Below are positions 1 to 64,000 of a stretch of DNA of 64,000 bases, in pieces. This DNA is from Siphonodentalium dalli (lineage: Eukaryota; Mollusca; Scaphopoda; Gadilida; Siphonodentaliidae). Within the stretch, counting starts at the first letter, position 1. Every line of letters starts with the position of its first letter. Under the pieces are notes generated by a model, which had not been told where the DNA came from, did no database searches, and worked only from the letters and a program-made list of their open reading frames with translations. The stretch covers positions 4,264,976 through 4,328,975 of the forward strand of contig CP136069.1 of assembly GCA_032622095.1 (NCBI GenBank), given 5' to 3'. A program made the position numbers and the translations under genes.

Positions 1-59
1 CTTTAACTGGAGAACTTCAATCTAATGCTATGTCTCCCATAGCAGTTGAGGCATACACA

Positions 60-152
60 GAATGAGGTCCCCAGAGGGTGAATTTGGTGATGCTAGCCCG
101 CATTGCAGGATTGTGTCATTAAATTCACCCTTTGGGGACCTCATTCTGCAAA
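60..152. repeat. HP-D palindrome
   Basis: Inverted repeat with arms GAATGAGGTCCCCAGAGGG and its complement around a short GC-rich centre. It belongs to a family also seen at about 6.1, 7.2, 8.1, 15.7, 25.8, 41.6, 41.9 and 59.1 kb. Copies are often preceded by TGTCTGTCATTTGCA. It is a probable non-autonomous DNA element. No coding potential is seen. Confidence 0.8.
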
Positions 153-329
153 TGTCAGACACTATGTTCACGCTTGTCTGTTCGAATATTATGTTCTTAA
201 CCACCAGTATCCAGTTGAACTCATTATACCCTGATTTGGCAAAGAAAACTTGGGGGGTATATTGGATTGAATTTGTCAGTCTCTATGTCAGACTGTTCTC
301 CCATCCATCCATCTGTCATTATGTCTCTA

Positions 330-1260
330 TCCGTCCATCAATTGTTTTCTTCTCCAGATACATATTAAAGACCAAATGGGTTTATATATTTAGGTGTGGA
401 TGTTCCCCAGGTGACTCACATTCAGATTTGTTCAAATGAGTTCATCAGGTCAAATATGTGAGAAGTCAGGGCCATAACTCTTTCCTTCCATAGTAATTCT
501 TAAAACAATTTCTTCTCAAGAACCATCTGGACTATTTAGATTATGTTTGGTATGGATGGTCCTTCGGTGACTGGGTTTAGATTTTTTTCAGATTTGGGGT
601 CATTTTAGGAAAATCAGTTCAGTTCAACTCTTAAAATCTAATGTCTGAAATTACCAAATGAATGGATCTCATAGATGGGGATTCACGTTTGTTCAAATAG
701 GGGCGGAGATAAGAGATTTAATTATCAAACAGCCACCCTACCTGTGCTCCGGCGGAGCTATAGTCATCACTCCTCGTCCGTCTATCGTCTGTCCGTCCAA
801 CAACAATTATTTGAACATCTTCTCCTCTGGAACCATAATACCAAATGGGTTCATATTTGGTGTGGATGTTCCCTAGGTGATTCTCATTCAGATTTGTTCA
901 AATGCGGTCACTGGGTCAAATAGTTGCGAAGCCAGGGCCATAACTCTTTCCCACCATTGTAATTCTTTTAAACATCTTCAGAACAATAAGACCGAATGGT
1001 TTCATATTTGGTGTGAATGTTCCCTAGGTGACTCACATTCAGATTTGTTCAAATGAGTTTACTTGAAATAGTTGCGAAGCCAGGGCCATAACTCTTTCCC
1101 TCCATAGTATTCTTAAAGTGACTTCTTCTCAAATACCATCAGGCTATATGGGTTCATATTTGGTATGAAGGATCCTTGGGTGACTGGGGTTCAGATTTGT
1201 TCAAATCAGGTCACTGGGTCAAATGTGGGCGGGGCCAGGGACATAACTCCAAATTTGTTG
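330..1260. repeat. Diverged tandem repeat with GGGCCATAACTCTTTCC motif
   Basis: About five or six degenerate units share phrases such as TTCAGATTTGTTCAAATG, GGTCACTGGGTCAAAT and CCAGGGCCATAACTCTTTCC, so the stretch is an old tandem or repeatedly inserted family. Similar phrases are common in mollusc intergenic DNA as far as I recall. Positions 1261-1740 hold nothing I can identify. Confidence 0.6.
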
Positions 1261-1788
1261 TTTTAGATTTAACTCTTTAGATATCTACTTCTTTTAAAGT
1301 GATTATGAAAAGTTCTGACTGTTGTGGTCTCCAGAGTCCCAGTCTTATCAGTCTTTGCAGTCTGGTGAGCGACCCCACAGTCATTGACTGTCTTGTTGGA
1401 GATCTCCATGAGTAGACTACGATGACATCAAAATAGTCTAGCGAATTAAAAAGACAGATTCGGAGCCGGAGTTTATTGTGCAGACTACGATTACGTAATA
1501 GTAGTCAGCCGATACTAAATTGCGGAATCGGTTTGTGCTTACGCAGTGTATATATAGATACCGTCGTTATGCGATGTGTTATGTTTTTAATCAAGATAGT
1601 GTGGTTATATTCGGTCTCATATAGCAGACAATATTTTAATGAATACAGTAATTAGTAGCTATAGCACTTAGGATGGTTGTGTTTGCAGCCATTAATAACA
1701 TGAAATAGTTTGATGATATACAACATGCTTTTCAAGGTTTTTTTTTGGCCTCAGAAATGGGAAATTGACTTTGGATGGCGTTACATAC

Positions 1789-1920
1789 CTTCACATGGCC
1801 CGTTGAATTTCCTCTCATAACCGGGTTTACACTGTGACACACATCGGAAACTGCCTGGAGAATTTCTGCAATCTTCATTAGTACTGCAGTTGTGTTTACC
1901 CTCGTAACACTCATTAATGT
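1789..1920 (-). CDS. HMCN: Hemicentin-like exon: calcium-binding EGF module 5
   Basis: A 132-bp phase 1 exon (44 residues) between acceptor TTGTTAG at 1921-1927 and donor GTATGT at 1788. It encodes one EGF-CA module opening with DINEC. Six cysteines are present, and NSPGSFRC gives the Asn and aromatic residue of the calcium-binding consensus. After cysteine 4 the spacing is CVSQC, not CxC, like module 2 here and like one subclass of hemicentin EGFs. The last codon is split as G|GT. It is the last exon seen in transcript order, so later EGF modules and the C-terminus lie beyond position 1. The reading frame hits a stop soon after the donor, supporting the splice site. Confidence 0.92.
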
Positions 1921-4900
1921 CTAACAAGAAAAGAAGAAAAGAAAATATCAGCATGGCGTAAACTAATATTTTTGAGCTATGATGCCAGCCATTTTCAAGG
2001 TCATCTTGTAAACAAAACATGTGCTACTACAGTCATGCCCAAAATAATCGACTCCTTAACCACAGCAGAATTATAATGGGTAACTTTTCAGGATTTAGTC
2101 GGAAATATGGCATGTTGCCATTCATTGGAAAGCTTTCATTTGGCCAAAGTTTTTCCTGCAGATAAATCACCGAAAATAAAACATATTCAACCCTTTCTGT
2201 ACTAAATGGATTCTCCCACTCAGTTAAAAAGTGTACATCGGAATGGTTTATTATTCATTTGAAGGATGTTAAGGTGACAACCGCAGACGACAGATAAATA
2301 AAGTGCAGAAGGAACCCTATTTATTGAGGGTATGTTTAGATAATATGGTCATTTGTTAAACTTATTATCTGAACATTTCCTATGGGATAACTACTCATCA
2401 ATGATGCTTTAGTATAGATAGGGTTAAACTTATTATCAGAACATTTCCTATGGGATAACTACTCATCAATGATACTTTAGTATAGAAAGGGTTAAACTTA
2501 TTATCAGAACATTTCCTATGGGATAACTACTCATCAATGATACTTTAGTATAGAAAGGGTTAAACTTATTATCAGAACATTTCCTATGGGATAACTACTC
2601 ATCAATGATGCTTTAGTATAGAAAGGGTTAAACTTATTATCTGAACATTTCCTATGGGATAACTACTCATCATGATGCTTTAGTATAGAAAGGGTTAAAC
2701 TTATTATCTGAACATTTCCTAAGGGATAACTACTCATCAATGATGCGTATAAAAAGATCTATGATCCAAGAGATACAGTAATGCCTTAAATAATCGACTC
2801 CTTAACCACAGAAGAATTATGGGTAATTTTTCAGGAGTTACTCGGAAATATTGCTGGTTGCCATTCACCAGAAAGCGCTCTCACAGAGAGTTTTCCGATG
2901 AATGGCACCAAGCCATATTTCAGACTAAATCCTGAACAATTACCCATAATTCTGCTGCGGTTAACCCTTTACCCAACAAACCGGCCAAATAAAGCTTCAA
3001 CAGCCTAAAATATCTTCGGTCTGTCTCAATAGAACCATACAAATATGGATATCATTGGAACCGGCTCCTTGACCACATTTTGATGGTTACAGTTATGCCC
3101 TGTGCCAATGCATTCTCTTATATATGCGAGTCGACCATAGGTCGCCTCGCATATATAAGAGAATGCATTCTTTAACAATTTTATCATTTTTAATGTGTTA
3201 AGCCAATGCAGTCTCTTATATATGCGAGGCGACCTATGGTCGACTCGCACATATAAGAGAATGCATTGGCACAGGGCCCTTCTGTTGGGTAAAGGGTTAA
3301 GGAGTCGATTATTTAGAGCATTACTGTAGAACTCCTTTATTTATCTATAAATTTCGATCTAAAAACAAATAACTACAAATACAATACAAAATCAGAACTA
3401 TATCTTCCTTTAACACTTTCCTGACTAGAGCTTCATGAAATTTTGCGAAAAACCTGAGCCAATGAATTTTTTAATATATGCGAGTCGCCCATAGGGCACC
3501 TCGCTTATATTAGAGAATGCCTGTGCCTAATACTAATTACCTTGATATTGTAAGCCAGTGCATTCTCTTATATATGCGAGGCTCCCTATCTGAGACTCGC
3601 ATATATAAGAAAATACACTGGCACATGATCTTTAATGCTGCACCAGCGCAGCTCCCTTGTGAAAGGGTTAAAATTGGACTCATCTGGTTCCGATAAAGGC
3701 GTGTATCCATGACGTTCGCACATATGGTTGTCAGGATTATCTCATATATAGGTTAATAGCACCATGTGGGTTTCTGAGAGTCATATTCACGTTGAGCTAT
3801 CTTCTCTGGGTTGTATATATCATCGAGATGGCCAGAGAAGGTAGAGATACTTGAATACCAATCTCGGGAATCTCCATGGTGCCATGGGAACCTCTATGGT
3901 GTTAATTACCTTGTTGCCATGGGAACCTCTATGGTGTTAATTACCTTGTTGCCATGGGAACCTCTATGGTGTTAATTACATTGTTGCCATGGGAACCTCT
4001 ATGGTGTTAATTACCTTGTTGCCATGGGAACCTCTATGGTGTTAATTACATTGTTGCCATGGGAACCTCTATGGTGTTAATTACCTTGTTGCCATGGGAA
4101 CCTCTATGGTGTTAATTACCTTGTTGCCATGGGAACCTCTATGGTGTTAATTACCTTGTTGCCATGGGAACCTCTATGGTGTTAATTACCTTGTTGCCAT
4201 GGGAACCTCCATGGTGTTAATTACCTTGTTGCCATGTAAGATACAGAATCGGAAACAACTAATCATTTATGCATGTATTTGAGAGCATCGCTGGGCGTGA
4301 CAAAATATGCCAGTGGTAAGTCCAACAAAGGCCCATAACTCTGGTTAAAATTGGCAGGTGGAACTCAAATTTGAACTTGACCTGTATTTTGTGCCAGCAA
4401 ACCCACATACCAAATTACATTGTATTGAGTTGAGACTCTCTACAGTTATCATCCGGAAACGAAAAAAGAGAACGGATGGATGAATAGATGGATGGACAAA
4501 CGGACGGACGAACCAATAACAGAATACATCCCCTTTTTTTTAAATGGTTCATATAATAACGAAGCTAATTGTATGGCTAACAGCGTTATCTTTCCGACAA
4601 AAATGTGGGGTAGTGATGTGCGGTCACAGTTTCTAGGTTTTTCGGTTTTATTTCAAAACCAAACTGCAATCGATATATTCTATAAAACCTATTCTGGTTT
4701 CAATTAACTGACAGTGCTGGTCGCTGAATGTCGCTTTTACAAGACGTGTGGTTAGCGCACACTTTTGTCAGCTGCTATTTGCCACCATTACTATAGTAGC
4801 AGTTTCAATTTGGAACATTTGGGTGTCATAAGATCAATAATGGCTCATATTGCCATTGAATATGGAAATCACTGGAAAATGGGTGCAAATAGTAGTATTA

Positions 4901-7900
4901 TGTCATATATAATGCCCTAAATAATTGACTCCTTAACCACAGCAGAATTATGGGTAATATTTCAGGATTTAGTCGGAAATATGGCTTGTTGCCATTCATC
5001 GGAAAGTTCTCCGTAAGAGCTGTATGCATATTGGTATATTGAGTAAAACCATAACCAAAACCTGGTTTTTCTACAAAAACCATACCGAAACTAAAACCAA
5101 AATAAAATTTAAAAAACCGCACATCATAAAAAACCACCCATCGCTATGAGTACCACCCATCGCTATGAGTACCGGCCATCGCTATGAGTACCGGCCATCG
5201 CTAAAATTAATTGTGGGGCACATGGAGATTCACGGCTAATTTATCACACATCGCTAATGTGGGGAACATCACTAAATGTGAGGCACATCGCTAATGTGGG
5301 GCACATCACTAATGTGGGGCACATGGAGATCTAATACCTGAATTAATTGTACAAACCTCTACATATTCCGTTATACAGCATGGCATAACCGGCTGCACAT
5401 CCACATCTATAGCTGCCTCGGGTGTTCACACAAGAATGAGAACACGGAGAGAATTCCTTACATTCATCAATATCTGTAAACATCAATCAGAGAAAAGATA
5501 ATGAGGGGTGTTAAGACGAATCCGCGTTGCAATAGTGTATCTAACCCATAGAGAGCCCCAAATAGACTGAAGCAGATGACACTCTATAGTGCATGCTTCC
5601 ATCTGTGTGAGGCTCCCTGTGGGTTAAACATATAACTTTATCATTGATGCCTGAGATGCATGTCTTACTGAACCAAGCCTTGATATAATGTATCTAACCC
5701 ATAGAGAGCCCCAAATAGACTGAAGCAGACGACACTCTATAGTGCATGCTTCAATCTGCGTGAGGCTCTCTGTGGGTTAAACATTAAACTTTATCATTGA
5801 TGTTTGAGATGCATGTCTTACTGAACCAAGCCTTGAAATAGTGTATCTAACCCATAGAGAGCCCCAAATAGACTGAAGCAGACGACACTCTGTAGTGCAT
5901 GCTTCCATCTGCGTGAGGCTCTCTGTGGGTTAAACATTAAACTTTATCAGTGATGTCTGAGATGCATGTCTTACTGAACCAAGCCTTGATATAATGTCTT
6001 TCATTTGCAGCGGGCTAGCATAACCAAATTCACCCTCAGCGAACTTCATTCTTCTGAGGCCCAACACATTGTTATAGATCCTATAGATACTTCCCAGAAG
6101 ATGAGGCCCAAGCAGAATGAGGTCCCAGAGGGTGAATTTAATTATGCTAGCCCACTGTGCGGGTAGCATCACTAGATTCATTCTCTGTGGACCTCAATAT
6201 ATGCAAATGACAGACACACTATTTCAAGACATGATATTTGTTCTAAAAGCCAGTTGTCGATTGAAAGCGGTAATTTAACCCTTTACCCAACAAACCGGCC
6301 AAATAAAGCTTCAACAGCCTAAAATATCTTCGGTCTGTCTCAATAGAACCATACAAATATGGATATCATTGGAACCGGCTCATTGACCACATTGTGATGG
6401 TTATAGTTATGCCCTGTGCCAATGCATTCTCTTATATATGCGAGTCGACCATAGGTCGCCTCGCATATATAAGAGAATGCATTGGCCTAAAAAAAAATTG
6501 TTTTAACACTTTTTACCATTTTTTCTTACATTCTTTAACAATTTTATAATTTTTAATGTGTTAAGCCAATGCATTGTCTTATATATGCGAGGCGACCTAT
6601 GGTCGACTCGCATATATAAGAGAATGCATTGGCACAGGGCCCTTCTGTTGGGTAAAGGGTTAAGGGAAAATCACTCCCCATGTAGGACCCCTTTGGTGGA
6701 GAGAATGCACAATTTGAAGTTGTTGGAGTCATAGTACGTCATCTCTGAGTCGTCCATTAGGTCGACCTGTGTCTGGCACATCGTATAAAACAGCGTTGGG
6801 AAAGAGACGTGCTGACTATTGACCATAACGTTGTCAATATACATTGAAGGCAATGGTACAGTACCGTACGCAGTAGTATGGGAACATGTATGTGTTGACT
6901 GTCAAAGGACGATTCACGAAATTTGGAAATAAATATATCGCAAAGATATATATGAAGATTCAAGGGAGATGAATGACAAGATCCCAAATTTGAAGCCAAC
7001 GAAAGCATTTACGAGATTCACGCACTGTATATTATATGTATAAATAAAGATACAATGAGGGCCAGTTTATAGTACATTGTTAGATGACACTATCACGGCG
7101 TATTTTCATGAACATATTCTGGTGAAAATATCATGTCTTGAAATAGTGTGTCTTGAAATAGTGTGTCTGTCATTTGCAGAATGAGGTCCCCAGAGGGTGA
7201 ATTTAGTGATGCTATCCCGCATAGTGGGCTAGCATCATTAAATTCACCCTCTGGGGACCTCATTCTGCTTAGGCCCTCAACTGCTATGGTAAACCTAGGA
7301 TCAGATTGAAGTTCCCCAGTTGAAGTTGGTGATGTTCACCCATTGGGAGTAGTAATGTAACAAGGGGTTCAAGAGGAGTAGATCAAAGAAAACATCAAAG
7401 ACTTACTAACCCTTTATAGAGCCCCACATAGACTGGAGCAGACGACACTATGCAGTGCATGCTTCCATCTGTGTGAGGCTCCCTGTGGGATAAATCTCTT
7501 AATTAACCCTTAACCCAACAAAACGGCAAAACCGGCCAAATAAAGCTTCAACAGCCTAAAATATCTTCGGTCTGTCTCAATAGAACCATACAAATATGGA
7601 TATCATTGGAACCGGTTCATTGACCACATTGTGATAGTTACAGTTATGCCCTGTGCCAATGCATTCTCTTATATATATACATAGGTCGCCTCGCATATAT
7701 AAGAGAATGCATTGGCCTAAAAAAAATCTTTTTACAATTTTTTCTTACATTCTTTAACAATTTTATAATTTTTAATGTGTTAAGCCAATGCATTCTCTTA
7801 TATATGCGAGGCGACCTATGGTCGACTCGCATATATAAGAGAATGCATTGGCACAGGGCCGTTCTGTTGGGTAAAGGGTTAACAGATTGGGTGCCTCGAT

Positions 7901-10900
7901 TATGGATTTTATCTTCTGCTAATTAGGGGATATAGAAACTTCCCAGATGGGAAAACGTAACTAAAAACAATGTTAATTTGATACCATAGATAGTTCCCAG
8001 AAAATGAGGCCTAAGCAGAATGAGGTCCCCAGAGGGTGAATTTAGTGATGCTAGCCCGCTATGCGGGATAACATCACTAAATTCACCCTCTGGGGACCTC
8101 ATTCTGCAAATGACAGACACACTATTTGCAGGCTTGATAATGTGTATGTGTGATATGGTGTGGTATCATGATAATGTCTATGTGTGATATGGTGTGGTAT
8201 CATGATAATGTGTGATATGGTGTGGTATAATGTGTATGTGTGATATGGTGTGGTATAATGTGTATGTTTGATATGGTGTGGTATAATGTGTATGTGTGAT
8301 ATGGTGTGGTATAATGTGTATGTGTGATATGGTGTGGTATAATGTGCATGTGTGATATGGTGTGGTATAATGTCTATGTGTGATATGGTGTGGTATAATG
8401 TGTATGTGTGATATGGTGTGGTATAATGTCTATGTGTGATATGGTGTGGTATAATGTGTATGTGTGCTATGGTGTGGTATAATGTGTATGTGTGATATGG
8501 TGTGGTATAATGTCTATGTGTGATATGGTGTGGTGTATGTGTGATATGGTGTGGTATAATGTCTATGTGTGATATGGTGTGGTATAATTGGTATGTGTGA
8601 TATGGTGTGGTATAATGTGTATGTGTGATATGGTGTGGTATAATGTCTATGTGTGATATGGTGTGGTATAATGTATATGTGTGATATGGTGTGGTATAAT
8701 GTCTATGTGTGATATGGTGTGGTATTAATGTCTATGTGTGATATGGTGTGGTATAATGTGTATGTGTGATATGGTGTGGTATAATGTGTATGTGTGATAT
8801 GGTGTGGTATAATGTGTATGTGTGATATGGTGTGGTATAATGTGTATGTGTGATATGGTGTGGTATAATGTCTATGTGTGATATGGTGTGGTATAATGTG
8901 TATGTGTGATATGGTGTGGTATAATTTGTATGTGTGATATGGTGTGGTATAATGTGTATGTGTGATATGGTGTGGTATAATGTCTATGTGTGATATGGTG
9001 TGGTATAATGTGTATGTGTGATATGGTGTGGTATAATGTGTATGTGTGATATGGTGTGGTATAATGTCTATGTGTGATATGGTGTGGTATAATGTCTATG
9101 TGTGATATGGTGTGGTATAATGTGTATGTGTGATATGGTGTGGTATAATGTCTATGTGTGATATGGTGTGGTATAAAGTGTATGTGTGATATGGTGTGGT
9201 ATAATGTATATGTGTGATATGGTGTGGTATAATGTGTATGTGTGATATGGTGTGGTATAATGTGTATGTGTGATATGGTGTGGTATTAATGTCTATGTGT
9301 GATATGGTGTGGTATAATGTGTATGTGTGATATGGTGTGGTATAATGTCTATGTGTGATATGGTGTGGTATAATGTGTATGTGTGATATGGTGTGGTATA
9401 ATGTGTATGTGTGATATGGTGTGGAATAATGTGTATGTGTGATATGGTGTGGTATAATGTGTATGTGTGATATGGTGTGGTATAATGTGTATGTGTGATA
9501 TGGTGTGGTATAATGTGTATGTGTGATATGGTGTGGTATAATGTGTATGTGTGATATGGTGTGGTATAATGTGTATGTGTGATATGGTGTGGTATAATGT
9601 CTATGTGTGATATGGTGTGGTATAATGTCTATGTGTGATATGGTGTGGTATAATGTGTATGTGTGATATGGTGTGGTATAATGTGTATGTGTGATATGGT
9701 GTGGTATAATGTCTATGTGTGATATGGTGTGGTATTTTTCTGTTTTGTTAAATTGATACTGTTGAAATCATGTTTTTTTAATAAATCTGTGATTTTACAT
9801 TGTAGTATTACATTGTAGTAAACAGTGATTGGTTCTTTGAACTAAATCACAATAAAATATAGCATTACAAAAACCCATCTTTGTTGAATTGAATCTTAGT
9901 TTTAGTGACCCCTGAACTGTATACTTTTCCATGTTGTGATTTCATGGCAAATTTTTATAGCGGTAGATCAGGGGGGGATTGTTTTCGGGCACGTATGCCA
10001 TGGTGGGTGGGTGGACAATGGGACCAACAAACAATTTTTATATCATGTCTTGAAAATAGTATGTCTTGAAATAGTGTGTCTGTCATTTGCATATCGAGGT
10101 CCCCACCCTTACATTTTCTAAGTGTACACTTTCATTGTAAGTGTAGTTCAGGTATACATGTATACTACACTTGCAGCTGTTCTTTTTTTTAATTCAGTAC
10201 ACTTGTACCACACTTACGTTTTCGAAATGTAGGCTTATTTTGTAAGTGTAGTATAAGTGTACACTTGCTCTACACATATGAGACTTTTAAAATGTTTGGG
10301 CATGCTGCCCGCACTTACAGCTACACTTATTGTACTTTGAAAATATCTATCTACACTTATGCCACACTTATGATACTTTTAAAATGTTTGGGAATTTTTT
10401 AACGCTGCCCACACTTGTAGGTACACTTATGGAACTTTGGAAAGATTGATCTACACATATGATTATTAGCAGATAGCATTTTGTATCAGATTTTTGCTAA
10501 AATTGTTCAACTAACTGATTACGAAACGTGCCAGCTGGCTCGGCGTATAAATAAAAAATGTAGCACGTGCCAGAGATGCCAATGTCGAGCCAAGCGAAGA
10601 TAGCCTGACCCGAGTTTGGTGCGACATATAAAACAGGGTTAACTTACCCATACATTCTCCATCAACGAGTCGGTAACCTTTAGCACATAGACATGTGTAA
10701 CCTCCATTCTTGTTGACACATTGGTGACTACATGGATTTTCTTCACATTCATTCACATCTAAAAGAATAATAAAATGAAAGTGTCAATGAAACTGTAGCT
10801 CAACTAAAATAATTTTAAGCTGAGCAGTCAATAGAAGAAGAAGAAGAAAAGTCAAAAAGTTTCAGTAAATGGATTCTATTGTGTAAATGAAACAATTGTC

Positions 10901-13900
10901 ATTTAAAACATTTCTCCAATAAATGTGGGCAGCAGGGTGTGCCGATGGATTCAAATGTGAAATCTCAAGATGGCGGCCATGTTTTTTAACATATTTCGGA
11001 TAAATTTGGCAGCTCCACCTAGAGGTCACCCCAAAAAACAATACGAAGTTGTGATGAGGGATGTAGCATGTAGTAGAGATGGGCGGTTTTGATTTTTTAC
11101 ATTCGGTTTCGTTTTTTTTGGGAGAAAAAACCTCGGTTTCGGTTCGGTTTTCGTTTTTTTTTTACTAGATAGTGAAATATTATACTGAAATACATACAAT
11201 TTGAGTATATACTTTCAAAGTAACCGTAATTAGAGTAAATAATGTCCCAATAACGTTGAATATTTGAGGAAGGAACTGCGATCACCGGTAAACAACGGGA
11301 CAAAATGCCGACGCAAAATTAATCCAATGCGATAAGATCATAAAGATGATACAATTCGGTATTTAAAAAAAAATAAACACCCCCATCTTCACTGTTCAAT
11401 GTTCATCCCTTTCTGACATGTTTAAAACATATTTATCATATTATATGCATTATAGTATCTGAGAATTCAACAGCAAACAGCAAATTCACAAACAGTGGGC
11501 GTCCTTGACCTGACTGTGTAACAATTCTTGACACGTGCATGATTGACCCACATTCAATGACTGTGGTGTTATCGCTTTGATGTCTGTGATTGATGTTGCG
11601 ACATAGTTTACAAGCTGCACATGGTTTGCCCAGATTACGTCACATCGGAATGTCCAGACGATCAAAGTGTTCATACCATTTACTTGGTTTAGTTTTCGAC
11701 TGTCTGACCAGGTTGCTGGTATTTGCATGCTCTGATACGACGTTTTTATGACATATTAAGCAGCGACATTTTTTGGAGTCGTCTCCAGTTAGACGCGTAA
11801 AATAACTCCAAACAGGGCTTTTTGTTGAACCCTGTTCGTTATTTTGTTCGGCCATGTTTTGAAAAAGAACAAAAACAGTCGCCTACGATATTATAACAAC
11901 ACATATCTGAGACGAAATGGACACATTCCGATATAATATTGATCAGAGAGGCCGATAATTTGATAACAATATCAACTAATAAGTACCTGGGGAGGTATAA
12001 TAAGTCGATTTAAGTGAAAAATAAACATATTAAAAAAAACCGTAATGTCGGTTTGAGCAGAATCACGTCGGTCGGTTTTCGGTTTATTGTCAAAAACCGA
12101 AACCGAGTTGTTTTCTCGGTTAACCGCCCATCACTAGCATGTAGGGTGTGCCAAAGGATTTTAGTCATGAAAAGAGTAAAACAATGTTTTTTAATGAAAT
12201 TCGGAAAATATCAAGACTGCTGCTGGTGGCCATGTTTTTCATCGAAGATCGCTAAAATTTTATGGCTCCCATCTAGAGGAGATCCTAAACATGCCTGTAA
12301 ATTTTCAAAACATTTCTCCAAAAAATGCGGGCTGCAGGTTGTGCCGATGGATTCAAATTTGAAATCCAAAATGGCTGCTGGCGGCCAAGTTTTTCCAACA
12401 TATTTTGGAAAAAATGGATGAATCCCATGAAGTTTGGTGATGATTGGATGAGGGATGCGGCCTTTGGTGAGCCAAAGGAAATTTTTGACGGATGTACGTA
12501 CAGACGATGACGGACGCCAATCCATGGCAATAGCTCAAGCTTGACTTTGTCAAGTTTAGCAACAAAAACCTCAAAACAGTGCACCAGACTCATCACTAGG
12601 ACCAGGGTCCGCGCTGGACCGAAATTAACTTTTGCCAAATGAAAATATTTTTTGCCAAATTATTTTAGCAATTGCCAAGTATCATTTTCTGCAACCTTAA
12701 GTCTTATGTTTCGACACTCGCGGTTTGAACAACTTTCTATATCGATAGAAAAGTAGTTAGTTGATTATTAATTATACTCGCATCTCTATTGTGGTTTATC
12801 ACACAACAATAAGCCAATCACCGAACAATACAATGGTAGAATGGTTTCTCCATTAGAATATAGTAATCCCTCCAACCATCAGTACTAATGCTATGTGATT
12901 AATTGCACCTTAACCCTTTTCCCAACAGCACATGTAGTTAAACCACGTCATATAGCCAACGTCACCAGGTATGAAGGTAATTACGTTAGCCAACAGGAAT
13001 TTGACGTTATAATATCATTGGGTGTTTCCCAATACTGGCCACAGGTATATGTGCCATGTGTATCATCCGATATGCAATAACAAACAAGCTTTCACTTTAT
13101 ATAATAAGTGTCATCTGTGAATAAGATAATGGAAACCAATAGACGAACTAAATATTGTGCATATAAACAACCGTTTATCTTCATTTTATCACACATGTGA
13201 GTCAAAAATGACATTTTATGCAAATTTACGGTATGCCTATGCGAGTATGTCCTTTAAGTTTGTTTACCCACGGATTCGTGTCCTGATTGAAAAAAAAATA
13301 ATTCATGATTTTTGAAAACAAAAAAGCGTATTATAAATAAAATAATTAAACCAAATGTCTTTATATTTGATGTGCATTAATCATATAAACCATGATTTGA
13401 CAAAAGTTGTAAAAAGACTTTCGATAAAAGCGCAAATTATTAGCAATTACGTCACGTTGCTTTGTGAAAGTTTGTAAATTTTCGTGCAAAAACCACATGT
13501 TCAAAGGTCACTTTTTGTTGATTCTAAGAATGTTTTCATTGACAACCAATGACATCAATGATTAGAAGTTTGAACTGATTTCATTGGCTCAAGTTTAGGG
13601 GTGGAGTTTCCCCATTGATGCTAATTAGATGACAGAAAACGTGCGCGAATTGTTCGAAATGGCAGTGGGCTAACTTGAGACGTCGCCAGCAGGTGCTCGA
13701 ATGTGTCGCTTGGGATATTCTTTGTTTTATCGACATTGCGTTGATATAAGTACCTTATTACTTTATACTCGGTAATTATATATGCATACACGCAAAGAAG
13801 TTTCCCAAGATGAATTTGAGATATCTGCATGTCAACTGTAAACTCGGCTTTATTTAGAAGCACCCGCATTGGGCTGACTTGATGTAAAACCAGGAGATAT

Positions 13901-16900
13901 TGACTTTTTTTTATTGATTTCTTTCTCGATCGATCAGGGTCGATGGTCTTTTGCGCGGTATATTTGAAATCTTGAACAGATGGATATATAAAAGTAATAT
14001 CTCATCAATTTATTATACTAAATTTGTAGATAATATATTTTTAAAAGTTTTAATTATGTGTTCAGAATCCCGCCGATAGCACAACAACGGCCGCGTCCGT
14101 AGTTACATTACAACCGGAAATAATATTCCGATGCTCCGACATAACCTGATTTCGCAGAGTAAATTTGTGCAATAAAAGCAGAAAGATCCACTTTGAGTCA
14201 TCAATTTGGAATTGCAATGTTCGAGTTCTCAAATTAAACAACAATTGTGACACTAAATGAATATGTTTCCCAACATTTGGTTTGTGGAGAAGTTCACCTA
14301 CATTAAATATTGATCAAATTTCGTCTTCGTCGAAAATTCGCTACCAGTGAACCACGTGTTTCTGTTTCGTTTTTTTTCATTTTGTCAGCCAATACGAGAC
14401 TGAGAACATACTCTATGTCAACATTTTTTAATATTTAGGAAGGCAAGGTGGAAATACGTGCCTGCATTATGATGTTAGTCCATTAAAAAAAATATTATTA
14501 TAAAAATCTTTTTTCACGGGTGAAGTGACAATCATAATGGAACTCGACAGGAAAAACATCCCAATGGCCAGTTCCGCAACTGTCACGCTGATATTTTGCT
14601 TAGCTGTGGCCGATTTAATTACGGCTGGGGAAAATGTTCATATTGCACTATTTGGAAATATAAAATCACCACTTAAGAAATAATACATAATCCAATATAA
14701 ATATCAATTTCAAGTTGTCATATTTTACATAGATTACCCTCGCGGCCACGCATAACGCAATCAACAAGGAAGCGTCTCTGACAACAACTTTCGTTTTCGT
14801 CGAAACCACGTGTTTCTATTTCGTTTGTTTTCATTTTGTCGGCCAAAACAGTATTCTAAGTAAACATTTTGCAAATCTAAAGCCTAGCAAAGGAAGAAAG
14901 GATTTAATATGTGCCCTTCATGATCTTAACCACCAGCAGAAAAAAACACAATCAATGTAAATCGTCATTATTACTCTTTATTCGAGTCTCAAATCCGAGT
15001 GTTGAAAACGCAAAAATTAAAGACGTCAAAAGACGATACGGACGCTACAACAAAAGACGTCAAAAGACGATACAGACGCTACAACAAAAGACGTCAAAAG
15101 ACGATACGTTGGAATAAGGGTTAATAGACTTTCCCTAAACCTTATAAAATACCACTAATATAATGATGTTGTAAGAGTTTTCTGAAATTACTGGTATTGA
15201 TTCACCAATATTTTTCAAATTACTTGGGAATTAAAAAGTGACTTACCAAAACTTTTGCAAAATGAAAATATTTTTTGCCAAATGTGAATTATTTTTGCCA
15301 TTGGCAAATTTGGCAAGTGGCAGCGCGAACCCTGACTAGGACCAGGTTGTAAAGGCAAATGCACTTCTCATTTCTATAGTCCGTCGACAATCAATGATGA
15401 AATAGAAGAGACTACTGACCTTGACAAAGCTGTGTTCGTGGATTTCGCTCATATCCGTCACGACATCCGTGTACACATTGAAACGAGCCAATCGTATTCA
15501 CACAGTCCTGTCCCTCATCACAAAGATTCAGCGTGCCAGAACATTCATCGATATCTATACATAATGACAAAAATCGTATGAAACACAGAGCATTCATCGA
15601 TATCTATAAATAATGACAAAAATCGTATGAAACACAGAGCGATGTATTTATATTGATATATACTCAAGTCTGGATAGTGTCTCTGATATTTGCAGAATGA
15701 GGTTCCCAGAGGGTGAATTAAGTGCCACTACCCCACACAGCAGACGAGCATCACCAAATTCACCCTCTGAGGACCTCATTCTGCTTAGGCCTCATCTTCT
15801 GCGAAGTACCAATAGTATCAAAATAACATTGTTTTTAGTTACTTTTTCCCTTCTGTTCAGTTTCTATATCCCGTAATTTGCAGATGATAAATTGCATAAT
15901 CAAGGTGACTAATGGGTGAACATCACCAACTTCAACTAGGAACTTCAAGAGATCAATCATTCCTAAAAGAAAATAAGTTTTGTTTTTAGAGATAGTATTT
16001 AGTAACCAACCTCGACAGTTATGTCCGTCCGTCTGTAGAGCATAGCCAATTGGACACGAGCATGAGTAGCCGCCGGGTGAGTTATGGCAATAATCGGAAC
16101 AAGGACTCAATCGTGCGCACTCATCATCATCTGAAGTGAAATAGATCTGGGTGTCATACTGGTATCATACTGGTATCTTACTGGTGTCATACTGGTGTCA
16201 TACTGGTATCATACTGGTATCATACAGGTATCATACTGGTATCTTACTGGTGTCTTACTGATATCTTACTGGTATCATACTGGTATCATACTGGTATCAT
16301 ACTGGTATCTTACTGGTATCATACATGTATCATCTGGTATCATACTGGTATCATACTGGTATCATACTGGTATCTTACTGGTATCATACTGGTGTATTAC
16401 TGGTATCGTACTGGTAGCATACAGGTATCTTACTGGTGTCTTACTGATATCTTACTGGTATCATACAGGTATCATACTGGTATCATACTGGTATCTTACT
16501 GATATCATACAGGTATCATACTGGTATCTTACTGGTGTCTTACTGATATCTTACTGGTATCATACAGGTATCATACTGGTATCATACTGGTATCTTACTG
16601 GTATCTTACTGGTATCATACTGGTATCTTACTGGTATCATACTGGTATCTTACTGGTATCATACTGGTATCATACTGGTATCTTACTGGTATCTTACTGG
16701 TATCATACTGGTATCTTACTGGTATCATACTGGTATCTTACTGGTATCTTACTGGTATCATACTGGTATCATACTGGTATCTTACTGGTATCATACTGGT
16801 ATCTTACTGGTATCATACTGGTGTCTTACTGGTATCTTACTGGTATCATACATGTATCATACTGGTGTCATACTGGTGTCATACTGGTATCATACAGGTA

Positions 16901-19900
16901 TCATACTGGTATCTTACTGGTATCTTACTGGTATCATACTGGTATCATACTGGTATCTTACTGGTATCTTACTGGTATCATACTGGTATCATACTGGTAT
17001 CATACTGGTATCTTACTGGTATCATACTGGTATCATACTTGTATCATACTGGTATCATACTGGTATCATACTGGTATCATACTGGTATCATACTGGTATC
17101 ATACTGGTATCATACTGGTGTCTTACTGGTATCTTACTGGTATCATACTGGTATCTTATTTGTATCATACTGGTATCTTACTGATATCATACTGGTATCT
17201 TACTGGTATCATACTGGTATCATACTGGTATCTTACTGGTATCATACTGGTATCTTACTGGTATCATACTGGTGTCTTACTGGTATCTTACTGGTATCAT
17301 ACATGTATCATACTGGTGTCATACTGGTATCATACAGGTATCATACTGGTATCTTACTGGTATCTTACTGGTATCATACTGGTATCATACTGGTATCTTA
17401 CTGGTATCTTACTGGTATCATACTGGTATCATACTGGTATCATACTGGTATCATACTTGTATCATACTGGTATCATACTGGTATCATACTTGTATCATAC
17501 TGGTATCATACTGGTATCATACAGGTATCATACTGGTATCATACTGGTATCATAATGGTGTCTTACTGGTATCTTACTGGTATCATACAGGTATCATACT
17601 GGTATCATACTGGTATCATACAGGTATCATACTGGTATCTTACTGGTGTCTTACTGATATCTTACTGGTATCATACAGGTATCAGACTGGTATCATGCTG
17701 GTATCTTACTGGTATCTTACTGGTATCATACTGGTATCTTACTGGTATCATACTGGTATCTTACTGGTATCATACTGGTATCATACTGGTATCATACAGG
17801 TATCATACTGGTATCATACTGGTATCTTACTGGTATCTTACTGGTATCTTACTGGTATCATACTGGTATCTTACTGGTATCATACTGGTATCTTACTGGT
17901 ATCATACTGGTATCTTACTGGTATCATACTGGTATCATACTGGTATCTTACTGGTATCTTACTGGTATACTGGTATCTTACTGGTATCATACTGGTATCT
18001 TACTGGTATCATACTGGTATCTTACTGGTATCATACTGGTATCATACTGGTATCTTACTGGTATCATACTGGTATCATACTGGTGTCTTACTGGTATCTT
18101 ACTGGTATCATACATGTATCATACTGGTGTCATACTGGTATCATACAGGTATCATACTGGTATCTTACTGGTATCTTACTGGTATCATACTGGTATCATA
18201 CTGGTATCTTACTGGTATCTTACTGGTATCATAATGGTATCATACTGGTATCATACTGGTATCTTACTGGTATCATACTGGTATCATACTTGTATCATAC
18301 TGGTATCATACTGGTATCATACTGGTATCATACAGGTATCATACTGGTATCATAATGGTGTCTTACTGGTATCTTACTGGTATCATACTGGTATCTTACT
18401 TGTATCATACTGGTATCTTACTGATATCATACTGGTATCTTACTGGTATCATACTGGTATCATACTGGTATCTTACTGGTATCATACTGGTATCTTACTG
18501 GTATCATACTGGTGTCTTACTGGTATCTTACTGGTATCATACATGTATCATACTGGTGTCATACTGGTGTCATACTGGTATCATACAGGTATCATACTGG
18601 TATCTTACTGGTATCTTACTGGTATCATACTGGTATCATACTGGTATCTTACTGGTATCTTACTGGTATCATACTGGTATCATACTGGTATCATACTGGT
18701 ATCTTACTGGTATCATACTGGTATCATACTGGTATCATACTTGTATCATACTGGTATCATACTGGTATCATACTGGTATCATACTGGTATCATACTGGTA
18801 TCATAATGGTGTCTTACTGGTATCTTACTGGTATCATACAGGTATCATACTGGTATCATACTGGTATCTTACTGGTATCATACAGGTATCATACTGGTAT
18901 CTTACTGGTGTCTTACTGATATCTTACTGGTATCATACAGGTATCATACTGGTATCATACTGGTATCTTACTGGTATCGTACTGGTATCATACTGGTATC
19001 TTACTGGTATCATACTGGTATCTTACTGGTATCATACTGGTATCATACTGGTATCTTACTGGTATCTTACTGGTATCATACTGGTATCTTACTGGTATCA
19101 TACTGGTATCTTACTGGTATCATACTGGTATCTTACTGGTATCATACTGGTATCTTACTGGTATCTTACTGGTATCATACTGGTATCATACTGGTATCAT
19201 ACTGGTATCTTACTGGTATCATACTGGTATCATACTGGTATCATACTTGTATCATACTGGTATCATACTGGTATCATACTGGTATCATACAGGTATCATA
19301 CTGGTATCATACTGGTATCATAATGGTGTCTTACTTGTATCTTACTGGTATCATACTGGTATCTTACTTGTATCATACTGGTATCTTACTGGTATCATAC
19401 TGGTATCTTACTGGTATCATACTGGTATCTTACTGGTATCATACTGGTATCTTACTGGTATCATACTGGTGTCTTACTGGTATCTTACTGGTATAATACA
19501 TGTATCATACTGGTGTCATACTGGTATCATACAGGTATCATACTGGTATCTTACTGGTATCTTACTGGTATCATACTGGTATCTTACTGGTATCATACTG
19601 GTATCTTACTGGTATCATACTGGTATCATACTGGTATCTTACTGGTATCATACTGGTATCTTACTGGTATCATACTGGTGTCTTACTGGTATCTTACTGG
19701 TATAATACATGTATCATACTGGTGTCATACTGGTGTCATACTGGTATCATACAGGTATCATACTGGTATCTTACTGGTATCTTACTGGTATCATACTGGT
19801 ATCATACTGGTATCTTACTGGTATCTTACTGGTATCTTACTGGTATCATACTGGTATCATACTGGTATCATACTGGTATCTTACTGGTATCATACTGGTA

Positions 19901-22900
19901 TCATACTGGTATCATACTGGTATCATACTGGTATCATACTGGTATCATACATGTATCATACTGGTATCATACTGGTATCATAATGGTGTCTTACTGGTGT
20001 CTTACTGGTGTCATACTGGTGTCATACTGGTGTCTTACTGGTGTCTTACTGGTGTCTTACTGGTATCATACTGGTATCATACTGGTATCATACTGGTATC
20101 TTACTCACTTCTTAACACTTTACCCAACAGAACGGCCCTGTGCCAATGCATTCTCTTATATATGCGAGTAGACCATAGGTCGCCTCGCATATATAAGAGA
20201 ATGCATTGGCTTAACACATATTAAAAATGATAAAATTGTCAAAGAATGTAGAAAAATATTATAAAAATTGTTAAAAAATGTATAAAGACAAAATTATAAA
20301 ATTGTTAAAGAATGTAAGAAAAAATGGTAAAAAATGTTAATTTTTTTTTTTTTTTAGGCCAATGCATTCTCTTATATATGCGAGGCGACCTATGGTCGAC
20401 TCGCATATATAAGAGAATGCATTGGCACAGGGCATAACTGTAAACATCACAATGTGGTCAATGAACCGGTTCCAATGATATCCATATTTGTATGGTGTTA
20501 TTGAGACAGACCGAAGATATTTTAGGCTGTTGAAGCTTTATTTGGGCGTTTTTGGCCGCTTTGTTGGGTAAAGGGTTAATCGAAAATCATTTATAAAATG
20601 AGATGCGGATGGTGCCAGGATTTATTAAATGAGAGTGCCGTCTGCAATGAGTTTCTTAAAAGATTCGAGATCGAGCTTCTGGAAGTTCGTAAACTAGATG
20701 GTCAAGGGCGTACCCCGAGACCATTTAGTTTACGAATGTCCAGTAGTAGCCCATTAACTGACTTAAAATACAGTTTTATACAAGGAGAAATTACATTGAT
20801 ACAGATGAAAAATTCTGATAAATGAGATGTTTACGAACATTTTTCTGGGGCAAAATTGTCCTTGGCAGACAGCAAAACCTCGCCCTTGACATTTGAGTGG
20901 AAATTGCACGTCAATTTTGTCATGTTAACAATTGTCTAGGCATATACAACAGTCCAGTAGAGTTTTGTTAGAAATTAAACGTTGATATAGGCAAACATAT
21001 AATAAAGTATTTGTTTTCACTGTAAATATAACATAGTATATATATAATATTTTTTTACCCAAAATATGTATCTCCTATAAACTCAGGTGGGTTTTATGGA
21101 CATAGTCGGATTATCTGCCTCGTGGCCTCCTCCTCTTCAAGAATTCTAATTATAACCATTAGTTTCAGTGTCCAAGATATATTTGACGGATATATAATAT
21201 TTTTTTACCCAAAATATGTATCTCCTATAATAAATATCTTGGACACTGAACACAGCAAGGGCCCTCCCAGTTGGGATCAACATTCCCGCCCCGTGCACTC
21301 GGTCAAACGCATCAAACACACAGGAGGAAGAAATTTAAATGAATGAGGTCTTGTCTTTCAATCGCTGTTATAGTGAAAGGACTCGCATGATTGGTCCAAA
21401 TATATAATCGCCATTAATTGGCATTTGACAAGTGCGCGTACTCGAGGTATTGCGTACCGATTTTTAAAACGACTTCTAGAAATCTTGCAAGCAAGAAATA
21501 TATAACCATTAGTTTCAGTGTCCAAGATATATTTGATGGAGATACACTGTCCACGCAATTATCTGTATTTTGGGCATGAATGCAATTTAGGATACTTTTT
21601 ACTTGCGAATTATCAAAGCAATATCGTTCTGTGCAGAAGATGAACAGTAACTCTATTATGATGACGTGTTATGTTTGAATGTGATAGATACAACTGGTAT
21701 GCAAATTAATATGCTGCCTTTTCTTATAAGGAATTTTATTACATGGGGTTTATAAGCAATATGTACATGTTTGTTATTGTGGGCGGATGTTAGAAGCGAA
21801 CTATTTCTTGAATTGAGGTCCCCGTGGGAGTTCGTTGTGTACAAATTGGGAGACATGACCACTCTGGATTACGAATGTCGACTTGTGGTATAAAGCATCG
21901 ACTTGTGGTATAAAGCATCGACTTGTGGTATAAAGCATCGACTTGTGGTATAAAGCATCGACTTGTGGTATAAAGCATCGACTTGTGGTATAAAGCATCA
22001 TACCACAACTTGTGGTATAACATAGTATATATATAATATTTTTTTACCCAAAATATGTATCTCCTATAAACTCATATAAAATAACCCATAATTCTGCTGT
22101 GGTTAAGGTGTCGATTATTTAGGGCATTACATTACAAAGGAGCTGGGTTTTAAGTAGGGTTATTTTAGTGACACCTACCTATACAGTATGAACCTTCATC
22201 TAGATTGAAACCTTGTGGACATTTGTTGCTTGGTGTTCCTGTAAAGGACAGAATATAAGCATTACCCTCTTTAACGCTGACTGATTTCATGATGTTGTGC
22301 ACTGGGCTGTTGATTTTATGGAGAAAGTTGCACAAACCATAAAATTAACACAAGACAAAAGCTTTTATCATACACAATCTTCCTCGCGAAATATGATTAC
22401 TTTATATTATATTTTGCGGTAGTACAATTTGAAATGGCACTTTAACCCATTCATGACGGGAGCTGCTCTGGTGCAACGTTAAAGACCCTCTGCCAATGCG
22501 TTCTCTTATAAATGCGAGTCGACCATAGGTCTCCTCGCATATATAAGAGAATGCATTGGCCTAACAATTTTTTATCAATTTTTCTTATATTCTTTACAAT
22601 TTTTATCATTTTTTCTTACATTATTTAACAATTTTTATCATTTTTATAATTTTTTCTTACATTCTATAACAATTTTTATCATTTTTTCTTCTATTCTTTA
22701 ACAATTTGATCATTTTTATCATTTTTTCTTACATTCTTTAACAATTTTAACTTTTTTTTTTATCATTTTTCTTAGGATCGGACAGATTTAAATCCAGTAA
22801 ACTCACTATCTTCTACGGTCATTGGGGTATATTAATTTAGAGATTATTTCTACGGTCATCGGGGTATATTAATTTAAAGATTAACATCTTCTACAGTCAT

Positions 22901-25900
22901 CGGGGTATATTAATTTAGAGATTAACATTTTCTACGGTCATTGGGGTATATTAATATAGAGATTAACATTTTCTATGGTCATTGGGGTATATTAATTTAG
23001 AGATTAACATCTTCTACGGTCATTGGGGTATATTAATTTAGAGATTAACATCTTCTACGGTCATCGGGGTATATTAATTTAGAGATTAACATCTTCTACG
23101 GTCATTGGGGTATATTAATTTAGAGATTAACATCTTCTACAGTCATTGGGGTATATTAATTTAGAGATTAACATCTTCTACGGTCATTGGGGTATATTAA
23201 TTTAGAGATTAACATCTTCTACGGTCATTGGGGTATATTAATTTAGAGATTATTTCTACAGTCATTGGGGTATATTAATTTAGAGATAATTTCTACGGTT
23301 ATTGGGTTATATTAATTTAGAGATTATTTCTACGGTCATTGGGGTATATTAATTTAGAGATTATTTCTATGGTCATTGGGGTATATTAATTTAGAGATTA
23401 ACATCTTCTACGGTCATTGGGGTATATTAATTTAGAGATTAACATCTTCTACGGCCATTGGGGTATATTAATTAGAGATTATTTCTACGGTCATTGGGGT
23501 ATATTAATTTAGAGATTAACATCTTCTACGGTCATTGGGGTATATTAATTTAGAGATTAACATCTTCTACAGTCATTGGGGTATATTAATTTAGAGATTA
23601 ACATCTTCTACGGTCATTGGGGTATATTAATTTAGAGATTAACATCTTCTACGGTCATTGGGGTATATTAATTTAGAGATTAACATCTTCTACGGTCATT
23701 GGGGTATATTAATTTAGAGATTAACATCTTCTACGGTCATTGGGGTATATTAATTTAGAGATTAGCAATTTCCTACCTGGATGAATACTAGCAACCAGTC
23801 GATAGTTAACTGTATCCTTGTCTGGGCCCAACTCAACTTCTAGTTCTCTAGTCCTCAACTTCTCAACCAAGAATGGCATGTTTCCTTGCTCTGCTTTATA
23901 GATGATGGTATGATTCCACATGTACGGGAACAATAAACCGTTAGCACGGAATAAACGTGAAGAATGTGCGTAAATTCTCCCTGAAATAAATAAAGGCATG
24001 TTTAGATGAATTAATACGTTGTGTCCGTTACGTTATGATATATATATCGGGGTGCCCCTCGGTGTGCCCCTCGGTGTGCCCCTCGGGTTGCCCCTCGGTG
24101 TGCCCCTCGGTGTGCCCCTCGGTGTGCCCCCTCGGTTTGCCCCTCGGTGTGCCCCTCGGGGTGCCCCATCGGTGTGCCCCTCGGTGTGCCCCTCGGTGTG
24201 CCCCTCGGTGTGTCCGTTACGTTATGATATATATATCGGGGTGCCCCTCGGTGTGCCCCTCGGTGTGCCCCTCGGGGTGCCCCTCGGTGTGCCCCTCGGT
24301 GTGCCCCTCGGTGTGCCCCTCGGTGTGCCCCTCGGTGTGCCCCTCGGTTTGCCCCTCGGTGTGCCCCTCGGGGTGCCCCTCGGTGTGCCCCTCGGTGTGC
24401 CCCTCGGGGTGCCCCGAGCAACTTTGTTTTATCTTTTCTTTTCTATCAAATACAATTCACCAGTGCATGGTTGCAAATATTTGAACTATACACTAAATGA
24501 TAACGCTTCCGTGGCAATAATAAGGTAATGTCGTGCAGCCCAATAGGGCGTTAATTGTATTGTCAAAATGAAATGAACGATTGATCGTCGAAAATTGCAA
24601 TATCAAAATATACAGGGCAAGGCTTATCGATACATAAACTATGCAGTGTTTTTCACCATATGTATATACCCATGGGCTATATTATTCATCTATAATGGCA
24701 TAATAACATGGCATATTATCTACCATTTCCTATGAAATTCCCTGATCAAATTGGCGATAACAAATTGGCAATAAAAGCATATGTATCATTACTGCAGTTG
24801 CAATATAAGGCGCTTATGACATCCTTGGCTGTTCAAAATAATGAATGAACTGAGGTCACATGCAATCGTGTACAAAATAAAAACAACGTATATTCTGGCG
24901 TACTATAGACAAAGAGTTACTAGTTTTTTTATCAGTATTTGATGGGCTCCCATCGTGGGTAATATGTTAAAACATACAAGAAAGTAACTAATATATAATT
25001 GTTCACTATTTATTATTTAATTAATTAAAAACGCAACTGTAAGAGATTTTGTCCATTTAATTCAATTTCTGTTCGACACATGCACATCTGTATATAGTCC
25101 TCCTCATATGGTCTGAGCATTATTTCATCTATGGGCCAGTCTGTATATAGTCCTCATCATATGGTCTGAGCATTATTTCATCTATGGGCCAGTCTGTATA
25201 TAGTCCTCCTCATATGGTCTGAGCATTATTTCAACTATGGGCCAGTCTGTATATAGCTCCTCATATGGTCTGAGCATTATTTCATCGAGGCGTCTGAGAT
25301 CTACATCGTATTATCTATATTATGTTTAAATCTTACCCGGGCCGGTCTGTATATAGTCCTCCTCATACGGTCTGAGCATGATTTCATCGAGGCCTCTGAG
25401 ATCTACATCGTATTATCTATATTATGTTTAAATCTTACCCGGGCCGGTCTGTATATAGTCCTCCTCATACGGTCTGAGCATGATTTCATCGAGGCCTCTG
25501 AGATCAGGTACTTCCCCTCGTAAGACGATGTCGATCTGCAGTATTCCATTGTGATCCACTCCTCTCACATAATGCGACATCTTGAGGATTTCACCTGATA
25601 AATAACAAGAGCATCACTTGAGCATGGCTATATACAGTAATTCCCCAAATAATCGAAAAATTACCCATAATTCTGCTGTGGTTAAGGAATCGATTAATTA
25701 GGGCATTTCTATACTTGTAAAATTATTATTAAATCAGTTGAACAAGAGCAAGTCTTGAAATAGTTTGCCTGCCTTTTGCAGAATGAGGTTCCCAGAGGGT
25801 GAATTTAGTGATGCTACCCCAATTAGCGGGCTAGCATCACCAAATTCACCCTCTGGGAACCTCATTCTGCTGAGGTGTAAGCAGAATGAGGTCCCCAGAG

Positions 25901-28900
25901 GGTGAATTTGGTGATGCTAGCCCGCTATGCGGGGTAGCATCACAAACTTCACCCTCTGGGGGACCTCATTCTGCAAATGACAGGCAAACTATTTCAAGGC
26001 TTGAACAAGAGCATCGCTAAGGTGTGGCAATATACACTTATAGGTCGCCTCGCATATATGAGGGTATCACCCCCTTTTTCGGTACGCGGGATTCAGGGTG
26101 TTTTGATGCCGTACGCGGGATTCATACCCCGGAATTAACTGGTATTCGAATTCCAACAAAACATCTTGGACGCAGGTTTTGATGGCGCAAAATAATATTT
26201 TGTGCTAGTTATATGTGTGAATGAGTGGGTAGAATAGCTTCTTGGGCATATTCGACCACCATGCCATCATAAAGTATCATTAATCGTATCATAACGGCCT
26301 CATAACGCCCATAATACTCTACTCCAATATCATGTCAGGTATAATGGATCATAATGTGTCTATGTAACTTCTGCTTGTATCTGTCTGATATTAAAACAGT
26401 CAATTTTTATGTCATTTATCACATATTATTTCTTAACATGTATTCAGGATTCACCCCCCAAAAGTAACTGGTATTCAGGATTCAGGGGGTGATACCTCAT
26501 ATATAAGAGAATGGATTGGCCTAACAAATTTTATGTTAATTTTTATTATTGTTAAAGAATGTAAGAAATAATGATTAAAAAAAATGATAAAAATTGTTAA
26601 AGAATGTAAGAAAAATTTATAACAAATGATAACAAATTGTTAGGCCAATGCATTCTCTTATATATGCGAGGCGATCTACGCATTGGCACAGGGTCTTTAA
26701 TTTCGCGCCAGCGCAGCTCCCGTCACAAAAGGGTTAAAGAACATTAGGGCACACCAAGTACGCACTGTTTACGCTTCATGGGTTATCGGGGCTCACTTGC
26801 TCTTAACCCTTTACCCAACAAACCGGCCAAAAACGCCCAAATAAAGCTTCAACAGCCTAAAATATCTTCGGTCTGTCTCAATAACACCATACAAATATGG
26901 ATATCATTGGAACCGGTTCATCGACCACATTGTGATGGTTACAGTTATGCCCTGTGCCAATGCATTCTCTTATATATGCGAGTCGACCATAGGTCGCCTC
27001 GCATATATAAGAGAATGCATTGGCCTAAAAACAATCTTTTTTTAACACTTTTTACCATTTTTTCTTACATTCTTTAACAATTTTAGAATTTTTTCTTACA
27101 TTTTTTATAATATTTTTCTACATTCTTTGACACTTTTATCATTTTTAATATGTGTTAAGCCAATGCATTCTCTTATATATGCGAGGCGACCTATGGTCGA
27201 CTCGCATATATAAGAGAATGCATTGGCACAGGGCCGTTCTGTTGGATAAAGGGTTAAGAGTTAAACGAGCTAATATGTATAGGACCCAAAGGTCCACATT
27301 TACACAGTTCTACCAATGGCAGGGCTGGCGGTCTAGAAAATCCACGAGGGCTATTAATAGCCCTCCTAGATTTGCCTAGGAGGGCTATAGCCCTCCTCAA
27401 CTTTTACAGTTATTATTTATTTTATCTGACTTACTACAGCCCTTGGTTTGTCTATTTTTGATGTTGTTTAACTCCATCTATTTACATACTAAGTGTGATT
27501 ATCACTAAATCCAGCATTTCGATTGGTCGGCGCCCACGTGACTAGTTGCAAATATTTCTCGGTGAACGCGCAACAGCTCATAACTGCAACCCCATAATTA
27601 CATCGACGCGTCACCGATACCAGAAAGAAAAACGCGTAATGTTTTGGGCGCATTTGACTCGCACAGGATTGGCTTAATAAATCATCAGGCTTCAATATAA
27701 AGAAATTGTTCCTGTTAAATTTTGCCAAGGGTGCTATGGGATATTTTGGGCTGGTTTTGTCACAATACACTTTTCGATTTAAATACATTTACAAAAGTGG
27801 CTTTTTCGCTAAATGTATATAAATATAAGGATTAACTGTCATGTGGACTGTTTTCATGGAGATGTAACCATGAGGTAAGTGGTCATAACTTGTATGTAAA
27901 ACCCTTCGGGATTAACACAAGTTATGACCACTTACCTCACAGTTACATCTCCATAAAAACAGTCCACATGACAGTTAATCCTTATTTAAATTAACTTTTT
28001 TACGTGGAAACAAAATGTCCAGAGTTGTGAATGTCAAATCCCCCACAGTAATTATAGATATGGTGAATATTTAACTATGCTTTATATGTTATGATAATTA
28101 ATATAAACCACAAACAAAATCTAAGAGTGTTTGTACTCAACAATTTATCAGTGGTTATCCAAACAATGCGACGAAATTGGGTGAGTTTGTCAAAGCATTC
28201 TCTATGTTGTGTAATTTTTCATAAATTACACAATCAAGAACAATATTAAATCCAGTATATTTACACTTGAATACAGTTACAAATGACTGCTTTATTTCTC
28301 AAAGTAATCCATATTCCATCACTGATGACAAGTTGGATTCCAACTTGGAATGGCCACTTTCGCAGATTACTGCTTCCAGCGGTCAAGTCGCTCTGTATAG
28401 ATTTACTGGGTGTTTGCAATTGGGTACATAGAGAATAGTTTCTCAACTTTAATAAGAGAATAACACTGCAAACAAGAATACTTGGAGGCATTATCTCATT
28501 ATATTAAAAGATTGTCAATGACCGCTACCAGCTAAATACAATTTTCCACTGATAGGAACGGAAACGGAACAAAAGGTTGAACTCAATTGAGAAAGTGACA
28601 TTTGGTTCTCACTATCCACAAACCTGTGTTGATTTTATCCAGTGAAATATATTGTACGCTCAACCTTATGAAGAGAAATAGTTTATTTTGTTCTTAAAAT
28701 GTGTGAGAATCGATCAAAAGATCTGATTTACGAAACAGTTCGTTCCGGAATTTAATGATTCCGCCATGCCCATTTGACATTACCATCAGGTCAAGCATGC
28801 GCACGCTGTACAATATATTATTTTTAAAAGTATAATACATTTTTCCTTAAAGAAAGCCTGAACACTGAACTATATGGATATATGTCCTGTTTTGTAAGCC

Positions 28901-31900
28901 ACAGTAGGAAAGGGGTTAACTTTTTGGTCGCCTCCCGACGTCTATTGGCTTGCCAAGATTAGTCACGCATGAACGCTCCCCATATAACCGACTATACTCG
29001 ATGTGATTCTTCAGTTTTATTTTTCCGACTCAATCAGGAGATTGGCGAGTTGCGGGGTTAGGAATGGCACCGCCATGGGAGGGATCTATGATAGTTCAGT
29101 GTTCAGGCTTTCTTTAAGGAAAAATGTATTATACTTTTAAAAATAATATTTTTCCGCTAAAGGAAAGCCGTTCACACTGAACTATATGGATTAGAATGCA
29201 AGCACAGGAGGAGGCACGAGCAATAAAGTTAATATCCAAAGTTAGAGGGGAATGTACTCTTCTGAAACAGATTGCACATAAATATGAACTCTTTAATGAA
29301 TCTGTTATGATTTGTTACGTGAAATTAACTCATATATTCAGAGTTCTACATTGCTCAAATGTGTACCTCCCCCCCCTTGTTTTGGAAGAAACAACCCATG
29401 TGGTGCCATCCAATTCATAGTTGCGAGCTAACCGAGCAAGTATAACTGAAGAAGATGCTCTTCTTTCTTCTGTCTTCTCTTCTTTTCTTCGTCGTTCAGT
29501 TCTAAGGTCCCAGCCGCCATAGGATGCAAGGAGACGAACTCACTCTCCGCCGTAGCAACAGAATGACCTGCACTGGAGGAGGCCCACTCCGAAGATGGCT
29601 AGACAACCCACATTAAGAGTTAACTAACTGCTGTTCACCAAAGCAATTGGCAGATAACCTGATGCCCAATGTGTGGCACAGGGATCAAATTGAGAACCCA
29701 ATAGCCCAAATGGGGTTGGACAACTATAAGGGAGTCAAGCCATCAGATCAGAGAGAGCCCCCACCCCCCACCACATGCTGCAGGTCGTCCTGACCAAGCT
29801 ACTATCCTGGCCAAGCTGGAGGGTGGAGAGAGGTCATTAGTCTCCGACCCCAACAAGACGGTTGAGTGGCAGGCAAGGCCTTGTCTGAATTAAGAGCGTG
29901 GCCAGGGGGTCGCGGCTTGGTACTACTGTGGGTACGGCCTCTGCCCTGCGCTTAAGCTGCCGAAGGCCCTTCGGCCGGTGTCGATTCGTGCGCACGCGAT
30001 TTGGCAGCTTTAGCGCCCAGAACCGCTGGCGTTTGGTCGGGGACAAATGTCCTGGAGGTCCCAAGTACCCTGACTACTGTGCCAGACACATCCCCACTAG
30101 CTGGTTGAACTGCAGAGGTGTAACCGGAGGCGCGTCAACTGGTTCTGTCTTCCTTCTTAGAACATTTATCACATGTCTCTGAGGTACCTATGTATCACAA
30201 GATAGCATGTAGAAACCCTGTGATACACATTGCGTATATAGATATATAAAATGATATGACAGATATATCAGGGTGATATATAATTTATCATGAGATCATG
30301 CCAGAAGGCCTTACCAAAGCCTCGCCCATCAATCCAATGGTCAAAGCCAGAGCACAGATCACTGGCATGATCCAATGTATCACTCATGACTGAAGACCGT
30401 AGGTGACCATATCAGCCACTGAGAAAGTAAACTACTACTCTCAGGTGCCAAAGAATAGTGTCAGTACGATTATTAATTTTGTAGAAAGTTCCCAACGATC
30501 ACTATTATTTGGAAAGGAGATATAGAGCGAAAATTGCAATCACTATTATTATTTTCAGCCTAAATCCACACACATCACTATTATTATGCCCTCACGACCA
30601 TTAGGCACCTGAGAGCGCCCACATTCCCAGTGGAATACCAACCGCGATCTGATTTCAAGAAATGAAGGCGCACAGATCATGTCTATGGAATGTACGTAAT
30701 TAAACGACCGTAGTGAAATATTCAGACAGTTGACAACCGAAATGAGTACAAATGATGAACAATGTAGATAGAAAGCATGGAGCCAGAAAGCTAATTAAAA
30801 AGTGTTGAATAGATCGACGAGTCCAGATGAAGTTCGGTGACGAAAGTATTTCGTAATTCGGAAATATCGTGCCATAACTGTCCAATAAATATGCGGATTT
30901 TTGTTTATACACAGTCGATGACACCGACTATGTAAACATGTATGCTTTGAAGAGAGTTGTTATCAGTGAGCACAATGCATAGTTGAATACCTAGTCCAAT
31001 AAATTGGCGGATCGGAATAGTATCCATCATTCACAATCACTGCACATAATTAAACTTCACGAGACAGCTCTAACATTTAACCAGCCTAATCATCAAAACA
31101 TTTAATCTGTATACTGGTTATGTATGTTTTTGTTGATTAGGCAGTCTGTAAGATAAAATACCTAAATGCATTTTTCCTTAATTGACTGTACAGTTCTTTA
31201 CTCAATGGTTACATAATGTGTCATAAACTGCATCTCGTCTAATAACAACATGGCTTCACATTATAAAAGGTTTGAATACAATAGATATTCAACAGTTATC
31301 ACCTTACTATAATAATTAAGCAATAGTGAGCGACCGTCATAGAGTTATTACAATTGGTTTAGCAGATTTATGTGATTATAATTAAATAGAATGTTAGTTT
31401 CATGTTTGCGAATTTCGTTTCAGGTAACAACTCCCATAGTGCATCTGAACACATGTTGAAGGAGAGTAAAAACATGAAGGAAATACAAGTAACAACCATA
31501 GCCAAAGCAGAACAGTCCATAGTTTCCGCGATGAAAAAATTCTGACTTTCTGATTTCACCGGGGTTTTTGCATATCGTCGAATGTGAAATCCCGCCGCAT
31601 TTTGTATTAATGCTTTACATGAATTGATCTGTCTGTGCGATATAACGCATACCTATGTTTGTATATTTTTGTTTTTAAAGTTGTTTTAGTGTTGTTTTAG
31701 TTATGTTTTTATTCTGAGTAACAAATAAAGTTTAAAACAAATATTTTAGTCATTAATTGTGAAGTGCCGAGAAAATGAGGATTTAATTTGGCCAATTGTT
31801 TTTTAATTTGGCCAAAAAACATTTGGCCCAAGTTGTTTTCATTTGGCTAATAAAATTTTCACAGGCTTACAAGGTCAAGGTAAATATTGTTAGGCCAATG

Positions 31901-34900
31901 TATTCTCTTATATATGCAATGTATCCCTATGGGAGACTTGCATATATAAGAGAATGCATTGGCTCAGGGTTTTCGCAAAATTTCAGGAAGCTCCACTCAT
32001 GGAAGGTTAAAGGTCATTGACACCGCAGCAGGATCTTTAATGCTGCACAATGCAGCTCCCGTCATGAAAGGGTTAAAGAATGTGGCTATTGTGGGTTGTT
32101 TTAACTCTACTAATATATATCTCTGACCTGTTATGAACTCGACTTGAGTGTCCCGTTTGAAGTGTCCCTCGGTCAGCGTGTATCCATTGTAAGCATTATC
32201 TACTTCATGAGCCGTCGTCCAGTATATAGGTGTCAGCACTGATACGAGATACTGCAGGTAGTGTGCTGGAAAAACAAAAGTGTCATTAACAATGTAGCTG
32301 CCCAATGGTGAGCCGTCGTCCAGTATATAGGTGTCAGCACTGATACAAGATAATGTAGGTAGTGTGCTGGAAAAACAAAAGTGTCATTAATACTGTAGCT
32401 CCCCATTGGCCTAACAAAAATTACCTTGATCTTGTAAGCCAGTGCATTCTCTTATATATGCAAGGTTACATATGGGAGACTCGTATATATAAGACAATGC
32501 ACTGGCACAAGATCTTAAATGCTGCACCAGCGCAGCTCCCATCCTGAAAGGGTTATATCACACTCATGTATGGAGCCTCATACGGACCCAAGCAGACGAG
32601 TCCTCAGTGCATTGTTCTCTCTGTCTGGGGCTCCATAAAGCTCCTGTCATGAAAGGAATAATAACTTATTTAAGTTTAATGTTTAACCCACACAGAGCCT
32701 AGCAAAGATGGAAGCATGCACTACGAAGTGTCGTCTGCTGCAGTACCAATTATGTGGGGCTCTCTATGGGTCGTCTGCTGCAGTACCAATTATGTGGGGC
32801 TCTCTATGGGTTGTCTGCTGCAGTACCAATTATGTGGGGCTCTCTATGGGTCGTCTGCTGCAGTACCAATTATGTGGGGCTCTCTATGGGTTGTCTGCTG
32901 CAGTACCAATTATGTGGGGCTCTCTATGGGTCATGATTGTCTCAGTGGTAGCTAGAGATAGTCAGCAGACTATGGTGTCCTGTTTCCGCCACATTCGTTT
33001 TTCGCTTGCTTCGCTTCCTACGTTTGGTTTTTCGCTTGCTTAGGTTCCTTCACGGCGAAGCAAGCGAAATAATCTCAATTATTTCTGTTCCTTCACCATG
33101 AAGGAACCAACGGAAGCGAAAAAATCGAATGAAGCAAGCAAAAAAATCAAATGACGAAAGCGAAAAAACATCATTGTTATTTTGCTTGCATCGTTTGTTT
33201 TTTTCGCTTTCGGCGGTTCCAAAACCCAACAACAACAACCAAGAACCAAGAAAAACTTTTTCCTTGGTTGTTGTTGTTGGGTTTCGACAGTTTCTTCTCT
33301 TGCTTCGAATACTTCACGAAGCAAGAGAATGAACCGCCGAAAGCGAAAAAAACAACAAAATGTCACATGAAGGAACCAAAGGAAGCGAAAAAACCAAACG
33401 AAGGAACCAAAATAATTGAGATTATTTCGCTGGCGGAAAAAGGACACCATAGCAGAGACTAATAAAAGAGAATTCATGGAAACTAAAACTCGACACATGC
33501 AATGGTAATTAAGAGGTTTGATTCTCACGCCAGCGTGATTGTGTCAATGTGATTAATGTTGAGAACAATGAGATATGGAAATATGGCTTGTTGCCATTCA
33601 TCGGAAAGCTCTCGGGGAGAGCTTTCCGATGAATGGCAACAAGCCATATTTCCGACTAAATCCTGAAAAGTTACCCATAATTCTGCTGTAGTTAAAGAGT
33701 CGATTACTTAGGGCATAACTGTACTTACCAGCATCCTTAGGAATATTAGAAATTGTTGCGTGGATCTTTGTTCCACTCAAATCAGGAGTAACTGTGGCTT
33801 TCAACTTTCCATCTCGAATATCAACATGGTTAATGTAGCCGATGATGTTACCGTGAGCAACCAGGGGTTTACCTGAAATACAAATTAAATAACATAACCA
33901 AGAACAATCATGGGTTTACCTACAATGTAAAAAAATACAATCAAAGGGCTGTAACTCTGGTGAAAATGTACGGTAGGGCCAAGTTTTCAAACTCATTTCA
34001 GAAACTTCTCAAGTGAATTAACTTATAAACCAAAAATCTTTCAAATCCATTGATAATTGTTCAAAATAAACCATGGACAACTTTTCATGGGTGCCAAAAT
34101 AATACAATCAAAGGGCAGTAACTCTGGCAAAAATGTATAGACGGGGCTAGTTTATACTAGATATTTATTCAGATACGACTCTTGTGAACCCATATACGGT
34201 ACCAAACATATTTGAAATCCAATGATAATTGTTCGAAATAACCACCTGACATTTGGTCTTTAAGACATCTTTCTTTTGTTGTTTTTGACAGGTTTGACCA
34301 CTTAAAACTACCACTTAAAGCCCCTCAAAAAAGATTAATTGTTTATCATAGGTTTTTTTACCAGGCGGGAGGGACATTTGTTTTTTGTTTTGGGATCCGA
34401 TAAGGTAAGTTATCGGGGAAAAACGTAATATATAACTACTTTCACAAAACTCGTTTTATTTCAATCTATTTCGGCACAAATCTAGTTGTCTTCTTTTCAA
34501 CAGGCAGTCCTCTCCCTCTGCAAGCTGTGAATATTGGGTAAGATCTTTCATCCAATGGTTCCAGGTCGTCTTCTGTTCCGCAATGTATACATAGGCCTTT
34601 ATATTATAATATCATTACCCGCACTATACCAAGGCAATTCTATCTTGTCTTGGCAAGATAGATTTCCCTTAATATAGACGGGTGGATAGTCAGTTTGACA
34701 CTTTGACTTTAATAACAATTGCATTGTCGTATTGGTCGGGGAGGGGTTGCGAACTGTCCAAGGCACCACCCCTGAACATTTCATACACTTGGATGAGACT
34801 GTTATGCTCTGGGAGTGTTGTACCGTAAAAGGGCTTAAGAACCTTCGGCCCATCAGTGATTTTTATAATCACAAATCCCATAGTCTATACCGCGTAACAG

Positions 34901-37900
34901 ACAAATACTTTATTTTTATAAAATGCACGGCTTGAAACTATACACAGAAACACGTGTTTCCGGTAGGTGTACACGTTTCCGGTAGGTGTGATCGATCGGC
35001 GTACCGTGTACCGATGTTTATACTTTGCGTAATGTGACTTCCTGGATATAGTGTAGTCGTTCTTTGACCGATATTGAGCTCCGCGTAAAGTATATATTGG
35101 TGTTCTGGAGATAAAATAAAAAACAAAAAATAATACGCACGGGAGGAATTTTAGGGGCGGGCGCCTATGATAAACAAGTAATATTTTTTGAGGGGCCTAA
35201 CTCCTAAATTGTACGGAATAATGGGCAGTACACAGCAGTACATGGTAGTTTGACATTAGGTGGTCGATCATGTCAAATTTTCTTTTGTCTTAGGCTCCTC
35301 CCCTGACCACCTAAGGTTCAAATGTGCACCCAGACGAACAGACAGATGGAAGGAAGCTTAGAACCCATTCCTATATTCCCCTCTACATAACAGAATGCAT
35401 TGGCCTAACAATGTTTACCTTGACCTTGTAAGCCAGTGCATTCTCTGATATATGTGAGGCTCCTATGGGAGAATGCACAGCACATGATCTTTTAATGCTG
35501 CAACAGCGCAGCTCCCGTCATGAAAGGGTTAATAACCGAGGCGATATTTAAAGTTTAATGTTTAACCCACAGGGAGCCTCACACAGATGGAAGCATGCAC
35601 CACAGAGTGTCGTCTGCTGCAGTCTATGTGGGGGCTCTCTAAAGGGTTAATAACCGAAGCGATATATAAAGTTTAATGTTTAACCCACAGGGAGCCTCAC
35701 ACAGATGGAAGCATGCACTACAGAGTGTCGTCTGCTGCAGTCTATATGGGGGCTCTCCAAAGGGTTAATAACTGAGGTGATATATAAAGTTTAATGTTTA
35801 ACCCACAGGGAGCCTCACACAGATGGAAGCATGCACAACAGAGTGTCGTCTGCTGCAGTCTATGTGGGGCTCTCTAAAGGGTTAATAACTGAGGTGATAT
35901 ATAAAGTTTAATGTTTAACCCACAGTAGTACAGGAGATATTGGTCGACCTCTGCACCCCCCCCCCCCCCCCAGGACTCAACTTCACCCCACTAATTTTCT
36001 TCCTTAAGGTCTCCTCTAATTTTTTTCACTTGTTAACAAGAACAAAAAGTGGCCGCAGAGACTCCAGACAAGATGGCGTCCATCATGGCGGCCATTTTAT
36101 TTAAATGCACCAGGTCTCTTTGATCGCCGTTATAGTAAAGATAATATCACATGCGGTCTTGTTTTTCCGCTCGATTTGTTATGATAATATACAACCCTTA
36201 CAAATCAGCCAAAATTCCGACACCAGAAACCAATATGGCGGCCAAGATGGCCGCCGAAATGTGAAAATATGCTATTTTTCGGACATGTTACCACCTTTCG
36301 TTTGTCTATGTGGGAAAATGTTGGCATCTTTGCGTCATGTTATAAATTTATCAAATAGAGGAGTCATTGGCGACCACATGGGGACCATAATATACATTCA
36401 TTGCGGGATATTTTTGTCCGATATCACGTTTTCCCAAATGCCGGTATAATAGGTCAAAGCCGAATCTACGTTAATAACGCGATGTAATGTTTCGAATCAA
36501 TGAATGTTATTGCTATTATAACAACACAATGCATATATATGTGCAGGAGATACTCAAGCTATGATTCCTCTTATACCTGAGTTGAGGAATATTTACCCAA
36601 ATCCAAGATGGCGGCCAAAATGGCCACCAGAAATAAAAAATCGCTGAAAATCGTTGATTTTAACATCAGTGAGCATTATTGTCATGAAAACTACACACCT
36701 GTTTACTATTGTGAGTTGGGAACACTGAGGCGAAGAACTTTCCTTGTACCATATCCAAATAAAAGTCCCCCAAATCAAAAAAGGCCCCACAATGGCGGAC
36801 AGATTTTGAAAAATCACGAAATTCCCTCATATTCACATCATTGGGCATTATTGTCGAGACAACTCCACCCATGCTTACAGTTGAGTTGGAAATACTGAGG
36901 TGAAGTAATTACATCTCATGCAAGAAATTGTTTTCCAAATCGAAGATGGCGGCCAAAATGGCAACCGAAATTTGAAAACAAGTCTACATTCCTTTACTTT
37001 CTTACGATGGGCGTTATTGTTTCGCGATTTCTATCCACCATTACATGTTGATATGGAATAGTGACATGAAGTATTCATTAGGGTTTGGCAATTGATACTC
37101 ACAGCCAAGATCGCTGCTAAATTGGCGGATAGAAATTGAAAAGAAATCGATATTTTCAGATATTAATTTCATTTTTTTGTCATAATATCCGTATGTATGG
37201 ACGAAACTGTACATAAACCATCTACTAGTTCAACTTAAAGGTATCAAAACGCATAACATAGCTCGTATCCTTCTGGAAAGATGAAAAACCACAATTAATA
37301 TCGCGATGTGGCATTTCGAAATCCATTCTCCACTTAGCGCCGATAATGGCCGTAAGCCGAATAGTTATATCAGAACAATTACCTGATAACAGATTCTGAT
37401 TTGCCACGTCACGTCCATAATTATCTGGACCAGCTTCCATTTCTTTGTCTGATAAATCTAGGTCGCTCACACCGACAAAGTATTCACCACTTCCTGGGAG
37501 TAGGGTCCCTCTAATCATAACGTTTCAAACAATTCATTTTCCGGTGTCTGGCTTACGATTTTAAATGTTTGCTAAATATGATATTTGTGCGTTATCTTGA
37601 ACTAGGAAGGCATATGACCGATGAGTATACAAGCTTACAGAATGTCACCTCTATGTATGTGTCTCATACCCCATGGGGATAACGACATGTACACCTGGCG
37701 AACCAGTTAGCTAGTCACTTCTCAATAGATGGTTCGTCAACTCACAAACTCAGCGAACGCATTGACATATGTGGACAACTTCGACAGTGTTTCGAAGGTT
37801 GCTAGCTGTCCCATTCCCTTGGGCAGATGTCTATCTGCTAAGGAGAAGACCATAGTGTAAAGACTACCCACACTTATTGGCCATGATCCGAAGCAAACTG

Positions 37901-40900
37901 TGTGACGCCCCGCAGTTGTCTCGTCGAATATCTCCCAGCAGACAAGAACAATGCTCGTGGTGCTAGTTTGTGGGCATGCGCCATGATAGTGGGAATGAAA
38001 TGGGCCACGGTATACACCACCCCTACACCTGGTGCATGTTTAAGATATAGAATGTCATGCGTGTCGGTTTATTTGGTGTGGTAAGATTGTATTTCCACAT
38101 CCGTTTCGAAGCCTTTCTGATTCAACTACGTACATTTTTGTCTGGATAATACTATGCTAGTCTCCCTCAAAACAGTCGGATGCACTAAAGGATAATGTCT
38201 TTATAGCATGAATGTATGCGTTTTTTGTTATCCTCTCTCAGGGTTAGTGTCAGTATGTGGGCGGTATTATTCAAGAAAATGTCAGGAAATGTGGTGCATT
38301 TATTTCACTATGTATTTAAAGAACAATTTACAGTCTCGATGGCAATGGCTGTTGACGTTGGGGAACGCGACCTTTATGATCATATAGCTTTATATATATA
38401 ACTTTAGAATATAATAGTTAATGTCTCATGCAGGAAAATGGTCGCAATGGTGATGTTACCAAGAAATCACTTGGTTTACCAACGTTTGTTGAACTGAATG
38501 CAAGAGCTCATCAACGTAACTTTCCTCTGGATGTTCTTCGCGTTGAACATTTCACCCTTTTGTTGATGGCATTTGTACTTTCTTGAACCACACCATCCAG
38601 CGTGAGTATGACATATCATCCAACTATCAAAGGTATCGCCTTTAAGACTACACCCCAGTCTTGGTGGGGCTTATACAGTAGTAGCCAATGGCACACGTCT
38701 GGTCCAGTTGTTTAAGATGGCTTCCAAACGGATGGGGACATACAATCTTAGCATACAAGGAAAGGATAGCCACACATGAGATCCTGTCTGAATCTAAAAC
38801 ATAACAAAATAAGGGGCGGTGCAGTCATGGTCCAATTTCATTTCCACTATCATGACACATACCCACAAACTAGCACCGTGTGTATTGTTATCATCTGCTT
38901 GGATCTGTTCGGTGAGACGATTGATGGACGCCAACAAGCTTGTTCTTATGATCATGTTCAAGGAGTTTGGGTATATTATGCATTACGGTCTTCTACGCCT
39001 TAGCAGAAATGCATCCGTCAAATGTCGGGCTTTCAACATTCGAAGCCATATACAGAAGTTGTCCGGGTGCGTCAGTGCATTAGATGAGTATGTGAATTGA
39101 TGAACCATATATTGAGAAGTGGCTGTTTGGGAAGATCACCAGATGTACACGTTGTTATCACCATTAGGTCACCAAAGCTGACAATACGCAGATAGATAGG
39201 TCCTTCTGAAAGCTAGTATACACATCGACTGAATACCTTTCTAGTGTATCGCACAAGATGACGCCTATACCCCATATGTAGCATCTGAATTATACCATAA
39301 GCTATACCACGAATGAAGCTCGCTAAGAATTCCAAGCTTTCGAAACAAACAAGTGAGCTGGACACCGGCATATGTATTGTTTGAAACATTCCGATTAGTG
39401 GCACCCTTCTACAAAGAAGTGTAGTAAACTGTTGTTGTGAGTGAGATAGATTAATCTGACGAAGAGATGGAAACGGGTCTAGATAATGCTGAATGTGGCA
39501 ATTCAGAATAAGCTCAGGTACTGTTGTTTTGATTCTTGGAAGTCATAATATGACTATTCGGTGCACCTATATACGGTTACGGCCAGTATGAGCCCTTAGT
39601 GGAGAATGGATTTTGAAATGCCACATCGCGATTGTGGGTTTTCATCCTTCCAAAAGGTTACGACTTACATTGGAACTAATAGATGGCTTATATTTTTATG
39701 TACCGTTTCGTCTATACAAATCGATATTATGACAAAAAGTTGAAATTAGTATGTGATAATATCGGCTTCTTTTCAATTTCTGGCCGCCAGTTTGGCCGCC
39801 ATATTGACTGTGAGTATCACTTGCCAAATGAATAATTCATACATATCAACATGTAATGGTGGGTAGAAATCGCGAAACAATAACGCCCATCCTAAGAAAG
39901 TAAAGGAATGTAGGCGTGTTTTCAAATTTCGGTCGCCATTTTGGCCGCCATCTTCGATTTGGAAAACCATTTCTTACATGAGATGTAAGGTAATTACTTC
40001 AACTCAGTATTTCCAACTCAACTGTACGCATGGATGGAGTTGTCTCGACAATAAAGCCCAATGATGTGAATATGAGGGAATTTCGTGATTTTTCAAAATC
40101 TGTCCGCCATTGTGGGCGCCATTTTTGATTTGGGGGACTTTTATTTGGATATGGTACAAGGAAAGTTCTTCGCCTAAGTGTTCCCAACGTACAATAGTAA
40201 GCAGGTGTGGAGTTGTCATGACAATAAAGCTCACTGATGTTAAAATCAGCGATTTTCGGCGATTTTTCTATTTCTGGTGGCCATTTTGGCCGCCATCTTG
40301 GATTTGGGTAAATATTCCTCAACTCAGGTAAAATAGGAATCATAGCTCGAGTATCTCCTGCACATATATATGCATGGGTGTTGTTATAATAGCAATAACA
40401 TTCATTGATTCGAAACATTACATCGCGTTATTAACGTAGATTCGGCTTTGACCTATTATACCGGCATTTGGGAAAACGTGATATCGGACACAAATATCCC
40501 GCAATGAATGTATATTATGGTCCCCATGTGTTCGCCAATGACTCCTCTATACGATAAATGTATAACATGACGCAAAGATGCCAACAATTTCCCACATAGA
40601 CAAACGAAAGGTGGTAACATGTCCGAAAAATAGCATATTTTCACATTTCGGCGGCCATCTTGGCCGCCATATTGGATTCTGGTGTCGGATTTTTGGCTAA
40701 TTTGTAAGAGTTGTATATTAGCATAACGAATCGAGCGGAAAACAAGACCGCATGTGCTATCATCTTTAATATAATGGCGATCAAAGAGACCTGCATGGTG
40801 CATATAAAAAAAATGGCCGCCATGATGGACGCCATCTTGTCTGGAGTCTCTGCGGCCACTTTTTTTTCTTGTTAACAAGTGAAAAAAAAAAGAGGAGACC

Positions 40901-43900
40901 TTTAGGAAGAAAATTAGTGGGGTGAAGTTGAGTCCTTGGGGGGGGGTGCAGAGGTCGACCAATATCTCCTGGAATACAGGGAGCCTCACACAGATGGAAG
41001 CATGCACAACAGAGTGTCGTCTGCTGCAGTCTATGTGGGGGCTCTCTAAAGGCTTAATTTCCATAAAGCTTTATTATGCACATTTTATTGTACTCTGACA
41101 CAATCATGCTACCAAGAAATTTAAGGTATTACAAACCATCACAGGACTGGATTGCACAGTTAGCGATTTGTTTCGAATCTCCGATACATGTGCTGCCTCC
41201 GAACTGTGGGTTATTGCATCTCCTCTCATGTTCCTTTGTTCCCTTCCCACAAGTCTTTGTACACTCTGTCCATTCTGACCATTCACCCCATTCTCCGTCA
41301 ACTAAAAATATGCAGAAATAATTTATTTTAGTTTAGTTTCTCTATTTCCCCAAATTGGCAGACGACACAATGCATAATTATAAGGTTCCCAATGGGTGTA
41401 CATCACAATATTCACCATTGGGGGAATTCAATCTGAGTCTGTGTCTCCCATAGCAGATGAGGCCATGCAGAATGAGGTCCCCAGAAGGTGAATTTGGTGA
41501 TGATAGCTAGCCCACTATGCAGGATTGCCAAGCCTGCAAATAGCGTGTCTGTCATTTGCAGAATGAGGTCCCCAGAGGGTAAATTTAGTGATGCTATCCC
41601 GCACAGTGGGCTAGCATCACCAAATTCACCCTCTGGAGACCTCATTCTGCTTAGGCCTCATCTTCTGGGAAGTATCTATAGTATTAAATTAACATTGTGT
41701 TTTGTTACATTTCCCTTCTAGGAAGTTTCTATATCCCCTAATTTGCAGAAGATAAAATTCATAATTGAGGTGCCCAATGGGGAACTTCAATCTGATCCTA
41801 GATCTACCATAGCAGTCGAGGGCCTAAGCAGAATGAGGTCCCCAGATGGTGAATTTAGTGATGCTAGCCCGCTATGGGATAGCGTCACTAAATTCACCCT
41901 CTGGGGACCTCATTTTGCAAATGACATGCGCACTAAACTCAGGCTTGTTGTATTATCATTCTTGTGTCTGTCGTCTTATCATATGTCCTACCCCCTCTCC
42001 AAATTAGTAATAGACCTTATAGTGTAGCGGTCAACTCTCAAATTGTGGCATGTACCCCTCCCGGAGGTATAACTACTTGATTCAATTTTTTTCGATACAA
42101 GTATCATATTCTTCGTCTGGAAATGGTGTTTTGCCCTTTCGTTTCCGCGTGCCAAGATGAGAAAAACGACATTTGTCGATAAAAAATGAGAATATTGAAT
42201 TTTTCCCACATTACGCATCACAATTGGCCTATGGATGTAAAGAACACGCTCAAATTGACCGGTTTAAATTGATGTACAACAATTTGGGTCAGAAATTCTA
42301 ATATTATGCACAGAGTAAATAAAAACAATTATTTTGTTGAAATGTTTACCTAAATTTCCGAAAAAAATATGACGACTTACATTTTCGACCTGATATGTAC
42401 GGAACTGCGTGCACTGGTTGGATACAGCGCATTTCTAGAAAACATCTATATTATATAACATTCAATTTTATACCAAACATGTTCCAAAATAGTCTGCATT
42501 TATTAGATTTTAGTGTTTCAACTACCCTACCCTGTGTTTTGAGAAATCGGATGCCGCTCATAAAAGAACCCTTCTATGAATGACCAGATGTATTTGTTGC
42601 AACAAAAATTTGTCCATAAACTTCCACGCGGACTTCAGTTGGGTGTCAAATCGAATTAGTCTTTAATTAGATGTCTGTGTTTTTGTTTCCATGTGATGGA
42701 ACATACAATTTTTCATTTTACATGAATGTTGTACGTAAAATATATAGTTAATAAATCATTATTGTGGATGGTGTTAATGTGTATTTCCTTTAAGCACGTG
42801 CATTGAAAGGGGGTCAAGTCGTAGAGCTATTCTAGAGGGATGATCAGGGGTGGCTACAATATAAATACCCCACACACACCGGGAAATCTGCAAAATCGGG
42901 ACCATGCCCAAATATGTATACAGTCGTTCCACACATATAGATACCACGCCTAATCGGCGCTGCTCCCCTACTATAGTTTTGGAGATTTATAAAGTCCAAG
43001 CGGTGAATAGTCAATGCAAGAGATTTGTATTTATTTGCGACCACATAATTCACAATTAATCGTGTGATTTGGAAATAAATTGGCAGATCTCTGGGCAGTA
43101 TTCATATGAGATGACGTAAATTCTATATTTAGCGCTATTCCAGGAATTGGGGGTCACACCCAAATATGTATAGTAGGCCTTAATGCAAGCGGCTACTTTC
43201 ACATTCTAAAAATAGAACAGATCCATCAATTGATTAAATTCTAAGATTTATTTCGGCGTTGCGGCTACTATCTTCAAAGCTTAATTGTGTTTGTAATATG
43301 TTTAAATACATCCGACTTTTAAATATGGAGGAAATAAAGAAATAGATATATTATGGCAAATGTAAAAGATTTGTATTTAATCGCGAATCGCCGACGACAC
43401 AATTAATGCATGCACAATCGAGTGCAGTCTTAACACGAGATGTCGTATGTTCTATTTTTAGCCCGATTCCCGGAATTGGGGTCATCAATATTTACGTTTC
43501 TGGGAACAACACACGTGGCATTGCAGAGTAATACGTCTCGAAGATTTCACACAGTGAACGGATTTATAAAACAATTTCATACATGGGACAACTCAAGCTT
43601 AAAAAAAATATCGGGCCTGTGTACACGTAGGCCTATATTCCGAATATACATAGCCTAGGCGAAATTTATATTGGAATATGTGCGATGTCCATGCAGCATT
43701 TGATGTGCTTTATAACGCAATCATGGCACTTGCATTTTTGTTTACCGGCACATGCATGGAAACAACAAATCTCGCCAGTAGACAGCCGTAGAAAGAAAAA
43801 AATATATCCACAGTGGGTTTAACTTTAGCCTAAGCAGGAAATTTTGCTGTTATGCCTACATTCTGCATGGTCATGCAGTTTCGGGGGGGGGGGGGGGGGG

Positions 43901-46900
43901 GGGGGGTATATCGATCATGCACGCCATGAATATCTACTCGGTTCTCTACCCTTTAGTCAAGAGTAGGCTATAGAAATTCGAAACATGACATATTGGGGGG
44001 GGGGGGGGGGGGTGTCCTGATGTACATGTAAAGTTTTAGCAACATTTAGCAGTAATATTCCATACTTTTTCATGAATCGTAATATGGTAAATAAAGAGCG
44101 TGTGAAAATATGAATGGAAAATTCCATGCAAATCTGCAGTGCAAAGGTTATAAATACGCGAAGTAATCATAACATTTAACTGGCAATTAAATGTGTGCAT
44201 GGGCTGCTTTTCATATTCTACATTAATTTCGTTTTCTGTAATTACTACTAATTATAATGCTGCATTGATTATTTCGATAAGTTGAACATAGCCTAATTAT
44301 GTTGACAGTGTCGAATTTCACGATTGCATCATCAAGGTCAAGGTAACACGATGCGATTTATTTGTAGTAGGCCTGCTCCTATATTTCGTCATTTTTTTCT
44401 TTCAAAAAGATGTCTTGCTAACTTTTATTTAGTTTACTTTAAATATTAACCCTTTACCCAACAGTAATATTACCTCCAGCCAACAGAACTTTCAGGTGAC
44501 GTCAAAGTTTTTGGTAAAAACATGTATTATTACTAAATGTTATGTGGCTCCTGATTTATGATATTATGTTCATCTGTATGGATGGGGACTGGGAGTAAAA
44601 AAAAAAATCAGAGTTGTGAATCCGCCTCCCCAAGCATGATAGTATGGTGAATATTTAGTAGGTTTTATATTTATATTTTATAACAATAAATGTAATAAAC
44701 AAACGAAAGGTAAGTTTTGTTTTATCAACAGATCAATGTGACTTTCAGTTTCAATTTCTCTGTCGGAAAACCATATCACCAAATTGGGTGATTTATTAAT
44801 GTTTTAAGCCATGGCTACGTGGTGAAATGAAACATAAAATAAATCATCAAGTGGCCTATCAACTCTTGGATAGTTAAGTGTAAATTCAGTTACAATTGAC
44901 TGCATTATTAGTCCAAACTAGTCAACATTGTGCCATCGATTACAACGCACGTGTTTTTTTGTTTACTTCAATTTACAACGCACCGGTTTTTGACCTTGAC
45001 ATTGCAGTCAATACATTCGCACCGCACATATCTTGTGCAATTAATAAATTAAACAATTCTTTCGTGCCTACATTGTATCTTACGATCGAGAAAGTGCTTT
45101 CTCTTAGTGAAATTTTGAGCAATCATATTCAATATAAAATGACAAGACAGTTCCGATAAGTAATTCGTGGTAATGCAGCACTAATCGGAATTGATTTGCG
45201 CACTTTCAATTTAAAAATAGCCGCGTTTGTCTCGTGAACTCTTGTGTTCAAATAAAGGTACCTAATGTTATACAATGTTATTTCTTTGATTTTTCACATC
45301 ATGATATGGCCAATTTACTTGAGTATTTGGCAGTGTTAATGCGCGGAGAATAATAATTTTATTAATCAAACAAGAGAACAAAACGGCCGATCGATGCACA
45401 TTTGTGCTTTTCAGTATTTTATTATTGTTGCGCTGACGTCGGCAAGGTTCCGATGTGTTTTCATCGTCATCAGCTGATCAATAAGTTCAATGGAAACACT
45501 CGATAATTAAATGGTCAATTGATACTAACATTAAATCTAAGATATATTATGATTGAATTTGCAATGAATGTCATTTATTTATTACCGAATGGCTATTATA
45601 GTTGTAGGCATGATAGATGACAGTCCCCATTGTGCGCCCCACATTCCAACACCACGTTTTCGCAGGTAAAAATTTCTGCGCTCGTTATCAGTGGGCGTTT
45701 CTTGATCTTTTTTGGCGGGAGTGTCTTTTAAATAAACCATTTGGATTGAATCGTGTGTCCATTCCTTTGTATTTTTAGATTACATTGTGGAGAATATACT
45801 CAAGATTATGTAATTGTCAATGCGCGCAGAATAATAATGTTATTAATCAAACGAGAGAACAAAACGGCCGATGCACATTAAATTTGTGCTACAGTATTTT
45901 ATCATTGCTGCTATGACGTCGACAAGGTTCCTAATTTTTTCATCGTCATCAGCTGATCAATAAGTTCAATGGCAACATTCGATAAATGGTCAATTGATAC
46001 TAATACTAAATCTAAGATATATTCTGTTTGAATTTGCAATGAATGTCATTTATGAATTACCGAATGGGTAATAGATATAGCCATGATAAAATGAGTCCCC
46101 ATTGTGCGCCCCAATTTCCAACAGTTTGACACGTGTTTACTGTAGGTACATATTTTTTGCGCGCGTCATCAGTGGGGGTTTCTTAGCGGGAGTGTTTTTT
46201 AAATAAACAATTTTGATTGAATCATGGGTCCATTCCTTTGTATTTTTCGATTATAGTGTGGAGAATATACTCAAGATTATGTATTTGCCAATGCGCTTTA
46301 TCAACACAATTTATTTGGGTACTAATCCAGGCAATCCCCGTGCCAACAATATTGGGCTGAATTGGCGTGATGTTGGGACGTGTAACTGAAGAGAAAATCG
46401 AAAATGTTGTCGAACTTTTCGATCAAAACTTTATTTAATTCTCAAAATTGCTCACTCAGTGTATTAAAATAAAATATTATTCATATGATCTTGTGATGAA
46501 TGAGGGAAAAAATCAAATCAAATGACAGTTTTATTTGAGAACATTTCTAGGGCCAAAAGAGTTTTATCAAATATATATTTTAATTTTTTATCACGTTCAC
46601 TTTGGAACAGTCTATTGCTAGTGTTGAAGGGATACCACCTGTATGAAACCATTTCTTTTTATGTTTCCTTCAGAGCGTTTCTAGGAGATATGCGCTGTAT
46701 GAATAATATACAAAAAGAATTCAATGGACAATTTAATAACTTGGAATCAAAACTTGAAACGTGTAGAGTTTTAATTCTTTTAAACAAGCTTCCACCCCAA
46801 TAAAAATATGCTTACGAAGGAGGCTGTGGACGAATCCAAAAGTAATGACAATAAATAGAACCGGAAACATAAACAAACATGCTCGATTCGCCGATTATCA

Positions 46901-49900
46901 AAACAGACATAGGCCTAATTGTTCTTGATATAAATGGGTAAATTATCGGAAAGTTGGTAATACGCTACGTTACTTTCGGGAAATCAGCGCGTTATCGGAA
47001 TATTTAGATGCGGTATCGGAATATTTTCGGGAAATGGTGACCGCTCTATCGGAATCTATCGGGAAATTTAGAAGATAGTTTTGAATTATCGGAATCCTAT
47101 CGGGATATCTATCGGGATCCCGATAGTAGTTTTGAGATGACCCCTTACTGATATCTACCGTTTGCTAACTCTTTTTAGAGTGCTGAAGCTGAAGCCCCAA
47201 CTTTGGTCAAAATTTGCAACAGTTGGGAATTTCATACCTGCCAAAACATTAGTTGGAAAGTTCACATCATCAATAGGTTGAAAATGTTCTTGTAGTTTGA
47301 TTTTCAAACAATTTATTGGGGGATTAATGGTTTTTGGACCAATATTTGCATATTTTCCTATTTTTTGTCAAAATTTTGGACTGAAATGGTCATCAGTTGG
47401 AAATTCTCCAACCTTGCGGGGGGGGGGGGGGGGGGGGGGGGGTACAGGTTGGAAATTTCAAACACTTGGAAAGCTTGTGTCCGGTCCCTCCCCGTGGGCC
47501 GTGGCCAGTCAAAAACTTCTAGTTAATTTAAGAAAACAATATTGTCATACATTTGGTCAACATTGTCATTGGAATTGTCATAAGTTGGAAATTTTCCAAC
47601 CTAAGTGGGGGGTGCCAGGTTTGAAATTTCCAACTCTAGGAAGGCTTGATGCTAGGATTTTGCAATTTTCTTGTTCAGATTTGAAAATTTTCCCACACCG
47701 GCCCGAACCATGGTCGGCCTGGTATGGTTCGGCCGGTGTGTCATTGTCCCTCCACCCGTGGCCAATACAAAACTGCTATAATTAGTTTAACAAAACAATA
47801 TTTTACTACATTTGGTCAAACGTGTGGACTGAAATGGTCATCAGTTGGAGAATTTTCCAACCTGAGGAGGTGGGTATGAGGTTTGAAATTTCCAACACTA
47901 GGAAAGCTTCAGTTGAGGCTAGGATTTGCGATTTTCTTGTATAGTTTTGAAAATTTTCTCACACCGGACCGAACAACCATGGTCAGCCCGGTGTGTCCTG
48001 GTCTCTTGCCAGTAGCCGTGTGCATTTGTCTGGAGTTAGACTACTAGATGTTAGGATTTGTGCAATTTTTCATACTGGGAATATAGAATCATGGTTTATG
48101 AATATATAGGATGTTAAGTCTGAACACTGAGGTGCAAGGGGGGGGGGGGGGGGGTGCAAATGGAATTATGCAAAACTTGTATTTTGTCTGATTCTGGATT
48201 CAAGGGGGGGGGGGCTGCAGTTGGAATTTCCCAAGGTGGACAACCCCCCCCCTCCCCCAACAGATACCCTCTAATCACGTCCCTGGACCTGACGCATCTC
48301 TTTTGTGAGCACAAAGACTGCAGTTTGTCAGCTAAATGCGAATGCAGGCAGAAAGTGCATCAATATATGTGGATGTTCGGCTGATTGTCCTAACAACACT
48401 CTGTAGATGTTTATGACAGCGACGATGATGTCCCATGAAAATGGTCTATTATTGTAATATAATGCCAGCTCTGAATGATAACACTCGTGAGCAAACTCTA
48501 TGTGTTAATTTTGCTTTCTGCTCATATGCCTATATTGTGGATGTTATGTTGTACCTGGACATAGTTTGACTTGATTTTGGATTTTATTATTTTGGATCGC
48601 TAATCATTTAAATGTGTCATTGACATTTTTAGTTTTCATTCAAAGTTGACAAAAATCACATTTAGGGGGGAGGGTTAATAAATTAGGTTATACTGAGGCA
48701 ATACAAAACCCATCTTCATAATGCGCATGGTTTTATGTTACCATATAAATGCAGAAAATTTTGATATGTAACACGCCGGAATTAATTGTACGGACACTGA
48801 TCACTCGCGGTTTACATTATGTATTAAGAGTGAAAAAAGGGGAAATTTTATGAAAAAAATCCCAAAACTGCGAGTTATGATAACCCGATGCCCCCAGTTT
48901 AGCATTTTCCCCTTTTGATAACTTGATTTATATCCTCTAAACAGAATGTATGCATGTTTTATGCAAAATTATATAAATTTCAGATAAAGATTCAGAATTT
49001 CCGAAATATCGTGTTTTTTCGTTGTTTTTACCATAAAATGCCCATTTTCATTTCTTGGCACTCGGTTTCGTCATCTGAGACACACATATTCGTTTGCACA
49101 ATGTTGCAGCGGTGATATATGCGAAGTTTCAACTAGTTATACTACCGGGAGGGGTATGTAAAAAACTAGAGGCCTTTTCAGAGTTGACCGCTACACTATT
49201 ATGAGAGAACAGTGGTGCTTGTGCAAGAAAGAACTGCATGACCAAGGTCAGATTTTATATAAAGTTGGTTAACCCAAGGTGTTCTAGGCTGTAATATCTT
49301 AACATTTGTAAACTGTTAATGTGAAGTTTCTACTATCTACTACTGGGGTACCTCTACTGTAGGACATGGATACGAGCATCCCCCTGCCTATTTATCATGG
49401 GTATCACAAAAAGCTTCAAAAAGTTAATTGGCCGCAATAATGTGCCCCACTGTATATCAGTATTGTTACGTTATTTTATATACTACTCCTAGAGGCATAT
49501 ATTCAAAGGCTTCCATTCCATTTATTGAATTTCCCCAAACAAACAAATAATAATTCCAACCCCCTCCCTTATTTTTTTCCCTCCAATACCGTAAACATTG
49601 CTATATATTTTTTAGGCCTTACAAGTATGAACCTGGTCAAGTTAGTCAATAGCTACTGGCTGACAATTTGTTTTTGAGGAATATATGCGATGAGTCTAAC
49701 AACCATGAAAGAGCAATCCATCTAACTGGTTCCGAAATTTGTTTAAACGTTTAACTCGAGTGCTATGCATTGATACTACTTTTATAACTAATGGGATATT
49801 CCATTCAGTAAAGATAGTGTTCACCTAGACACCTACCAGGGCATTTTTCCTCATTGCAATTTGACATGTCTTCATCTGAGCCAAGGCAGGGTCTGCCGCT

Positions 49901-52900
49901 GTGACTCGGGGCAGGTTGTGTACACGTTCGGAATCGCTTCATGTGGCCACCTCCACAGCTAGCCGTACAGTCGCCCCACGCATTCCATGTCGACCAGCTG
50001 CCATGGACTGAAAGCATAAAAAGAATCGCATCAGTTCGCATCAGTGTTTACTGATAATGTTTTTATTCATTACAAGCGGCCACTACGGCGCTATCCCCCA
50101 CCTTGGGGGCAAAGTTGGGGGTAAGTATTTTCAAAATAAGCTAAAAAACATTTGAAATCAGTTAATATTTGTTTTAGGTCAGGCTTAACCCTTTGAGTGC
50201 CAGGGGCCGATCTCATCGGCCCTAAACCTACAAAATAAGTCTGTTAAAGAATATAAGAATAAATTATTAAAATTGTAAAAAAAAAAATGTTAGGCCAATG
50301 CATTCTCTTATATATGCGAGGCGACCTATGGTCGACTCGCATATATAAGAGAATGCATTGGCACAGGGTATATGGGTTGATACAAAAATCGACCTGGCAG
50401 TCAAAGGATTAAAATTGAAATTGCAATGCTAAAAAATTACAATCATAGGGCTGGAACTCTGATAGAAATGTATAGCCGAGCCTATAATGTATAGCCGAGC
50501 CTATAATGTATAGCCGACCCTATAATGTATAGCCGAGCCTATAATGTATAGCCGAGCCTATAATGTATAGCTGAGCCTATAATGTGTAGCCGAGCCTATA
50601 ATGTGTAGCCGAGCCTATAATGTATAGCCGAGCCTATAATGTATAGCCGAGCCTATAATGTATAGCCGAGCCTATAATGTGTAGCCGAGCCTATAATGTG
50701 TAGCTGAGCCTATAATGTATAGCCGAGCCTATAATGTATAGCTGTATAGCCGAGCCTATAATTATAGCCATATAGCTGAGCCTATAATGTATAGCCGAAC
50801 CTATAATGTATAGCCGAGCCTATAATGTATAGCCGAGCCTATAATGTATAGCCGAGCCTATAATGTGTAGCCGAGCCTATAATGTGTAGCTGAGCCTATA
50901 ATGTATAGCCGAGCCTATAATGTATAGCCGTATAGCCGAGCCTATAATTATAGCCATATAGCTGAGCCTATAATGTATAGCCGAACCTATAATGTATAGC
51001 CGAGCCTATAATGTATAGCCGAGCCTATAATGCATAGCTGAGCCTATAATGTGTAGCCGAGCCTATAATGTATCAGTTCGCATCAGTGTTTACTGATAAT
51101 GTTTTTATTCATTACAAGCGGCCACTACAGCGCTATCCCCCACCTTGGGGGCAAAGTTGGGGGTAAGTATTTTCAAAATAAGCTAAAAAACATTTGAAAT
51201 CAGTTAATATTTGTTTTAGGTCAGGCTTAACCCTTTGAGTGCCAGGGGCCGATCTCATCGGCCCTAAACCTACAAAATAAGTCTGTTAAAGAATATAAGA
51301 ATAAATTATTAAAATTGTGAAAAAAAAAATGTTAGGCCAATGCATTCTCTTATATATGCGAGGCGACCTATGGTCGACTCGCATATATAAGAGAATGCAT
51401 TGGCACAGGGTATATGGGTTGATACAAAAATCGACCTGGCAGTCAAAGGATTAAAATTGAAATTGCAATGCTAAAAAATTACAATCATAGGGCTGGAACT
51501 CTGATAGAAATGTATAGCCGAGCCTATAATGTATAGCCGAGCCTATAATGTATAGCCGACCCTATAATGTATAGCTGAGCCTATAATGTGTAGCCGAGCC
51601 TATAATGTGTAGCCGAGCCTATAATGTATAGCCGAGCCTATAATGTATAGCCGAGCCTATAATGTATAGCCGAGCCTATAATGTATAGCCGAGCCTATAA
51701 TGTATAGCCGAGACTATAATGTGTAGCCGAGCCTATAATGTGTAGCTGAGCCTATAATGTATAGCCGAGCCTATAATGTATAGCTGTATAGCCGAGCCTA
51801 TAATTATAGCCATATAGCTGAGCCTATAATGTATAGCCGAACCTATAATGTATAGCCGAGCCTATAATGTATAGCCGAGCCTATAATGTATAGCCGAGCC
51901 TATAATGTGTAGCCGAGCCTATAATGTGTAGCTGAGCCTATAATGTATAGCCGAGCCTATAATGTATAGCCGTATAGCCGAGCCTATAATTATAGCCATA
52001 TAGCTGAGCCTATAGTGTATAGCCGAACCTATAAAGTATAGCCGAGCCTATAATGTATAGCCGAGCCTATAATGTATAGCCGAGCCTATAATGTATAGCC
52101 GAACCTATAATGTATAGCCGAGCCTATAATGTATAGCCGAGCCTATTATGTATAGCCGAGCCTATAATGTATAGCCGAACCTATAATGTATAGCCGAACC
52201 TATAATGTATAGCCGAGCCTATAATGTATAGCCGAGCCTATAATGTATAGCCGAACCTATAATATATAGCCGAGCCTATAATGTATAGCCGAGCCTATAA
52301 TGTATAGCCGAGCCTATATTGTATAGCCGAGCCTATAATGTATAGCCGAGCCTATAATGTATAGCCGAACCTATAATGTATAGCCGAGCCTATAATGTAT
52401 AGCCGAGCCTATAATGTATAGCCGAGCCTATAATGTATAGCCGAGCCTATATTGTATAGCCGAGCCTATATGTATTGCCGAGGCTATAATGTATAGCCGA
52501 GCCTATAATGTATAGCCAAGCCTATAATGTATAGCCGAGCCTATAGTGTATAGCCGAGCCTATAATGTATAGCCGAGCCTATAATGTATAGCCGAGCCTA
52601 TAATGTATAGCCGAGCCTATAATGTGTAGCCGAGCCTATAATGTATAGCCGAGCCTATAATGTGCAAACATGTTTCAGAAACTCCTCTTGTGAACTCATA
52701 TACCAAATCTTTTAAATCTGTTAATAAATGTTCGAAATAACCCCCAGACAACTTTTTGTGGGTGCCAAAAAATGACAATCAAAGGGCTGTAACTCTGGTA
52801 AAAATGTCCGACCGGGCCTAGTTTATGAACGTATTTCAGATATTCCCATTGTGAACTCATATACCAAAAATCTTTGACATCCATTGATGATTGTTTGAAA

Positions 52901-55900
52901 TAACAGATGGACGGACAGACGGATGGAACCCATTCCTAAATTCCCCACCGAAAATTATAATAATGGTTTTATAAATAAGCTCTTGTATTGCTTAATACTT
53001 ATTGAACCATATACAGTAATGCCCTAATTAATGGGTAATGGGCAGAATTATGGGTAACTTTTCAGGATTTAGTTGGAAATATGGCTTGTTGCCATTCATC
53101 GGAAAGCTCTCCCCTGAGAGCTTTCCAATGAATGGCAACAAGCCATATTTCCGACTAAATCCTGAAAAGTTACCCATAATTCTGCTATGGTTAAGCAGTC
53201 GATTAATTAGGGCATTACAGTATGTCTCCCTGAGGACAATATAAATAAATAGAGGATACCTATGGCTTCTGACTGAATACAATAATTACCATGAGTGGGT
53301 TCAAGCAAATACCGATTTTCCACGAGTACTTGTATTTGCCTGTAACCCACGATAAATCTTGTGTTCAGTCAAAAGCCATATTCCTTTTTATGATATGCGG
53401 TTTCGTATTTCAATTTACAATTATTGCTCTAAGGTGATTGTTTTGCCGAATTAAATGTAGACGAAAATAACATTTTCAATAGAAAATACATATTCCCTAA
53501 TAAGATACTTACACACTGAACTACATGGTATATTCATCTTTATTCACAAGAAAGGATTCTATGAGATCCGTTTAAAAAAATTTATTTTGGTACGAAATAG
53601 CTTAAGTACCTTTTGAATCATTTATTATTATGACGTAGCAGTTCAAGGTCATTTGTCCACTCGTTATGTATATAAGCAAGTGGACCCACAGTAAACGGCC
53701 TCTTTTTATCCTCTTACAAGATTCGAGGGGTGTGACCGAGCAGCGGGGAGGGAAAATCCCAATTTGGGAGGGACATGTGAGTTCAGTGTGTAAGTATCTT
53801 ATTAGGGAATATGTATTTTCTATTGAAAATGTTATATTCCCATCAAAGATACGTTACACACTGAACTACATGGTAGAATCAACTCATAGGAGGAGGCTGC
53901 GAGGAATGAGATACTATGGTATTTTAGTTGAGAATAATTCTTTTGAACCTGCTGAGTTTTTTAGCAACAAATGGATCAAAAGGTACTGATTTGCAGATTT
54001 GATTGATGCTACCAGGTAGAGTGGAGAAAGTGGGAGAATAAGCCCAATGGCTGAAACTCTGCACCTCCCCCCTTTGGTTCTGAAGTCAGACAAACCTGTA
54101 ATTGTGAAATCTCATATGCAGGTACATGCATGTGCCACCTCCTCCCTGGAGTAAGCTGGTTATATGCAGAAAGCATAGGTCACCCAGCTCCATGGTATGT
54201 GACTGAACGAACCAAGCTATCCCGTCGTTTCCACACCAGAGGAAGGAAATCTATTGTTACCTGAATGGTCAATCTGGATGTAACACGAGGAAGTAGCAAC
54301 TGTAAAGACGATTAGAAACATACCACCAACTCATGAATGGTGAAGAAAACCCAGAGTTAAATAGCCACTGCATCATGCTTGTAAGGTCTGCGACCGACTG
54401 TCAGTAAATGTGCAACCCCAAATCGACAAACTGATCAAGGCGCAAAATAAGTATTTTCTGACTGACCGTCAAATGACAGTATTTTACTTCAGTTAATAAA
54501 TACACCAGACAGAGGCCATATTCCGTCGGTCAATGCCCCTGATCGGAATTTACTTTAAGGCTGGACACTGGTAACAAAACCCCAGGTAACTAAGTCGATC
54601 AAGAGCGTTAAATGACTTGGAAAGTCCCAAAATGTTTTCTGGTATCGAAACAATCGAGAAGAAAAAGTTCGGAGAGTCCTGAGTTGTAAACTACTTCCAC
54701 AGCCTGTCAATTCAATAGTGTATGCAGTTACATGTACACATGATTGAAAGGAATACTTTGCAGTCTGCATGTAACTTATTAGAAAATGTGTAGAAGGAGG
54801 AGACCCATCGTGATGGAACTACTCCAAACAATCTGAAAGAAAGGACAGGCCATGGATGATAAAGGTCTAAAAACAACCAGAATGTTGATAACAAGAAGAT
54901 TGTATCTTCTTGTTATTCACTGATTGTTCTTAACAGACGAAGGGCCCGGGTCCATGAGCTGTGTGTAGCTCACCTCATCCACCAAGGCGAAAGTACACAG
55001 CAATGCCCAAAGCAACCGACCACCCAACCACAGCAGAACCACGGGCAACCCTTCAGGACCCAACCGGAAACACGGCCCGCCGCCACCCATCGGAAAGCTC
55101 TCGTCGAGAGCCCCCCGATGAACAGCAACAAGCCACACCACCGACCAAATCCCGAAAAACCACCCACATCTCCGCCGCAGCCAAGCGGCCAAACACCCCG
55201 AGCACCACTGTACACCCATTCGACATGGTCAAGGAAGTACGCCAGTAATGTGAACAGAAGGGCACATTTTACTGAAGACCAATCACATGTGTGTATGGTC
55301 GGACGGTTGTCTGCCGCTCATACAGCGAGGACCCGGACCCTAGTTCCTCCCCGCGGGCAGAGACTCTGTTGCCAACAATGATTGCCTCATGTGCGCCGTT
55401 AGACGAATAGCTCGTCTGTTGTGTAGTAATTCAAGACAGCCTGTCAAAAAAGGAGCACTGAGTACAGTAACGCCCAAGCAGTAACGCCCAAGCAGGGCAT
55501 CAATGAGTTTTGTTGGCATGACGCAGGGCTCAAAGTTCTGAAATGCACCTGTTCCCATGGAACAGGTTATTACCTACCGTACCCGCCACCCCAGAAGATT
55601 GCGTGAGTTCAATTGTCTATATCGTAACCCGATAAGCGAACCCAAACTGTAAAGCCATAATATTGAGCGCGAATAGATCTAATCCTGGTGCTACAGGGAA
55701 AGCTCATTGGGATTGTCCTAAGGCTGTAGAGTCAAAAGATGATGAATGTTCTACGCAAAGAGAAATATGATTCCCAACTTGGTTCGCAGACAAAACCCAG
55801 CCCAACACTGCAGAAGGCCCGAGTGATGCTCGCAAAATCTTAGAAGGAATCCAAGGCTTGGTGTTATGCCCCATGGAACCGTAGTAAGGGTGAAAGATGA

Positions 55901-58900
55901 TCTGTGTAAATTTACAACTAGAAGAATCGAACGGTCACCCATAAACAAAGGACAATGCTAATCAGTGACAGGTGGAAAGGTAATAAGTTTGGGCCCAGGT
56001 AAAACCGCATGAAAAACAAATTGAGTGTCTGTTAAAAGTCTCTGCCCCGGCCGATGACTGCGCTATGTTCACTGTTATAGATAGCACCCGAGATTACCCG
56101 GCATTAGACGGCGCGCTGTCTGGTGGCCCAGTGCTCGGTCCCCCCTCGAACCCCCCAGGACCCATATCCGAGGAGAGAAACTGCGTCTGCAACCCCTCGA
56201 TGCCTTGCAATTAACTTAGTTCTTTGTTACAGACAAGAAAAAGCAGCAAGAGCTCTTCGAAATCCAAGTGAGAATCAGGATTCGCGTTGGATGGCAAGTA
56301 GCCCTGTTAATTAGAAATGTAATCTAAATGTGGAATCGTCAAGATCCAAGCAATGGATTTTGTTATCTTTAGAGTAAAAAACTGAATAAACAGGACTGTG
56401 TAAGCCTTGGAAGAGACATCGAGGAGTGATTAATGAGCAGACTGATTCCCCCCTAACCGGAGCCAGCTTAAACCCTGACAGGAAGCAGAATCATACAGTG
56501 TAGCCAGTAGGGCAGCGGCGACCTACTAGGTCACGACACGAATCCAGAAACCTGACCAACAGGACGACACCACACTAGTGTTTCTAAATGCACACAATCT
56601 GCATTGAACTACATGTTGAATGGGCAGAGCAGTCAAATATACATAGAATGAACCGAAACTTTTAGATGACACGAGCCCAAGATCTGAGATATTACTCGAT
56701 TCGAGTATCACCCCCCCCCCCCCAAGACAGTGACTATGAAACGCTACCGCCCCAGTGGCTACACTGGTACAACTTGCCTCCCGCCAAATAGCAAGCATTT
56801 GAGGGTCACGCAGAGTCCCGGGAAATGGTCTTAACAGCAATTCCACCCGAGGGTAGACGCCAGGGAGCAACTTACTTGGAAATTTTGATTATCAAATAAA
56901 TAGCCTCACATGGACATGATGAGATAGTATTTTGTTCTCAATCTCAAAGTTGACATAAAATTCATACCAAATTGCATGGCTATTATCCAAGTTTGGATGG
57001 CAAATTGTGATGCGATACCAGTTAAGTTGCTCCCTAGGGGGCTGACAGATTTTGTACATCGCACATGCTTGTGAAAGGGATGTGGGAGGACGAAATCTGA
57101 GGTAGGATCCAGCAGGAGCGGGCGAGCATGGTCGGATCCGTGAACACTGGAACCCACCCTCGGAACAGTATGGCGTCTGGCTACAGTGAATTCAATGGTG
57201 AAGTATGCGGCTGGGCCACCTCAAGGTCCGCATGGAACGAGGAATTGGATTAGCCTGAACCTGCTTGACAATGGGGTTACTGAAACCGAGGCCACACGAG
57301 GAAGAAAATAGCCTGTGGTATGACCAGTTACATGTATAAGGATCAGGAAAGGGACCCAAAAATTTACCATGAAATTAGGTGACTGATGCGTCACATTATT
57401 ATTTGTGAAATTGTGTCATATTGATCTGACAAAAAAGTTATTTTGTTGGCAAACAATCTCAACGTATTGTAAATTATTTCATAGTGAACTAGTTATGAGC
57501 CAAGCAAAACCACACAAGTGAGTTAATTCATAGATAAACGAAAAGGGACCCAAACCTGATCCCTAATTTTGCTACATATGTCAACATGAAACAGATTTGT
57601 GAGTGACAATTTCAGAATTTCGACGTAAACAAAACGAATGTTGTCACGTGCCAATTTCAACATAAACAAAGTTATAAACCAATGTTGTCTCACTGGTTGA
57701 ATGTTCTAATACTTTCATTCTAAAACCACAAGAAACAGAGATAACATAACAACTGTGCTGTATAGGCATTGTCCCAGAAAGTTCAACACGTGAACCGCTG
57801 CATATAAACAGACGAAGTGCAATTCCGAAATTAATTCCGAATTCTAAACCACGTGCTCCGAAACCGGAAGTTGGGAAATTACCCACAATTTTCAACAGAA
57901 CAATATAGTTTGTGTATTTTATTTGCGTTAAAACAAATAAAACAGGGAAATTGAATGAAATTGTCACTCTGATATTAATTTAATAATTATTGTGTCGTTT
58001 CCAAAATTGAACCGATGTCACAACAAGTTAAAAAATGTGGAACGGAATTGTTAAATGAAGCCGACAATAATATGTGGTTTCATTTCTCATAGCATTAGTT
58101 TTTACTTCCCTTCGAATCTTGTCACAAGAGAAAAAGAGGCCGTTTACTGTGGGTCCACTTGCTTATATACATAACGAGTGGACAAATGACCTTGACCTGC
58201 TACGTCATAATAATAAATGATTCAAAAGGTACTTAAGCTATTTCGTACCAAAATAATAAATTTTAAACGGATCTCATAGAATCCTTTCTTGTGAATAAAG
58301 ATGAATATACCATGTAGTTCAGTGTGTAAGTATCTTATTAGGGAATATGAATCAGCTGTTCGCCAACTGATTGACTCGTCTTTGGCTCAGATAATTATAA
58401 AACAAAACTCAATATCGCTCTGTAACGTGCATTTACATAAGAGATCAGTACAGACTATCGCCATAAGAAGATGACATCATTTACTTCAACGATAACAACA
58501 TAATAAAGGCTATTTATACAAAAAGCAAATAAAATTCCAATATTAGCCCGCTGGGACAAGTGATTGATACGCCGTTTATTTCCCGACCGTTTAGAGCTAT
58601 TTCACTGTGGAGCATATAATAAATTGCCAGATTTACATAAAAATTATCTAAATAAAAACGAATTGAGGAGGGCACTAAAATTGGGTCGGGAGAGGATGTA
58701 ACTCTAGCATTATTTTTATATTGGGCTAATAATCAAATAGGGGGAAATGGCTGTGTAGAAACCTCTAGGCTGGTCCATGTTACTATATCACAACTCCCTG
58801 ATGACGTTAAATGACTCACTACAAAACCTACTCATCCCGTTTATTTATAGTCCCTGTCTTGGATGAGCATCACCAAATTCACCCTCTGGGGACCTCATCC

Positions 58901-59653
58901 TGCTTAGGCCTCATCTTCTAAGAAGTGTTTATAGTTCAAATTAACATTGTTTTAGTTACTTTTTCCCCTACTGTTGAGTTTCTCTATCCCCGAATTTGCA
59001 GAAGATAAAATTCATAATTGAGGTGCCCAATGGGTGAACATCACCAACTTCAACTGGGGAACTTCAATCTGATCGTAGGTCTCCCACATCAGTTGAGGCC
59101 TAAGCAGAATGAGGTCCCCTGAGGCCGAATTTGGTGATGCTAGCCCACTGTGCAGGATAGCATCATTAAATTCACCTTCTGGGGAACTCATTCTGCAAAT
59201 GTCAGACACACTAATTCAGGCTTGTTTTGACATGAGTAATTTACATACCAAATGTGAACCAATTGGTTAACTATAACATAAGTTATCAAAGAAGAAAAGG
59301 TGGATAACTCTATCAGAAATATTCGGACCCAAATTCTAACTTAATGGAGGCTTTCCCATCTGTAAAACATATACCAAATTTCATAAAAGTCTGTCATATA
59401 TTATGCGGACAATTCATCTTACGGACGGAAAGACACCAGTCATATTTATAGCCCCCCCCCCATGAAAACCCAACGTTCATACCTGGACAGGATTCGCTGT
59501 TGCAGAAATCAGTTTGGTATGTCAGCCCCACACAGTCACCACCTCCGTTCTCCGGTTGGGGAGAGTCACATTTCCGATCCCTCGCTCGACTGCCCCCGCC
59601 ACACGATACAGTACAGTGAGACCAGAGACTCCACGAGCCCCATCCACCATCAA
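1789..59653 (-). CDS. HMCN: Hemicentin-like gene, partial, 13 exons (gene-level entry)
   Basis: Large secreted extracellular matrix protein; hemicentins act in basement membranes and in anchoring cells and tissues. Thirteen exons on the minus strand give 1824 bp (608 codons) in one continuous frame, and every junction is phase 1. Domain order is three TSP1 repeats, a G2F beta-barrel, then five calcium-binding EGF modules. This is diagnostic of hemicentin: nidogen has G2F but no preceding TSP1 run, and fibulins have no G2F. Human hemicentin-1 has six TSP1 repeats, one G2F and eight EGFs with a fibulin-type C-terminus, so further exons are expected on both sides of the window. Introns in transcript order are about 9.5, 8.5, 7.3, 1.5, 6.5, 1.5, 1.5, 6.0, 0.46, 4.7, 5.2 and 3.4 kb. 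No promoter, start or stop codon lies in the window. An exon with unusual borders could have been missed. The symbol denotes the family, since the orthologue cannot be decided here. Confidence 0.93.
2038..2150. repeat. HP-B fragment (one arm)
   Basis: One arm of the TA-flanked foldback: it contains ATAATCGACTCCTTAACC, CAGGATTTAGTCGGAAATAT and TTGCCATTCAT but lacks the matching arm. It is a degraded copy upstream of EGF exon 5. Confidence 0.75.
2353..2750. repeat. Tandem repeat, 68-bp unit
   Basis: Nearly six head-to-tail copies of a 68-bp unit starting GTTAAACTTATTATC and containing TTTCCTATGGGATAACTACT. Copies differ by a few substitutions and a single-base deletion. Confidence 0.9.
2776..3326. 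mobile_element. HP-B foldback (Tc1/mariner-like MITE), split by HP-A
   Basis: Ends CAGTAATGCC and GCATTACTG are flanked by TA on both sides, typical of Tc1/mariner-derived MITEs. The two arms would form a hairpin of about 100 bp per arm. An HP-A element has inserted in the right arm at TTAA (2961-3300). Removing it and one TTAA restores the arm. Confidence 0.85.
2961..3300 (+). mobile_element. HP-A element (piggyBac-like MITE), TTAA target site
   Basis: Bounded by TTAA at 2961-2964 and 3297-3300. Termini are CCCTTTACCCAACA and its complement. TTAA duplication with CCC-starting ends is the hallmark of piggyBac-type transposition. The element holds two copies of the palindromic core HP-C (CCAATGCATTCTCTTATATA with a GTCGACCATAGGTCGCC loop) separated by an AT-rich spacer. 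No transposase is present, so it is non-autonomous. Confidence 0.88.
3410..3668. mobile_element. Element with HP-C cores and CCCTTTCA-type end
   Basis: Two degenerate HP-C palindromes are followed by a right end reading TGCACCAGCGCAGCTCCC then GAAAGGGTTAA. The same end appears at about 26.7, 32.1, 32.5 and 35.5 kb. It differs from the HP-A end although the core is shared. Confidence 0.7.
3876..4234. repeat. Tandem repeat, 35-bp unit
   Basis: About ten near-identical copies of a 35-bp unit containing TTGCCATGGGAACCTCTATG and GTGTTAATTACC. Variation is almost limited to one C/A position. Positions 4235-4910 hold only diverged low-copy repeat, including CATAACTCTGG and a GATGGATGGACAAACGGACG run. 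Confidence 0.92.
4911..5012. repeat. HP-B fragment (left arm)
   Basis: Starts AATGCCCTAAATAATTGACT and runs to the central GGAAAGTTCTC. The right arm is missing. It lies downstream, in transcript sense, of EGF exon 4. Confidence 0.75.
5137..5335. repeat. Short degenerate tandem repeats
   Basis: First CATCGCTATGAGTACC units of about 20 bp, then units built on AATGTGGGGCACATCGCT. It ends about 20 bp from the donor of the exon at 5357. Confidence 0.75.
5357..5473 (-). CDS. HMCN: Hemicentin-like exon: calcium-binding EGF module 4
   Basis: A 117-bp phase 1 exon (39 residues), acceptor GTTTACAG ending at 5474, donor GTTTGT from 5356. It encodes one EGF-CA module beginning [11 protein letters not shown], with six cysteines. 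[12 protein letters not shown] matches both the calcium-binding consensus and the CxNxxxxYxCxC sequence for Asp/Asn beta-hydroxylation. The module ends in CR with a split codon. The neighbouring exons are modules 3 (10.7 kb) and 5 (1.9 kb), and I found no other EGF exon in the introns between. Confidence 0.93.
5534..5992. repeat. HP-E hairpin in a 153-bp tandem array (three units)
   Basis: Three units starting GTATCTAACCCATAGAGAGC at 5537, 5690 and 5843, exactly 153 bp apart. Each holds the HP-E inverted repeat (AACCCATAGAGAGCCCC against GGCTCTCTGTGGGTT, centre GTGCATGCTTCCATCTG) plus a linker with GCATGTCTTACTGAACCAAG. Confidence 0.88.
5990..6230. repeat. HP-D element, degenerate
   Basis: Contains the CAGAATGAGGTCCCAGAGGG arm and a weaker complementary arm, preceded by an extra partial copy (TTCACCCTCAGCGAACTTC). 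It continues directly from the last HP-E linker. Confidence 0.7.
6275..6663 (+). mobile_element. HP-A element, TTAA flanked
   Basis: TTAA at 6275-6278 and 6660-6663, ends CCCTTTACCCAACA and complement, two HP-C cores. It is closely similar to the copies at 2961 and 7503. Positions 6664-7127 hold no recognisable feature. Confidence 0.9.
7128..7285. repeat. HP-D element
   Basis: TGTCTTGAAATAGTGTGTCT is partly duplicated, then a near-perfect palindrome of GAATGAGGTCCCCAGAGGG arms with centre GCTATCCCGCATAGTGGGC. Confidence 0.82.
7408..7492. repeat. HP-E hairpin, single copy
   Basis: AACCCTTTATAGAGCCCCAC pairs with GAGGCTCCCTGTGGG around GTGCATGCTTCCATCTG. It lies 10 bp left of an HP-A element. 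The same HP-E then HP-A arrangement recurs at 60.1-60.6 kb, so the pair probably moved or was copied together. Confidence 0.8.
7503..7882 (+). mobile_element. HP-A element, TTAA flanked
   Basis: TTAA at 7503-7506 and 7879-7882. Two HP-C cores are present. The first core has lost part of its loop (TATATATACATAGGTCGCC). Confidence 0.88.
7975..8125. repeat. HP-D element
   Basis: Near-perfect palindrome of GAATGAGGTCCCCAGAGGG arms, centre GCTAGCCCGCTATGCGGG, followed by CAAATGACAGACACACTATT. Confidence 0.85.
8136..9735. repeat. Minisatellite, 28-bp unit, about 57 copies
   Basis: Unit contains TGTGTGATATGGTGTGGTAT followed by AATGTGTA. It is very homogeneous. The main variable site is TGTGTATG versus TGTCTATG, and rare single-base insertions occur. 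The pure array implies recent expansion. It lies in the intron between EGF exons 3 and 4. Confidence 0.96.
10080..10480. repeat. Interspersed TACACTTA-rich repeat
   Basis: Repeated short modules: GTGTAGTATAAGTGTACACT, CACTTATGATACTTTTAAAA and ATGTTTGGGAATTTTT appear two or three times, partly inverted. It is a degenerate repeat of unknown type following a truncated HP-D start (TTGAAATAGTGTGTCTGTC). Confidence 0.55.
10648..10758 (-). CDS. HMCN: Hemicentin-like exon: calcium-binding EGF module 3
   Basis: A 111-bp phase 1 exon (37 residues), acceptor TTCTTTTAG ending at 10759, donor GTAAGT from 10647. It encodes one compact EGF-CA module starting [26 protein letters not shown] fits the calcium-binding and beta-hydroxylation consensus, and the final pair is GECM before the split codon. 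Six cysteines are present. Translation into the intron after the donor would not continue the module. Confidence 0.93.
11074..12136. mobile_element. hAT-family DNA transposon, non-autonomous
   Basis: Ends TAGAGATGGGCGGTT and, inverted, TAGTGATGGGCGGTT. Flanked by a perfect 8-bp target duplication GCATGTAG (11066-11073 and 12137-12144), the signature of hAT insertion. Length is 1063 bp. Sub-terminal regions are rich in CGGTTTCGGTT repeats. It carries the start of a BED zinc finger gene on the minus strand but no transposase core. Confidence 0.9.
11640..11855 (-). pseudogene. BED zinc finger fragment of a hAT transposase
   Basis: A 71-residue open frame starting with [19 protein letters not shown], then CRCLICHKN, then [10 protein letters not shown] follow the BED finger plan (aromatic-containing lead, CxxC, then a His-containing helix as in NTSNLLRH). 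Where a second His is expected (LVRQS) it is missing, and after about residue 55 the frame no longer resembles the family. The catalytic RNase H-like region is absent. It lies within the hAT element at 11074-12136, which explains its origin. A working host gene is unlikely. Confidence 0.7.
12603..15334. mobile_element. hAT-family DNA transposon, 2.7 kb, no coding region found
   Basis: Ends CAGGGTCCGCGCTG and, inverted, CAGGGTTCGCGCTG. Flanked by a perfect 8-bp duplication ACTAGGAC (12595-12602 and 15335-15342). Both sub-terminal regions carry TTTTGCCAAATGAAAATA-type repeats. The interior includes a short 37-bp-type tandem (CAAAAGACGTCAAAAGACGA, 15010-15110) and an HP-A-like solo end TTAACCCTTTTCCCAACA near 12911, but no transposase frame that I recognise. 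Confidence 0.88.
15420..15554 (-). CDS. HMCN: Hemicentin-like exon: calcium-binding EGF module 2
   Basis: A 135-bp phase 1 exon (45 residues), acceptor ATGTATAG ending at 15555, donor GTCAGT from 15419. It encodes [12 protein letters not shown], then [10 protein letters not shown] and [12 protein letters not shown]. Six cysteines are present, with non-CxC spacing after cysteine 4, as in hemicentin EGF 2, where NTIGS is also conserved. The next exon upstream (module 1) is only 456 bp away, the shortest intron here. The acceptor side is partly duplicated just upstream (15591-15639). The acceptor lacks a strong pyrimidine tract. Confidence 0.94.
15542..15639. repeat. Tandem duplication (49 bp) of an exon 5' border
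   Basis: 15542-15590 and 15591-15639 are near-identical. The first copy contains the first residues of EGF module 2 and its splice acceptor, and the second repeats both (DIDEC coding plus TTTATAG). The copy would code only for the first few residues before diverging. Confidence 0.88.
15668..15800. repeat. HP-D element
   Basis: GAATGAGGTTCCCAGAGGG and its complementary arm around a degenerate centre, followed by TTAGGCCTCATCTTCTG. It lies in the short intron between EGF exons 1 and 2. Confidence 0.8.
16011..16130 (-). CDS. HMCN: Hemicentin-like exon: calcium-binding EGF module 1
   Basis: A 120-bp phase 1 exon (40 residues), acceptor TTCACTTCAG ending at 16131, donor GTTGGT from 16010. It encodes [27 protein letters not shown] and GHNCR. 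Six cysteines and the calcium-binding and beta-hydroxylation consensus are intact. The acidic DDDEC opening, joined directly to the G2F-end exon at 22.2 kb, matches the first EGF of vertebrate hemicentin (DEDEC). A 4-kb 11-bp array starts within about 20 bp of this acceptor, so branch point signals probably lie in or beyond the array. Confidence 0.94.
16148..20110. repeat. Minisatellite, 11-bp unit, about 360 copies
   Basis: Unit ATACTGGTATC with frequent variants TTACTGGTATC, ATACTGGTGTC, ATACAGGTATC and ATACATGTATC. Because 11 is not a multiple of 3, all three forward frames stay open and read [15 protein letters not shown] peptides. These are artefacts, not genes. Variant order recurs: a block with ATACATGTATC followed by TGGTGTC units appears near 16.85, 17.30, 18.11, 18.54, 19.50 and 19.71 kb, so a higher-order repeat exists. 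The complementary (transcribed) strand carries many CCAGTAAGA and CCAGTATGA motifs resembling 5' splice sites. Confidence 0.97.
20112..20579 (-). mobile_element. HP-A element, reverse orientation, TTAA flanked
   Basis: TTAA at 20112-20115 and 20576-20579. The CTTCAACAGCCTAAAATATC side lies on the right, so it is inverted relative to other copies. It abuts the end of the 11-bp array. It has two HP-C cores and an extended AT-rich spacer. Confidence 0.88.
20580..21877. other. Intron stretch with scattered short repeats
   Basis: A hairpin at about 20690-20740 (TTCGTAAACTAGATGGTC and TTTAGTTTACGAA) and repeated blocks TATATATAATATTTTTTTAC (near 21040, 21190 and 22027) and CAGTGTCCAAGATATATTTG. 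No coding signature was found. Confidence 0.5.
21878..22018. repeat. Tandem repeat, 20-bp unit
   Basis: About seven copies of CGACTTGTGGTATAAAGCAT, nearly perfect, ending in an inverted half unit ATACCACAACTTGTGGTAT. Confidence 0.93.
22083..22132. repeat. HP-B fragment (right end)
   Basis: ACCCATAATTCTGCTGTGGT to GGGCATTAC. Only the outer right arm remains. It lies about 45 bp from the donor of the G2F-end exon. Confidence 0.75.
22179..22238 (-). CDS. HMCN: Hemicentin-like exon: end of G2F and linker to EGF modules
   Basis: A very short 60-bp phase 1 exon (20 residues), acceptor CCTTTACAG ending at 22239, donor GTAGGT from 22178. It encodes [19 protein letters not shown]. The pattern SNxCPxGFxLD...C is the conserved linker between G2F and the first EGF of hemicentin, holding two cysteines. 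It joins in frame to the exons at 23.9 kb and 16.1 kb. Coding is too short to stand alone, but the fit at both splice borders and to the family makes it secure. Confidence 0.88.
22442..22805. mobile_element. Element with HP-C core and TTAACCCATTCATGACGGG end
   Basis: Left end TTAACCCATTCATGACGGGA then GCTGCTCTGGTGCAACGTTA, one HP-C palindrome, then a long AT-rich stretch of repeated TTTTTATCATTTTTTCTTAC. The right end is not clear and seems lost at the 41-bp array. Confidence 0.65.
22806..23764. repeat. Minisatellite, 41-bp unit, about 24 copies
   Basis: Unit contains TTCTACGGTCATTGGGGTAT and ATTAATTTAGAGATTAACAT. Several copies lack the AACATC segment. The array ends only about 12 bp from the donor of the exon at 23777, so the transcript enters the array directly after the 5' splice site. 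Confidence 0.95.
23777..23980 (-). CDS. HMCN: Hemicentin-like exon: G2F domain, C-terminal part
   Basis: A 204-bp phase 1 exon (68 residues), acceptor TTATTTCAG ending at 23981, donor GTAGGA from 23776. It encodes [34 protein letters not shown] and ends in ASIHP. The PYxWNHTIxY and MPFLVE blocks are characteristic of the G2F (nidogen-like) beta-barrel in hemicentin. NHT is a potential N-glycosylation site. It reads in frame from the 25.5-kb exon and into the 60-bp linker exon. Confidence 0.95.
24044..24416. repeat. GC-rich minisatellite, 12-bp unit
   Basis: About 28 copies of TCGGTGTGCCCC with GGGG and GGTT variants, interrupted once by a repeat of the flanking segment GTCCGTTACGTTATGATATA at 24212-24236, so the array plus flank was itself duplicated. 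A 12-bp unit keeps frames open (VPLG on one strand, RGAH on the other), but no gene signals support translation. Confidence 0.93.
24425..25080. other. Intron stretch with no recognised feature
   Basis: AT-rich sequence between the 12-bp array and the exon-derived array. I see no repeat, exon or element boundary here. Confidence 0.4.
25085..25504. repeat. Tandem array built from the 3' part of a G2F exon
   Basis: The last 60-70 bp of the adjoining G2F exon, with its donor, is copied. A 102-bp unit occurs once after the true exon end (donor copy GTAAGATT at 25336). Further left are about four shorter 53-bp units (TCTGTATATAGTCCTCCTCA and GGTCTGAGCAT) without donor. The unit keeps the coding sense [11 protein letters not shown] on the minus strand. 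Read-through from the true donor meets TAA after two codons. Confidence 0.92.
25439..25594 (-). CDS. HMCN: Hemicentin-like exon: G2F domain, central part 2
   Basis: A 156-bp phase 1 exon (52 residues), acceptor TTATTTATCAG ending at 25595, donor GTAAGA from 25438. It encodes [31 protein letters not shown] and [11 protein letters not shown]. The GEILxMSH and EDYIQTGPG blocks are strongly conserved in hemicentin G2F. A tandem array made from its 3' half and donor lies directly after it (25085-25438), so a second full donor copy follows 102 bp downstream. Confidence 0.95.
25636..25712. repeat. HP-B internal deletion copy
   Basis: Outer ends AGTAATTCCCCAAATAATCG and GGAATCGATTAATTAGGGCA remain with only the start of the inner arms. 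It lies 40 bp upstream of the G2F exon acceptor. Confidence 0.75.
25742..26008. repeat. Double HP-D element
   Basis: Two adjoining HP-D palindromes (25780-25871 and 25878-25975) between AAGTCTTGAAATAGTTTGCC and its inverted partner GGCAAACTATTTCAAGGCTT. The outer pair gives a larger inverted repeat holding two palindromes. Confidence 0.85.
26035..26738. mobile_element. HP-C element with GCGCAGCTCCCGTCA end, carrying a nested insertion
   Basis: Truncated HP-C core (TATAGGTCGCCTCGC), interrupted by the element at 26060-26498. A second HP-C core and the right end CCAGCGCAGCTCCCGTCACA then AAAGGGTTAA follow near 26.70-26.74 kb. Confidence 0.7.
26060..26498. mobile_element. MITE with GAGGGTATCACCCCC ends, nested in HP-C
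   Basis: Left end GAGGGTATCACCCCC, right end GGGGGTGATACCTC, with sub-terminal GGGATTCAGG and GTATTCAGGATTCA repeats. ATATAT occurs on both sides (26054-26059 and 26499-26504) as a likely target duplication. It interrupts an HP-C palindrome that reads through when it is removed. Confidence 0.8.
26803..27257 (+). mobile_element. HP-A element, TTAA flanked
   Basis: TTAA at 26803-26806 and 27254-27257. Typical ends and two HP-C cores with a longer spacer. Positions 27258-27825 contain a short palindromic AGGAGGGCTATAGCCCTCCT block near 27380 but nothing else recognised. Confidence 0.9.
27826..27990. repeat. Foldback hairpin, about 70-bp arms
   Basis: AAGGATTAACTGTCATGTGG to GACCACTTACCTC-type sequence pairs with an almost perfect inverted copy. 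The loop is GTAAAACCCTTCGGGATTAA. It was seen once in the window. Its high arm identity suggests a recent origin. Confidence 0.85.
28015..28500. repeat. Dispersed repeat, related copy near 44.6-45.1 kb
   Basis: CAGAGTTGTGAAT, ATGGTGAATATTTA, AAATTGGGTGA and CAGTTACAA.TGACTGC occur in the same order at 44605-44910. The two are old copies of one family of unknown type. No coding frame is convincing. Confidence 0.55.
28815..30180. mobile_element. Element with paired TTCAGTGT inverted repeats and GC-rich body
   Basis: Arms 28815-28876 and 29090-29153 are inverted copies (ATTTTTCCTTAAAGAAAGCC and CACTGAACTATATGG). They are followed by a third related block (TTTTTCCGCTAAAGGAAAGC) and an AGGAGGAGGC segment, then unusually GC-rich non-coding sequence to about 30180. 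The same layout occurs at 53473-54200. The right end is not identified. No transposase or reverse transcriptase is visible. Confidence 0.6.
30181..31880. other. Intron stretch with no recognised feature
   Basis: Mostly AT-rich, apparently single-copy within this window. A short TTTGGCCAA-rich patch lies at 31785-31860. I see no exon-like segment or element ends. Confidence 0.4.
31886..32075. mobile_element. Degenerate HP-C element with CAGCTCCCGTCATGAAAGGG end
   Basis: HP-C core (loop diverged), GCTCAGGGTTTTCGCAAAAT, then GCAGGATCTTTAATGCTGCA and the end GAAAGGGTTAA. It lies about 50 bp from the donor of the exon at 32128. Confidence 0.7.
32128..32265 (-). CDS. HMCN: Hemicentin-like exon: G2F domain, central part 1
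   Basis: A 138-bp phase 1 exon (46 residues), acceptor TTTTTCCAG ending at 32266, donor GTCAGA from 32127. It encodes [40 protein letters not shown]. The blocks PIYWTTA, NGxTLT and FKRxTQVEF are nearly invariant in hemicentin G2F domains. The first codon is completed by the G from the exon at 33.8 kb. Its 5' half and acceptor are repeated in tandem about 101 bp upstream, out of frame with the real exon. Confidence 0.96.
32210..32409. repeat. Tandem duplication (101 bp) of an exon 5' border
   Basis: 32210-32310 and 32311-32409 are near-identical. The first contains the acceptor and first 18 or so codons of the G2F exon, the second repeats them including PIYWTTA coding and the TTTTTCCAG acceptor. 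Use of the copy followed by read-through puts the true exon out of frame. Confidence 0.92.
32405..32556. mobile_element. Degenerate HP-C element
   Basis: GGCCTAACA, GTAAGCCAGTGCATTCTCTT, diverged palindrome, then TGCACCAGCGCAGCTCCCAT and GAAAGGGTTA. It is similar to 3550-3668 and 35392-35533. Confidence 0.7.
32570..32936. repeat. HP-E copies, one expanded as a 40-bp tandem repeat
   Basis: A diverged HP-E at 32570-32640 and a second at 32683 onward, whose right arm is repeated five times as a 40-bp unit (TCGTCTGCTGCAGTACCAAT plus TATGTGGGGCTCTCTATGGG, 32731-32930). The open frames across it reflect the repeat, not a gene. Confidence 0.88.
32975..33452. mobile_element. Foldback element with TATGGTGTCC ends
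   Basis: TATGGTGTCCTGTTTCCGCC at the left and its inverted partner GGCGGAAAAAGGACACCATA at the right. The interior is built of repeated GAAGCAAGCGAAA and AAGGAACCAAAGGAAGCGAA blocks in both orientations, plus an inner hairpin around AACAACAACCAAGAA. No clean target duplication was seen. Open frames on both strands are by-products of the repeats. Confidence 0.78.
33566..33724. repeat. HP-B copy, right part, against an exon donor
   Basis: Central hairpin (GGAAAGCTCTCGGGGAGAGC) and full right arm to GGGCATAACTG. The outer left arm is missing. It ends about 4 bp from the exon's donor hexamer (exon end 33729). Confidence 0.85.
33729..33872 (-). CDS. HMCN: Hemicentin-like exon: start of the G2F domain
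   Basis: A 144-bp phase 1 exon (48 residues), acceptor GTATTTCAG ending at 33873, donor GTAAGT from 33728. It encodes [38 protein letters not shown] and PKDA. The hydrophobic GxxxGxIN opening of the first G2F strands follows directly after the last TSP1 repeat (41.2 kb), as in hemicentin. The intron after the donor starts at once with a foldback element (HP-B). Confidence 0.93.
33880..35390. other. Intron stretch with diverged GGGCAGTAACTCTGG-type repeat
   Basis: Two degenerate copies of a family with CAATCAAAGGG and TAACTCTGG (33930-34010 and 34095-34200), also present at 52690-52940. A run ending with GACGAACAGACAGATGGAAG occurs near 35335. Nothing coding is recognised. Confidence 0.5.
35392..35533. 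mobile_element. Degenerate HP-C element
   Basis: GCATTGGCCTAACAATG, GTAAGCCAGTGCATTCTCTG, a shortened palindrome, then CAGCGCAGCTCCCGTCATGA and AAGGGTTAA. Confidence 0.65.
35534..35925. repeat. HP-E tandem array, about 115-bp units
   Basis: Three full units, each with AAGTTTAATGTTTAACCCAC, GGGAGCCTCACACAGATGG, GTGTCGTCTGCTGCAGTCTA and a fourth that is cut after CCCACAG by the 5-kb foldback. The missing part resumes at 40976. Confidence 0.9.
35926..40975. mobile_element. 5-kb foldback element with about 1.4-kb inverted arms
   Basis: Outer ends include CAGGAGATATTGGTCGACCT (35931) and its inverse ending at 40971. The arms (about 35931-37375 and 39545-40971) are inverted copies that include a C or G run, AAGTGGCCGCAGAGACTCC and several AAGATGGCGGCCA-type blocks about 180 bp apart. 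It inserted into an HP-E unit, since ACAG flanks both sides (35922-35925 and 40976-40979) and the HP-E sequence resumes exactly. The 2.2-kb centre has no recognised gene. An open frame at 37225-37518 lies in the left arm and shows no family I know. Confidence 0.85.
40976..41055. repeat. HP-E unit, right part
   Basis: Continuation of the HP-E unit interrupted at 35925: ACAGGGAGCCTCACACAGAT through CAGTCTATGTGGGGGCTC. It ends about 80 bp before the donor of the TSP1 exon at 41137. Confidence 0.85.
41137..41301 (-). CDS. HMCN: Hemicentin-like exon: thrombospondin type 1 repeat 3
   Basis: A 165-bp phase 1 exon (55 residues), acceptor ATTTTTAG ending at 41302, donor GTTTGT from 41136. It encodes [51 protein letters not shown]. 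The repeat has the WxxWxxW ladder, six cysteines, and CTKTCGKG fits the CxxS/TCxxG O-fucosylation motif. It is the last TSP1 before G2F and joins in frame to the exon at 33.8 kb. Confidence 0.94.
41345..41945. repeat. Cluster of HP-D elements
   Basis: A partial copy (41468-41545) and two fuller palindromes (41559-41650 and 41828-41918), with linkers containing GGCCTCATCTTCTGGGAAGT and GTGCCCAATGGGGAACTTCA. The same linker order occurs at 58900-59100, so the cluster is one composite family. Confidence 0.8.
42850..43660. repeat. Diverged tandem blocks of about 340 bp
   Basis: CCAGGAATTGGGGGTC and CCCGGAATTGGGGTC, GATTTGTATTTATTTGCGA and GATTTGTATTTAATCGCGA, and GCACAATCG-type stretches recur in the same order. 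Confidence 0.5.
45288..46285. repeat. Tandem duplication, about 475-490-bp unit
   Basis: Two diverged copies with AACAAAACGGCCGAT, TCATCGTCATCAGCTGATCA, ATAAGTTCAATGG and GTCAATTGATACTAA, and a third start near 46240 (GAGAATATACTCAAGATTAT). Confidence 0.8.
47170..47990. repeat. Degenerate repeat with GGAAATTTCCAAC blocks
   Basis: About three units with TTGGAAATTTTCCAACCT, GGAAAGCTT, TTGTCA and ACACCGG.CCGAACCATGG. G runs lie at its left part. Forward open frames across it have no known domain. Confidence 0.55.
49837..50007 (-). CDS. HMCN: Hemicentin-like exon: thrombospondin type 1 repeat 2
   Basis: A 171-bp phase 1 exon (57 residues), acceptor GCTTTCAG ending at 50008, donor GTAGGT from 49836. 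It encodes [39 protein letters not shown] and NCNEEKCP. Six cysteines, the WxxWxxW ladder and the CTASCGGG O-fucosylation motif are present. The module length of 57 equals repeat 1. A 1042-bp tandem duplication starts about 25 bp upstream of its acceptor. Confidence 0.95.
50185..50412. mobile_element. TTAA-flanked element, CCCTTTGAGTGCCAGG end, HP-C core
   Basis: TTAA at both edges, ends CCCTTTGAGTGCCAGG and CCTGGCAGTCAAAGG, one HP-C palindrome inside. The GGCCGATCTCATCGGCC inner palindrome is next to the left end. Left ends of the same type occur at 51227 (duplicate) and 63550. Confidence 0.82.
50467..51075. repeat. 19-bp tandem array, first block
   Basis: Unit TGTATAGCCGAGCCTATAA with TGTGTAGC and AGCTGAGC variants and occasional compound units (TATAGCTGTATAGCC). 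It belongs to the 1042-bp duplication. Confidence 0.94.
51227..51454. mobile_element. Duplicate of the TTAA-flanked CCCTTTGAGTGCCAGG element
   Basis: Second copy by segmental duplication, not by a new insertion, as its flanks are also duplicated. It differs from the first by few bases. Confidence 0.85.
51508..52665. repeat. 19-bp tandem array, second block, longer
   Basis: Same unit as 50467-51075 but roughly twice as long, so it expanded after duplication or the first block contracted. It is followed at 52666-52990 by the diverged GGGCTGTAACTCTGG repeat ending in GACGGACAGACGGATGG. Confidence 0.94.
53015..53220. mobile_element. HP-B foldback, nearly complete
   Basis: TA-flanked copy with both arms and central GGAAAGCTCTC-loop-GAGAGCTTTCC. 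It is a normal unedited reference 2 kb from the T-depleted copy at 54998. Confidence 0.9.
53489..58349. mobile_element. 4.9-kb element with about 240-bp terminal inverted repeats
   Basis: CATATTCCCTAATAAGATAC at 53489 and its inverse ending at 58349. Arms of about 240 bp run to CCGTTTACTGTGGG-type sequence and are nearly identical. Near the left end, 53473-53527 has another inverted copy at 53778-53830, and a related block (ATTCCCATCAAAGATACGTT) follows, giving the same layout as 28815-29190. The interior (54.0-57.4 kb) is richer in G and C than the surroundings, contains an HP-B copy and has no recognisable protein. No clear target duplication was found. Confidence 0.75.
54998..55210. mobile_element. 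HP-B foldback with massive T-to-C change (hyper-edited copy)
   Basis: This aligns end to end with other HP-B copies, without large gaps, but has only 12 T in 213 bp. The copy at 61159-61374 has 65 in 216 bp. By hand alignment about 49 T positions are C, in both arms, while other changes are few (about five G to A, three T to A). Sequence outside 54995-55212 has normal T content. The ends CAGCAATGCCC and CACTG correspond to CAGTAATGCCC and TTACTG. Confidence 0.9.
58350..58857. other. Intron stretch with no recognised feature
   Basis: Between the 4.9-kb element and an HP-D cluster. No repeat or exon signature was seen. Confidence 0.4.
58858..59225. repeat. HP-D composite
   Basis: Half palindrome (58862-58915), linker with GGCCTCATCTTCTAAGAAGT and GAAGATAAAATTCATAATTG, then a fuller HP-D (59104-59196). 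Same order as at 41.6-41.9 kb. Confidence 0.8.
59483..59653 (-). CDS. HMCN: Hemicentin-like exon: thrombospondin type 1 repeat 1 of this window
   Basis: A 171-bp phase 1 exon (57 residues), acceptor TTTGACAG ending at 59654, donor GTATGA from 59482. It encodes [37 protein letters not shown] and DFCNSESCP. Six cysteines, the WxxWxxW ladder (candidate C-mannosylation) and CTVSCGGG (O-fucosylation consensus) are present. It is the most N-terminal exon seen. Earlier TSP1 repeats and Ig domains would lie to the right of the window. No further TSP1-like exon was found from 59.7 to 64 kb. Confidence 0.95.
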
Positions 59654-59723
59654 CTGTCAAAGGGAGGTAATACAAACAAATCAATTGTGAAATCACAATC
59701 AAGTACACAGATCACAATCAATT

Positions 59724-59962
59724 TACCCTGTGCCAATGCATTCTCTTATATATGCAAGTCGACCATATGTCGCCTCGCATATATAAGAGAATGCATTGGC
59801 CTAACAATTTTATATCATTTTTTTATTATAAATTTTTCTTACAATTTTTAGGACATAAAATAAAAAACATCCATTACCCTGCAGGGAGCCCCACACATAT
59901 ATAGAATCATATAGAAGAGTGTCGTCTGCTCATGTTTGTCTGGGGCTCTGTATGGGTGAAAT
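59724..59962. mobile_element. Composite HP-C plus HP-E element
   Basis: ACCCTGTGCCAATGC start, HP-C palindrome, AT-rich spacer, then HP-E beginning ACCCTGCAGGGAGCC. Related arrangements are at 61555-61806, 62362-62578 and, inverted, 62667-62892. It starts about 70 bp upstream of the TSP1 exon acceptor. Confidence 0.75.
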
Positions 59963-60103
59963 TGTGATCCGTAATTATTTTGTTCTTATTTTCATAATAA
60001 ATAACTCTCAAATAACGAGATTTCACAATCAAAAACTTTGTTATGTAAACATTACTGTTACAGTGGAATTACCAATCAATGTCCTATTAGTCCATGCAAT
60101 ATT

Positions 60104-60190
60104 AACCCTTTATAGAGCCCCACATAGACTGGAGCAGACGACACTCTGCAGTGCATGCTTCCATCTGTGTGGGGCTCCCTGTGGGATAAA
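60104..60190. repeat. HP-E hairpin
   Basis: AACCCTTTATAGAGCCCCAC with GGGGCTCCCTGTGGG. Immediately followed by HP-A as at 7408-7882. Confidence 0.82.
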
Positions 60191-60198
60191 TCTCTTAA

Positions 60199-60597
60199 TT
60201 AACCCTTTACCCAACAAACCGGCCAAAACCGGCCAAATAAAGCTTCAACAGCCTAAATTATCTTCGGTCTGTCTCAATAGAACCATACAAATATGGATAT
60301 CATTGGAACCGGCTCCTTGACCACATTGTGGTGGTTACAGTTGTGCCCTGTGCCAATGCATTCTCTTATATATGCGAGTCGAACATAGGTCGCCTCGCAT
60401 ATATAAGAGAATGCATTGGCCTAAAAAAATCTTTTTTAAACACTTTTTACCATTTTTTCTTACATTCTTTAACAATTTTATAATTTTTAATGTGTTAAGC
60501 CAATGCATTCTCTTATATATGCGAGGCGACCTATGGTCGACTCGCATATATAAGAGAATGCATTGGCACAGGGCCCTTCTGTTGGGTAAAGGGTTAA
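60199..60597 (+). mobile_element. HP-A element, TTAA flanked
   Basis: TTAA at 60199-60202 and 60594-60597. Typical ends, two HP-C cores. Confidence 0.9.
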
Positions 60598-60607
60598 ACG
60601 ACAGATA

Positions 60608-60754
60608 CAGTAATGCTCTAAGTAATCGACTCTTTAACGACAGCAGAATTATGGGTAACTTTTCAGGATTTAGTCGGAAATATGGCTAAATAATCCTGAA
60701 AAGTTACCCATAATTCTGCTGTCGTTAAGGAGTCGATTACTTAGAGCATTACTG
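60608..60754. mobile_element. HP-B foldback with shortened centre
   Basis: Both outer arms are nearly perfect inverse copies, but the centre from GGCTTGTTGCC to its partner is deleted. The TA flank is seen at the left. Confidence 0.85.
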
Positions 60755-61158
60755 CAGCTAGAACGGTTTGGTGAGAAGTCTTATATAAACTGAACGCCTC
60801 TAATATTTAATGATCAAGGCTCAAAATAAGTGGCCGGTCATGGTCATTGTCCGACGAAAATAGATTATGTCCAGTGCACAGGGTCACGGTGGGATTGGAT
60901 GCTCACTAAAATGTGCGTCTCATTGACGAATAATAAGTCAATTGGAAATTTAAATACTTTCTCATACAATACATCTGAATTTTCACAAGCAACATTTTGA
61001 AATGACCAACACCATCCATGTGATTACTTTTGTCTTTACGGCTCTTATTTTTAATTGTGAGGCCAAGAATGTATGACTTCGTTATCAATATAACAAAATA
61101 TAGGACAAATTAAATGACATGAAATAGCACTGCCGTATTAAACAGATGTAGTCCTTAA

Positions 61159-61374
61159 CAGTAAATGCCCTAAATAAATCAACTCCTTAATCAAAGCAGA
61201 ATTGTGGGTAACTTTTCAGGATTTAGTCGGAAATATGGCTTGTTGCCATTCATCGGAAAGCTCTCAGTGAGAGCTTTCCGATTAATGGCAACACGCCATA
61301 TTTCCGACTAAATCCTGAAAAGTTACCCATAATTCTGCTGTGGTAAGGAGTCGATTATTTATAGAGCATTACTG
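61159..61374. mobile_element. HP-B foldback, complete
   Basis: CAGTAAATGCCC to GAGCATTACTG, followed by TA. Both arms are present with centre GGAAAGCTCTCAGTGAGAGC. It served as the main reference for the copy at 54998. Confidence 0.9.
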
Positions 61375-61446
61375 TAGTCCTTTAATTTACTCAGCCAGTA
61401 AACAATGAGGAGCAAAGAAGAACAAATCAAATATAAATTGATTATC

Positions 61447-61920
61447 CCTTTCAGTGCCAAGTCCGATTTTTGTAGCAACCCATATTTCTTTGATCATTTT
61501 TCAAATTTATTGATTATAATAATGTGATACATTGATGGAAAGAGCTCTAAGAGCCTTGTGCCAATGCATTCTCTTATATATGCGAGTCGACCATAGGTCG
61601 CCTCGCATATATAAGAGAATGCATTGGCCTACCAATTTTTTATCATTTGTTATTATTTTTTACAATTTTTTACAATTTTAATAATTTTTTCTTATATTCA
61701 TTAACAATTTTATAATTTCACCCATACAGAGCCCCAGACAAACATGAGCAGACGACACTCAGTACACATGCTTCTATGTATGCTTGGGGCTCCCTGCAGG
61801 GTTATTAACACTCTGGATGTTTTTTCCATCAATTTATCACATTATTATAATCAATAAATTTGAAAAATGATCAAAGAAATATGGGTTGATACAAAAATCG
61901 GACTTGGCACTGAAAGGATT
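61447..61920. mobile_element. Foldback with CCCTTTCAGTGCCAAG ends holding HP-C and HP-E
   Basis: Inverted ends about 100 bp long (CCCTTTCAGTGCCAAGTCCG and AATCGGACTTGGCACTGAAA) with further pairing through TTGATCATTTTTCAAATT. Inside are one HP-C palindrome (61555-61630) and one HP-E (61716-61806). ATTAT lies on both sides. This is a third outer terminus around the same core. Confidence 0.85.
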
Positions 61921-62361
61921 ATAGCATGCAGAATATATGACACAGATAGTTTGTATGCATCGCTTCACAAGCTATACACTATAAATAGAGGATCTACAAC
62001 GAGTCCCCAGTTTATATCGGAATTTATAAAACTCATCCAGTAAATTAGGTCTGGAGCCTTTGGAGTTTTGTAAATTCTGCTATAAACTGGGACGAGTTGT
62101 ATTATATGATCGAAATCCTTGATAAAACATACTTAAATCAACAAATAGGATGTGAAAACTAACATCAGCGATGACATTTCAGTAACTTTGCACGTAAGGA
62201 AATAGTCCCAGATAAATAAAAACTCTTTTATGCATTTAATGGCGTATATTTAATGAAATAACTTTTCAAACTTTTCATTCGTTAAGAGTCTTGTTGGAAA
62301 ACTAATGGAAGCCATAGTATTTTGAGACATAGAGTACGGAATGTAAACAAATGATAAATTT

Positions 62362-62892
62362 ACCCTGTGCCAATGCATTCTCTTATATATGCGAGTCGAC
62401 CATATGTCGCCTCGCATATATAAGAGAATGCATTGGCCTAACAATTTTAATAATTTTTTTCTTATATTCATTAACAATTTTATAATTTCACCCATACAGA
62501 GCCCCAGACAAACATGAGCAGACGACACTCAGTACACATGCTTCTATGTATGCTTGGGGCTCCCTGCAGGGTTATTAACACTCTGGATGTTTTTTTTCCA
62601 TGACAAATTGGAAGTCAAAAGTCACATTAGCTCTCCTGTTATAAAATGCACGTGTAATATCACATCCATTACCCTGCAGGGAGCCCCACACATATATAGA
62701 AGCATATAGAAGAGTGTCGTCTGCTCATGTTTGTCTGGGGCTCTATATGGGTGAAATTATAAAATTGTTAAAGAATACAAGAAAAAATTATTAAAATTGT
62801 AAAAAATTGTTAGGCCAATGCATTCTCTTATATATGCGAGGCGACCTATGGTCGACTCGCATATATAAGAGAATGCATTGGCACAGGGTAAA
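62362..62892. mobile_element. Two composite HP-C/HP-E elements in opposite orientation
   Basis: 62362-62578 runs ACCCTGTGCC, HP-C, spacer, HP-E. 62667-62892 is the inverse (HP-E, spacer, HP-C, CACAGGGT). Together they form a large inverted repeat around about 90 bp of unrelated DNA. Positions 61921-62361 hold nothing else recognised. Confidence 0.82.
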
Positions 62893-62898
62893 AAAAAT

Positions 62899-63116
62899 AC
62901 ACGTGTAATATCACAATTTATCTCATAATTTGGCCATAAAAGCAGTTTCATAATTATTGGTAATAGACACGTGTAATATCACAATTTATAGAATAATTTG
63001 GCCATAAAAGCAGTTTCATAATTATTGGTAATAGACACGTGTAATATCACAATTTATAGAATAATTTGGCCATAAAAGCAGTTTCATAATTATTGGTAAT
63101 AGACACGTTTAATATC
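62899..63116. repeat. Tandem repeat, 68-bp unit
   Basis: Slightly more than three copies of a unit with ACACGTGTAATATCACAATT and TTTGGCCATAAAAGCAGTTT. Near-identical. Confidence 0.93.
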
Positions 63117-63237
63117 AGCGCGTGCGATGATGTCACGGCGTTCTTCAAATAACTTGCGATCGCTGTAGTTTATGATTGTTGTTTTCGATGAATATTTCGC
63201 GTTGCTTCAGGTTTATTTGATCATGTGATAAAAGATA

Positions 63238-63373
63238 TCTCACACTCGTCCTATTTTATACGTAATTATCAACCTCGTCCTCTAAATTCTATTTGAGCCT
63301 CGGTAAACCTCGGCTCAAATCGAATTTAGTGAACTCGGTTGATAAATTCCGTATAAAATAGAAACTCATGTGA
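63238..63373. repeat. Palindromic hairpin
   Basis: TCTCACACTCGTCCTATTTT and CGAGTTTCTATTTTATACGG-type arms pair around TTGAGCCTCGGTAAACCTCG. It is imperfect. Seen once in the window. Confidence 0.7.
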
Positions 63374-63549
63374 GATCCTCTATTTATAGAATGAGTATAC
63401 TGAATGGAAAAAGAGTAGGATCATGTAATAAAAACTATATATTGTAAACTTCAAAATTTAGTCAAAAATTTGTTGGCGAGTTCGTAAACCTACTAATTAA
63501 ATAGGATGAATGATGTTTAATAGGTGTTTCCTGATTGTATGAATGATGC

Positions 63550-63600
63550 TTAACCCTTTGAGTGCCACGGGCCGATCTCATCGGCCCTAATTTACGGTGT
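63550..63600. repeat. Solo left end of the CCCTTTGAGTGCCA element
   Basis: TTAACCCTTTGAGTGCCACG and GGCCGATCTCATCGGCC match the start of the element at 50185, but no partner end is visible before the next HP-A copy. Confidence 0.7.
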
Positions 63601-63797
63601 GTAAAATCGGCCCTAAAAAAAAAAAAAAAATTCCGGGTATGCTTAAGCATGCTATAGCGAATTTAAAAACAAACTGGATAAAACCTTAGGGGCATGTTAT
63701 AACACAAAACTATCACCAAGTAAGTATTCATAGTAATAATTTTGATGCCCATAAAAAACATAAGATTCCCTGGCACTAAACCTACTAAATATACCTG

Positions 63798-64000
63798 TTA
63801 ACCCTTTACCCAACAAACCGGCCAAAACCGGCCAAATAAAGCTTCAACAGCCTAAAATATCTTCGGTCTGTCTCAATAAAACCATACAAATATGGGTATC
63901 ATTGGAACCGGCTCATTGACCACATTGTGATGGTTATAGTTATGCCCTGTGCCAATGCATTCTCTTATATATGCGAGTCGACCATAGGTCGCCTCGCATA
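63798..64000 (+). mobile_element. HP-A element, cut by window end
   Basis: TTAACCCTTTACCCAACAAA, then the usual HP-A left half and the start of the first HP-C core. The right half is outside the window. Confidence 0.88.

What the first reader, a model, noticed from the sequence alone, without database searches (positions are those of the whole stretch)
54998..55210. A hairpin transposon copy with about three quarters of its T residues turned to C: a DNA fossil of ADAR hyper-editing
Seen: the segment aligns over its full length with the HP-B foldbacks at 53015, 60608 and 61159, but keeps 12 T in 213 bp, compared with 65 in 216 bp for the 61159 copy. By hand, about 49 T to C changes against roughly a dozen of all other types. 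Both arms change T to C on the same strand, which mutation of double-stranded DNA would not give, and the change stops at the hairpin ends. Known: ADAR enzymes deaminate A to I along long RNA duplexes, and I is copied as G. Inference: a minus-strand RNA containing this hairpin was hyper-edited and copied back into DNA. DNA editing in an RNA:DNA hybrid or another strand-specific deaminase remains possible.
Basis: partly seen in the sequence, partly recalled or inferred. Interest (0 to 1): 0.93.

Follow-up and report, generated by a model that had tools for sequence, protein, structure and literature searches.

The report
RNA-edited hairpin fossilised in retrotransposon
A small hairpin inside a jumping element of an animal genome carries, in nearly all copies examined, what looks like the mark of the RNA-editing enzyme ADAR written into the DNA, which suggests that an edited RNA was copied back into inherited DNA and then multiplied.

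Summary
Confirmed and extended. Against nine other copies of hairpin repeat HP-B, window 54998-55210 has 50 of 64 T turned to C, 25 of 32 per arm, but 3 of 65 A turned to G; the nine copies together show 4 of 460 T to C. As minus-strand RNA it still forms a 113-pair stem with 58 G-U and no A-C pairs. T followed by C (5'-GA on minus) often escaped, as expected of ADAR. New here: the hairpin is nested in a 4.9-kb non-coding repeat (53465-58348) whose inverted ends, extension and internal circle-junction copy match DIRS1-like retrotransposons. That anatomy makes minus the sense, and edited, strand. All 40 hairpin-ranked copies (window included) and 13 of 15 further flank-ranked copies keep the hairpin with C at 46-51 of 51 sites; two are broken inside it. 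Likeliest history: editing of the element's RNA, reverse transcription, integration, amplification from one founder. ADAR-type domains exist in the genome. No empty site was found within 3 mismatches; the search for an autonomous partner did not complete.

The parts
54998..55210 (-). hyper-edited HP-B hairpin (MITE with TA-flanked ends); minus strand is the edited and folding strand
   Evidence: 50 of 64 T>C; 58 G-U, 0 A-C in 113 pairs of 54991-55217; MFE -138.5 kcal/mol, z -14.5 on minus against -49.9, z -4.3 on plus
54996..54997 (.). left target duplication, reads CA: inferred TA with its T also changed to C
   Evidence: sequence; TA at 10 of 12 preserved ends of other HP-B copies
55211..55212 (.). 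right target duplication TA
   Evidence: sequence
53465..58348 (-). host element X: non-coding DIRS1-like element of about 4.88 kb, sense strand minus by its anatomy
   Evidence: left border shared by 19 of 19 other copies fetched, right border by 17 of 19; mean pairwise distance 1.66% over 20 copies
58108..58348 (-). inverted terminal repeat, 5' (left) end of X in sense orientation
53490..53730 (-). inverted terminal repeat, 3' (right) end of X in sense orientation
53465..53489 (-). terminal extension present at this end only (rE of DIRS1-like elements)
   Evidence: alignment of both ends; definition in PMC3266345 passages
53780..53839 (-). internal complementary region, part matching the 3' end with its extension
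   Evidence: 98% complementary to 53463-53522
53840..53883 (-). internal complementary region, part matching the 5' end; together the two parts spell the fused ends (circle junction)
53010..53222 (.). unedited HP-B copy just outside X, used for comparison
60606..60754 (.). unedited shortened HP-B copy, used for comparison
61158..61376 (.). unedited full HP-B copy, used for comparison

Best explanation
An HP-B hairpin MITE jumped as DNA into an ancestor of element X, a DIRS1-like retrotransposon without coding capacity of its own. The sense RNA of X (window minus strand) folded the MITE into a long duplex, and ADAR deaminated most of its adenosines (50 of 64 by comparison; 58 of 70 if every present G-U pair was A-U). 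A reverse transcriptase supplied in trans read inosine as G, and the edited cDNA integrated. That edited copy became the founder of the family, now seen in 53 places, with 405 first-look candidates for its flank. Shown: substitution spectrum, strand, confinement to the duplex, neighbour bias, nested position, DIRS1-like ends, sharing by copies, ADAR-type domains in the genome. Inferred: the RNA step, its order after the MITE insertion, the number of editing rounds, and the enzyme.
For: T>C 50 of 64 against A>G 3 of 65, equal in both arms, against 4 of 460 in nine control copies. 58 G-U and 0 A-C among 113 pairs of minus RNA, unmatched in the window outside tandem arrays. T before C: 6 changed and 6 kept; other T: 44 changed and 5 kept, the five including one with an undetermined neighbour, three T>A left out (Fisher p 0.005). 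G depletion upstream is the ADAR mark shared by both species groups of PMC5625713 (passages). ICR and extension put the sense on minus (with PMC3266345 passages). PF02137 deaminase matches at four gene places, best 214 bits. Edits shared by 40 of 40 hairpin-ranked copies, the window's own included, and by 13 of 15 flank-ranked copies, the remnants in the other two being C-rich as well (16 C and 0 T; 23 C and 2 T). X flanks on both sides in 40 of 40.
Against: About 78-83% editing is above the 'nearly 50%' reported for avian retroviruses (PMC12925331 passage), so several rounds or later selection may be needed. The terminal repeats, about 240 bp and able to pair, show no such mark, though DIRS-1 sense RNA lacks most of its right repeat (PMC5633606 passage). 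No hairpin-free X was found within 3 mismatches and no unedited X among 55 copies, so the order of events is inferred. No RT, RNase H or recombinase partner was identified. Six G>A changes are not A-to-I on minus; variation of the source copy or CpG decay could explain them, untested. Among 20 copies T>C per T slightly exceeds A>G per A when cells are counted (63 of 23461 against 52 of 31174, p 0.01), but not when distinct sites are (39 of 1195 against 40 of 1590, p 0.25). No RNA data.
Confidence: 0.87

Rival explanations
1. Adenine deamination happened on DNA, in an RNA:DNA hybrid or a single-stranded cDNA hairpin during replication of X.
For: ADARs can edit the DNA strand of hybrids in vitro at dA-C mismatches or as mutants (PMC12925331 passage citing Zheng 2017); the DIRS-1 model includes circular cDNA (PMC5633606 passage).
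Against: If the sense is minus, the DNA strand of a hybrid and the first single strand of cDNA would be window plus, giving A>G there; that is 3 of 65. A hybrid would also not be confined to the hairpin.
Confidence: 0.05
2. Slow mutation with selection kept the RNA hairpin by G-U wobble while breaking the DNA palindrome.
For: Pairing is kept (0 A-C pairs), and long DNA palindromes are unstable (general knowledge).
Against: C>T and G>A are the commonest changes among X copies (151 and 132 cells), yet only 6 G>A and 1 C>T stand against 50 T>C in the hairpin. The neighbour bias has no place in this reading, and no intermediate hairpins appear among 55 copies.
Confidence: 0.05
3. A C-rich HP-B subfamily transposed into X ready-made.
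For: The C-rich form exists in many copies.
Against: 40 of 40 C-rich copies have X flanks on both sides. A palindromic DNA transposon would by itself not be expected to gain one-strand change in both arms.
Confidence: 0.03

Closest known systems
ADAR-hypermutated avian retroviruses (Rous-associated virus, avian leukosis virus)
   Same: A-to-G clusters in U3 and in an inverted repeat of a reverse-transcribed RNA (PMC12925331 passage)
   Different: Reported for the viruses; here a retrotransposon family of a genome assembly with the edited hairpin in 53 of 55 copies seen
A-to-G clusters in BLV, HTLV-2 and STLV-3 proviruses
   Same: Edited RNA reverse transcribed and integrated; in BLV a window of about 70 bp (PMC8025556 passages)
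   Different: Three BLV proviruses of infected animals, seven or more changes each; here about 50 changes, shared by a multicopy family
DIRS1-like retrotransposons
   Same: Inverted termini, right extension, two ICRs spelling the circle junction, no consistent target duplication (PMC3266345 passages)
   Different: X has no long reading frame and carries a nested DNA-transposon hairpin
APOBEC-edited retroelements in genomes
   Same: Strand-specific deaminase footprint in integrated retroelements (PMC2873906 passages)
   Different: That is G-to-A from cDNA editing; the same survey saw no excess of A-to-G clusters in high-quality DNA traces of human and Xenopus

Membership tests
ADAR hyper-editing footprint | cluster of A>G on one strand only | tested here: met
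   minus-strand A>G 50 of 64, opposite strand 3 of 65
ADAR hyper-editing footprint | located in a long RNA duplex, pairing kept as G-U | tested here: met
   58 G-U, 0 A-C in 113 pairs; MFE
ADAR hyper-editing footprint | depletion of G 5' of edited A | tested here: met
   6 of 12 against 44 of 49, p 0.005; small numbers
ADAR hyper-editing footprint | A preferred 3' of the site (invertebrates in PMC5625713) | tested here: inconclusive
   neighbour counts; editing too near saturation
ADAR hyper-editing footprint | editing seen in RNA against genomic A | not testable with these tools
   no RNA data
DIRS1-like retrotransposon | inverted terminal repeats | tested here: met
   96% over 245 nt in the window copy
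DIRS1-like retrotransposon | ICRs near the 3' end, complementary to both termini and joined as circle junction | tested here: met
   definition
DIRS1-like retrotransposon | extension at the right terminus | tested here: met
   about 25 bp at 53465-53489 only
DIRS1-like retrotransposon | no target site duplication | tested here: met
   by eye in the 15 copies with both ends printed: no consistent duplication; L037 has a possible 4-base match
DIRS1-like retrotransposon | matching trinucleotides at termini and circular junction | tested here: inconclusive
   ends vary by a few bases between copies
DIRS1-like retrotransposon | encodes RT, RNase H, usually MT, and tyrosine recombinase | tested here: not met
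X is therefore called a non-autonomous relative by structure, not a full DIRS1 element
Tc1/mariner-type MITE (HP-B) | TA target duplication at CAGT.../...ACTG ends | tested here: met
   TA at 10 of 12 preserved ends of nine copies; exceptions are the left end of 61158 and the right end of 60754
Tc1/mariner-type MITE (HP-B) | mobilised by a Tc1/mariner transposase | not tested
   no transposase searched; family name recalled from the TA duplication

The most novel reading that the evidence does not exclude
ADAR editing licensed this element: a perfect hairpin insertion would have exposed X to dsRNA sensing and hampered its replication, hyper-editing wrote a wobble-paired hairpin with few A's into the DNA, and only this edited lineage amplified, so RNA editing acted as a heritable mutator on which selection worked.
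Probability: 0.3. Interest if true: 0.92.

Novelty: new variant of a known kind. Interest (0 to 1): 0.82.

Why it matters
It is a clear case of ADAR's mark in inherited DNA: many changes, unedited relatives beside it, a strand predicted by the element's own anatomy, and 53 copies that share it. If right, hyper-edited RNA can be reverse transcribed, integrated and become a retrotransposon founder, so ADAR can act as a germline mutator. It also gives a search rule (stems with many G-U and no A-C pairs on one strand, outside tandem repeats) that can be run on any genome.

Tried and rejected
Assembly artefact: rejected, 40 of 40 scored copies share the edits. Ongoing editing of the family: not clearly seen; against the majority base of 20 copies, T>C 63 of 23461 and A>G 52 of 31174 cells (p 0.01, cells not independent), but 39 of 1195 and 40 of 1590 distinct sites (p 0.25); C>T and G>A are commoner. 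These 20 were chosen by similarity to the window hairpin. Editing of the whole body of X: the sense strand is A-poor, but C and G are equal on plus (1049 and 1050), which A>G alone would not give. Stepwise editing: two sites vary among copies, 55050 (T in 4 of 40 and 6 of 15) and 55173 (T in 13 and A in 7 of 40; T in 10 of 15); 55173 is a CpG, so later decay is as likely as a missing edit. The 13 flank-ranked copies that keep the hairpin lack 0 to 24 of its 213 bases (24 in L069). L073 and L075 are broken inside the hairpin. First empty-site pattern lacked two bases and its zero means nothing; the corrected one also gave none within 3 mismatches. The junction pattern lacked the TA too; its one hit is an unrelated HP-B insertion; a corrected unedited-junction pattern was not run. 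Rfam at gathering scores and tRNA searches of the window gave nothing. Literature: searches were answered; in their listings I saw no report of an ADAR-edited DIRS element or of a germline family with a fixed ADAR footprint; the library holds open-licence papers only. Searches failed.

Full report
Observation. Window 54998-55210 has 12 T. Aligned to nine other copies of the same hairpin repeat (several partial; three short fragments left out), it differs at 67 of 217 positions, 50 of them T to C; A to G occurs 3 times among 65 A, G to A 6 times, C to T once, others 7. Each arm has 25 of 32 T changed. The nine other copies, each judged against the rest, have 5 to 18 changes and together 4 T to C among 460 T. 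Fisher tests give about 4e-19 against A to G in the same copy and 5e-52 against T to C in the controls. No other stretch of the 64 kb is so poor in T.

Structure. Taken as minus-strand RNA, 54991-55217 is a 113-pair stem: 58 G-U, 40 G-C, 12 A-U, 2 U-U, 1 A-G and no A-C. It folds at -138.5 kcal/mol, z -14.5; the plus strand reaches -49.9, z -4.3. An ungapped scan of both strands of the window for stems (44 on plus, 40 on minus kept) puts this one far ahead on minus, 58 G-U to 0 A-C, the next being 13 to 3. The twelve plus-strand stems with the largest excess of G-U all lie in tandem arrays.

Neighbour bias. Of ancestral T followed by C (G 5' of the edited A) 6 changed to C and 6 stayed T; of the rest 44 changed and 5 stayed (p 0.005). 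Three T changed to A are left out. Of the seven A left in the interior of the stem in the majority of copies, six now have a 5' G; in the window copy seven of nine; some of those G may themselves be edited A. Depletion of G upstream is common to both groups of species in a 21-species survey (PMC5625713, passages).

Where it sits. The own genome (2.23 Gb in 9 contigs) gave 40 scored matches to the C-rich segment at 96-100%, the window's own among them; the 1830 candidates may include ordinary HP-B copies, which were not scored. Copies share far more than the hairpin. In 19 other copies fetched at length the left border is the same in 19 and the right border in 17; in the other two the match ends earlier, one at the end of the fetched piece. 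Of 20 copies compared, the window included, the mean pairwise distance is 1.66%, range 0.8-2.5%; some have internal deletions or insertions. The unit has inverted ends, no consistent target duplication by eye in 15 copies with both ends printed, an extension of about 25 bp at the window-left end, and an internal segment (53780-53883) whose reverse complement spells the right end joined to the left end. These are the marks of DIRS1-like retrotransposons as described in PMC3266345 (passages): two ICRs at the 3' end meeting at a circular junction, a right extension, no duplication. Both the ICR and the extension place the 3' end at window-left, so the sense strand is minus.

Nesting. Preserved ends of nine HP-B copies are flanked by TA in 10 of 12 cases, the duplication known for Tc1/mariner-type elements (recalled). 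In X the flank is CA on the left, probably TA with its T changed, and TA on the right. The hairpin thus probably entered X as DNA. No hairpin-free X was found within 3 mismatches of the joined flanks.

Sharing. At 51 sites (three-copy reference) the 40 hairpin-ranked copies have 48-51 C (1997 C, 28 T, 12 A, 3 G). To lessen the bias of ranking by the hairpin, 40 places were taken by the flank 55230-55600 (405 first-look candidates); the hairpin regions of the 15 not seen before were fetched. Thirteen have 46-51 C and 0-3 T, with 0-24 of 213 hairpin bases missing; two (L073, L075) are broken inside the hairpin, their remnants having 16 C and 0 T, and 23 C and 2 T. All 40 copies of the first set have X flanks on both sides. 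So one edited founder, then amplification, is the simplest reading. Sites 55050 and 55173 vary between copies and could be late edits or reversions. Among 20 copies there is no clear sign of continuing editing: 39 distinct T>C sites of 1195 T against 40 A>G of 1590 A, p 0.25; counted as cells 63 of 23461 against 52 of 31174, p 0.01.

Mechanism. If X's RNA is minus, A-to-I in its hairpin, read as G by reverse transcriptase, gives exactly T to C on plus in both arms. Editing of first-strand cDNA would give the opposite strand. The genome has matches to the ADAR deaminase domain PF02137 at four places: C7 54.4 Mb (two matches, best 214 bits), C7 36.4 Mb, C2 111.0 Mb, C4 223.4 Mb (whether each is an active ADAR was not tested). 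The terminal repeats of X are not edited, although they could pair; in DIRS-1 the sense RNA lacks most of the right repeat (PMC5633606, passage), which could explain it. DIRS-1 is transcribed on both strands (same passage), so the strand argument rests on the sense RNA being the one copied.

What is known. ADAR-type A-to-G clusters are on record in reverse-transcribed genomes: avian retroviruses, with nearly 50% of A in U3 or an inverted repeat (PMC12925331, passage), and bovine leukaemia, HTLV-2 and STLV-3 proviruses (PMC8025556, passages). A survey of 603 million traces expected re-integration of edited retroelements to be rare and saw no A-to-G excess in high-quality DNA traces of human and Xenopus (PMC2873906, passages). 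Eight answered literature searches listed nothing that I recognised as a germline retrotransposon family with a fixed ADAR footprint. Hence a new variant of a known kind: same chemistry and route, but inherited, nearly complete, and multiplied.

Noticed in passing
window 8137-9735: Long G/T-rich tandem array (28-bp unit) almost without C on plus (41 C in 8101-9860).
   Followed up: no
window 16150-20105: About 4 kb of an 11-bp tandem repeat, open in several frames ([16 protein letters not shown] translations); likely a satellite, not a gene.
   Followed up: no
window 53900-57300: Body of X is A-rich and T-poor on plus with C equal to G; origin of this skew not explained by A-to-G editing.
   Followed up: partly
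window 59726-61651: Second dense hairpin family (GCCAATGCATTCTCTTATATATGCGAG...), several foldback copies; another possible ADAR substrate.
   Followed up: no
window 55050 and 55173: Two edited sites that vary between X copies, 55050 not in a CpG: possible trace of a second editing round.
   Followed up: partly
L073 1-215: One X copy is cut inside the hairpin and joined to other sequence; the break lies in the palindrome.
   Followed up: no
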